A DNA stretch of 36,890 nucleotides, taken from contig CAUJEE010000097.1 in NCBI GenBank assembly GCA_963169215.1, positions 1 to 36,890 of the forward strand, in the 5' to 3' direction. The translations under genes and the position numbers were made by a program. Source of the DNA: Actinomycetota bacterium. Its GTDB lineage: Bacteria; Actinomycetota; Acidimicrobiia; Acidimicrobiales; Ilumatobacteraceae. Below the pieces are notes generated by a model, which was not told the origin of the DNA, ran no database searches, and saw nothing but the letters and a program-made list of their open reading frames with translations. How positions within the stretch are numbered: the first letter of the stretch is position 1; each line of letters starts with the position of its first letter. Below, one piece after another: positions 1-36,890 of the stretch.

Positions 1-129
1 GAGCAGCATCACCATGATCACCGCCATCGCGCCGAACAGCATCATGATCGACACGTCGACCGACCCGCGGTCCGCGCCGGCCGGGGGGCACGAGCGCGGT
101 TGCGGGTCGGTCGCGTGGCAGTCGCTCAC
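1..129 (-). CDS. TadE-like pilus assembly protein, 5' part only (runs off the window)
   Basis: A GTG start at 129 opens a frame that reads off the left edge of the window. About 22 polar residues (including DPQPRS) are followed by DRGSVDVSIMMLFGAMAV, a short charged stretch running straight into a hydrophobic helix. This is how TadE/TadG-type pseudopilins begin, where the 'RGS' just before the membrane helix normally precedes a Val-Glu pair; here it is Val-Asp. It lies one base after the stop of the small pilin-like gene and is the last visible gene of the tad operon. TadE-type proteins are minor pseudopilins of the Flp/Tad machine. Only 43 codons are visible, so the family call rests on the N-terminal pattern and the context. 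Confidence 0.6.
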   Translation of the reverse strand, partial: MSDCHATDPQPRSCPPAGADRGSVDVSIMMLFGAMAVIMVMLL

Positions 130-130
130 G

Positions 131-364
131 TCAGGGCGCCACCGGGTCGGGCACACTGCTCTTGGCCTGGTTGAACTTGGCGGTGAAGAAGGCCGTCGCC
201 GCCAGCGCGACAACGATGCCGACTGCCAGCCACACCATCTTCGTCACCGCTTCGTCGACGCCACTCTCGTCGTGGCGGTCGTGCCACGCCTCCAGTGCCC
301 GCTGCCTCAAGTCGCCGTAGGCGACCTGCACCCACACCGCCAGTGGAAGGAGTTGATCGTTCAT
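131..364 (-). CDS. Small single-helix membrane protein, probable Flp-type pilin-like subunit
   Basis: A 77-residue protein starting at ATG 364, preceded by a purine-rich GAGAGGGACAGGCGG ribosome site. Residues 1-44 are polar. One hydrophobic helix (about 47-67, KMVWLAVGIVVALAATAFF) is followed by a short polar tail. The size, the single helix and the place between TadC and TadE match the Flp pilin of actinobacterial tad loci. A possible prepilin cut follows Gly in ESG-VDEAV, but the acidic residue sits at +3 and the Glu-Tyr pair of classical Flp pilins is absent. It could therefore be a pilin-like accessory protein instead of the major pilin. Identification is by context and topology, not by a strong motif. 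Confidence 0.6.
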   Translation of the reverse strand: MNDQLLPLAVWVQVAYGDLRQRALEAWHDRHDESGVDEAVTKMVWLAVGIVVALAATAFFTAKFNQAKSSVPDPVAP

Positions 365-386
365 CCGCCTGTCCCTCTCAATCTTT

Positions 387-414
387 CGTTGTCTCTGTCT
401 CGTTGTCTCTGTCT
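387..414. repeat. Two tandem 14-bp repeats upstream of the pilin-like gene
   Basis: CGTTGTCTCTGTCT occurs twice in direct succession, with a degenerate third copy after it. It lies in the 88-nt gap between TadC and the pilin-like gene and would form a GA/CA-rich leader in the mRNA (GACAGAGACAACG on the coding strand). This is the only sizeable gap inside the operon. Its function is unknown. A transcript-stability or translation-enhancing leader for the pilin is one possibility. Confidence 0.5.
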
Positions 415-452
415 CGGTGTCTGTCGCACCGCTGCGGGGGTGCCCCGTCCGG

Positions 453-1334
453 CTAACCGGCGAACGCCTCGCTGATGCGCTGCGCGAGCGGGTAGGCCAA
501 GAACACGATCGTCGCCACCACGAACCCGACGGTGGGGCCGGAGAGGTTGGCGTTGGCGCGATCGGCGTCGCGCTCGAGTTGGTCGAGTGCCTTGTCGCGC
601 ATTGCCGTCGCCAGCGCGCCGACGGTGTCGCCGATCGACACCCCTTGCAGCCCTTGCCGCTCGAGCGAGGAGGCGAACTCGCAGAGCTCGCGCACTTCGT
701 GGCGCGCGCCGAACTCGTCGATCGCCTCCCAAAGCGCAACACCGCGCTGTGGCGCCGCGAGCACCTCGTCGCGCAGCATTTCGAACCCCTCCCCCGCGCC
801 TACGGCGAGCGAGAAGCGCACGGCCTCCTCGACGCTCAGATCGGTCGTGAGGCCTACCGCGACGAGTTGCACGAAGTCGTTCGTCGCCCGACGCAACTCG
901 CGCCCGGCGCGGGCCACCTTGCCCGCGACGTCCTGCACGATCGTCAACCCGGCGAACAGCGCGGCCACCAACGGCAACAGCAGCCACAACGGCGAAACCG
1001 GCAGCATCCCCGCCGCCGACAGGGCGGCCACCGCACACAGCACGACAAGCCCGATGATCGCCATCGCGCTCACCACCCTGGTGACCACCGCGGCCGGAGT
1101 GAGGCGGGCAGTCACCAGCCCGGCACCGAAGCGCCGTCGCACCCAGCGCCCGGGAGCCCCGGTGGCCAGCGTGCGCGACCAGTCGGGCGCGCCGGCATCG
1201 CCGGGCGATCCGCCGAGCATCCTCCGGCGGGCTGCGGCCAACGAACGCGGCGCACGCGACAACGCTCGGCGCAGGCACCACAGCGCGACGGCCACGAGCA
1301 CTGCCACCATCGCCCCCAACTGCATCGGGTTCAC
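453..1334 (-). CDS. tadC: TadC-like type II secretion F-domain inner-membrane protein
   Basis: A 293-residue protein from GTG 1334, whose first bases overlap the TadB stop (GTGA). An N-terminal helix (MQLGAMVAVLVAVALWCL) is followed by a basic stretch, a pair of helices (about 95-135), a cytoplasmic helical T2SSF domain (the region with DLSVEEAVRFSLAVG and FASSLERQG) and a C-terminal helix ending AYPLAQRISEAFAG. This is the usual TadB/TadC layout. With TadB it should form the inner-membrane platform on which the TadA motor acts during Flp pilus assembly. The paired position directly after TadB supports TadC. An upstream ATG in the same frame (1418) would overlap TadB heavily and is less likely. 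Confidence 0.85.
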   Translation of the reverse strand: MNPMQLGAMVAVLVAVALWCLRRALSRAPRSLAAARRRMLGGSPGDAGAPDWSRTLATGAPGRWVRRRFGAGLVTARLTPAAVVTRVVSAMAIIGLVVLCAVAALSAAGMLPVSPLWLLLPLVAALFAGLTIVQDVAGKVARAGRELRRATNDFVQLVAVGLTTDLSVEEAVRFSLAVGAGEGFEMLRDEVLAAPQRGVALWEAIDEFGARHEVRELCEFASSLERQGLQGVSIGDTVGALATAMRDKALDQLERDADRANANLSGPTVGFVVATIVFLAYPLAQRISEAFAG

Positions 1335-2200
1335 CGCGCCATCTCCACCGCCGGCCGCCGGCGCGCGGGGAGGTCGTAGCGGCACAGCGAACGCAGCCAC
1401 AGGATGCAGCCAAGCCACAGGCCGATCGGCAGCAGCAGCACCACCTGGCCCACCGGCGAGTCGTATGGGTCGAGCAGGTTGCCGCCGGCGAAACGCAGGT
1501 ACAGAACCAGCAGCACGCCGATTGTGATCAGACGCTTCATGCTGCCCTGATAGATGGCCCGCGTGCGATCGATGCGTTCGCGGGCGGTCACCTCGTCGCG
1601 CGCCGCCGCGGCCAGCGTCTGCACCGTGTTGTGCAGGCGCCCCGCCCCGACCGACCCCGACACCACCAGCCGGATGGCGGCGATCGCCGCGTCCGATGTC
1701 GGGTGGGCGAGATCGTCGGCCAGGTCGAGCAATGCATCCTCGGTGCGAAAGCCGAGCCGTCGGTTGCGCAGGAAGCTGTTCATCGCCTCGGCCAGCGCCA
1801 GCGGCGGCCTGGCGGCTACTTGCTCGAGCGCCTCCTCGGCACCCACCGCCGAACCGCGAAGTGTGTCACGCAGGTCTTCCAGCCACTTCGAGATTCCCTC
1901 GATCCGCTCGCGCTCCTCTTCGGCGCGACGGTCGTGCAGCAGGCGGCCCCACGCCAGCACCAGCGACGCGGCCATCAGCGACAGCACCGGCCAGCCGGTG
2001 GCCAGCAGCACCACCATCGCCGTCGCAACAGCCACCGCCATCCGTCGACCGGCGATCGCGCGCTCGACCGCGATCACTCCCGGCGGCCGGGACGACGCGT
2101 GGGCCACCACCGGCGTAGCGCCGCGCACCAACGCCGCCGTCGCAACTGCGAGCAGCACCATCACCCCGAAGGCGACAGCCGTGGGCGGCGGAGGCGACAT
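1331..2200 (-). CDS. tadB: TadB-like type II secretion F-domain inner-membrane protein
   Basis: A 289-residue protein from ATG 2200, sharing one base with the TadA stop (TGATG). Two N-terminal helices (about 5-25 and 55-85) are followed by a basic RRAEEERERIEG segment and a helical T2SSF domain with the family-like phrase EDLRDTLRGSAVGAEEALEQ. It continues through IRLVVSGSVGAGRLHNTVQ and ends in two further helices. Together with TadC it forms the platform of the Tad pilus machine. The overlap suggests translational coupling to the ATPase gene. The frame is open far upstream, but the sequence before 2200 lies inside tadA and looks non-protein-like. Confidence 0.87.
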   Translation of the reverse strand: MSPPPPTAVAFGVMVLLAVATAALVRGATPVVAHASSRPPGVIAVERAIAGRRMAVAVATAMVVLLATGWPVLSLMAASLVLAWGRLLHDRRAEEERERIEGISKWLEDLRDTLRGSAVGAEEALEQVAARPPLALAEAMNSFLRNRRLGFRTEDALLDLADDLAHPTSDAAIAAIRLVVSGSVGAGRLHNTVQTLAAAARDEVTARERIDRTRAIYQGSMKRLITIGVLLVLYLRFAGGNLLDPYDSPVGQVVLLLPIGLWLGCILWLRSLCRYDLPARRRPAVEMAR

Positions 2201-3519
2201 CAACTCACCATCCGGTGCGGCCCAGGCGAGCCGTGCCACCAGTGCGTGGAGAAGTCGGGGTTGGCGCCGCGCAACCGGTCTAGCATCGGCCGTTGCGGCT
2301 CCGACGCGGCCCGAGCACAACGCTCGCTGCTGTCGGCGCCAGTGGCGAACAGGCGGTGCAGCACGAACCGCGAGCCATCCTCTTCCACGGACGGGGCGAC
2401 GATCTCGGTCACCACCCGGCCGGCTGCGTTGTCGCCGGCGACGTGAACCACCAGGTCGATGCTGCGGTACACCTGCCAACGCGCCATCCGCAGCTCGACG
2501 CCGTTGTGATAGGCGATCAGCTCGGCAAGTCGCTCGATGCCATCCTTGGCCGAGCCACCGTGCACGGTGGCCATCGCCCCCTGCCCGATCGACATCGCCT
2601 GCACCAGCGCGCCACCCTCTGGACCGCGCACCTCGCCCACCACGATCCAGTCGGCGCGCGTGCGCACAGCGGGCACCATCATGTCGTGACACGTGACGCC
2701 CACGCCGTCGTTGGTGGTGGGCACACGCGACTGGTACGCGTGCACCCAGCGATGACGACCCATGCTGGCCAGATTCAGCTCGAAGTCGGTCTCGACGGTG
2801 ACGATCACGTCGTCGTCGTCCACCTCGTGCACCAGCGCGCGTAGCAACGTGGTCTTGCCGCTACCCATGCGCCCGCACACGACGATGGTCATGTCGGCCG
2901 CCACTGCGGCACACAGCAACGACTGCGCCGCCTCGTCGAGCATCCCCTGTTCGGCGAGGTCGGCGAGCGACATGCCGAACACGGCTGCGCGGCGAATGGT
3001 GATCAGTGGGCGCTGGACGACGTCGAAGCCCTCGCCGTGGAACCGAACACCGGGCTCCAGTTCGAGGTCGACGAACGGACTCTCGCGGTTGAACGGCCGC
3101 CGGCGCATGGTGGCTGTGTCGTAGATGATCCGCTCCAGGTCGCGGTCGCGGCGCACCAGCGGTGGCAGCAGCTGGCGGCTGCCATCGCTGCGCTCCACCC
3201 GCACCGGGTCGGAACCGAACACCAGCACGTCGGTCACCTGCGGGTCGCGCAGCACGGTGAGCAGGCGGGGCAGTCCGAACATCTCCGAGATCACCAACTC
3301 GACCAGCGCCGTGTGTTCGTCGGCCGTGAGTGGTTCGAGGCGAGCGGCGATGCGCTGATGGTCGAGCTCGGGCAGCACCGCGCGCTCGAGCAGATCGCGA
3401 GTGATCTCCTCGCGCAGGTCGCGCTCGGACGGGGTTTCGTCACGCGAGGGCACCTGGAAGCGATCGCCGAACTGGCGGCGCACGTCGACAACGAGTTGGT
3501 CGAGGTCGTCGTCGGTCAC
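2200..3519 (-). CDS. tadA: TadA/CpaF-type secretion ATPase
   Basis: A 439-residue hexameric-motor ATPase of the VirB11/CpaF family that powers Flp pilus assembly at the cytoplasmic face of the membrane. Walker A is GRMGSGKT at residues 216-223. The Walker B/Asp region reads DWIVVGEVRGPEG and the His-box region is GAMATVHGGSAKDGIERL, the classic CpaF layout. The N-terminal domain (about 1-200) carries the conserved TDVLVFGSDPVRVER strand region. The GTG start at 3519 overlaps the previous stop by 4 nt (GTGA). The length agrees with actinobacterial TadA proteins, and no catalytic motif is missing. Confidence 0.93.
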   Translation of the reverse strand: MTDDDLDQLVVDVRRQFGDRFQVPSRDETPSERDLREEITRDLLERAVLPELDHQRIAARLEPLTADEHTALVELVISEMFGLPRLLTVLRDPQVTDVLVFGSDPVRVERSDGSRQLLPPLVRRDRDLERIIYDTATMRRRPFNRESPFVDLELEPGVRFHGEGFDVVQRPLITIRRAAVFGMSLADLAEQGMLDEAAQSLLCAAVAADMTIVVCGRMGSGKTTLLRALVHEVDDDDVIVTVETDFELNLASMGRHRWVHAYQSRVPTTNDGVGVTCHDMMVPAVRTRADWIVVGEVRGPEGGALVQAMSIGQGAMATVHGGSAKDGIERLAELIAYHNGVELRMARWQVYRSIDLVVHVAGDNAAGRVVTEIVAPSVEEDGSRFVLHRLFATGADSSERCARAASEPQRPMLDRLRGANPDFSTHWWHGSPGPHRMVS

Positions 3520-4274
3520 GACACACCCACCGCTTCGCTCTCGGCCGCCGAGGCGGCGACGGACGCAGCAAGATGCGCGGCCACGCGCTGCGCGGCCGAC
3601 CACAGCGGCCCACGGCGCAACGCACCGCTGTGCAGGCGATCGACACCGACCGCGTCCCATGGCAGCCATCCCGCGTAGTGAGCGTCGAAGTCGGCCTGCA
3701 TCGTGGCGCGCGAGAAGGCGACGCCGCCCGGGCCGTCGACGAACACGACGCGCACGCGCGCCGCGTCGATACCGCGCTCGCCCGGCCCAACCCGCCCGTC
3801 GACATGCAACCACTCGCTGGTGGCCACTGCCGCGCTCACCTCAGCCGCGGTCACGCACACGACGACGTCGGCGGCATGCAGTAGCGGCCACGTCGGCGAA
3901 CCCGGGCGCAGTCGCCCGGCATCGACCACGACTGTCCCCGGCAGCTCGCGCAGGCCGCCGATCCAATCGACCCGCGGCCGGTGACAGGCCAAAGCGCGGA
4001 ACGGCTCGGCCGGCGCGCTCACCACCCGCACCCGACCGTGATCGTGGGCCACGTCGTGCCATGCCTCGACTATCGAGCACTGCTCCACCGGGAAGGCGAC
4101 GCGCTCGAGCCCGCCGAGAGCGGTGCGCGGCAGCGGCAGCCGCCCGGCCAACACGCCGCCGGCCGGATCTGCTTCGATCAGCCACGCCTCGCCGTTCAGC
4201 GCGGCGGCAGTGGCCAGCGCAAGCGCAGTGGTGGTAGTGCCCCACCCGCGCCACGAGGTGACAGCGACGATCAC
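3516..4274 (-). CDS. CpaE/TadZ-like MinD-family protein with a degenerate P-loop
   Basis: A 252-residue protein from GTG 4274, overlapping the SAF gene stop by 4 nt. The fold pattern is that of the MinD/ParA group: first strand MIVAVTS, a P-loop position, LIEADPAGG (the strand-2 Asp), then VVVDAGRLRPG and ADVVVCVTAAEVSA. In Tad systems such proteins (CpaE, TadZ) position the pilus machine at the cell pole. The P-loop here reads RGWGTTTTAL at residues 9-18 where KGGxGKTT is expected. Both the signature lysine and the Walker lysine are missing, so ATP hydrolysis is doubtful. The assignment rests on context and the overall strand pattern. Confidence 0.72.
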   Translation of the reverse strand: MIVAVTSWRGWGTTTTALALATAAALNGEAWLIEADPAGGVLAGRLPLPRTALGGLERVAFPVEQCSIVEAWHDVAHDHGRVRVVSAPAEPFRALACHRPRVDWIGGLRELPGTVVVDAGRLRPGSPTWPLLHAADVVVCVTAAEVSAAVATSEWLHVDGRVGPGERGIDAARVRVVFVDGPGGVAFSRATMQADFDAHYAGWLPWDAVGVDRLHSGALRRGPLWSAAQRVAAHLAASVAASAAESEAVGVS

Positions 4275-5029
4275 GGGGCACCTGCCGCGTCGCGGCCCAC
4301 CAGCAGCAGCCGATCGGTGGCCGCGAGGCGGGCGACCGCCACCGAGTACGCCGCGGGTACTGCCAGCGTGATCACCACCCGCCCGTCGCCGTTGTCGGCG
4401 ATGTCGAGCACACGCACCGTCACCGCGGTGCCTGCGGCGCTGGACGCGACGGTCGTGACGGTCGAGCCTGCGGGCTCGCCGTCGGCGGGCTCGCCGTCGC
4501 CACCCTCGCCGTCGCCCGCGCTCTCGCCATCCTCGCCGTCGCCGCTGTCGCCAGCGCCCTCGACGCTGCCGGAATCGCCCAGCGAGTCGAGCGAGTCGAG
4601 CGCGGCAGCGAGGGCGACATCACCGCGGGCCAGGTCGGCTGGAAAGCTGCCCGCCTTCAGCACCGCGCCCACACGGTCTTCACCCTCCAGCACGGCTGGT
4701 GCGTCGGCCCACATGCCCACCTGCATCAATGCCCCGGCCTCCAGGTCGACCGCTGCCACTCTGCCAACCAGCCGTTCGAGCGAGGTGGCGGGCACCAGCC
4801 CGGTGACCTGCCCGTCGTAGGCGACGCCGGTGATCTGCAGATCGTCGAGCGCCAGTTCGTTGCCGGCCTGCACCGGTCGGGCCACCTGCACCACTTCCAC
4901 CCGCTCGGCGGCCTTCGACAGTCCCCACGCCACCAGCACACCGGCGAGCACCACCAGCGCGGCAGCCAGCGCCAGCCATTGCGTCTGCACCCGGCCGCGC
5001 ACTCGCGCCACGATCGAACCCGAACTCAT
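4271..5029 (-). CDS. SAF-domain (CpaB/RcpC-like) pilus assembly protein
   Basis: A 252-residue membrane-anchored protein from ATG 5029, overlapping the peptidase stop (ATGA). The short cytoplasmic N-terminus contains RVRGRVQTQW. A single helix at about 17-36 is followed by a SAF domain at about 44-106 (VEVVQVARPVQAGNEL, then LERLVGRVAAVDLEAGALM). RcpC/CpaB proteins act in the periplasm or at the outer face in Flp pilus formation. Residues about 145-190 form a low-complexity acidic Gly/Asp/Glu/Ser insert (for example GDGEDGESAGDGEGGDGE) that is not part of the family core. The C-terminal part after the insert is hydrophobic and beta-like. Confidence 0.75.
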   Translation of the reverse strand: MSSGSIVARVRGRVQTQWLALAAALVVLAGVLVAWGLSKAAERVEVVQVARPVQAGNELALDDLQITGVAYDGQVTGLVPATSLERLVGRVAAVDLEAGALMQVGMWADAPAVLEGEDRVGAVLKAGSFPADLARGDVALAAALDSLDSLGDSGSVEGAGDSGDGEDGESAGDGEGGDGEPADGEPAGSTVTTVASSAAGTAVTVRVLDIADNGDGRVVITLAVPAAYSVAVARLAATDRLLLVGRDAAGAP

Positions 5030-5586
5030 CGCCACCACCCCTCCGGAACAGTCGCCGCCACCAGCCAGCCGATCCAGAGCGCGGGACCGAGCGGCAACTG
5101 CCGACGACGTGAGAGCAACCCCCACGCAGCCGCGAGCGCAGCGACGACGGCGATCGCCACCGGGGCGATGACAACTGCTCGCGTCCCTGCCGCGCCACCC
5201 ACCACTGCGCCGACCTTCACGTCGCCCATGCCAAGGCCGCGCTGCAGCCGCACGACCAGCAGTAGGCCGCCGCCGATCGCCGCACCGACCGCTGCCGACG
5301 CCAGCGACGCACTCACCGCGGCGCCCCACACTGTCGCGAGCGCGGCCACTGCCACCAGCGCGTTGGGCAGTCGTCGCTCGTGCACGTCGACCAACGCGGC
5401 GCACGCCAGCGCCGCACCGGTGATGGTCGTCGGGGCCGGTTCCGCCGATCCCGCCCCGACGACCATCGCCATCACACCGGCAGCGAGCCACGCCGTTCGC
5501 GCGCCGGTACCAACGTTGCCCCATGCCCGTGTCACTCTCTGCCAGAGCGCGACAGGTTCCGCCAGTTCCGCTTCCGCCGTCTTCAT
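5026..5586 (-). CDS. Prepilin peptidase (A24 family), first gene of the tad operon
   Basis: A 186-residue polytopic membrane aspartic protease that should cut the leader of Flp-type prepilins. The two catalytic aspartates are visible: Asp67 in ALVDVHERRLPN and Asp122 in GLGMGDVKVG. Hydrophobic helices fill the rest. The protein lacks the N-terminal methylase domain of classical PilD, as is usual for tad-linked peptidases. I choose ATG 5586 over the upstream in-frame start at 5685 because AAGGA lies 6 nt before it and a sigma-70-like promoter sits just upstream. It begins a run of genes with 1- to 4-nt overlaps down to TadC. Confidence 0.85.
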   Translation of the reverse strand: MKTAEAELAEPVALWQRVTRAWGNVGTGARTAWLAAGVMAMVVGAGSAEPAPTTITGAALACAALVDVHERRLPNALVAVAALATVWGAAVSASLASAAVGAAIGGGLLLVVRLQRGLGMGDVKVGAVVGGAAGTRAVVIAPVAIAVVAALAAAWGLLSRRRQLPLGPALWIGWLVAATVPEGWWR

Positions 5587-5624
5587 CCGCCGTCCTTCCA
5601 CCAGGTGGGATGCAACGTGGCGTG

Positions 5625-5654
5625 AATATGAACGCGCCCACCGGCGGCTGTCAA
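5625..5654 (-). promoter_or_regulatory. Probable promoter of the tad operon
   Basis: On the minus strand TTGACA (5654-5649) is followed after 18 nt by CATATT (5630-5625). Transcription would begin near 5618, about 30 nt before the peptidase ATG, leaving room for its AAGGA ribosome site. The -35 is a perfect consensus match and the -10 matches at 4 of 6 positions. Confidence 0.55.
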
Positions 5655-5776
5655 TGACGTTGGCCAACTCTTGACGATTACCCACACCCGCACTGGGTAC
5701 GGCGAGCGCGCCGAAGCGGCAAGTTCAGTGGGTCACGCGTGGCGATGTGGCGCGTCGGCAGGCGACGCGCGGTGGT

Positions 5777-5893
5777 TCAGGCGGGGTGGCCCAGCAGCAC
5801 CGCGCCGGAGCCGGCGAACACCAGCAACAGCCCGGCCAACGAGAACCACAGCGAGCTCGTGTCGGCGGAATGAAGAAGCAGATGGCCTCTCAA
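5777..5893 (-). pseudogene. Probable remnant of an LPXTG-type C-terminal anchor domain
   Basis: The minus-strand frame ending at 5777 reads SADTSSLWFSLAGLLLVFAG and then SGAVLLGHPA. This resembles the end of a sortase substrate, where 'TGADTSS' precedes the membrane helix, but the LPXTG Pro-Thr-Gly itself and the terminal arginines are absent. No convincing start or upstream domain remains; a TTG at 5893 is the only local start. I read it as a decayed 3' end of a surface-protein gene. It could also be a very small membrane peptide. Confidence 0.35.
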
Positions 5894-5898
5894 CCTGC

Positions 5899-6189
5899 TT
5901 AGCGCACATCTTCTGTGGTGACGAAGATCGCGCTGCGGAAGCTTGCCGCGAGCAGAACGGCACATGAGATGAGCCCTGCCGCCACGCCGATCTCGAACAA
6001 CAGCCAATTGAACGCAGTCTCCGGTCCCTCCACCGCCGAGACCATCGTCAAGTCGCTGATGGATCCATCGCTCACCGCTCCAACCTTGTAGCCGAGTAGG
6101 GCGCCAAGTCCCGCTCCGAGGGCAAGGAACACAAGGGCGTAGGCCTGAAGAGCCATGCTGGCGCGATGATCTTGTGAGGATTTTGTCAT
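5899..6189 (-). CDS. Small two-helix membrane protein of unknown function
   Basis: A 96-residue protein if it starts at ATG 6189; ATG 6156 and an in-frame GTG at 6258 are alternatives and none has a clear ribosome site. Two hydrophobic helices (about 13-36, LQAYALVFLALGAGLGALLG, and 62-86, NWLLFEIGVAAGLISCAVLL) are joined by a polar loop (AVSDGSISDLTMVSAVEGPE). The C-terminus is SAIFVTTEDVR. I do not recognise a family. It lies between the surface-anchor remnant and the lipoprotein pair, all on the minus strand. Its codon use is less GC-biased than that of its neighbours. Confidence 0.5.
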   Translation of the reverse strand: MTKSSQDHRASMALQAYALVFLALGAGLGALLGYKVGAVSDGSISDLTMVSAVEGPETAFNWLLFEIGVAAGLISCAVLLAASFRSAIFVTTEDVR

Positions 6190-6273
6190 GTATGGTCTAT
6201 CGGCGGCGATATGCGCGCCCTTGACCAACAGCAACGAGATACCGAAGCGGGCGGTCACCGTGCCCGCGCCGAG

Positions 6274-6705
6274 TTACGGGTGGGTCGCCAGGTATTGGTC
6301 GACGGCGGCGGTGAACACGGCGATGCCCTCGTCGATCTTGTCCGGGCGGTTCTCCTGCACCCCGATCTTGGCCGCCACCAGGCCATCTTCCATCTGCAGG
6401 TAGAGGTTCTTGTCGTCGGCGCGGATGGTGCTCTCGAACTCGAACCACAGGTCGTACATCGCCGTCACCTGCTCGCGCGCCTGCGCTTGGTCGCCGGCGT
6501 GGAGGGCGGGCAGCGACTCGATGATCGCTAGCACCTCTGCCAGGCCGGTGCGCACCTCGGCGGGTGACACCATCTCGTCTGCTTCGGCCGCGGTGTCGCC
6601 GGGGCGGGTCGAGTCGCTGCCGTCACCCGACCCGCCACACGCCACCACCGCGATGGCCAGGCCTGCGCCCACGATCCATTGCGCCAGCCGATGAGTTGTG
6701 TGCAT
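6274..6705 (-). CDS. Lipoprotein with a helical C-terminal domain, function unknown
   Basis: A 143-residue lipoprotein from ATG 6705, with a strong AAGGGGGAAGGA site just upstream. The signal peptide ends in the lipobox AVVAC (Cys23), followed by a Gly/Ser/Asp linker and a helical domain (about 47-143) with YDLWFEFESTIRADDKNLYLQ and VFTAAVDQYLATHP. The Glu/Asp-rich helices recall extracytoplasmic helical domains near iron uptake systems (FTR1/EfeO type), but the resemblance is only suggestive. It is divergent from a cupredoxin-like lipoprotein, and a shared 49-nt promoter region suggests the two work together. Confidence 0.65.
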   Translation of the reverse strand: MHTTHRLAQWIVGAGLAIAVVACGGSGDGSDSTRPGDTAAEADEMVSPAEVRTGLAEVLAIIESLPALHAGDQAQAREQVTAMYDLWFEFESTIRADDKNLYLQMEDGLVAAKIGVQENRPDKIDEGIAVFTAAVDQYLATHP

Positions 6706-6717
6706 CTTCCTTCCCCC

Positions 6718-6747
6718 TTGTGTTAGGTACCCCTATCAGTCTATGGT
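6718..6747 (+). promoter_or_regulatory. Promoter of the cupredoxin-like gene, predicted leaderless
   Basis: TTGTGT (6718-6723), an 18-nt spacer and TATGGT (6742-6747) precede ATG 6755 by 7 nt. There is no ribosome site before that ATG, so the transcript probably starts at or next to it. The same region contains TTAGGT at 6723-6728, a half-match to an IdeR/DtxR box whose other half is poor. Confidence 0.5.
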
Positions 6748-6754
6748 CGCACAC

Positions 6755-7231
6755 ATGAACACAGCGAAGCGAATCCGCACGACACTCGCCTGCTCAGCGC
6801 TGCTCGCCCTCGGGCTGGCCGCCTGTGGCGACGACTCCGATTCATCCGACTCGTCTGACGCGGGGAACCCCGCGGGCGCCACCGTGGTGGTGGAACTCGG
6901 CGAGTGGGACTTCGTGCCCTCGGTCGAGTCGGTGTCGGCCGGGGTGGTGACCCTGGAGGCGATGAACGGCGGCGGTGAGGTGCACGAGTTGGTGCTGTTC
7001 AAGACCGACCTGGCCCCCGAAGACCTGCCCGTCGACGAGGAGGGCTCGGTCGACGAGAGCGGTGATGGCCTGGAGTTGATCGACGAGGTCGAGAACGTGA
7101 AGCCGGGCGAGACCAAGTCGTTCACCGTCGAACTCGCCGCGGGCAACTATGTGATGGCCTGCAACCTGATCGAGAACGGCCAGCGCCACTTCATGAACGG
7201 CATGTACCGGAGGTTCACCGTCACCGAGTGA
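6755..7231 (+). CDS. Cupredoxin-like lipoprotein (probable blue copper protein)
   Basis: A 158-residue lipoprotein. The signal peptide ends in LGLAAC (Cys24), and an Asp/Ser-rich linker leads to a beta-rich domain from about 42. Candidate type-1 copper ligands are His77 (GEVHELVLF), Cys136 (YVMACNL), His145 and Met147 or Met150 (RHFMNGM), in the His-Cys-His-Met order of plastocyanin-like folds. A 25-residue acidic insert lies at about 84-112. It should carry electrons or copper on the outer face of the membrane. ATG 6755 is preferred over ATG 6743 because it fits the -10 spacing seen at other leaderless genes here. Divergent neighbour: the helical lipoprotein. Confidence 0.75.
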   Translation: MNTAKRIRTTLACSALLALGLAACGDDSDSSDSSDAGNPAGATVVVELGEWDFVPSVESVSAGVVTLEAMNGGGEVHELVLFKTDLAPEDLPVDEEGSVDESGDGLELIDEVENVKPGETKSFTVELAAGNYVMACNLIENGQRHFMNGMYRRFTVTE

Positions 7232-7285
7232 CCGGCCAACGGCCGTGCACCGGCACCGCCCGCGCCGCTAACCTGTCGGCCACCT

Positions 7286-7379
7286 GGAGAGGTGCCGGAG
7301 TCAGGTCGATCGGACCGCACTGCTAATGCGGGGACCACCTTCAAGTGGTCCGTGGGTTCAAATCCCACCCTCTCCGCCA
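7286..7379 (+). tRNA. tRNA-Ser (anticodon GCU), CCA encoded
   Basis: The acceptor stem GGAGAGG pairs with CCTCTCC (7369-7375), followed by discriminator G and an encoded CCA. The anticodon stem CCGCA/TGCGG encloses the loop CTGCTAA, giving anticodon GCT at 7322-7324. The long variable arm (GACCACCTTCAAGTGGTC region) and the T-loop GTTCAAATC are typical of tRNA-Ser. It reads AGC/AGU codons. Confidence 0.96.
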
Positions 7380-7400
7380 GGTGATGTCGGCAGACATCGC

Positions 7401-7439
7401 GCAGCCCGGGCCCCAGCGGCTCGGGCTGCGGCCGATTTT
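7401..7439 (+). terminator. Rho-independent terminator after tRNA-Ser
   Basis: GCAGCCCG (7401-7408) pairs with CGGGCTGC (7422-7429), followed by a short TTTT tract at 7436-7439. It lies 22 nt past the tRNA and 36 nt before the end of the oppositely oriented fic gene, so it separates the converging transcripts. Confidence 0.65.
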
Positions 7440-7474
7440 GGGGCTTGCCGGCGGGTTGCGGGCGTCTTGGGCCG

Positions 7475-8686
7475 TCAGTGTCCAGGCCGGGTCGTCCGCA
7501 CCTGGGTCGCGTGACCTCGGAAGAGGATTTCAAACACCTCGGGGGCGCTGAACACGCGGTTGTAGTTCCGGCCGGTGATCTCGCTGAGCACGCCGACGTC
7601 GACGAGTCGGGCAACCGCGCTGTTTGCGGCCTGGGCGCTGACGTTGTGGCTGTCGGCGATGTTCTTGACCGTCACCGTCGGGTGCTCGATGAGCTTCTCG
7701 GTCACCGCGATGGCCACACCCTTGACTCGCTTCCCGCGCAGCATGATCAGGGTGGAGTCGCGCCAAGTGAGCAGGGCGCGGATCCTCGCCTCTGCATCCG
7801 CAGCTTGCTCAGCGATCGCCTGACAGAAGAAGCCGATCCACTCATCCCACGCGCCGCGGCTGCTGACCTCGCGCAGGAGATACCGGTAGTGGTCGGAGCG
7901 CACTTCGAAGTAGGGCGACAAGTTGATCAACGGTTCCGTGAGAAGCCCGTAGTCGATCAGTTGCAGGATCGCGATCAGCCGGCCGATACGGCCGTTGCCG
8001 TCGGTGAACGGATGCAGGGCTTCGAACTGGTAGTGAGCAGCTGCTACCCGAATGAGAGCGTGGAGGTCACTCTCGGCGTGAATCCACCTTTCCCAAGCGG
8101 ATAGACCGTCGTCGAGAAGGGCTCCTGGCGGAGGCGGAACGTAGCTCGCCTCGAGAACACTGCAGCCCTTGTAGGGCCCGATGATGACCTGCGTCCGGCG
8201 GATCTGACCGGCCTGCCAGTCCTCGCTGGGGGTCCCCCCTACGAGAATGCGCTGCAGCTCGCACGCGAAGCGCGTGCTGATAGGGAGGGTGGCGCGCCGC
8301 TCGATTGCGTACTCGGTCGCGCGGATGAAGTTGATCACCTCGGTGACGGCGTGGCTTCGGGGCAACCCCTCGTCGATCTCCGAACTCAACACCTCGGCGG
8401 CTGGAGCAAAGGTGCCTTCGAGGGCAGAAGTGCTCACCGCTTCGCGCCGAATCGTCGGGCGCGCAACGAGCATCGGGTTGGGCAGCAGCTCCTTCGCAAG
8501 TGCGTCGAGCCTGCCCAGGAGGTGGGCCGCGTCGGCAACGACCGACCAAGTGCTCGCCGCGAGCTCGAGTGTCGACGGGAGCGGATCGGGCACGAACGCA
8601 GCGTGTTCCACCGACCGGCCGGCCTCGTCGACGCTGATCGGTACCAGCCCGCCTGTCGCCTCATCTCCGAACCGCTCGAGATCCAC
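7475..8686 (-). CDS. Fic family protein, self-inhibited class with C-terminal winged helix
   Basis: A 403-residue protein from GTG 8686. The Fic core motif HPFTDGNGRIGR lies at 225-236, with catalytic His225 and the anion-binding loop intact. Such enzymes transfer AMP (or related groups) from NTPs to protein hydroxyls. Upstream, T86SALEG91 fits the (S/T)xxxE(G/N) inhibitory helix, so the protein is probably kept inactive by Glu90 in the same chain. The C-terminal ~100 residues (TEKLIEHPTVTVKNIADSHN, then AANSAVARLVDVGVLSEI) form a winged helix, suggesting DNA binding and autoregulation. It is next to a tRNA gene but shows no adjacent integrase. Confidence 0.9.
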   Translation of the reverse strand: MDLERFGDEATGGLVPISVDEAGRSVEHAAFVPDPLPSTLELAASTWSVVADAAHLLGRLDALAKELLPNPMLVARPTIRREAVSTSALEGTFAPAAEVLSSEIDEGLPRSHAVTEVINFIRATEYAIERRATLPISTRFACELQRILVGGTPSEDWQAGQIRRTQVIIGPYKGCSVLEASYVPPPPGALLDDGLSAWERWIHAESDLHALIRVAAAHYQFEALHPFTDGNGRIGRLIAILQLIDYGLLTEPLINLSPYFEVRSDHYRYLLREVSSRGAWDEWIGFFCQAIAEQAADAEARIRALLTWRDSTLIMLRGKRVKGVAIAVTEKLIEHPTVTVKNIADSHNVSAQAANSAVARLVDVGVLSEITGRNYNRVFSAPEVFEILFRGHATQVRTTRPGH

Positions 8687-8696
8687 AGATCAAGGA

Positions 8697-8711
8697 TAAC
8701 ATCTCTAACAT
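8697..8711. promoter_or_regulatory. Direct repeat TAACAT-N3-TAACAT just upstream of fic
   Basis: TAACAT occurs at 8697-8702 and 8706-8711, spaced 9 bp start to start, 11 nt before the GTG of fic. Given the winged helix in the Fic protein, this is a plausible autoregulatory site. No further copies are seen nearby. Confidence 0.35.
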
Positions 8712-8944
8712 TGAGTTTCGGCGAGGTGATTTCAATTCAGTGCCTGCGTCGGGCGACCGTCGATCAATTTTGGCGCCATCAACCTTGAGTTCTCACCTGT
8801 GGATTTCAAGCTCGATCGGTTTCGGCGCAGCAGCCGACCATGACCGCGGAATGAGCGCCGGCAACCATCGATGCACGGGGCGGGCTGGGGGTGGTCACGG
8901 CACGGGGGCGACACCTGTCACGCCGTCATCCGACTGTCACACTA

Positions 8945-8974
8945 TTGCGGTTTGGTTACAACCAGGGGTAGGGT
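8945..8974 (+). promoter_or_regulatory. Promoter before the first LysM protein; rest of the 8712-9003 gap unexplained
   Basis: TTGCGG (8945-8950), an 18-nt spacer and TAGGGT (8969-8974) precede ATG 9004; GAAAGGGG at 8990-8997 is the ribosome site. Upstream, TGTCAC occurs twice (8916 and 8934 regions). I see no gene and no convincing riboswitch in the remaining ~230 nt of this gap. Confidence 0.45.
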
Positions 8975-9003
8975 TCGCGGTGATCGGGCGAAAGGGGTGA
9001 CAG

Positions 9004-10080
9004 ATGTATTTCGACGACGACGAAGCACCGGAGTTCTGGAGCGACGAGCCGACAAGGCCGTTGGAGCGCATCCGCAGCCGTATGACGCCCGCCGACGCCA
9101 CGCCGGCACGGCCCTCGCGCCCGTTCGCCCGGCCGTCGCGGCCCTCGCAGCCCTCGCGGCCTTTCGCCGCGGCGCTGCGCCGGGCGCATACCGGTGAGGT
9201 TCCGCTGGTTCCCAGCCGCCGGGGCACCCCCCGCCTCGGCCGCGCCGGCACCAGTTGGAGCACGCTGGCGGCCGAGATCGACCCGCTGATGCGCCGCCTG
9301 GGCGTGATGGTGCTGGCCATCGGGCTCGCCCTGCCGGTGGCGATGGCGTTGCGCTCGGGTGAGGCCGAGGGCCAGGCGCTGCGCCCCGACGAATCGCTGC
9401 CCGCCACCGCGCCGCCCACCGACCCCCCCTCGACACCCATCGCCGACCCCAACGCTGCGGCGCTCGCGGCCGCGCCGCTGGCCCTCGCGCCCGAGACAAC
9501 CGCCGCGGCACCGGCCACACCGGCCACACCGGCCACCACCACCGCACCGAAGGTGTGCACCACCGGCTACAAGGTGGTGCGCGGCGACTCGTGGAGCCGC
9601 ATCGCCCAGAAAGTGGGCGTGAACACCGCCGACATGCTCGCCGCCAACAACGCCACCTCGCGCACCCTGTTGCTGCCCGGCAAAATCGTGTGCCTGCCCA
9701 GCGGCGCCCCCAACACCACCACCGCGCCGCCCACCACCCCGCCGACGCCCACCACCACGCCCACCTCCGGTGGGTCGGGCGGGCTGGTGTTCGCCCGCAA
9801 GTACACCAAGGCCGAGATCGAGAAGATCATCCGCGACGTGTGGCCGGCACAGTTGGAGGAATGGGCGTTGTGGCAGGCGTGGAAGGAAAGCCGCTACGAC
9901 AACAACGCCTACAACTCGTGCTGCTACGGCATCTACCAGATCAACTTCAACGCCCACAAGCGGTGGTTGAAGGACTACGGCATCACCAGCCCGTCGCAAC
10001 TGTTCGACCCGCTGGTGAACGCGCAGATGGGCACAATCGTGTTCCGCCGCATGGGCGGGGAATGGCCCGCCGAAGGGTGA
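9004..10080 (+). CDS. Membrane-anchored LysM protein with lysozyme-fold (transglycosylase-like) domain, copy 1
   Basis: A 358-residue protein. Residues 1-97 are a basic, Arg/Pro-rich cytoplasmic segment with a repeated RPSRPF motif. One helix lies at about 98-116. A Thr/Pro/Ala linker (130-183) leads to LysM (189-231, GYKVVRGDSWSRIAQKVGV through LLLPGKIVCLP), another Thr/Pro linker and a C-terminal lysozyme-like domain (266-358). There, Glu295 in AWKESRYDN is the likely catalytic acid, followed by NSCCYGIYQIN, like the substrate cleft of Rpf/SLT domains. It should bind and cut peptidoglycan outside the membrane. The paired Cys (306-307) is unusual. It ends soon after the fold, at GGEWPAEG. 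Confidence 0.82.
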   Translation: MYFDDDEAPEFWSDEPTRPLERIRSRMTPADATPARPSRPFARPSRPSQPSRPFAAALRRAHTGEVPLVPSRRGTPRLGRAGTSWSTLAAEIDPLMRRLGVMVLAIGLALPVAMALRSGEAEGQALRPDESLPATAPPTDPPSTPIADPNAAALAAAPLALAPETTAAAPATPATPATTTAPKVCTTGYKVVRGDSWSRIAQKVGVNTADMLAANNATSRTLLLPGKIVCLPSGAPNTTTAPPTTPPTPTTTPTSGGSGGLVFARKYTKAEIEKIIRDVWPAQLEEWALWQAWKESRYDNNAYNSCCYGIYQINFNAHKRWLKDYGITSPSQLFDPLVNAQMGTIVFRRMGGEWPAEG

Positions 10081-10141
10081 CCGCCCCGTTGTGCTGCCCG
10101 GTTGTGCCGCAGGCGACCGAGCGGGCCGGGTGGTGGTGAGC

Positions 10142-11254
10142 ATGTACCACGACAGTCAGCAACGGCCCCGCGACGCGTCGGGTGAACGAGCGCGCCCGCG
10201 GGTGATCACCCGCATGGACGCCACCGGCGAGATCGTGGTGATCACGCAGGCCGACCTGCGGCGCGCGCAACAGCGCCGGCGTGCACCCGCTCGGCGACGC
10301 CCGTCCACTCGCCCCGTCGCGGGTGCCAGCTCGCGGGGCCGTCCGCGCCCGGCCATGGGGTCGATCGAGCTGGGGTCGTTCAAGCTGCCGTCGTCGGCGA
10401 TGCGGTCGTTCGCCGGCCGGTTGGCGACTCTGGTGGGCATCATCGCGCTGGCGGTGCCGGTGGCGCTCGCCGTGCGCGGTGGTGATGCGCGCAGCGAGTC
10501 GCTCGCCCCCGCCGACACGTGGCCCGACACCGTGCCGGCGACGATTGCCCCTGCGCCCTCCGACGCCCCCACCAGCGCGGCCACCGCCCCGCCCACCACC
10601 GCCCCGCCCGCGGCGGCACCGACGGTTACCACCGCCGCACCGGCCACCACTCAGGCCGCTGCCCCACTCACCACTGCCGCGCGCAAGCGGCTGGCCTGCG
10701 CGAGCAAATACACGGTGGTGCGCGGCGACTCGTGGAGCCGCATCGCCGGCAAGGTCGACGTGGCCACCGGCGACATGCTGGCCGCCAACGACGCCACCGC
10801 CCGCACTCTGTTGCTGCCCGGCCAGGTGATCTGCCTTCCCCCCGGCGCCACGCCCACCACCACTGCCCCGCCCGCCACCGCGCCGCCCACCACCAAGCCG
10901 CGGGTCACCACGACCACGGTGAGGACGACCACCCCGCCAGTCACGACGCCGCCGATCACCTCGGCACCGCGCACCTACACCAAGGACGAGATCATCCAGA
11001 TCATCCGCGAGGAGTGGCCCGACCACCTCGAGGAGAAGGCACTGGCCATCGTGTACCGCGAGAGCAGGTTCAACCCGCTGGCCAAGAACTCGTGCTGCTA
11101 CGGCCTGTTCCAGATCAACTGGAACGCACACAAGAGCTGGCTGGTCACCATCGGAGTCACTTCCGCCACGCAACTGCTCGACCCACGGGTGAACGCCCAC
11201 GCGGCCTACATCGTCTACCAGCGCAGCGGCAGCTTCGCCCCCTGGGGCGGCTGA
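10142..11254 (+). CDS. Membrane-anchored LysM protein with lysozyme-fold domain, copy 2
   Basis: A 370-residue paralog of the preceding gene, 61 nt downstream and so probably in one operon. The order is the same: basic cytoplasmic region (1-80), helix (about 93-112), Ala/Thr/Pro linker, LysM (YTVVRGDSWSRIAGKVDV through LLLPGQVICLP), Thr/Pro linker and lysozyme-like domain with AIVYRESRFNPLAKN (catalytic Glu) and NSCCYGLFQIN. The LysM motifs are almost identical between copies, while the cytoplasmic and linker parts differ. ATG 10142 follows GGTGGTGAG. The product probably acts as a muralytic enzyme of the Rpf/transglycosylase type in cell-wall growth or separation. Confidence 0.82.
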   Translation: MYHDSQQRPRDASGERARPRVITRMDATGEIVVITQADLRRAQQRRRAPARRRPSTRPVAGASSRGRPRPAMGSIELGSFKLPSSAMRSFAGRLATLVGIIALAVPVALAVRGGDARSESLAPADTWPDTVPATIAPAPSDAPTSAATAPPTTAPPAAAPTVTTAAPATTQAAAPLTTAARKRLACASKYTVVRGDSWSRIAGKVDVATGDMLAANDATARTLLLPGQVICLPPGATPTTTAPPATAPPTTKPRVTTTTVRTTTPPVTTPPITSAPRTYTKDEIIQIIREEWPDHLEEKALAIVYRESRFNPLAKNSCCYGLFQINWNAHKSWLVTIGVTSATQLLDPRVNAHAAYIVYQRSGSFAPWGG

Positions 11255-11304
11255 GATTCCGGTAGCCGATCACCGCTGCCCAGAAGTAGACTCTTGATCC
11301 GCAA

Positions 11305-11377
11305 GCACTCGTAGCTCAATGGATAGAGCATCTGACTACGGATCAGAAGGTTGAATGTTCGAGTCATTCCGAGTGCG
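11305..11377 (+). tRNA. tRNA-Arg (anticodon ACG), integration target
   Basis: The acceptor stem GCACTCG pairs with CGAGTGC (11370-11376), with discriminator G and no encoded CCA. The anticodon stem TCTGA/TCAGA encloses CTACGGA, giving ACG at 11338-11340. Everything from the first base of the anticodon loop to past the terminator is repeated at 14296-14380, which marks this gene as the attachment site of the downstream element. The gene itself remains complete. Confidence 0.95.
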
Positions 11378-11420
11378 CTGACGGTGAGCGGTCCCTAGGG
11401 GCCGCTCACCTGCGTTTTCG
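11336..11420 (+). repeat. Left attachment repeat of the integrative element (85 bp)
   Basis: It covers the anticodon loop, 3' half and terminator of tRNA-Arg, and matches 14296-14380 at 83 of 85 positions (differences at 11382/14342 and 11395/14355). The repeat begins exactly at the first base of the anticodon loop, the usual crossover region for tyrosine integrases that use tRNA genes. Confidence 0.92.
11383..11418 (+). terminator. Rho-independent terminator of tRNA-Arg
   Basis: GGTGAGCGG (11383-11391) pairs with CCGCTCACC (11402-11410), followed by TGCGTTTT. The whole structure is duplicated in the right attachment repeat (14343-14378). Confidence 0.8.
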
Positions 11421-11462
11421 CGCTGGGTCGACGCGGCCGGTTTCTGTCGGCGGGTTGGTGTC

Positions 11463-11513
11463 ATCCCTATAGCGATCCCTATAGCTGTAGGGATGGAGAC
11501 TCGATATAGGGAT
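11463..11513. promoter_or_regulatory. Four copies of a 9-bp motif around the integrase start codon
   Basis: ATCCCTATA lies at 11463-11471 and 11475-11483. Its reverse complement TATAGGGAT lies at 11505-11513, and a one-mismatch copy TGTAGGGAT at 11486-11494. The start codon of the integrase (11493) is inside the array. Two direct copies facing two inverted copies look like a binding-site cluster, either arm-type integrase sites or an operator for self-repression. Confidence 0.6.
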
Positions 11514-12731
11514 GACCGGGTGCGTGCGCGGCGGGGTTCGGGGTCGATGCGTGAACGCCGGCCGGGGGTGTGGGAGATCCGAGTGGTGGTCGCGAACGAC
11601 CAGCTCACAGGCCACAGCGTGCAACGATCGTTCACCGTCCGCGGTGACCACGACATGGCCGAGGACCACCGTCAAGCGCTCGCGGAACGCTTCGGAGTGG
11701 ACCGTCGCGCGTTGTACTGCGAAAGTGCCCGCTGGACCCTCGGCGAGCTGCTCGCCCGGTTCATCGACGCCTCACACGAGTGGCGGCCGGCCACCCGGTC
11801 ATCACACGCGTCCGTCGTGCGTTACCTGATCGGCGACCCGTTGGGTGAGGTCGGGCTGACGATGGTGTGCCCGATGGTGGTCAACAACGCGATCGCCCGC
11901 TGGCGCCGCGCGGGCGGTTCGGACGCCTTGGTGCGAGGACGGTGGGCGGTACTGCATTCGGCACTGTCGTGGGCCGTCCAACAGAAGATGATTCGCAGCA
12001 ACCCGATCCGCGGCATGCGCGGTCCGCGACGCCAGGACCCGCGCAAACACCTCCTGCCCGGCGAGATCGCACAACTGCTCGACACCGCCACCCGACAACT
12101 CCACCAGGCCGAGCACGCGCTCGCCGCGGACCCGGAGAACCGGGTGTTGTGGGACGCGTTGTTCGCCGCGGAGCAGACCCGGCTGATGGTGCGCATCGCT
12201 GCTGACACCGGTGCCCGGCGTGCCGAGATCGCGACCCTGCGCCTGGCCGATCTCGACGGGCGGGTGTTGCGGATCGAACGCAACCTGTCGTTGGAGGTGC
12301 TCGGGCCGACCAAGTCCGGTCGCACCCGGCGGATCACCATCGGCGCCACCATCGGCGCCACCACCGCCGCGATGATTCACGACCACTTCGACACCTGGCA
12401 GACACGCGCCCGTGGGGTGCAAGGGGACTGGATCTTCGCGCGCGACCACCGGCACCTGACCCACGCCCGTGCCGACTCCCTGTCGCACCGCATGGTCAGC
12501 CTGCGTGCCGCCGCCGGCGTCCCCGACGCGACGCTGCACAGGTTTCGCCACAGCGTCGCCACCCAACTCGTCGGCGAAGGCAAACTCCTCAAAGCCCAAG
12601 CCCGACTCGGACACCGCGACCCCTCCACCACCCTGCGCCACTACTCCCACGCCACCCCACTCGACGACCTCGACATCGCCGACGAAATCGACCAACGCCT
12701 CAACGACTACACCAACGACGCGAGCTGCTGA
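11493..12731 (+). CDS. Tyrosine recombinase / site-specific integrase
   Basis: A 412-residue phage-type integrase. The N-terminal arm-binding part contains GSGSMRERRPGVWEIRVVV, a start common in actinobacterial integrases. A SAM-like core-binding domain spans about 82-175. The catalytic domain (about 185-400) holds the full set: Arg242 (TGARRAE), Lys274 (GPTKSGRTRR), His349 and Arg352 (LHRFRHS), His374 (LGHRDPSTT) and Tyr384 (LRHYSH). It should catalyse integration and excision at the tRNA-Arg repeats. It follows the intact tRNA directly and points into the element. The ATG at 11493 sits in the repeat array; ATG 11547 is possible but would lose conserved N-terminal residues. Confidence 0.95.
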   Translation: METRYRDDRVRARRGSGSMRERRPGVWEIRVVVANDQLTGHSVQRSFTVRGDHDMAEDHRQALAERFGVDRRALYCESARWTLGELLARFIDASHEWRPATRSSHASVVRYLIGDPLGEVGLTMVCPMVVNNAIARWRRAGGSDALVRGRWAVLHSALSWAVQQKMIRSNPIRGMRGPRRQDPRKHLLPGEIAQLLDTATRQLHQAEHALAADPENRVLWDALFAAEQTRLMVRIAADTGARRAEIATLRLADLDGRVLRIERNLSLEVLGPTKSGRTRRITIGATIGATTAAMIHDHFDTWQTRARGVQGDWIFARDHRHLTHARADSLSHRMVSLRAAAGVPDATLHRFRHSVATQLVGEGKLLKAQARLGHRDPSTTLRHYSHATPLDDLDIADEIDQRLNDYTNDASC

Positions 12732-12736
12732 CCCGG

Positions 12737-12765
12737 TTGCCAACATGTGTCAAAGCACATAGGAT
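12737..12765 (+). promoter_or_regulatory. Promoter of the XRE/GNAT pair, predicted leaderless
   Basis: TTGCCA (12737-12742), a 17-nt spacer and TAGGAT (12760-12765) end 6 nt before GTG 12772. No ribosome site is present between them. Confidence 0.55.
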
Positions 12766-12771
12766 TGGGCC

Positions 12772-13092
12772 GTGGCGACATGGTCTGCTCTTGCCGAACT
12801 CGATCATCCGGGCGACTCGATCCGTGAACGGCGTATCGAGTTGGGTTGGACCCAGGCCGAACTGTCCAAGCGCACCAGCATCCCCCAGGCCGACATCTCG
12901 CGCATCGAGAACGGCCGGCTCGACGCCCGCTGGTCCACCATCCAACGCATCTCCACCGCGCTCGCCACCACCGAACAACCGCGCCGGCGCAGCCTCGCCA
13001 ACGGCGGAACCACCACCACCGTGCCAACCGCCGACGGTGCGCGCTGGCAACCCAAGAAGCGCCCCCTCCGTATCGGGCGCGAGACGAAGTGA
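12772..13092 (+). CDS. XRE-family helix-turn-helix regulator
   Basis: A 106-residue protein from GTG 12772. A Cro/C1-type HTH spans about 14-70: IRERRIELGWTQAELSKRTS, then IPQADISRIENGRLDARWST. The C-terminal 35 residues are basic and Thr-rich (GARWQPKKRPLRIGRETK). It probably represses its own promoter and, because its stop overlaps the start of the GNAT frame by 4 nt (GTGA), controls that gene too. XRE regulators coupled to GNAT acetyltransferases resemble toxin-antitoxin pairs, but this XRE-GNAT order is also found in ordinary regulators, so the antitoxin role is inference. Confidence 0.85.
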   Translation: MATWSALAELDHPGDSIRERRIELGWTQAELSKRTSIPQADISRIENGRLDARWSTIQRISTALATTEQPRRRSLANGGTTTTVPTADGARWQPKKRPLRIGRETK

Positions 13093-13499
13093 TCCTGCGC
13101 GTCGCCACCGCCCACGACGCGGTCACGCTCGCAACATTCAATGGCGGCGGACCACCATCGGCGTGGCTCGACGAGGTCACCGAGATCGTCAGCCGACTCG
13201 TCAGCTGGCAACACGACCACGACCACCAAGCCCTCGACCGGCGAGTGATCGTCGCCGACATCGACGGTCAGATCGTCGCGGTCGGCGCCCACGAACGCAT
13301 CGAACACGACACCCTCGGCCCGCTCCCCGCACATCGTTACGTGATGGTCACCGCCGTGCACGCCGACCACCGACGCGCTGGCTCGTCCACCCCGCGAACC
13401 TCACCTCGATCGCTTTCAGCCGGACAACGTTCCCCGATGATCGCTGTTGCGGGCTTATGCCAATCCACGGAGAGTTCTTCGGTGGCCAGATGTGCGTGA
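13089..13499 (+). pseudogene. GNAT acetyltransferase gene, broken by an internal deletion and frameshift
   Basis: From GTG 13089 the frame encodes a GNAT-like N-terminal half (VILRVATAHDAVTLATFNGG, then VIVADIDGQIVAVGAHERIE and RYVMVTAVHADHRRAG). The last phrase is the start of the acetyl-CoA loop, normally RRxGxG/A. At about 13376 the reading frame changes. The next frame immediately gives RWLVHPANLTSIAFSRTTFP, which looks like the C-terminal strand and helix of the same family. About 30 residues that should join them are missing, so roughly 100 bp was lost and the frame shifted. The remaining frame runs on to 13499 as unrelated sequence. The product is unlikely to be active. Confidence 0.72.
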
Positions 13500-13505
13500 G
13501 CGGGT

Positions 13506-13829
13506 TCAGTCGTCGCGGGCGAATGTGGCCGGGATGTCGCGGCGGGTGTGCAGCACGCGCCAGATGTCGATGCGGTCGCCGAGCGCCACGTAGAAGATCA
13601 CGTACGGGAATCGCCTCAAGCCCCACCCACGGAGCTCGGGTATGCCAAGTTCGAAGGCAAAGCGAAGTGACCCCGCGTTCGGTGAACGTGTGATGTGGCT
13701 GATCCCGTGCTCGAGAGCGTCGATGAAAGCCACAGCAACGGCGTCGCCGGCCCCGCCGGCGAGGTGGGCGATCGCGTCATCGATGTCCGCGGCTGCGCGT
13801 GAGCGCAGATGCGCCGTGCGTTCGGTCAC
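13506..13829 (-). CDS. parE: ParE/RelE-superfamily toxin
   Basis: A 107-residue protein from GTG 13829. It follows the ParE pattern: RSRAAADIDDAIAHLAGG (N-terminal helices), AFIDALEHGISHITRSPNAG, then LRGWGLRRFPYVIFYVALGD (the central strands with the conserved Arg-Arg-Phe-Pro-Tyr) and IDIWRVLHTRRDIPATF. ParE toxins block DNA gyrase; relatives in the RelE fold cut mRNA. The Phe-Pro-Tyr-Val-Ile-Phe-Tyr strand favours ParE. It lies 5 nt downstream of the RHH antitoxin and should be translated from the same mRNA. Confidence 0.88.
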   Translation of the reverse strand: MTERTAHLRSRAAADIDDAIAHLAGGAGDAVAVAFIDALEHGISHITRSPNAGSLRFAFELGIPELRGWGLRRFPYVIFYVALGDRIDIWRVLHTRRDIPATFARDD

Positions 13830-13834
13830 GTCGC

Positions 13835-14068
13835 TCAGTCCGTCGAGTGGACTCGCGCTCGCAGCGACGAGAAGTAGCCCTGATCCGCGATCGGGCCGGC
13901 CGGCGAGGACGCGCCGTCGAGCAGCAGCGCTCGCAGGTGTTGGCGGTCCTGTTCCCGACGAATGAGGTCGCGAACGAACTCGCTCGTCGATCCGTACCCG
14001 CCGCGCTCGGCCTGCGCATCGACGAACACCTTCAGCTCCTCTGGCAGCGACACGTTCATCGTCGTCAT
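13835..14068 (-). CDS. parD: ParD-like ribbon-helix-helix antitoxin
   Basis: A 77-residue protein if it starts at ATG 14068 (ATG 14059 would give MNVSLPEELK and 74 residues). The RHH DNA-binding part is MNVSLPEELKVFVDAQAERG, followed by the typical GSTSEFVRDLIRREQDR helix and an unstructured C-terminus that should wrap the toxin. ParD neutralises ParE and represses the operon. The palindrome at 14090-14104, just upstream, is the likely operator. Confidence 0.88.
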   Translation of the reverse strand: MTTMNVSLPEELKVFVDAQAERGGYGSTSEFVRDLIRREQDRQHLRALLLDGASSPAGPIADQGYFSSLRARVHSTD

Positions 14069-14089
14069 ACCGGCGAGCCTATACCCTCT

Positions 14090-14104
14090 TGGCAAAGTTT
14101 GCCA
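14090..14104. promoter_or_regulatory. Perfect palindrome upstream of parDE, probable operator
   Basis: TGGCAAA-G-TTTGCCA is a perfect 15-bp palindrome 22 bp before ATG 14068. On the minus strand it is followed by a TATAGG box (14082-14077 region), placing it in the promoter. RHH antitoxins bind short palindromes of this kind. Confidence 0.65.
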
Positions 14105-14295
14105 TTACGCCGGCGACAGCACGCGCGGTTTCAACCGACGCAAATGTCGCTACGCGATGTATCAGGGAGGTATCAGTTCGCCCGCTGCCGGGACGTGTCG
14201 TCGCGTGTCGGCTCGTCCGGCCAGCGGCCAATCGGCCCAGATCAGGCGGCACAACCCGGCACACGACGGTACTGGGCGGACGGGCATTGGGCCGC

Positions 14296-14380
14296 CTACG
14301 GATCAGAAGGTTGAATGTTCGAGTCATTCCGAGTGCGCTGATGGTGAGCGGTCCTTAGGGGCCGCTCACCTGCGTTTTCG
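14296..14380 (+). repeat. Right attachment repeat (85 bp, with a copy of the tRNA-Arg terminator)
   Basis: It matches 11336-11420 with two mismatches. It holds the 3' part of tRNA-Arg from the anticodon loop on but not the 5' half, so it is not a tRNA gene. The terminator hairpin (14343-14370) and TTTT are retained. From 14381 to about 14588 I see no supportable gene; a minus-strand frame starting at 14553 runs into this repeat and lacks any recognisable domain. Confidence 0.92.
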
Positions 14381-14588
14381 GTACAGGTACATGCGCCGAG
14401 TATGCCCACGGTGTCCCCACGGGTCACCCCGTGGCGCTTCGGTATCCCGTGGCCCGGCGGCAACAACTGCGTCACCCGCGGCACCCCACCCGCCGCCAGC
14501 TGTTGTAGCCGACGCTGCTCTACGGTCTGTGGCGTCGCACCGTCGTCAGTCATGTGGTGACCTCGGGGCCTTCGGCCGGGTCACGCCC

Positions 14589-14657
14589 GGACGATCATGT
14601 AAAGAACGCTGGGACGATCATGCAAAGAGCACTGGGACGATCATGCGAGTTGGGAGC
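14589..14657. repeat. Three tandem 23-bp repeats upstream of the AAA/DUF4143 gene
   Basis: GGACGATCATG begins at 14589, 14612 and 14635, exactly 23 bp apart. The first two units also share (T/C)AAAGA(A/G)C(G/A)CTG, while the third diverges after the core. The array ends 35 nt before the GTG of the ATPase gene. It could be a regulator-binding array for that gene or a multi-repeat end left by an insertion element; no transposase is visible beside it. Confidence 0.6.
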
Positions 14658-14692
14658 TGGCCAGTTCACGTGAGGAGAGCTACCCTGGCCGC

Positions 14693-15952
14693 GTGATCCC
14701 TACGATCAAGCATGTAGAACGGTGGGCTGAGCCGTTCGTCGACCGCCTACTCGACGAGGAACCGGCGATTCTGCTTGAAGGCCCCCGGGGATCCGGCAAG
14801 TCCACTCTGCTTCGCTCGATCGCCCAACGACGGAACGCCCTCGTGCTCGACCTGGACGACGACAGCGTGCTGCAACTCGTTCGTGAGGACGTCCGTTCCG
14901 CGCTGGCATCCCCCGGTCTGGTGGCGATCGACGAGTTCCATCGCGCCCCGGAGGTTCTGTCCTTCGTGAAGCGCGTCGTCGACCGCGAAGGCGGTGCCGG
15001 CCGTTTCCTTCTCGCCGGGTCGGTGAGTTCGTTCCTGTTGCCACCCGGAACTGAAACGCTCGCCGGACGGGCGCAACGGCTTTCGCTCATGCCACTCGCC
15101 GCGGCGGAAACCTTCGCAGCGAAGCAGCGATGGTTGACCGAGCTGCTCAGCGGTGGCGAGCCACGCAACTTCCGCACGGCTCTCGAGCGAAGCGACGTCT
15201 TCGAGGTGGTCGCCGCAGGCGGGTACCCGGCTGCCCTTCGGCGCACCACAGCGGCACAACGAACTCGCTGGTTCGCTAGCTACTTGGCGACCGTGACCGA
15301 TCGGGATCTACCCGACCTCATCGACATCCGCCACCCTGGAGCACTGTCGCGGCTGTATCGCCTAATCGCTCAACGGACTTCGGCGACCGTGGTCAACACC
15401 GAACTTTCGCGTTCGCTGGACATCACCCAGCCGACAGCGTCCTCGTACCGACGGCTCTTGGAACGCCTGTACCTGACGACCGAGCTTCCCGGCTGGACGG
15501 TCGGAATCTCCGCCAAGGCCGGACACCGCGCGAAAGTCCACGTCAGCGACACCGGGCTCGCGGCCGGAGTGCTTTCGCTTTCGCCGCAACGCCTGGCCAC
15601 GGCTGCGATCGGCGGCGCGTTCCTGGAATCGTTCGTGGTCTCCGAACTGACTCGTCAGGCGACCACCATCGATGAAGCACTCACGTTCGCGCACTTCCGC
15701 GATCGCTCGGGGATAGAGGTTGACGTCATCATCGAACGCCCCGATGGCGGCGTGGTCGCCCTCGAGGTGAAGTCCGCTAGATCGGTGAGCTCACGTGACG
15801 CCAGCGGCCTGATCTTCCTGCGAGATCGGCTCGGCGAGCGATTCCAATGCGGCATCGTGCTCCACACAGGTCCGCTCACCGCACGCCTCAGCGAGCGTGT
15901 CTGGGCCGTTCCTGTCGCAGCACTGTGGGGCGGTGCCTCCAAGCCGGCTTGA
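14693..15952 (+). CDS. AAA ATPase with DUF4143 domain, copy 1
   Basis: A 419-residue protein from GTG 14693, preceded at 6 nt by TACCCT (14681-14686), so probably leaderless. The N-terminal AAA_14 domain has Walker A GPRGSGKS (30-37) and Walker B VAIDEFHRAPE. The middle carries a winged-helix-like segment (SLDITQPTASSYRRLLERLY). The C-terminal DUF4143 part ends in a nuclease-like core, GIEVDVIIERPDGGVVALEV, then KSA, matching the D...(D/E)xK arrangement of PD-(D/E)XK folds. Proteins of this type are common, strain-variable and of unknown role. A paralog lies at 30753-31991. The right end of the tRNA-Arg element and a repeat array lie just upstream. Confidence 0.88.
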   Translation: MIPTIKHVERWAEPFVDRLLDEEPAILLEGPRGSGKSTLLRSIAQRRNALVLDLDDDSVLQLVREDVRSALASPGLVAIDEFHRAPEVLSFVKRVVDREGGAGRFLLAGSVSSFLLPPGTETLAGRAQRLSLMPLAAAETFAAKQRWLTELLSGGEPRNFRTALERSDVFEVVAAGGYPAALRRTTAAQRTRWFASYLATVTDRDLPDLIDIRHPGALSRLYRLIAQRTSATVVNTELSRSLDITQPTASSYRRLLERLYLTTELPGWTVGISAKAGHRAKVHVSDTGLAAGVLSLSPQRLATAAIGGAFLESFVVSELTRQATTIDEALTFAHFRDRSGIEVDVIIERPDGGVVALEVKSARSVSSRDASGLIFLRDRLGERFQCGIVLHTGPLTARLSERVWAVPVAALWGGASKPA

Positions 15953-16065
15953 CACGGATGCGGCGCGCGATGCTTGAGTCCCGCGGTGTGGTGGGGATTG
16001 CGGCACGCGTTCCCTGGTGGCCGTGGCGTTCACGAGTTCGTCATCGGCGGGGCTTGACGTACAAC

Positions 16066-16287
16066 TCAGGGTGCGCAGGCATCGGTGCACACGGTGCACG
16101 ACCAACTTGGATCGGTGAGGGTGTGGCCGATCTCACCGGCCGCCGCGGCGAGCGAACCATCGGGGTGCGCGAGCCGATGCCGGCACTCGACGGTGCCGTT
16201 CGCCCACATCACCGCGGTGAGGTCGGTGGGAAGTTCCTGCGCGGAGCCAGCAGTGAATGTGCGTCGGGGTGGCGGAGTAGCGGACAT
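16066..16287 (-). CDS. Small Cys-rich-tail protein, hypothetical
   Basis: A 73-residue frame from ATG 16287, 88 nt downstream of the HTH-GAF gene on the same strand. It reads TDLTAVMWANGTVECRHRLA in the middle and ends SWSCTVCTDACAP, with four Cys in all, three of them in the last ten residues (CxxCxxxC). I know no family. Protein-like composition favours a gene. No clear ribosome site is seen, and overlapping frames are open in this GC-rich sequence. The rest of the gap between the ATPase and the HTH-GAF gene (15953-16375) holds nothing else I can support. Confidence 0.4.
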   Translation of the reverse strand: MSATPPPRRTFTAGSAQELPTDLTAVMWANGTVECRHRLAHPDGSLAAAAGEIGHTLTDPSWSCTVCTDACAP

Positions 16288-16375
16288 CGATCCAGGCGGT
16301 GCGGGTTGTTCGCGGTTGAGCCTTGCAGAGGCTCGTGCGCCTCGGCAACACCTCAGACGATGCCCGCGCACCCGG

Positions 16376-17617
16376 TCAGACGGTGACTTGCTCTTCGGCC
16401 TGCCCGAGGCACAGGCCCCAGCACGAGGGTCGCCCCACCAGGTCTTCCAGCGAGTCGGTGGCGAGGGCAGCTTCCGGCTCGCAGGCCGCCACCACCGCCG
16501 CCGGGCTGGCGTCGGGTCGGCGCACCACCACCCAATGCACCCCCGGGGCATCGGGGGCACCCGGGGCACACACAGCTCCGGGAACGGTGACGAAGTCGCT
16601 GTTGCCGTACAGCAGCCCATTCCAGAACTCCTCCACCCCGAACAGCGGACAAGGGGGAAGGCGCCCGCTGCCGAGACGCACCTCCGACAACGACTCCTCC
16701 GACAGACCGAAGCGTTCCATGCATGCCGCGTTGGCAGCAACCAGCCGACGCGAGGTATCGAACACGGCCTCCGCGATCGAGTCGTCGAACAGGTCGAGCA
16801 CCACCTCCACCACGTCGTCGATGGTCAACGACGGATCGAGCGCGAACAGGTGCTCAAGACTCTCATGCATCGTGTCGCGCGCCACCCAGGCGGCGCTGAA
16901 CCGCTCGACACGAGCTATCGCCTCTGACGCCTTGCCCGCCAGCCGCTCCAGAATCGCGACCACATTGTCGCCGAGTGGCCGCCGACCGTAGCGGCGAGCC
17001 ACCGTGAGGGCGCCCGCCAACCGTCCCGACGCCGACATGATGGGCACGCTCACGAACGACTGGAACACCAGTTGCTCGCTGTACTGGCGAAACTGCTGCG
17101 GCAACAGCCGCTCGAACTCCCTCGGCGAAGCGTGATGCTCGACCACCGAGCGGCCGTTGGCGAGCGTTGCCCCGGCCAATCCCTGATCGACCCGCGGCAC
17201 GGCTGCAGTGATGTAAGCCCCGAGCACCCCACGCGAAGCGGGGTCGACATCGAACCACGCCACCACCGGCGCGTGCTCTCCGCCGTCACTGAGCAGTCGC
17301 AACACGCACACCTCGCCGACGTTGGTGGCCACCCAGCGGACAATCAGGTCGAACACCGGCTGCGCCGACAATGTTGCCGACTCGATCAGTTCGTCGAGCT
17401 CCACCTCGAACTCGCCGTCGTCGGCCACTTCCACACGCGGCTGGCGCAGCCGCGAGGCCTCGGTTGCGGCAAGACGCGATCGCAGTATCTCGACCGCGGC
17501 CTCGGAGATCGAGTAGCCACTACCCACCCTTACGGCCACCAGATCGCCCGACCGCACATAGCGGTAGGCGGTCTGGTAATGCACGCCCAGGCGGTGGGCT
17601 GCCGACTTCAGATTCAT
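16376..17617 (-). CDS. HTH-GAF-PAS-like regulator, intact copy
   Basis: A 413-residue protein from ATG 17617 with GGAGGGG 8 nt upstream. Residues 2-45 are an excisionase/MerR-like HTH (LGVHYQTAYRYVRSGDLVAV, then GYSISEAAVEIL). Residues about 85-236 are GAF-like (VCVLRLLSDGGEHAPVVAWF, then FQSFVSVPIMSASGRLAGAL, ending AILERLAGKASEAIA). Residues about 278-385 look like a PAS-type sensor (SIAEAVFDTSRRLVAANAAC). It should be a one-component transcription regulator that senses a small molecule, light or redox state; the ligand is unknown. A paralog at 21581-22801 has the same layout and precedes a cobalamin-binding-fold protein. The MFS gene upstream is on the same strand, 139 nt away. Confidence 0.78.
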   Translation of the reverse strand: MNLKSAAHRLGVHYQTAYRYVRSGDLVAVRVGSGYSISEAAVEILRSRLAATEASRLRQPRVEVADDGEFEVELDELIESATLSAQPVFDLIVRWVATNVGEVCVLRLLSDGGEHAPVVAWFDVDPASRGVLGAYITAAVPRVDQGLAGATLANGRSVVEHHASPREFERLLPQQFRQYSEQLVFQSFVSVPIMSASGRLAGALTVARRYGRRPLGDNVVAILERLAGKASEAIARVERFSAAWVARDTMHESLEHLFALDPSLTIDDVVEVVLDLFDDSIAEAVFDTSRRLVAANAACMERFGLSEESLSEVRLGSGRLPPCPLFGVEEFWNGLLYGNSDFVTVPGAVCAPGAPDAPGVHWVVVRRPDASPAAVVAACEPEAALATDSLEDLVGRPSCWGLCLGQAEEQVTV

Positions 17618-17756
17618 CTCGCAATCCCCTCCGAGCGTAGCAACGGGGTCGAAACACGAAGCTGAGCAACGCTCGGCTATTCGACTACCACAACGGGAGC
17701 GAGATCGCTGTGCGAATGCCTAAACCTTGAGAAATCGCCCTACATGCGGCCTGCGC

Positions 17757-19007
17757 TCAGCGTGTCGAGCGGTCGATCGGATCGAGGCGCGCGGCCACCA
17801 CCGCGGCGAGCGCGGCCACCACCACCGCGGCAGCGACGAAGGTGGCGCGCTCACCCCACGCGGTGGCCACCACGCCACCGACCATCGCGCCCAGCGGGAA
17901 CGAGCCGTAGGCAACGAAGCGGTAGGCCGACATCACCCGCGCGCGCAGTTCGGCTGGCGTGCCCCGCTGGCGGTAGCTGACGGCGACCACGTTCCACACC
18001 TGCGCGGCCACACCCACGAGGGCCAGCCCCACCACCAACGTGGCCGGCGTGGGCACCGTCGCAATCATCGCCAGCCCGGCCGCGATGGTGGCAACTGCGG
18101 CCACGATCGACACCTTGCCGCCCACGCGAGCGACCACATGCTCGGCCGCGAGGGCACCCACCAGCGCACCGACGGCACTGACACCGAGCACCACCCCGTA
18201 GGCCGAGGCGCTCAACCCCAAGGTGGCGGTGGCGAACAGCACGGCGACGGCCATCGCCGCGGTCTCGGCGAAGTTGATCACCCCGGCACCGACGGCCAAC
18301 AGCCGCAGGTTGGGGTGGTGCCACACGAAGTGCAGCCCCTCGCGCACCTCGGCGCGCAGCCTGCCGCGGGCCGCGGAGCGCGGCACAGCAGAACGCAAGC
18401 CCACCTGGGTCGCAGGGCGCAAGCCCGGATGAATCGACGGCCGCAGCCCCACCAGCAGCGCCGCGCTCACCGCGAAGGTGACCGCGTCGAGCACCGGTGG
18501 CAACCCGCGCGTCGCGGTGAAGGCGAGCGCACCGAGGGGCGGGCCGAGAAACTGGTTGGTGGTGATCTGCCCGGCAAACAGGCGACCGTTGGCCCGCTCG
18601 AGCATGTGCTCGTCGACCACCGCCGGCACCACGGCCATCGCCGCCGAGTCGTACAGGGTCTCCGCTGCGCCGAGCACGAACACGGTGATGTACAGGAACA
18701 GCAGCGAGTCGGCGCCAATCAGCAAGAGCAGGGCGAGCGTACCGACCACGACGGCTCGCCACACGTCGACGACGAACATCAGCCGCAGCCGATCGACACG
18801 ATCGGCGATCGCTCCTGCGGGCAGACCGAACAGCAACCACGGGGCCGTCGCCGCGGCGGTGACGAGCGCGATCGCCCGCGGGTCGCTGGTGAGCGACACA
18901 GCCAGCACCGGGAAGGCGGCGAGCACGATGCCGTCGCCGAGATTGGAGACCGTCGACGACCAGAACAAGAAGCGGAAGGCGCGGCGCTGCCGGCGGATGT
19001 CGTTCAC
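17757..19007 (-). CDS. Major facilitator superfamily exporter (EntS/MFS_3-like)
   Basis: A 416-residue protein with about 12 hydrophobic segments. The N-terminal signature FRFLFWSSTVSNLGDGIVLA is typical of the enterobactin-exporter-like MFS_3 group, and the A-motif loop after helix 2 reads GAIADRVDRLRLM. A long cytoplasmic loop in the middle contains basic residues (RSAVPRSAARGRLRAEVREG). It probably exports small hydrophobic compounds by proton antiport. It starts at GTG 19007, 25 nt downstream of the AraC gene on the same strand, so the regulator and exporter probably form one operon. The substrate cannot be told. Confidence 0.85.
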   Translation of the reverse strand: MNDIRRQRRAFRFLFWSSTVSNLGDGIVLAAFPVLAVSLTSDPRAIALVTAAATAPWLLFGLPAGAIADRVDRLRLMFVVDVWRAVVVGTLALLLLIGADSLLFLYITVFVLGAAETLYDSAAMAVVPAVVDEHMLERANGRLFAGQITTNQFLGPPLGALAFTATRGLPPVLDAVTFAVSAALLVGLRPSIHPGLRPATQVGLRSAVPRSAARGRLRAEVREGLHFVWHHPNLRLLAVGAGVINFAETAAMAVAVLFATATLGLSASAYGVVLGVSAVGALVGALAAEHVVARVGGKVSIVAAVATIAAGLAMIATVPTPATLVVGLALVGVAAQVWNVVAVSYRQRGTPAELRARVMSAYRFVAYGSFPLGAMVGGVVATAWGERATFVAAAVVVAALAAVVAARLDPIDRSTR

Positions 19008-19032
19008 GACGACAAGCCTGAACGCCGCCCGT

Positions 19033-19845
19033 TCAGGGGTCTTGAATGATCTTGCGCAGGGTGGCGGGCGTGCGGTCGGTGGCGGCGCGCAGGTCGCGGG
19101 TCATGTGCGCCTGGTCGGCGTAGCCGGCCGCAACCGCCACACCGGCCAGCGTCGCCCCATCGGCGGCCAGCAGTTGCAGGGCGCGCCAGCGGCGCATCAG
19201 CCCCCACCACGCGGTGAGGCTGCAACCGCTGAAGGCCGCCACCGCCCGGCTGAGCGTGAACGGGTTGCTGCCCACTCGATCGGCCAGATCGGCCAGCGTC
19301 CATCCACCCGCGCCATCGGCGGCGAGCAACTGCAGGGCACGCTCGGCCACGCGCCGCTGGTGGCACCGGCCTGTCGTTGTCGATGCCTGCCCCACCGGCA
19401 GCACCGCCGCGGCCAGATCGGTGGCGATCTCCTCCACCAGGAACGGGTCGCCGTCGAATCCAGCCCTCCGATGGCGACCGAGCGCGCCGATCAAGCGAGC
19501 GTGCAGCACCAACGCCTCGGGCGCGAGCGGCACCGTGCGGCTGGGGAAGCGGCCACTCGCTGGCGTGAGTTCCTCCAGCAACGTGGCCGACGGCGTCAGC
19601 GCGGTCGCACTGTCGTGGCCGCCGGCCGGATGGGCGATGTACGACTCCTCACCGGCGGTGAAGAAGTGCACCACTCCGGGCACCACGGTGTGCTCGACAC
19701 CGTCGGCGCTGCGGGTGAACACCCCGCTGCGCGCCAATGCGATCTGCGAGCAGTCGACGAACTCGACCCCGCTGGTTGGCTGGTGATCGCAGTGAGTGGT
19801 CACCACCTGCCAGGTCGGTCCTGCAAAGTCGGTGCTCTCGAGCAC
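19033..19845 (-). CDS. AraC-family transcriptional regulator
   Basis: A 270-residue protein. The N-terminal ~165 residues form an AraC-type ligand domain (VEFVDCSQIALARSGVFTRS, then VVPGVVHFFTAGEESYIAHP). The C-terminal ~100 residues are the paired HTH: WTLADLADRVGSNPFTLSRA (first helix-turn-helix) and ATLAGVAVAAGYADQAHMTR (second), ending in ATDRTPATLRKI, the usual AraC 'tP..yR' tail. The GTG start at 19845 has TAGAAT 6 nt before it on the minus strand (19857-19852), so it is likely leaderless. It probably controls the MFS exporter just downstream. Confidence 0.9.
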   Translation of the reverse strand: MLESTDFAGPTWQVVTTHCDHQPTSGVEFVDCSQIALARSGVFTRSADGVEHTVVPGVVHFFTAGEESYIAHPAGGHDSATALTPSATLLEELTPASGRFPSRTVPLAPEALVLHARLIGALGRHRRAGFDGDPFLVEEIATDLAAAVLPVGQASTTTGRCHQRRVAERALQLLAADGAGGWTLADLADRVGSNPFTLSRAVAAFSGCSLTAWWGLMRRWRALQLLAADGATLAGVAVAAGYADQAHMTRDLRAATDRTPATLRKIIQDP

Positions 19846-19895
19846 CCGGCAATTCTACCGATCGACGCGGCGACCGGGGAGCGAGTTGCTGCGGG

Positions 19896-20456
19896 TCACA
19901 CCTTCAACAGGTTGTCGATCACCTTCTCCAGATCGGCGGCCGACAGCGAACCCGAGACCGTCTGCACCAACCGCCCGTCGGCGGTGATGAACGCGAACGC
20001 AGGCTGCGCGTAGACGCCGTACGAGGTCCAGATCTCGCCGTTGGTGTCGTCGAGATGGAGGAATCCAGCGGTGTCGGTGTCGGAGACGAACTCGCGCATC
20101 TCCCCGTTGTCGCCGAGGCCGGCGACGCCGATGAAGTGCACGTCGTCGCCGTAACGGTCGACCGTTGCGTTGATCTCAGGTGCCTCACCGCGACACACCA
20201 GGCACCACGGCGCCCAGAACCACAGCACCGTCGGCTTGCCGGGCAGAGCGGCGGCGTCGAAGGCACTGCCGTCCACGGTGGCCGCGCCGGCCAGTCGGGC
20301 AGTGGCCACCTCGGCGGCAGGGTCGGCAGCCGACTCACCAGCGGAGTCGGTGGAGGCGGCGTCGCCGCTTGCATCCGAGCCCCCGCAGGCGGCCAACAAC
20401 AACACGGCGGCGGTGGCGAGAGACGCGGCGGAACGACGACGACGGGTCTTGATCAT
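19896..20456 (-). CDS. Thioredoxin-fold lipoprotein (TlpA/ResA-like)
   Basis: A 186-residue lipoprotein from ATG 20456. Lipobox LLLAAC gives Cys24, and a Ser/Ala/Asp linker runs to about 55. The redoxin domain carries FWAPWCLVCRGEAPE with active Cys85-Leu-Val-Cys88, followed by YGDDVHFIGVAGLGDNGEMR and the cis-Pro region YGVYAQPAFAFI. It should work outside the membrane as a thiol-disulfide reductase or oxidase, for example in cytochrome c maturation or cell-wall protein folding. It lies 79 nt downstream of the cobalamin-binding-protein gene on the same strand. Confidence 0.9.
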   Translation of the reverse strand: MIKTRRRRSAASLATAAVLLLAACGGSDASGDAASTDSAGESAADPAAEVATARLAGAATVDGSAFDAAALPGKPTVLWFWAPWCLVCRGEAPEINATVDRYGDDVHFIGVAGLGDNGEMREFVSDTDTAGFLHLDDTNGEIWTSYGVYAQPAFAFITADGRLVQTVSGSLSAADLEKVIDNLLKV

Positions 20457-20535
20457 GCGAGCAGGAACCCGGTCGGCGGTGCCGCTATTCCCGCCCCGTC
20501 AGCGTCGGGTGCATGCGGCGAGCAGGCCGCGTCGG

Positions 20536-21600
20536 CTATGCCAACGTGGCCAGCGCGTGGGCGACCGGCTCGTCGCAGTGCGGCACATCGGTGAAGGCGT
20601 TGGCGATTACGTCGAGCACCTCGCGCGCCGGCTGCACGGGTGAATCTCGCGACACGAGGAAGCCTCGGTACCAATCGGCCGCGTCGACCATGATCTCGAC
20701 CTCGGCGAACTGCACCGAACTGGTGAGCGCGTCGGCGAAGAACGCCGCCGGGGCAATGTCGCCGACAGCGCTTGCCGGCAGCGCGGCCGACAACGGGCCG
20801 CACGAGACGACGAGCTCGTCGCGCCGGGCCGCCACCTGCGATGCCGCCTCGCGCGAAGCGGAGGTGACTACCGACTCACCCGGCACAGCACTGGCGGTAG
20901 CCAACACCTCGCCGATGCCGCCCACGGTGGACACCCACGAGCCGATGCCGAGCCACCTGGCCCAGCGGCCATCCTTTCCGAACCCGCGGCCTCCGGCGGC
21001 CACCGCCAGCCCACGCTCACGGGCCACCTCCACCAGGTCGAATGCGCCCGAGAGCAAGGCCGGGCGCGAAGTGTGCACGACGACGGCAGCCACCGCTTGC
21101 GCTGCTGATGCGGCAAAGTCGAGCGCACTGCTCAGATCGGTGGCACTCACATCACCGCCCAGATCGACGACGTCCCACCCCTGGGCGTCGAGGCACATCG
21201 CCGCCACCTGCGCACAGAACGTGTGTCGCTCGCACAGTGGGGCGGCAATCACCACGACATCGTGGCCGCTCGCTGAGCCCTGTGGCCGCCAAGTCTCACC
21301 AAGTACGTGTTCGAACACTGCGCTGACCCGTTGCTGCGCATCGACATCGATCAGGTTTGCGTGCCACAGATCCCCGACCTCGCGCAGCACCGGCACGAAG
21401 AGAGCGGACAGGATCTGAGCATCCGGCAGGTCATGGCGCAGCAGATCACGTACCACTGCCTGCACCTGATCGCCGTTACCCGCCAACGCGAGGCGCAATA
21501 CGTTCTGCAGCACCTCCGGTGTCACCACTCGGTTCAACCGGCGCCCGCTGACCGCCGGGATCGGTCGACGCACCGGTGGGTCAGGCGTCGGTTCGGTCAC
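20536..21600 (-). CDS. Stand-alone cobalamin (B12)-binding-fold protein
   Basis: A 354-residue protein from GTG 21600, overlapping the end of the HTH-GAF frame by 20 nt. Residues about 27-102 form the four-helix B12-binding cap (LLRHDLPDAQILSALFVPVL, then REVGDLWHANLIDVDAQQ). Residues 112-240 form a Rossmann-like B12 domain with CERHTFCAQVAAMCLDAQGW, then DVVDLGGDVSATDL. His126 is the candidate lower axial ligand of the 'E-x-H' motif, but the following Gly is Cys. The cap lacks the usual Glu-His pair (Gln-Gln at 89-90). A C-terminal helical region of about 100 residues is unassigned. Related modules sit in CarH/LitR photoreceptors, where a HTH is fused; here it is separate. Confidence 0.8.
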   Translation of the reverse strand: MTEPTPDPPVRRPIPAVSGRRLNRVVTPEVLQNVLRLALAGNGDQVQAVVRDLLRHDLPDAQILSALFVPVLREVGDLWHANLIDVDAQQRVSAVFEHVLGETWRPQGSASGHDVVVIAAPLCERHTFCAQVAAMCLDAQGWDVVDLGGDVSATDLSSALDFAASAAQAVAAVVVHTSRPALLSGAFDLVEVARERGLAVAAGGRGFGKDGRWARWLGIGSWVSTVGGIGEVLATASAVPGESVVTSASREAASQVAARRDELVVSCGPLSAALPASAVGDIAPAAFFADALTSSVQFAEVEIMVDAADWYRGFLVSRDSPVQPAREVLDVIANAFTDVPHCDEPVAHALATLA

Positions 21601-22801
21601 TCGCTCGCCTCCGTCCCTGTGTGCGAACGTCGCTCGCGGAGTCAGCAGACTCGACGCAATCCGGCGGATCCGACGGAGCCACGCCCACCGCCACCACCCC
21701 GACGGGAGTTGCATCGGGGCGCCGCACCATCGCCCAGTGAAGGCCACCCGCGAACCCGCAAGAGACACAAGAGTCTTCTCCACCGGCGGGGAAGTCACCC
21801 GTCGCCAACAGCCGCGACCATGCCTTCTCGAAGCTGACCCCATCGAGGATGTACGAGCAGCCGCACTTGTCGAGATGCTCCGAGCCGATTCGGCAGCGGT
21901 CGGCAAAGGCCGCGTTGGCAGCCACCACCTCGCCGGAAAGGTCGAACACAGCCTCCGCCAAGGAGTCGTCGAGCAGATCGAACAACGTGTCGCTCACTGC
22001 ATCCAAGTCGACAGTGGGATCGATGGCGAGGAGTGCCTCGATGCTCTCGTGGAGCGAATCGCGGGCGACCCACGCGGCGCTGAACCGCTCGGCCCGCGCC
22101 AGTGCCTGCACGACCTTGGCTGCCAAGCGCTCAAGGATGCCGACAACGTCGTCTGGGAAGGGTGGAGCACCGTGACGTCTGGCCACCAGCAGGCTGCCGA
22201 TGACACGCCCAGCCGGCGACTTGAGGGGAACGGCAACGAACGACTGCAGCACAAGCAACTCGGCGTACGACAAGAACCGCGGCGGCACGCTGATGAACGA
22301 CTGCAGAGCCGGCAGGTGATGTTCCATGGTGGGGCGGTCCTCGGAGATCGTCAGCCGGGCAAGCCCTTCGTCGGTGCGCATCACCCCCTAACCCTGAATC
22401 GCCTCCACGATTGGCCGGGTTGCCGGGTCGGCGTCGAAGAGCGAGACCACGGGGGCGAAGGCGCCGTCCTCGCTGATCAGTCGCAGAACTCCGATATCGC
22501 CGACGCTGACTGCAAGCCAGCGGGTTACGGCGTCGAGCACGGGCTGCGCGGTCAACATCACCCCGCCGATCAGCGTGTCGAGTTCGGCACCGATGTCGTC
22601 GTCTGCGGGTGGCAACTCATGGTGCACGCTCAGCGCGGGCGAGTCCATCACCGCCAGGCGCTGGCGCAGAAGCTCGACCGCGCCCAAGGAGATGTTGTAC
22701 GAACCCCCCACCTTCACCGCCACCAGCTCGCCCGAGCGCACGTATCGATAGGCGGTCTGGTAGTGCACCCCCAGCATGCGCGCTGCGGTCTTCAGATTCA
22801 C
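21581..22801 (-). pseudogene. HTH-GAF-PAS-like regulator, second copy, interrupted by one in-frame TAG
   Basis: A 407-codon frame from GTG 22801 (AGAGGGGG about 7 nt upstream) aligns from end to end with the intact copy at 16376-17617. HTH: LGVHYQTAYRYVRSGELVAV. GAF-like part: LQSFVAVPLKSPAGRVIGSL. The PAS-like C-terminus has extra Cys (DKCGCSYILDG, CVSCGF). A single TAG at 22390-22388 falls where the intact copy has Ala in ITAAVPR; the frame is open and conserved on both sides. After the stop come GTG (22384) and ATG (22381), so two polypeptides by re-initiation are possible. Otherwise this is a very young pseudogene. It overlaps the B12-binding protein gene by 20 nt. Confidence 0.75.
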
Positions 22802-22827
22802 CACAGCGCCCCCCTCTTGGTCGCCCG

Positions 22828-22845
22828 GATACCCGTCATGGTATC
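22828..22845. promoter_or_regulatory. Perfect dyad GATACC-N6-GGTATC at the promoter of the HTH-GAF/B12 operon
   Basis: GATACC (22828-22833) and GGTATC (22840-22845) are perfect inverted arms 27 bp upstream of GTG 22801. They overlap TACCAT on the minus strand (22843-22838), which has -10 form. This is a good operator candidate for the encoded HTH protein. The dyad is not found upstream of the intact paralog. Confidence 0.5.
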
Positions 22846-22923
22846 ACTGCGCCAGCAGCCCAGTCTGCGTGGGGTTCGCCGTCCCGATTGTGCATGCAGA
22901 TGCGCGGGGTGTCGTCCGTGTGG

Positions 22924-23919
22924 TCAGCGACTGAGGTCGACCACGCTGCGGCCCTCCGCGCGGCCCTCGAGGATCGCTGTTAGCACCTCGTCGAGATCGT
23001 CGAGGGTGATGTCGTGGCCGATCGCGTCGAGGTCGGCGGGCGTCAGATCGGTAGCCAGGCGGCCCCACACCTCGCGGCGGCGGGCGATGGGGGTCTGCAC
23101 CGAGTCGATGCCGAGCAGCGCGACCCCGCGCAGGATGAACGGCAGCACAGTCGTCGGCAGATCGTTGCCGCCGGTGAGTCCCGACGCGGCCACCGCCCCG
23201 CCGTACGTGATGCGCTTGAGCAGATTTGCCAGCGTCACGCCGCCGACGCAGTCGACCGCACCGGCCCACACCATCGACTCGAGCGGGCGACGGCCGGGCT
23301 CGGCCAGTTCGGCGCGGTCGATCACGTGCGCAGCACCGAGACCGCGCAGCCAGTCGGCCGATGATGGCTTGCCGGTGCTGGCCACCACCTCATAGCCGAG
23401 CGCGGCGAGCATGCCCACCGCGGTGCTGCCCACCCCACCGGTGGCGCCGGTGACCAACACCGGCCCCGCGGCCGGGGTGACGCCGTGGTGCTGCAGGGCA
23501 ATCACCGACAATGCGGCGGTGAACCCGGCGGTGCCGATCACCATCGCCTCGCGCTCCGTGAGGCCGGCGGGCAGGGGCACAATCCACTCCTCGGGCACGC
23601 GGGCGTAGCGGGCGAAGCCTCCGTGGCGAGCCACACCGAGGTCGTAGCCGTGCACGATCACCGCGCTGCCCGTGGGCAGCCCGGCGGCCGGCTCGACGAG
23701 CACGCCCGACAGGTCGACCCCTGGCACCAGCGGCGAGATGCGCGCCACCTTGCCCGTGGGCGTGCTGGCCAGGCCGTCCTTGTAGTTGACGCTCGACCAG
23801 TGCACCTCCACCAGCACTCCGTCGGCGGGGAGTTCATCGACGGTCATCGTCACCACGCCACGCTCGACCGCTTCGCCGGAGGTGTCGGCACGAAAGGCAC
23901 GGAACGGGACGATGGTCAT
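22924..23919 (-). CDS. YhdH/AcuI-type zinc-free quinone/acrylyl-CoA reductase family protein
   Basis: A 331-residue medium-chain reductase from ATG 23919, with AGAGGA upstream. The family signatures are SSVNYKDGLAS (43-53), PLVPGVDLSGVL (63-74) and the NADPH-binding GATGGVGS (158-165). The conserved YGG motif near KRITYGGAVAASGLTGGNDL is present. No structural zinc cysteines are seen, as in the YhdH group. AcuI-type members reduce acryloyl-CoA to propionyl-CoA with NADPH; the exact substrate here is inferred from family only. It is divergent from a MarR regulator 121 nt away, which probably controls it. Confidence 0.85.
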   Translation of the reverse strand: MTIVPFRAFRADTSGEAVERGVVTMTVDELPADGVLVEVHWSSVNYKDGLASTPTGKVARISPLVPGVDLSGVLVEPAAGLPTGSAVIVHGYDLGVARHGGFARYARVPEEWIVPLPAGLTEREAMVIGTAGFTAALSVIALQHHGVTPAAGPVLVTGATGGVGSTAVGMLAALGYEVVASTGKPSSADWLRGLGAAHVIDRAELAEPGRRPLESMVWAGAVDCVGGVTLANLLKRITYGGAVAASGLTGGNDLPTTVLPFILRGVALLGIDSVQTPIARRREVWGRLATDLTPADLDAIGHDITLDDLDEVLTAILEGRAEGRSVVDLSR

Positions 23920-24040
23920 CACTGATCCTCTGTGGGTTGCTGTTTGTTGCTGCGGGGCGCTGTCGGTTGCCGTTGGTTGTCGCTCGGCGGGTCGGCGGGC
24001 GTCTCGGCGCGGACCGTCGCGCCACCATAGGCTCCATCCG

Positions 24041-24556
24041 ATGGCCCGTCGCACCCCGCTGTCGTTCGACCCGATCGCCGAGGCCGCGGCCAACTGGACC
24101 CGCGCCGGTTGGGGGGAGGTGGCACCGGGAATGGCGCTGGTGACTTCGATCATGCGCGCCCACCAGATCCTGCTCGCCCGCGTCGATGCCGTGCTCGCCC
24201 CGTTCGGGCTCACCTTCAGCCGGTTCGAGGTGCTGATGCTGCTCGATTTCTCCCGCCACGGACACCTGCCGCTGAGCCGCATCGGCCAGCGACTGCAGGT
24301 GCACCCGGCCAGCGTCACCAACGCCATCGATCGGCTCGAGGCCGCGGCGCTGGTCGAGCGCACCGCGCACCCCACCGACGGGCGCACAACGCTGGCGGCG
24401 ATCACCGCCGCCGGGCGCACGCTGGCGCACGATGCTGCCGCGGCGCTCAATCGCGAGGTGTTCGCGGCCGTGGGCGTCGACGATGGCCAAGCGGGGGCGA
24501 TCGTCGAGGCGTTGGCGCAACTGCGACGCCACGCCGGCGACTTCACCGAAGGCTGA
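24041..24556 (+). CDS. MarR-family transcriptional regulator
   Basis: A 171-residue protein from ATG 24041, with TAGGCT 7 nt before it (24028-24033) and no ribosome site: predicted leaderless. The winged helix is clear: LTFSRFEVLMLLDFSRHGHL, then LSRIGQRLQVHPASVTNAID (recognition helix) and RTAHPTDGRTTLAAITAAGR (the wing with the conserved Asp-Gly-Arg). Dimer helices flank it. It probably represses the divergent reductase gene and may respond to a phenolic or acyl-type ligand. It ends 4 nt before the stop of the convergent SDR gene. Confidence 0.92.
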   Translation: MARRTPLSFDPIAEAAANWTRAGWGEVAPGMALVTSIMRAHQILLARVDAVLAPFGLTFSRFEVLMLLDFSRHGHLPLSRIGQRLQVHPASVTNAIDRLEAAALVERTAHPTDGRTTLAAITAAGRTLAHDAAAALNREVFAAVGVDDGQAGAIVEALAQLRRHAGDFTEG

Positions 24557-24560
24557 GCGG

Positions 24561-25442
24561 TCAGTCCGTGCGGTCCGTGCGGTCGGCGCGTGCCGGGAGA
24601 CGACGGGGGCGAGCGGGTAGGCGGGCCACCATCGTCGCCCGCATCCGCTCGTCGTCGTAGGGGTACTCGGGCCGCGTGCCGTCGGCATCGGTGAAGTCGT
24701 AGTACTCGGCCAGGTCGGCCGCGGCGAACACCCGCCCCGACAGCCGCAACACCTCCGCGTCGGCAGCCAACGCGGCCACCGCCCGGCCGGTGAGAAACGG
24801 CGTCTCGGTGATCGCCGCCGCCACCTCGGCACCCTGGCGTCGAACCCGCTCGGTGCCTACCAGCGGGCCGGGCCACACCGACACGATGGCTATGCCGTAC
24901 GGCCGCAGTTCGCGGGCCGCCACCTGGGTGAAGGCGTCGAGCGCCGACTTGGCCATCGCATGGGCCGGACCGAACGACGGCACCACGGCCCCGACGGCGC
25001 CGATGTTCACCACCAGCCCGCTGCCTTGGCGGGCCATCATCCGCGCCGCGTGCCACGTGGCCACATAGTGCGTGCGCAGCCCCGCGCCCAGCATCTCGTG
25101 GGCCAGCGACACCGGCTGCTCGAAGAACGGGCCGTCGGCCACCTCGTCGAACAGGTCGGTGGGGAAGACGTTGTTCACCAACAGCTCGAGCGTGCCGCTC
25201 TGGTGGCGCACGTGGTTGAACAGTCCGGTGAGCATCGAGTCGTCGTTGTGTTCGATGCGCACGGCACGGCCCTCGCCACCCACCGACGACACCGCCGCCG
25301 CCGTGGCATCGATGCTGCCCGGCGCGCGGGCCAGCGAGTGGGTGCGACCGGTGACGTACACGCGAAAACCGGCCTCACCGAGGGCGATCGCGGTGGCGCG
25401 TCCGATGCCGCGGCTGGCCCCGGTGACTATCGCCGTGCGCAT
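24561..25442 (-). CDS. Short-chain dehydrogenase/reductase-like protein lacking the catalytic Ser and Tyr
   Basis: A 293-residue protein from ATG 25442; AGGGAGG lies 11 nt upstream. The NAD(P)-binding TGASRGIGRATA is at 7-18 and the NNxx motif is N90NVF. The overall plan and the NNVFPTDLF region resemble the DHRS1-like SDR group. The active-site strand reads VVNIGAVGAVVPSFG, then PAHAMAKSALDA: His161 stands where the catalytic Tyr of YxxxK belongs (Lys165 is kept), and Gly/Ala occupy the Ser position. Normal SDR chemistry is therefore unlikely. The tail ends in a charged repeat (ARADRTDRTD). It is convergent with the MarR gene. Confidence 0.85.
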   Translation of the reverse strand: MRTAIVTGASRGIGRATAIALGEAGFRVYVTGRTHSLARAPGSIDATAAAVSSVGGEGRAVRIEHNDDSMLTGLFNHVRHQSGTLELLVNNVFPTDLFDEVADGPFFEQPVSLAHEMLGAGLRTHYVATWHAARMMARQGSGLVVNIGAVGAVVPSFGPAHAMAKSALDAFTQVAARELRPYGIAIVSVWPGPLVGTERVRRQGAEVAAAITETPFLTGRAVAALAADAEVLRLSGRVFAAADLAEYYDFTDADGTRPEYPYDDERMRATMVARLPARPRRLPARADRTDRTD

Positions 25443-25597
25443 TGGTGGGTCGACCTCCCTCGCTTCACAGTAGACCGCGGCGGCCGGAGCGGGACCGGTG
25501 ACGCCGACCCTTCGCCGCGAGCGGGCCTGCAAATCTTGGACGTTTCCTGGAGATCGCCGGGAGTTCTCTTGGGAGGCGGTCGGCTTCACTCGACGAT

Positions 25598-26221
25598 ATG
25601 AACAAACAACTGCTCACGGGTCTCACCATCATCGGGGTCGCCGGCTCGGCCGGTGCCGCCTACGCAGGCGTCAGCGTCATCAACAGCGCGTCGGCGCAGA
25701 ACGCGCCCGGCAGCCCGGCCACCACCGCGGCCAGCACCCAGCCACAGCCGCCGGTCACCCGCACCGTCGTCTACCAGGTGGGTGCCGCCGGCCAGGTGAC
25801 CCTCGCTGTCACCGGCGAGCACTTGGCCGTCAACGGTTCGGCTGCATCGGCCGGATGGTCGGTGGGAGGCGCCAGTGCAACCGGACGCCACGCCGAGGTG
25901 CAGTTCACCGATGGCACCCAGTTGGTCACCTTCCTCGCCGACCTGGTCGACGGCGAGATCGTCGTTTCGGTCAGCAACGTCGTCGCCGGCGCGACCGCAC
26001 CGGGAGTGGATGTCAGCGTGCTCAGCGACAGCGGCACCTGGCTGCCGCGCCCGGCGGTGACTCCCCCCAGCACCCCGGCCGCCACCAACCCCGGCCACTC
26101 CGGCACCACCGCACCGTCGTCGTCCGGCGACGACGACGAATACGACGACGAATACGACGACGACGACGAGGATCACGACGAGGATCACGACGACGAGGAC
26201 GACGAGGAAGACGATGACTGA
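25598..26221 (+). CDS. Secreted or anchored protein with an extremely acidic Asp/Glu tail
   Basis: A 207-residue protein. The signal peptide is MNKQLLTGLTIIGVAGSAGAAYA, followed by an Ala/Thr/Pro linker, a beta-rich domain (about 53-150: TRTVVYQVGAAGQVTLAV, then VQFTDGTQLVTFLADLVDGE) and a tail from about 172 made almost only of Asp, Glu, His and Tyr (DDDEYDDEYDDDDEDHDEDH). The domain is not familiar to me. The tail could bind metal ions or offer a charged surface. Its last 8 nt overlap the next gene. It begins a four-gene coupled operon with ApbE and a ferric-reductase-like protein, which suggests an extracytoplasmic redox role. Confidence 0.75.
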   Translation: MNKQLLTGLTIIGVAGSAGAAYAGVSVINSASAQNAPGSPATTAASTQPQPPVTRTVVYQVGAAGQVTLAVTGEHLAVNGSAASAGWSVGGASATGRHAEVQFTDGTQLVTFLADLVDGEIVVSVSNVVAGATAPGVDVSVLSDSGTWLPRPAVTPPSTPAATNPGHSGTTAPSSSGDDDEYDDEYDDDDEDHDEDHDDEDDEEDDD

Positions 26222-26774
26222 CGATCGGGCGGCGCGGTTGGCCGCGCTGCGCGCTGCTCGCGCTCAGGCGGCCCCACCGTCGGCCGCGTCGGCGACGGCT
26301 GCGTCGGCGTCGGTCGCGGCTGTCGCGGCCAGGCCCGCTCGGCCGTCGCGACCCCAGCAGCGTGTCGCCGCCGGGGCGCGCATCGTCGCCACCGGGTTCG
26401 CCGCCGCAGGTGTGTTCGGGCTGACCACGGTGATCGCCGCCGCCAACCAACCGACGCCGGCCACCAACGACCCTGCTTGGTCGGTCGCCACGCCGGCCAC
26501 CGCCGCTCCGGTGGCCGAAACTCCGGTAGCCGGCACTCTGGCGACCGACGCCCCCGCGGCCGGCACCGCTGGGGTGGAGAGCATCGTGCTCACCATTCCG
26601 CCGCTCGTCACCACCGCCCCGGGCGCGAGTGCGCGACCGGCCGCGGCCGCACCCACGCCCAACCCGGCGGCGGCCCCGGCCCCGGCCCCGGCACCCACCC
26701 CACCGCCGACGGTGGCCCCCACCGCCCCACCGACCACGGCGTGCACCACCAACGCCTCGGGCAAGTGCAAGTGA
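26214..26774 (+). CDS. Membrane-anchored Ala/Pro-rich protein with a Cys-containing C-terminus
   Basis: A 186-residue protein from ATG 26214. A basic cytoplasmic N-terminus (about 1-50, with RPARPSRPQQRVAAGAR) is followed by one helix (about 52-76, ATGFAAAGVFGLTTVIAAA). The extracellular stretch is Ala/Pro/Thr-rich, about 100 residues, and ends TACTTNASGKCK with two Cys six residues apart. There is no recognisable globular domain. The 8-nt overlap with the gene before it and the 4-nt overlap with apbE (GTGA) show tight coupling. It may space or present a short Cys-bearing peptide outside the membrane. Confidence 0.7.
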   Translation: MTDDRAARLAALRAARAQAAPPSAASATAASASVAAVAARPARPSRPQQRVAAGARIVATGFAAAGVFGLTTVIAAANQPTPATNDPAWSVATPATAAPVAETPVAGTLATDAPAAGTAGVESIVLTIPPLVTTAPGASARPAAAAPTPNPAAAPAPAPAPTPPPTVAPTAPPTTACTTNASGKCK

Positions 26775-27703
26775 TCAGCGCCCCGCGCGAGCGGGTGCTG
26801 AAGGTGATGGGCAACCGCGCGCACATCGTTGTGCACGGTGGAAGCGAAGCCCACCTCGACCAAGCCGAGCGCCGCCTGCGCGAGCTCGAGTCGTGGTGGA
26901 GTCGCTTCCTGCCCGACAGCGATATCACACGCGCCAACCGTGCTGCGGGTCGCCCGGTGGTGGTGCACGACGACACCCGGGCCGTCGTGCGCCGCGCGAT
27001 CGACGGCTGGCAGCAGACCATCGGTCGCTTCGACATCACCACCCTGCCCGCGCTGCTGGCCGCGGGCTACACGCACAGCACGGTCGACAACTCCCCCGCG
27101 CCGCCGGTGCCCACCAGTCGCGGTCGTGTCTGCGGGCTGGTACAGCTCGACTATGGCGAGTCGGCGCTCACCGTGCCTGCCGGGGCGGCTATCGATCTCG
27201 GTGGCATCGGCAAGGGCTTCGCCGCCGACGTGGTGGCCGAGGAGTTGGTCGCCGATGGCGCCGACGGCGCGCTGGTGAACCTCGGCGGCGACATCGCCGT
27301 GCAGGGCCTGCCCGCCGACTCGCCGGTATGGTCGCTCGGCATCGACGATCCGTTCCGGCCCGTCCGGCACGGCGGCGAGCCGCACCATGTGGCCCGCTTT
27401 CATCTGGTGAGCGGCGGCGTGGCCACATCAGGTACCACCATCCGCCGCTGGACCCGCGCCGACGGCAGCACTGCCCATCACCTGATCGACCCGACCACAG
27501 CTGCACCAACCAACACCGACGTGCTCACCGCCACCGTGATCGCGGCCGATGCAGCCACCGCCGAAGTGTTCGCCACCGCGGCCACCACCCTGCCTGGCAC
27601 GGAAGCAGTCGCGATGCTCGACGGGGTAGGCCTGGCCGGGCTGGTGGTCACCGACGACGGCTGCGTGCATCGCACCGCGAACCTGAAGGATTACGAGACA
27701 TGA
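26771..27703 (+). CDS. apbE: ApbE-type FAD:protein FMN transferase
   Basis: A 310-residue protein from GTG 26771. Family motifs run in order: WWSRFLPDSDITRANRAAG (N-terminal), AAIDLGGIGKGFAADVVAEE, NLGGDIAVQG, SGGVATSGTTIRRW and HHLIDPTTAAPT. ApbE moves FMN from FAD to Thr or Ser of target proteins using Mg2+, and normally works outside the membrane. No signal peptide is visible here, so either the start is wrong or it acts in the cytoplasm. Its stop overlaps the ferric-reductase-like gene by 4 nt (ATGA). No FMN-binding-domain target with a clear (S/T)GA(T/S) site is in the window. Confidence 0.9.
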   Translation: MISAPRERVLKVMGNRAHIVVHGGSEAHLDQAERRLRELESWWSRFLPDSDITRANRAAGRPVVVHDDTRAVVRRAIDGWQQTIGRFDITTLPALLAAGYTHSTVDNSPAPPVPTSRGRVCGLVQLDYGESALTVPAGAAIDLGGIGKGFAADVVAEELVADGADGALVNLGGDIAVQGLPADSPVWSLGIDDPFRPVRHGGEPHHVARFHLVSGGVATSGTTIRRWTRADGSTAHHLIDPTTAAPTNTDVLTATVIAADAATAEVFATAATTLPGTEAVAMLDGVGLAGLVVTDDGCVHRTANLKDYET

Positions 27704-28284
27704 ACGAACACGCCTGGTGGTACCTCTCGCGCGCCGCGGGCATCGTCGCCTGGGTGCTGCTCGCAGCCACCTGCCTGTGGGGCATTCTGCTGGTCACACG
27801 CATGCTGAAGCCCGCCGACCGACCGGCGTGGCTGCTCGACCTGCACCGCCACCTGGGCGTGCTGTCGATCGTCGCCACCCTTGCCCACGTGGTGGTGCTG
27901 CACTTCGACCAGTGGATGCAGCCGACCTGGACCGAGCTGTTCGTGCCCTGGGCGATGAACAGCTCCACCACCGCCGCCTACAACGACTCGGTGGCGTGGG
28001 GCATCATCGCCATGTATCTGCTGGTGATCGTGCAGGTGTCGTCGCTGGCGATGAAGAAGCTGCCCAAGCGACTGTGGCGGTCGATGCACCTCACGTCGTA
28101 CGCGCTGTTCGCGATTGCCACGGTGCACGGCCTGTGGGCGGGCAGCGACACCGGCAACATCGTGCTGCTCGTCACCATGTCGGCCATCATCGGCATCGTC
28201 GTGTTCGCCCTGCTCGCTCGCATCCTGCAGGGTCGGGCGAAGAAGGCCCAGCGCGCTCGGTCGGAGGCACTCGCAGGGGTCTGA
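27700..28284 (+). CDS. Ferric-reductase-like transmembrane cytochrome b protein
   Basis: A 194-residue polytopic protein from ATG 27700 with about five to six helices. Histidines suited to heme b binding lie at 49/51 (LDLHRHLG), 63/68 (LAHVVVLHF), 130 (RSMHLTSY) and 143 (TVHGLW), the pattern of the Ferric_reduct/MsrQ group. No flavin or NAD domain is attached. It should pass electrons across the membrane between the quinone pool or a flavoprotein and an outside acceptor. Coupled expression with ApbE suggests a flavinylated partner. The C-terminus is basic (QGRAKKAQRARSEA), hence cytoplasmic. Confidence 0.85.
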   Translation: MNEHAWWYLSRAAGIVAWVLLAATCLWGILLVTRMLKPADRPAWLLDLHRHLGVLSIVATLAHVVVLHFDQWMQPTWTELFVPWAMNSSTTAAYNDSVAWGIIAMYLLVIVQVSSLAMKKLPKRLWRSMHLTSYALFAIATVHGLWAGSDTGNIVLLVTMSAIIGIVVFALLARILQGRAKKAQRARSEALAGV

Positions 28285-28298
28285 CCTACCATCGCCCC

Positions 28299-29534
28299 AT
28301 GTTCGAATGGAGCGATGAACAGCTGATGATCCAAGATGCCGTGCGGCGGTTCATCGACGAGGAGGTACGCCCGCACGTCGACGAACTCGAGCACGGCGAC
28401 ATGCCGCCGTACGACATCCTGCGCAAGATGTTCGCCCTGTTCGGGATGGATGCCTTGGCCCGCCAGCGCTTCGAGAAACAGATGGCGCGCGAAAGGGCCG
28501 GCGAGAGCAAGCACGCTGGCGAGAGCGAGGGACGTGACGACAAGGATGGTCGCGGCGACGGCGCCGGCCTCACGCTGATCCCGGTCATCGAGTTGTGCCG
28601 CGTGTGCCCCGGGCTGGTGACCGCGATGGGGGTGAGCGTGGGGCTCACCTCGGCGGCGATCATGGGCAAGGGCACCACCCGCCAGAAAGAGCGATGGGCG
28701 CTCGATCTGCTCACCCTCGACAAGGTAGGGGCGTGGGCGATCACCGAGCCGGGCTCGGGCAGCGACGCGTTCGGCTCGATGAAGAGCACCGCCCGCCGCG
28801 ACGGCGACGACTACCTGCTCAACGGCTCGAAGACGTTCATCACCAACGGCCCATACGCCGACACGATCGTGTTCATCTGCAAGCTCGACGAGGGCAACCC
28901 GCCCGACGAGCGCAAGGTTGTGTCGTTCGTGCTCGACCGCGGCATGCCCGGACTGGTGCAGTCGAAGCCGCTGCGCAAGATGGGCATGCACTCCTCGCCC
29001 ACCGGTGAGTTGTTCCTCGACGACGTGCGCGTGGGGCGCGATCGCCTGATCGGCGAGACCGAGGAGCAGCCCGCCGGCGGGCGCGAGGGAGCCAAGGCGA
29101 CGTTTCAGATGGAGCGCGCCGGCGTGGCCGCGATGGCGCTGGGCATCATCACCGAGTGCCTGCAACTGAGCGTGCGCTACGCCAACGACAGGGTGCAGTT
29201 CGGCAAGCCGATCGGCGAGTTCCAGCTGATCCAGGAGAAGCTGGCGCGGATGGAGGTGGCCCGCTTGAACGTGCAGAACCTGGTGTTCCGCACGATCGAG
29301 ATGGGCGCCGCCGGGCGAACGATGACCCTCGCCGAGGCGTCGGCGATGAAGCTGTACAGCGCCCGCGCCGCGGTGGAGGTGGCGATGGACGCGGTGCAGA
29401 TCTTCGGTGGCAATGGATACATGAGCGAGTTCCGCGTCGAGCAGCTGGCGCGCGACGCGCGTGTGCTGCAGATCTACGGTGGCACCGACGAGATCCAGAT
29501 CACCCACATCGCCAAGGACCTGCTGCGCCGATGA
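28299..29534 (+). CDS. Acyl-CoA dehydrogenase family protein (IVD/LCAD-type base)
   Basis: A 411-residue flavoenzyme from ATG 28299, with TACCAT 6 nt upstream and no ribosome site (predicted leaderless). N-terminal helices are followed by the FAD strand region WAITEPGSGSD (146-156), the KTFITNGPYAD region, NDRVQFGKPIGEFQLIQEKL, and IFGGNGYMSEF at the C-terminal domain. The C-terminal motif is QIYGGTDEIQ, lacking the Glu of the MCAD-type YEGT. The base is therefore probably Glu272 in FQMERAGVA, as in isovaleryl- and long-chain dehydrogenases. A charged 27-residue insert (about 63-89, rich in Glu, Lys, Gly, Asp) is unusual. Substrate unknown. Confidence 0.92.
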   Translation: MFEWSDEQLMIQDAVRRFIDEEVRPHVDELEHGDMPPYDILRKMFALFGMDALARQRFEKQMARERAGESKHAGESEGRDDKDGRGDGAGLTLIPVIELCRVCPGLVTAMGVSVGLTSAAIMGKGTTRQKERWALDLLTLDKVGAWAITEPGSGSDAFGSMKSTARRDGDDYLLNGSKTFITNGPYADTIVFICKLDEGNPPDERKVVSFVLDRGMPGLVQSKPLRKMGMHSSPTGELFLDDVRVGRDRLIGETEEQPAGGREGAKATFQMERAGVAAMALGIITECLQLSVRYANDRVQFGKPIGEFQLIQEKLARMEVARLNVQNLVFRTIEMGAAGRTMTLAEASAMKLYSARAAVEVAMDAVQIFGGNGYMSEFRVEQLARDARVLQIYGGTDEIQITHIAKDLLRR

Positions 29535-30586
29535 AGCTGAGCCCTGATTACCCCGCTGCCCGCGCCGCTTTCCTCGCGGCCGCGTCGTCGCAGTCGGCGG
29601 CGATCGACTCGTTCGCCCACCCCCTGCGCGGCCCCGCCGACGAGGAGTTGTTCGTCGACGTCGCCGCCCTCGGTCCCGCCGACGCCGAACACGTCGTACT
29701 CGTGGTGTCGGCCACCCACGGGGTGGAGGGCTACTGCGGTTCGGCGTTGCAGACCGAGTGGCTCACGCATTGGGCCGACGAGCGCCCAGCGGATGTGCGC
29801 GTGCTGCTGGTGCATGCACTCAACCCGTTCGGAATGGCGTGGCACCGGCGAGTGAACGAGGACAACGTCGACCTCAATCGCAACTGGGTCGACTGGTCGC
29901 GCCCGGCACCGGCCAACCCCGACTACGAGCGTCTGGCCGGCCTGCTGGTGCCCGCCGAGTGGACACCGGCCGAGCAGGAACGCACCACCGGGGCATTGCT
30001 CGCCTACGCCAGCGAGCACGGATTCGAGCGGCTGCAAGAAGTGGTGAGCGGCGGTCAGTACACCCGCCCCACCGGTGTCTTCTACGGCGGTAGCGGGCCG
30101 GTATGGAGCCAGCGTTGGTTCCGCGACTGGTGCGCCTCATCGCTGCGGTCGTGTCGGCGGTTGTACATCGTCGACCTGCACACCGGCCTCGGTCCGTGGG
30201 GGCACGGCGAGTTGATCGCCAGCGCCACACCCGGCGAGCCGCTGTTCGACCGCGTCGCAGGGTTGTGGGCCGACGTCAAGTCGATGATGGCCGGTGACAG
30301 CGTGTCGGCGGTGCTCGCCGGCGACTGGCTGGCGGTCTCCGACCAGCTGGCCCCGCACGCCGAGGTGACCCCGATCACCATCGAGTACGGCACCGTCGAC
30401 ATAGTCACCGTCATGCAGGCGCTGCGCGCCGACGCCTGGCTGTGGGCCCACGGCGACCCACGCGCGGCCGACGCGGCTTCGGTGCGCGGCCAGGTGCGGG
30501 CGGCCTTCGCCGACGACGACCCGGCCTGGATCGCCGCCTGCTGGCCCCGCTTCGCGGAAGTGATGACCGCCGCCCTGCGGGCCTGA
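29531..30586 (+). CDS. DUF2817 protein, M14-like zinc peptidase
   Basis: A 351-residue protein from ATG 29531, overlapping the acyl-CoA dehydrogenase stop (ATGA). Zinc-ligand candidates are His63 and Glu66 (SATHGVEGYCGS) and His217 (VDLHTGLGPWG). NEDNVDLNRNWVDW provides the Arg used for carboxylate binding, and a later Glu in TIEYGTVD is a likely general base. This set is typical of DUF2817, a carboxypeptidase-fold family of unknown substrate. It lacks a signal peptide and should be cytoplasmic. Coupling to the dehydrogenase is positional; I know of no joint pathway. Confidence 0.88.
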   Translation: MKLSPDYPAARAAFLAAASSQSAAIDSFAHPLRGPADEELFVDVAALGPADAEHVVLVVSATHGVEGYCGSALQTEWLTHWADERPADVRVLLVHALNPFGMAWHRRVNEDNVDLNRNWVDWSRPAPANPDYERLAGLLVPAEWTPAEQERTTGALLAYASEHGFERLQEVVSGGQYTRPTGVFYGGSGPVWSQRWFRDWCASSLRSCRRLYIVDLHTGLGPWGHGELIASATPGEPLFDRVAGLWADVKSMMAGDSVSAVLAGDWLAVSDQLAPHAEVTPITIEYGTVDIVTVMQALRADAWLWAHGDPRAADAASVRGQVRAAFADDDPAWIAACWPRFAEVMTAALRA

Positions 30587-30624
30587 CCGCGCCGGCCCAG
30601 GTTTCTGCTCGCCCGCAGCCCAAT

Positions 30625-30668
30625 GTTGGCGTTCATGCCGTGCGCCGCTGGGCATGAACGCCAACTTT
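30625..30668 (+). terminator. Strong hairpin after the DUF2817 gene
   Basis: GTTGGCGTTCATGCC (30625-30639) and its perfect complement (30651-30665) form a 15-bp stem with an 11-nt loop, followed only by TTT. It lies 39 nt after the stop. The short T tract leaves open a mobile or regulatory role, but termination is the simplest reading. Confidence 0.55.
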
Positions 30669-30752
30669 GGTGCACGAGATCGGCAGAAGGATGTGTACCA
30701 AACCAACAGTGAACGATGTGCAGAAACAGCATTGGCCTGGTAGAGTGCCACT

Positions 30753-31991
30753 ATGGCCTACCTCGATCGGCTCGCCGACGACAAGCTGCGACAGTTGCTG
30801 TCCGTCTTTCCGGCAGTGTCCATCGTCGGTCCGCGCGCGAGCGGCAAGACCACCTCAGCGAGCAGACTGGCCGCAGAGGTGGTGCGGCTCGACGAGCCGC
30901 GCGTGGCCAACGTGTTTCGCGCCGACCCCGACACCGCGCTCACCGGCCGGGCAGAACCCGCGCTGCTCGACGAGTGGCAGAACGTGCCCGAGGTGCTCGC
31001 TGCCGTCAAGCGAGCGGTCGACCGCCGCTCGCAGGCTGGTCGCTTCCTGCTCACCGGCTCGGTGAGCGCGGTGCTCGATGCAGCAGCCTGGCCCGGCACT
31101 GGCCGACTGGTGCAGGTACGCATGTTCGGCTTCTCGGTGCGCGAGCGGCTGGGGCTGGTGGCCGATTGTCCCACCCTGCAGGAGATGCTCTCCGGTGTCT
31201 CCTCGTTGCCGAGCGACCGGCCGGATCTCGGTGGCTACATCGATCTCGCGCTGCGTAGCGGGTTCCCCGAGGCCTCCCGAATCGCCGACGATTCAGCGCG
31301 TCGGCGGTGGCTCGACAGCTACCTCTACCAACTCGTCGCGCGCGACGTCGCCGCCGGCCGCGATCCCGAGCGGCTCACCCGCTACCTCCAGGCGTGGGCA
31401 TTGAACTCGGCAGGCTCGCCCGACGACACCACCATTCACGTCGCCGCCGGCATCGATCGCCGCACCCATCTGGCGTATCAGCAACTGCTGGCCAACCTGT
31501 ACGTGATCGAGCAAGTTCCGGCCTGGGCGTCAAACAGGCTCAAGCGTATGGTTCTCGCACCAAAGCGCTACGTGTGTGACCCGGCGCTGATGGCTGCAGC
31601 CGCGCGTTTCGGAAGATCCGACGTGCTCAACGACGCAGACCTACTCGGACGCCTGATCGACACCTTCGCGACGGCAGAGATCCGCGCTCACCTGGAGACC
31701 GAACCCGGCTCACCGCGGCTGGCCCACCTGCGCACCCCGGGCGGGCGGCAGGAGATCGACCTGATCATCGAGTACGACGGAGGGCGTCTGATTGCGATCG
31801 AGATCAAGGCCACCGCCACCCCGACGTTCGAGGACGCACGGCATCTCGCCTGGCTGCGCGATTTGCTCGGTGACAAGTTCGTGGGCGGCACCGTGCTACA
31901 CACCGGACCGGCCGTGATCGCGCTCGGTGACCGCATCTCGGCCGTCCCCATCTGTGCGCTGTGGTCGACACGGCCGCGCTCAGTTGGCTGA
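30753..31991 (+). CDS. AAA ATPase with DUF4143 domain, copy 2
   Basis: A 412-residue paralog of the gene at 14693-15952. ATG 30753 has TAGAGT 6 nt before it (30741-30746): predicted leaderless. Walker A is GPRASGKT (26-33) and Walker B PALLDEWQNVPEVL. The nuclease-like C-terminal core reads GGRQEIDLIIEYDGGRLIAI, then EIKATATPTFED, and the end, VLHTGPAVIALGDRISAVPI, matches copy 1 closely. The middle DUF4143 region is more divergent. It stands alone between DUF2817 and an oppositely oriented secreted protein. Such ATPases occur as strain-specific genes and their role is unsettled. Confidence 0.88.
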   Translation: MAYLDRLADDKLRQLLSVFPAVSIVGPRASGKTTSASRLAAEVVRLDEPRVANVFRADPDTALTGRAEPALLDEWQNVPEVLAAVKRAVDRRSQAGRFLLTGSVSAVLDAAAWPGTGRLVQVRMFGFSVRERLGLVADCPTLQEMLSGVSSLPSDRPDLGGYIDLALRSGFPEASRIADDSARRRWLDSYLYQLVARDVAAGRDPERLTRYLQAWALNSAGSPDDTTIHVAAGIDRRTHLAYQQLLANLYVIEQVPAWASNRLKRMVLAPKRYVCDPALMAAAARFGRSDVLNDADLLGRLIDTFATAEIRAHLETEPGSPRLAHLRTPGGRQEIDLIIEYDGGRLIAIEIKATATPTFEDARHLAWLRDLLGDKFVGGTVLHTGPAVIALGDRISAVPICALWSTRPRSVG

Positions 31992-32034
31992 GGACCCCAC
32001 GCTCGCTGCCGCGCGCGTGGCAGGCCCTGGCGGC

Positions 32035-32754
32035 TCAGCTCGGTGGCTGCTCGGTGAAGTTGCCGCGCACCTTGAGGGGCACGGTCTGCTCGCCGAGGTT
32101 GATCGACCGCGAGCCGACGCTGCCACTGTTGGCCTTCACCAGCAGGTTGCCGGTGGGCGAAGAGGGGAACATGCACTCGATGCGGGCGTCGAGGCGCACC
32201 ACGAGGAAGTCGCCCGGGTCGACACCGGAGACATCGAAGCTGACGCGGGTGATACCCGACTCGAACTTCACCGGATCCTTCGACGGGCTCTCGCCCATCA
32301 CCGTCGCCGCTGCCCCGCTGAGCTGAGCGGTGGCACCGTTGTCGGTGTACTGGCTGTCGCCGGTGTTCAGCAGCAGATGGCTGGAGCGGATCGAGGGCAC
32401 CAGCGCCACGCCGTCCTGCCCGGTGGTGCTGTAATCGAAGTCGACCTCCCACGAGGTGGTGACGGCCGAACCCTCACCCGTGCCCTCGAACTTGAGGATG
32501 TAGCTCACCAACTCGCCGCAGGCGAAGTCGGTGGATTCGAGCTCTTCGCGCACATAGCCGTTGCTGCCATCGCCGTAGAAGCCGCCGCCGGTCCAGTGCG
32601 AGTAGGTGGGGTGGTGCGAGGCCGCGAAGTCGACGCTGTCGACCCCGGTGGCCGCCGGCTGCCCGGCGTGGGTGGTGGCGAAGCCACCAATGGTGGCGAT
32701 AACCGCCACGGCTGCCGCGGAGATGGCCGTTCTGCGAGCGATTCGAGTCGTCAA
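32035..32754 (-). CDS. Secreted protein of unknown function
   Basis: A 239-residue protein, best started at TTG 32754 with GAAAGG 8 nt upstream. The signal peptide is MTTRIARRTAISAAAVAVIA and continues to about residue 30. The mature part is beta-rich: ACGELVSYILKFEGTGEGSA, then TTSWEVDFDYSTTGQDGVAL and DPGDFLVVRLDARIECMFPS, with two Cys likely to form a disulfide. The strand pattern suggests an Ig-like or adhesin-type fold, but no family is recognised. A GGTAAG-N5-CTTACC dyad covers its -10 region, so it is probably controlled by a repressor, perhaps metal-dependent. Confidence 0.75.
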   Translation of the reverse strand: MTTRIARRTAISAAAVAVIATIGGFATTHAGQPAATGVDSVDFAASHHPTYSHWTGGGFYGDGSNGYVREELESTDFACGELVSYILKFEGTGEGSAVTTSWEVDFDYSTTGQDGVALVPSIRSSHLLLNTGDSQYTDNGATAQLSGAAATVMGESPSKDPVKFESGITRVSFDVSGVDPGDFLVVRLDARIECMFPSSPTGNLLVKANSGSVGSRSINLGEQTVPLKVRGNFTEQPPS

Positions 32755-32784
32755 GGTACGCGCCTTTCGTGCACTGTGCGTGAT

Positions 32785-32801
32785 GGTAAGCCCACCTTAC
32801 C
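32785..32801. promoter_or_regulatory. Dyad GGTAAG-N5-CTTACC over the promoter of the secreted-protein gene
   Basis: The perfect 6+5+6 dyad lies 30 bp upstream of TTG 32754 and overlaps TACCAT (-10 form) on the minus strand. Shifted by three bases, it matches the DtxR/IdeR box TWAGGTWAGSCTWACCTWA at about 13 of 19 positions. The rest of the 32755-32951 gap also serves the divergent AMIN-like lipoprotein. Confidence 0.5.
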
Positions 32802-32951
32802 CCACCTGGGGGCGAGCGGGACACAGGGAAACGCTCAAGATGGTCACCGCGTGTGGCTCTGTGGGTCACGGTCGGATGCCGACCGGCCACTTTGCGTGGT
32901 GCCAGCGCGTGGTTGCGGCCGGTGTCCAGGCCGTCTGCGATGATTCCTGCC

Positions 32952-33620
32952 ATGAACAGGCGAACAATTCTCACCGCCCTCGGCTTCGCCGCCCTCGTCG
33001 CTGCCTGCAGCAGTAGCACAGGGTCGGGCGGAGCGACCACCACTCCGGCACCGGCGAGCACATCGACAACCCCTGCCGGCACACCCGCCACCGACACCCC
33101 CACCACGACGGATGCGACCACGGCTGCGACCACTGCCCCCGCGACCGGCCCGACTGGCACCACCTCGCCGTGCCCGCCGGCGGGCGACACCGTCGATGTC
33201 TCGTCGGCCGACCCGCTGCTGATGTCGTCACTGCTCGGGGCCGACATCCGCACCGGCGCCCACCCGTGCTACGAGCGGGTGGTGATCGAACTGATGGGCA
33301 CCGGCACCTTCCCCGGCTGGACGGTGGGCTACGCCACCGATCCGGTGCCGCTCGGCCAGAGCGGAGAGGGCGTGAGCCTGCTCGGCGCGGCCACCATCGA
33401 GGTGCGCTTGGGCGTGTGGATGCAGTCGATGGAGGGCGATGGCTATCAGGGCGACTTCCAGCTGTTCCCCACCAACGTGACACACGTGCGCGAGCTGCGC
33501 CTGACCGACAACTTCGAGGGGATGAGCACGTGGGCGATCGGCCTCGACGAGCAGTACCCGTTCGCCGTGGCCGTGCTGCATGCTCCGGAACGACTGGTGA
33601 TCGACATCTACACTGGCTGA
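32952..33620 (+). CDS. AMIN-like-domain lipoprotein
   Basis: A 222-residue lipoprotein from ATG 32952 (ATG 32940 would add four residues). Lipobox LVAAC gives Cys19. A Thr/Pro/Ala-rich linker extends to about 73. The beta domain (about 78-222) contains HPCYERVVIELMGTGTFPGW, then TVGYATDPVPLGQSGEGVSL, and ends APERLVIDIYTG. The opening 'Y-x-R-V-V-x-E' and closing 'RLVIDI' are typical of AMIN-like domains found in actinobacterial lipoproteins, thought to bind cell-wall polymers. The domain name is my recollection of the pattern. Function unknown. Confidence 0.75.
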   Translation: MNRRTILTALGFAALVAACSSSTGSGGATTTPAPASTSTTPAGTPATDTPTTTDATTAATTAPATGPTGTTSPCPPAGDTVDVSSADPLLMSSLLGADIRTGAHPCYERVVIELMGTGTFPGWTVGYATDPVPLGQSGEGVSLLGAATIEVRLGVWMQSMEGDGYQGDFQLFPTNVTHVRELRLTDNFEGMSTWAIGLDEQYPFAVAVLHAPERLVIDIYTG

Positions 33621-33667
33621 CTCACTAATCTTGATACGCCACGTAGCAGGATCGATTGGCGGGCGGG

Positions 33668-33673
33668 TAGAAT
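33668..33673 (+). promoter_or_regulatory. -10 box of clpB, predicted leaderless
   Basis: TAGAAT ends 6 nt before ATG 33680 and there is no ribosome site between them. A single CTTGAT at 33630-33635 recalls half of the HspR (HAIR) operator, but no matching inverted half is present at the right spacing. Confidence 0.5.
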
Positions 33674-33679
33674 TTTCGT

Positions 33680-36178
33680 ATGGCGTTCGATCCCAAGAAG
33701 TGGACCCTGAAGACCAACGAGGCGTTTGCGGCAGCGATCGAGCAGGCGCGGGCGCTCAACAACCCCGAGCTCACCCCCCACCACCTGCTCGCCGCGCTGA
33801 TGCGACAGGACGACACGGTGGTGCCGGCGGTATTGGCCAAGCTGGGCCTCGCCCCGCTGATGGTGCGCAACAAGGCCGACGAGGCGGTGGCCAAGCTGCC
33901 CAAGGCCTACGGCGGCAGCGAACCGCGCATGAACCGCGAGCTCGACGAGGTGGTGCGCCACGCGGTGCAGTACCAGAAAGACCTGAAGGACGACTTCTTG
34001 TCGGTCGAGCACCTGCTGTTGGCGCTCAACGAGCGCGCCGGTGCGACCGGGCTGGGCGTCGCCACCGAGGAGTTGCTGCAGGCACTGCGTGAGGTGCGCG
34101 GCAGCCACCGGGTGACGAGCCAGAACCCGGAGGAGAGCTTCGCCGCGCTGGAGAAGTACGGCCAAGACCTCACCCAGCGGGCGCGTGACGGCAAGATCGA
34201 CCCGGTCATCGGGCGCGACGACGAAATCCGCCGTGTCATCCAGGTGCTCAGCAGGCGGACGAAGAACAACCCGGTGCTGATCGGCGAGCCGGGGGTGGGC
34301 AAGACGGCCATCGTCGAAGGTCTCGCCCGGCGGATCGCCGACGGCGACGTGCCCGAGAGCCTGAAGGACAAGCGCCTGATCGCGCTCGACATCGCCAGCA
34401 TGCTCGCCGGCGCGAAGTACCGCGGCGAGTTCGAGGAACGGCTGAAGGCGGTGTTGAAGGAGATCACCGACAGCGAGGGCGAGGTGATCACCTTCGTCGA
34501 CGAGCTGCACACCATCGTCGGCGCCGGCGGCGCGGAGGGGGCGATGGACGCGGGCAACATGATCAAACCGATGCTGGCCCGCGGCGAGTTGCGCATGATC
34601 GGCGCCACCACTCTCGACGAGTACCGCAAGTACGTGGAGAAGGATCCCGCCCTCGAGCGCCGCTTCCAGCAGGTGTACGTGGGCGAGCCGAGCGTGGAGG
34701 ACACGATCGGCATCCTGCGCGGCCTGAAGGAGCGCTACGAGGTGCACCACGGCGTGCGCATCCAAGACTCCGCGCTGGTGAGCGCGGCCGTGCTGTCGAA
34801 CCGTTACCTCACCAACCGCTTCCTGCCCGACAAAGCGATCGACCTGGTCGACGAGGCGGCCAGCAAACTACGCATCGAGATCGACTCGGTTCCCACCGAG
34901 ATCGACGTCGTGCAGCGCCGCATCCTGCAACTGGAGATCGAGCAGGTCGCGTTGGCCAAGGAGACCGACGAGGCTTCGCGCGAGCGACTCGACGTGCTGG
35001 TCGACGAGTTGGCCGGGCTCAACGCAGCGGTGCACGAGATGCGCCAGCAATGGGAGAACGAGAAGCAGGCGATCGACGCCATCCGCGCGCTGAAGGAAGA
35101 GCTCGAGCAGTTGCGCACGCAGGTGGAGCGCGAGGCCGATCTCAACGTCGCGGCCGAGATCCGCTACGGCCGCATCCCCGAGCTCGAGCGGCGCATCACC
35201 GAGGCGACCGCCCATCTCGACCAGCTGCAGGTCGGCCAGCGAATGCTGAAAGAGGAGGTCGACGCCGACGACATCGCCGAGGTGGTGAGCAAGTCGACCG
35301 GCGTGCCCGTCAGCCGGCTGATGGAGGGCGAGACGGCCAAGCTGGTGCACCTCGAGGGCCACTTGCACGAGCGGGTGATCGGCCAGGACGATGCGGTCAC
35401 CGCCGTGGCCAATGCCATCCGCCGCTCGCGCGCCGGATTGTCGGATCCCAACCGGCCGATCGGCTCGTTCATGTTCCTCGGCCCCACCGGCGTGGGCAAG
35501 ACCGAATTGGCGCGGGCGGTGGCCGAGTACCTGTTCGACGACGACAAGAGCATGGTGCGCATCGACATGGGCGAGTACATGGAGAAGTTCTCCGTCACCC
35601 GCCTGATCGGCGCTCCCCCCGGCTATGTGGGCTACGACGAGGGCGGCCAGCTCACCGAGGCCGTGCGCCGCCGGCCCTACAGCGTGATCCTGCTCGACGA
35701 GATCGAGAAGGCGCACCCCGACGTGTTCAACGTATTGCTGCAGGTGCTCGACGACGGGCGGCTCACCGACGGCCAGGGACGCACGGTCGACTTCACCAAC
35801 ACCGTGCTGATCATGACCAGCAACCTCCCCGGCGACCCGCTCGGCTTCTTCAAGCCGGAGTTCATCAACCGCGTCGACGAGATCATCCGCTTCCGCTCGC
35901 TCACCGAGGACGACCTGCGGCGCATCGTCACCATCCAGGTCGAACACCTTCGTCGGCGGATGGCTGAGCGGCGGATCACGCTGGTCACCACCGACGCGGC
36001 CCTGGCCTGGCTGGCCCGCGAAGGCTACGACCCGTCGTTCGGGGCCCGCCCGCTGAAGCGGGTGATCCAGCGCGAGATCGCCGACCCGGCCGCGCTGATG
36101 ATCCTCGAGGGCCGCGCCGGCGAGGGCGCCACCATCACCGTCGACGTCGACGGCGACGCGCTGGTGCTCAGGGCGTGA
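33680..36178 (+). CDS. clpB: ClpB disaggregase (AAA+ chaperone)
   Basis: An 832-residue hexameric ATPase that, with DnaK, pulls proteins out of aggregates. The Clp N-domain repeats lie at 1-145. NBD1 has Walker A GEPGVGKT (202-209) and Walker [12 protein letters not shown]. The coiled-coil M-domain (about 400-520, EEQLRTQV-type heptads) distinguishes ClpB from ClpA/C. NBD2 has Walker A GPTGVGKT (601-608), [20 protein letters not shown] and a sensor-2 GARPLKR. The segment after TSNL is short: [19 protein letters not shown] lacks about 25 residues usually found before the 'F-x-PEF-x-NR' motif. All catalytic residues are present. Confidence 0.97.
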
Positions 36179-36184
36179 CGGTGC

Positions 36185-36385
36185 TCAGGTCTGCCGCTTG
36201 ACGTGCACGGCGTGGGCGGTCGACGCAGGGAAGAACACGCTCTCGTGCCCGTCGTCCCATCGCACCCGGTAGTGGGTGCCGTCACCATCGCCAAGCACCT
36301 CCAGCACCTCGCCCTTCCTCGCCGGCTGTCCAAGCATCATGTTGTCGACCACGATCTCGTCGCCGACGACTGCGTGAATATCCAC
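36185..36385 (-). CDS. DUF1918 small protein
   Basis: A 66-residue protein from GTG 36385 with AGGAGG 5 nt upstream. It reads VGDEIVVDNMMLGQPARKGE, then VLEVLGDGDGTHYRVRWDDG and HESVFFPAS, the standard single SH3-like beta domain of DUF1918 in actinobacteria. Function unknown. It is convergent with clpB, 6 nt from its stop. Confidence 0.9.
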   Translation of the reverse strand: MDIHAVVGDEIVVDNMMLGQPARKGEVLEVLGDGDGTHYRVRWDDGHESVFFPASTAHAVHVKRQT

Positions 36386-36485
36386 AACGCCTCCTAGATC
36401 TGCGGGAATGTTCGCACCTGGTTACGTTGTCGCGCCGTCGGCGCATGCCCGCAAGGGATCAACGACCCATCACGGGCACGGGAAT

Positions 36486-36501
36486 ACCGCCGAGGGGCGG
36501 T
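36486..36501 (-). terminator. Short hairpin after the surface-protein gene
   Basis: ACCGCC and GGCGGT pair across a 4-nt loop, 6 nt past the stop of the minus-strand gene. The following minus-strand sequence (TATTCCC) is only weakly T-rich, so efficient termination is uncertain. Confidence 0.35.
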
Positions 36502-36506
36502 GCACC

Positions 36507-36890
36507 TCAGACCACGCGGCGACGGGACGCCAGCAGCGTCGCGTAGCCCATCAGCATGAGACCCATGGCAATCATCGCGGTAGCCGTCGTAGTCGCGCCG
36601 GCTGCCGGGATCTGGTCGTCGTCGTCGCCGTCCGGGTCGTTCGAACGTGAATCCGACTCACCGGTGGAGGACGGGCCCTGAGAGTCGGATTCGCTCGTCG
36701 AGGTCGCCTCAGACGTAGTCGTCACCTCGCTCGTCGAGGTCGCCTCAGACGTAGTCGTCACCTCGCTCGTCGAGGTCGCCTCAGACGTAGTCGTCACCTC
36801 GCTGGTCGTCGTCGCCTCAGACGTAGTCGTCACCTCGCTGGTCGTCGTCGCCTCGCTCGTGGTCGTCGCCTCGCTGGTCGTCGTCGCCTC
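36507..36890 (-). CDS. Ser/Thr-repeat surface protein with sortase-type anchor, 3' part only
   Basis: The open frame enters from the right edge and ends at 36507, so only the last 127 codons are seen. The N-terminal visible part is a low-complexity repeat of about six residues (SEVTTT, SEATST). A Ser/Asp-rich spacer (SDSRSNDPDGDDDDQ) follows. The C-terminus is IPAAG, then a hydrophobic helix (ATAMIAMGLMLMGYATLLA) and SRRRVV. This is the layout of a sortase substrate with a variant LPXTG motif, covalently fixed to the cell wall and displaying a stalk. The repeats suggest a heavily glycosylated stalk. The N-terminal functional domain is outside the window. Confidence 0.75.
   Translation of the reverse strand, partial: EATTTSEATTTSEATTTSEVTTTSEATTTSEVTTTSEATSTSEVTTTSEATSTSEVTTTSEATSTSESDSQGPSSTGESDSRSNDPDGDDDDQIPAAGATTTATAMIAMGLMLMGYATLLASRRRVV
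36691..36890. repeat. 18/36-bp tandem repeats coding for a Thr/Ser stalk
   Basis: Units of 18 bp such as GTCACCTCGCTCGTCGAG and GTCGCCTCAGACGTAGTC alternate to give 36-bp composite repeats, some copies identical at the DNA level. The array continues past the window edge. Near-identity at synonymous sites suggests recent expansion and likely length variation between strains. Confidence 0.8.

Follow-up and report, generated by a model that had tools for sequence, protein, structure and literature searches.

AerR serves the DNA-binding protein CrtJ as a B12 co-regulator (PMC9144470). Photocobilins bind adenosylcobalamin and biliverdin and can act on their partners by protein contact, the stand-alone members included, and diguanylate cyclases can be controlled by them (PMC10979010). 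In proteins of the CarH/LitR type, a MerR-type helix-turn-helix (HTH) and a B12 domain are present in one chain. A Glu-His pair contacts the adenosyl group in both CarH and the photocobilins. AerR lacks a globin domain, and CrtJ has a PAS-PAS-HTH layout with an HTH that differs from the one described here.

The window, i.e., the whole stretch of 36,890 nucleotides that was analyzed, comes from the draft genome (249 contigs) of an actinomycetote of the family Ilumatobacteraceae. Two adjoining genes on its minus strand were examined. The first (22804-21581) encodes an excisionase/HTH_17-type HTH (PF12728, 7e-9), a GAF domain (PF01590, 3.5e-5) and a PAS-like domain (PF08448, 7e-4, under the Pfam cut-off), in agreement with the initial annotation, which had described an excisionase/MerR-like HTH joined to GAF- and PAS-like domains. 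Its start is a GTG at 22804 or 22801, with a Shine-Dalgarno-like AGGGGGG upstream. The second gene (20536-21600) encodes a photocobilin-like protein of 354 amino acids with a cobalamin-binding fold; it starts with GTG, has a GGAGG sequence 7 nt upstream and is open throughout. As previously described, this separate B12-fold gene lies directly downstream and overlaps the first by 20 nt (21581-21600, minus strand), a segment bounded by the B12 start codon (GTG) and the HTH-GAF stop codon (TGA). The layout thus differs from that of CarH/LitR, the HTH and the B12 domain being encoded by separate genes. Elsewhere in the window, an AAA_14/DUF4143 ATPase gene (Pfam) is present at 14693-15952 (plus strand), and a second open reading frame, comparable in length and having a Walker-A-like start, at 30753-31991 (plus strand).

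The HTH-GAF gene had been treated as one open frame, a description that has to be abandoned: the frame is interrupted by an in-frame TAG (22388-22390, minus strand) within a part of the GAF domain that is variable, and this stop codon is absent from 15 aligned homologues. The first part of the gene (22388-22804, minus strand) encodes the HTH and the first half of the GAF domain and ends at the TAG, and the second (21581-22387, minus strand) encodes the rest of the GAF domain and the PAS-like domain in the same frame. The coding pattern carries on in this frame past the TAG, with the remainder forming an open reading frame (21581-22384) and with a GTG 3 nt and an ATG 6 nt after the stop codon. 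Re-initiation at this point is possible and would split a GAF domain. The interrupted copy is either decaying, or expressed as two pieces via re-initiation, or the product of an assembly or strain error, the last being a possibility because the genome is a draft. Due to the TAG codon, the window copy of the HTH-GAF and B12 genes may be nonfunctional. A structure prediction of the HTH-GAF protein was too poor for use (pLDDT of 56), and a search of solved structures with an HTH-GAF profile produced weak GAF matches only. In an alignment of homologues, the PAS-like domain was examined for Cys residues that might bind Zn or an Fe-S cluster; Cys pairs occurred in some paralogues, but as no column was conserved throughout, such a motif was discarded.

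Upstream of the HTH-GAF gene there is a dyad, GATACC-N6-GGTATC (22828-22845). This repeat is exact, as had been reported, but its proposed location over a promoter gained no support, as no sigma-70-like promoter was found at the dyad region, and the dyad itself does not exceed what chance would give. Dyads of at least 6 bp with a spacer of 0 to 12 were present in 140 of the 230 160-bp tiles of the window, which as a whole contains 30 dyads with this 6-6-6 geometry; the sequence was not found upstream of the homologues. A 6-6-6 dyad of unrelated sequence, located at a comparable distance at C157a, was judged to be due to chance. Assignment as an operator was, therefore, not adopted, as dyads of this size are common in the window and the sequence lacks conservation upstream of the homologues; the dyad is a candidate operator only.

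The B12 protein contains a four-helix cap (residues 28 to 103, approximately), a Rossmann domain (about 113 to 237) and a C-terminal globin-like helical domain (about 247 to 354). Pfam detected the cap (PF02607) over the cut-off and the Rossmann domain (PF02310) under it, and no Pfam match was obtained for the C-terminal 100 residues. The initial annotation had recognized the first two domains but missed the third. A profile constructed from the window protein and its counterpart in another genome of the genus, G049, matched the photocobilins SasPcob (8j2w, 8j2x) and AbDPcob (8j2y) over their length with an E value of 1e-28, CarH over the B12 domain only (7e-14) and AerR weakly (0.006). An AlphaFold model of the window protein (mean pLDDT of 84) matched SasPcob with a Foldseek E value of 4e-16 and a VIA Z score of 31.7 over 312 residues, as against a VIA Z score of about 16 over 200 residues for CarH. 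These full-length matches indicated that the protein has the photocobilin layout, in which a globin-like domain follows the B12 domain, in the stand-alone form known among photocobilins. For the NCBIfam CarH equivalog, the score was 59 bits against a cut-off of 400 bits. Judged by sequence and model, the B12 protein is related in structure to the photocobilins over its full length and does not represent half a CarH. A helical domain resembling the globin-like one was also seen in B12-binding proteins without an HTH from records labelled Acidobacteria, Latescibacterota, Thermoanaerobaculia and Planctomycetota (L078, L079, L082 and L084); in these, the domain order is reversed, with the helical domain N-terminal to the B12 domain.

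The adjacency of the two genes is not confined to the window. The initial annotation had proposed a search for a conserved neighborhood, and the pair was found to recur once more within the genus, in a genome where neither frame is interrupted: at locus L077 of G049, a B12 gene lies about 110 nt beyond an HTH-GAF gene on the same strand. Absence of the pair from related genomes, which the initial annotation had named as a refutation, was thus not observed, although on the strength of this single genome. The G049 and window proteins are 47% (HTH-GAF) and about 34% (B12) identical. No other gene of the window matched the 13-kb G049 locus, indicating that the adjacency of the pair has survived rearrangement of its flanks. 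Among 15 genomes of the genus, two contain the pair, six a single-chain CarH-type HTH-B12 protein and none both, numbers that are too small to prove mutual exclusion. Single-chain HTH-B12 proteins are common in the family, and most relatives in the genus and family with a B12 domain have it in this form. In two further genomes of the genus, G010 and G063, HTH-GAF genes are present, and a search for B12-domain proteins at an E value of 1e-8 found none. The pair was not seen beyond the genus among 397 genomes sampled from the order and 395 sampled from the class, and photocobilin-like proteins of other families had no HTH-GAF gene within their 1.5-kb flanks; hence, its known distribution is at present limited to a single genus.

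Alterations in the cobalamin pocket were as had been described: the axial His is present (E124-R125-H126), with Cys rather than Gly at the +3 position, and the cap lacks Glu-His. The latter pair is kept in 35 of 36 compared relatives, the exception having Glu-Arg, and is replaced by Gln-Gln in the window protein and Glu-Ala in G049. The published signature of light-responsive cobalamin-binding domains (SignatureFinder) consists of GxxW, EH, GxxH and GxxxP (PMC11796333). Only GxxW is present in the window protein (GDLW), the other three positions reading QQ in the cap, CERH at the axial ligand and GGDVS, while the G049 protein has both GxxW (GEMW) and GxxH (GEQH) and lacks EH (EA) and GxxxP (GTDVS). 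Features that the window protein shares with the photocobilins are the axial His, the cap Trp and, in the globin domain, the counterpart of the bilin-lining Trp296 of SasPcob. The position of SasPcob Asp270, likewise a biliverdin-site residue, aligns to a Pro in a poorly aligned region of the profile alignment. Despite an overall identity of about 34%, the window and G049 proteins agree exactly at cap residues Trp79-His80, at His126 and in the GG motif, and this agreement suggests that the pocket is still under selection. Four genomes of the genus (G000, G049, G010 and G063) were searched for cofactor-related genes. No heme oxygenase of PF01126, the one such family covered, and no PduO-type adenosyltransferase (PF01923) was found in them, while a CobA/BtuR adenosyltransferase (PF02572) was detected in all four, the match in the genome containing the window being only partial. 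The window protein differs from the photocobilins in the loss of Glu-His, GxxH and GxxxP, in the adjoining HTH-GAF gene and in a genome without PF01126.

The explanation that we tentatively favor, at somewhat less than an even chance, is that the two genes form one unit, in which an HTH-GAF-PAS regulator would be combined with a photocobilin-like corrinoid sensor in the manner of AerR and CrtJ, with this particular copy perhaps decaying. The analogy is with AerR/PpaA and CrtJ/PpsR of Rhodobacter, where a stand-alone B12 co-regulator likewise accompanies a sensory (PAS) DNA-binding protein; unlike AerR, the window protein has a globin domain, and the sequence match to AerR is weak. The B12 protein would act on the HTH-GAF-PAS protein by contact, as AerR does on CrtJ. 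It probably binds a corrinoid base-off via His126, under a cap holding Trp79-His80. As Glu-His, by which the adenosyl group is gripped, is absent, photolysis of adenosylcobalamin is the less likely signal, and the protein may rather sense the presence of a corrinoid or a different upper ligand, hydroxo or methyl. We infer the corrinoid binding, protein contact, ligand and target promoter of such a pair with the same reserve. Of the two-protein sensory system originally envisaged, the unit is supported by recurrence in G049, but light sensing is weakened by the motif losses. In favor of one unit are the intact pair in G049, the 20-nt overlap with its good ribosome-binding site, the photocobilin fold match, the known action of stand-alone photocobilins and of AerR on partners, the retention of cap Trp, cap His and axial His in both paired proteins alongside their shared lack of Glu-His, the use of either the pair or the single-chain protein within the genus and the presence there of a CobA/BtuR adenosyltransferase; against it are the limitation to two genomes, the HTH-GAF paralogues and homologues without a partner, the TAG codon, the Rossmann score under the Pfam cut-off and a GGDEF-EAL gene of G049 as the possible real partner of the B12 protein.

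Somewhat unlikely, but the best of the alternatives, is a loss of the ligand by the B12 fold, which would now serve as a protein-protein module, or decay of the whole unit. There is precedent in the heme-binding SCHIC domain of AppA, which departed from B12. The absence of EH, GxxH and GxxxP, the nonsense codon in the partner gene and the long branches on which both paired proteins lie in the B12-domain tree are consistent with such a loss, as is the weak Pfam score, since a Rossmann domain below the cut-off may mean that corrinoid binding has been lost. The conservation of the axial His, the cap Trp-His and the GG motif in two proteins of such low overall identity argues against it.

It is quite improbable that the two genes are adjacent but have no function in common, with the B12 protein acting elsewhere, for instance on a cyclic di-GMP enzyme. 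In G049, a PAS-PAS-GGDEF-EAL gene (L077, 7161-9722, plus strand) lies about 110 nt downstream of the B12 gene in the same orientation, and its product could be a second partner since photocobilins elsewhere are fused to diguanylate cyclases, and control of such enzymes by photocobilins is known (PMC10979010). The GGDEF-EAL gene, however, has no counterpart beside the window copy, and an HTH-GAF gene followed by a B12 gene is the sole adjacency conserved between the two loci. HTH-GAF genes do also occur alone. Three intact paralogues are present in the genome containing the window, one in the window itself (16376-17617, minus strand; 413 amino acids, 49% identical) and two in tandem on contig C157 (L035, 2730-3893 and 4051-5214), and all three lack a B12 partner. 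A tandem arrangement was also observed in G063 (L037, 1501-2760 and 2887-4047). Outside the genus, clear full-length HTH-GAF proteins were found in two distant families only among the order and class genomes, and no B12 gene was present within 1.5 kb at the eight loci examined.

Origin of the pair from a split CarH was rejected because of the globin domain and because HTH-GAF proteins in other families of the class lack B12 neighbors. The two systems have in common the B12 cap and Rossmann domain; unlike CarH/LitR, the B12 chain here is separate from the HTH, carries a globin domain and lacks Glu-His. A B12-domain tree, in which the pair occupies a long branch between the CarH-like and photocobilin groups with a support of only 93/88, does not decide the question. 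A true light-sensing photocobilin, binding adenosylcobalamin and a bilin and switching the HTH-GAF regulator by light, is very unlikely despite the whole-length fold match to SasPcob and AbDPcob and the retention of the axial His, the GxxW Trp and the Trp296 equivalent, as EH, GxxH and GxxxP are missing from the window protein and EH and GxxxP from that of G049 (PMC11796333), and as the four genus genomes have no PF01126 heme oxygenase.

Our preferred reading, a regulator and corrinoid sensor acting as one unit, can be extended to a more specific proposal that is itself unlikely: a photocobilin-like protein may have shed its adenosyl-binding motif and become the dedicated sensor of a separate HTH-GAF factor, forming a two-protein B12 regulator in Actinomycetota that senses a non-adenosyl cobalamin and replaces the single-chain CarH-like protein of its relatives. 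If the pair works, the recently described photocobilin fold would be linked to direct control of transcription through a separate DNA-binding partner, and the adenosyl-binding motif could be lost while the rest of the pocket is retained. Such a pair would also help to separate sensing of light through B12 from sensing of the presence of B12 among the many unstudied B12-fold proteins.
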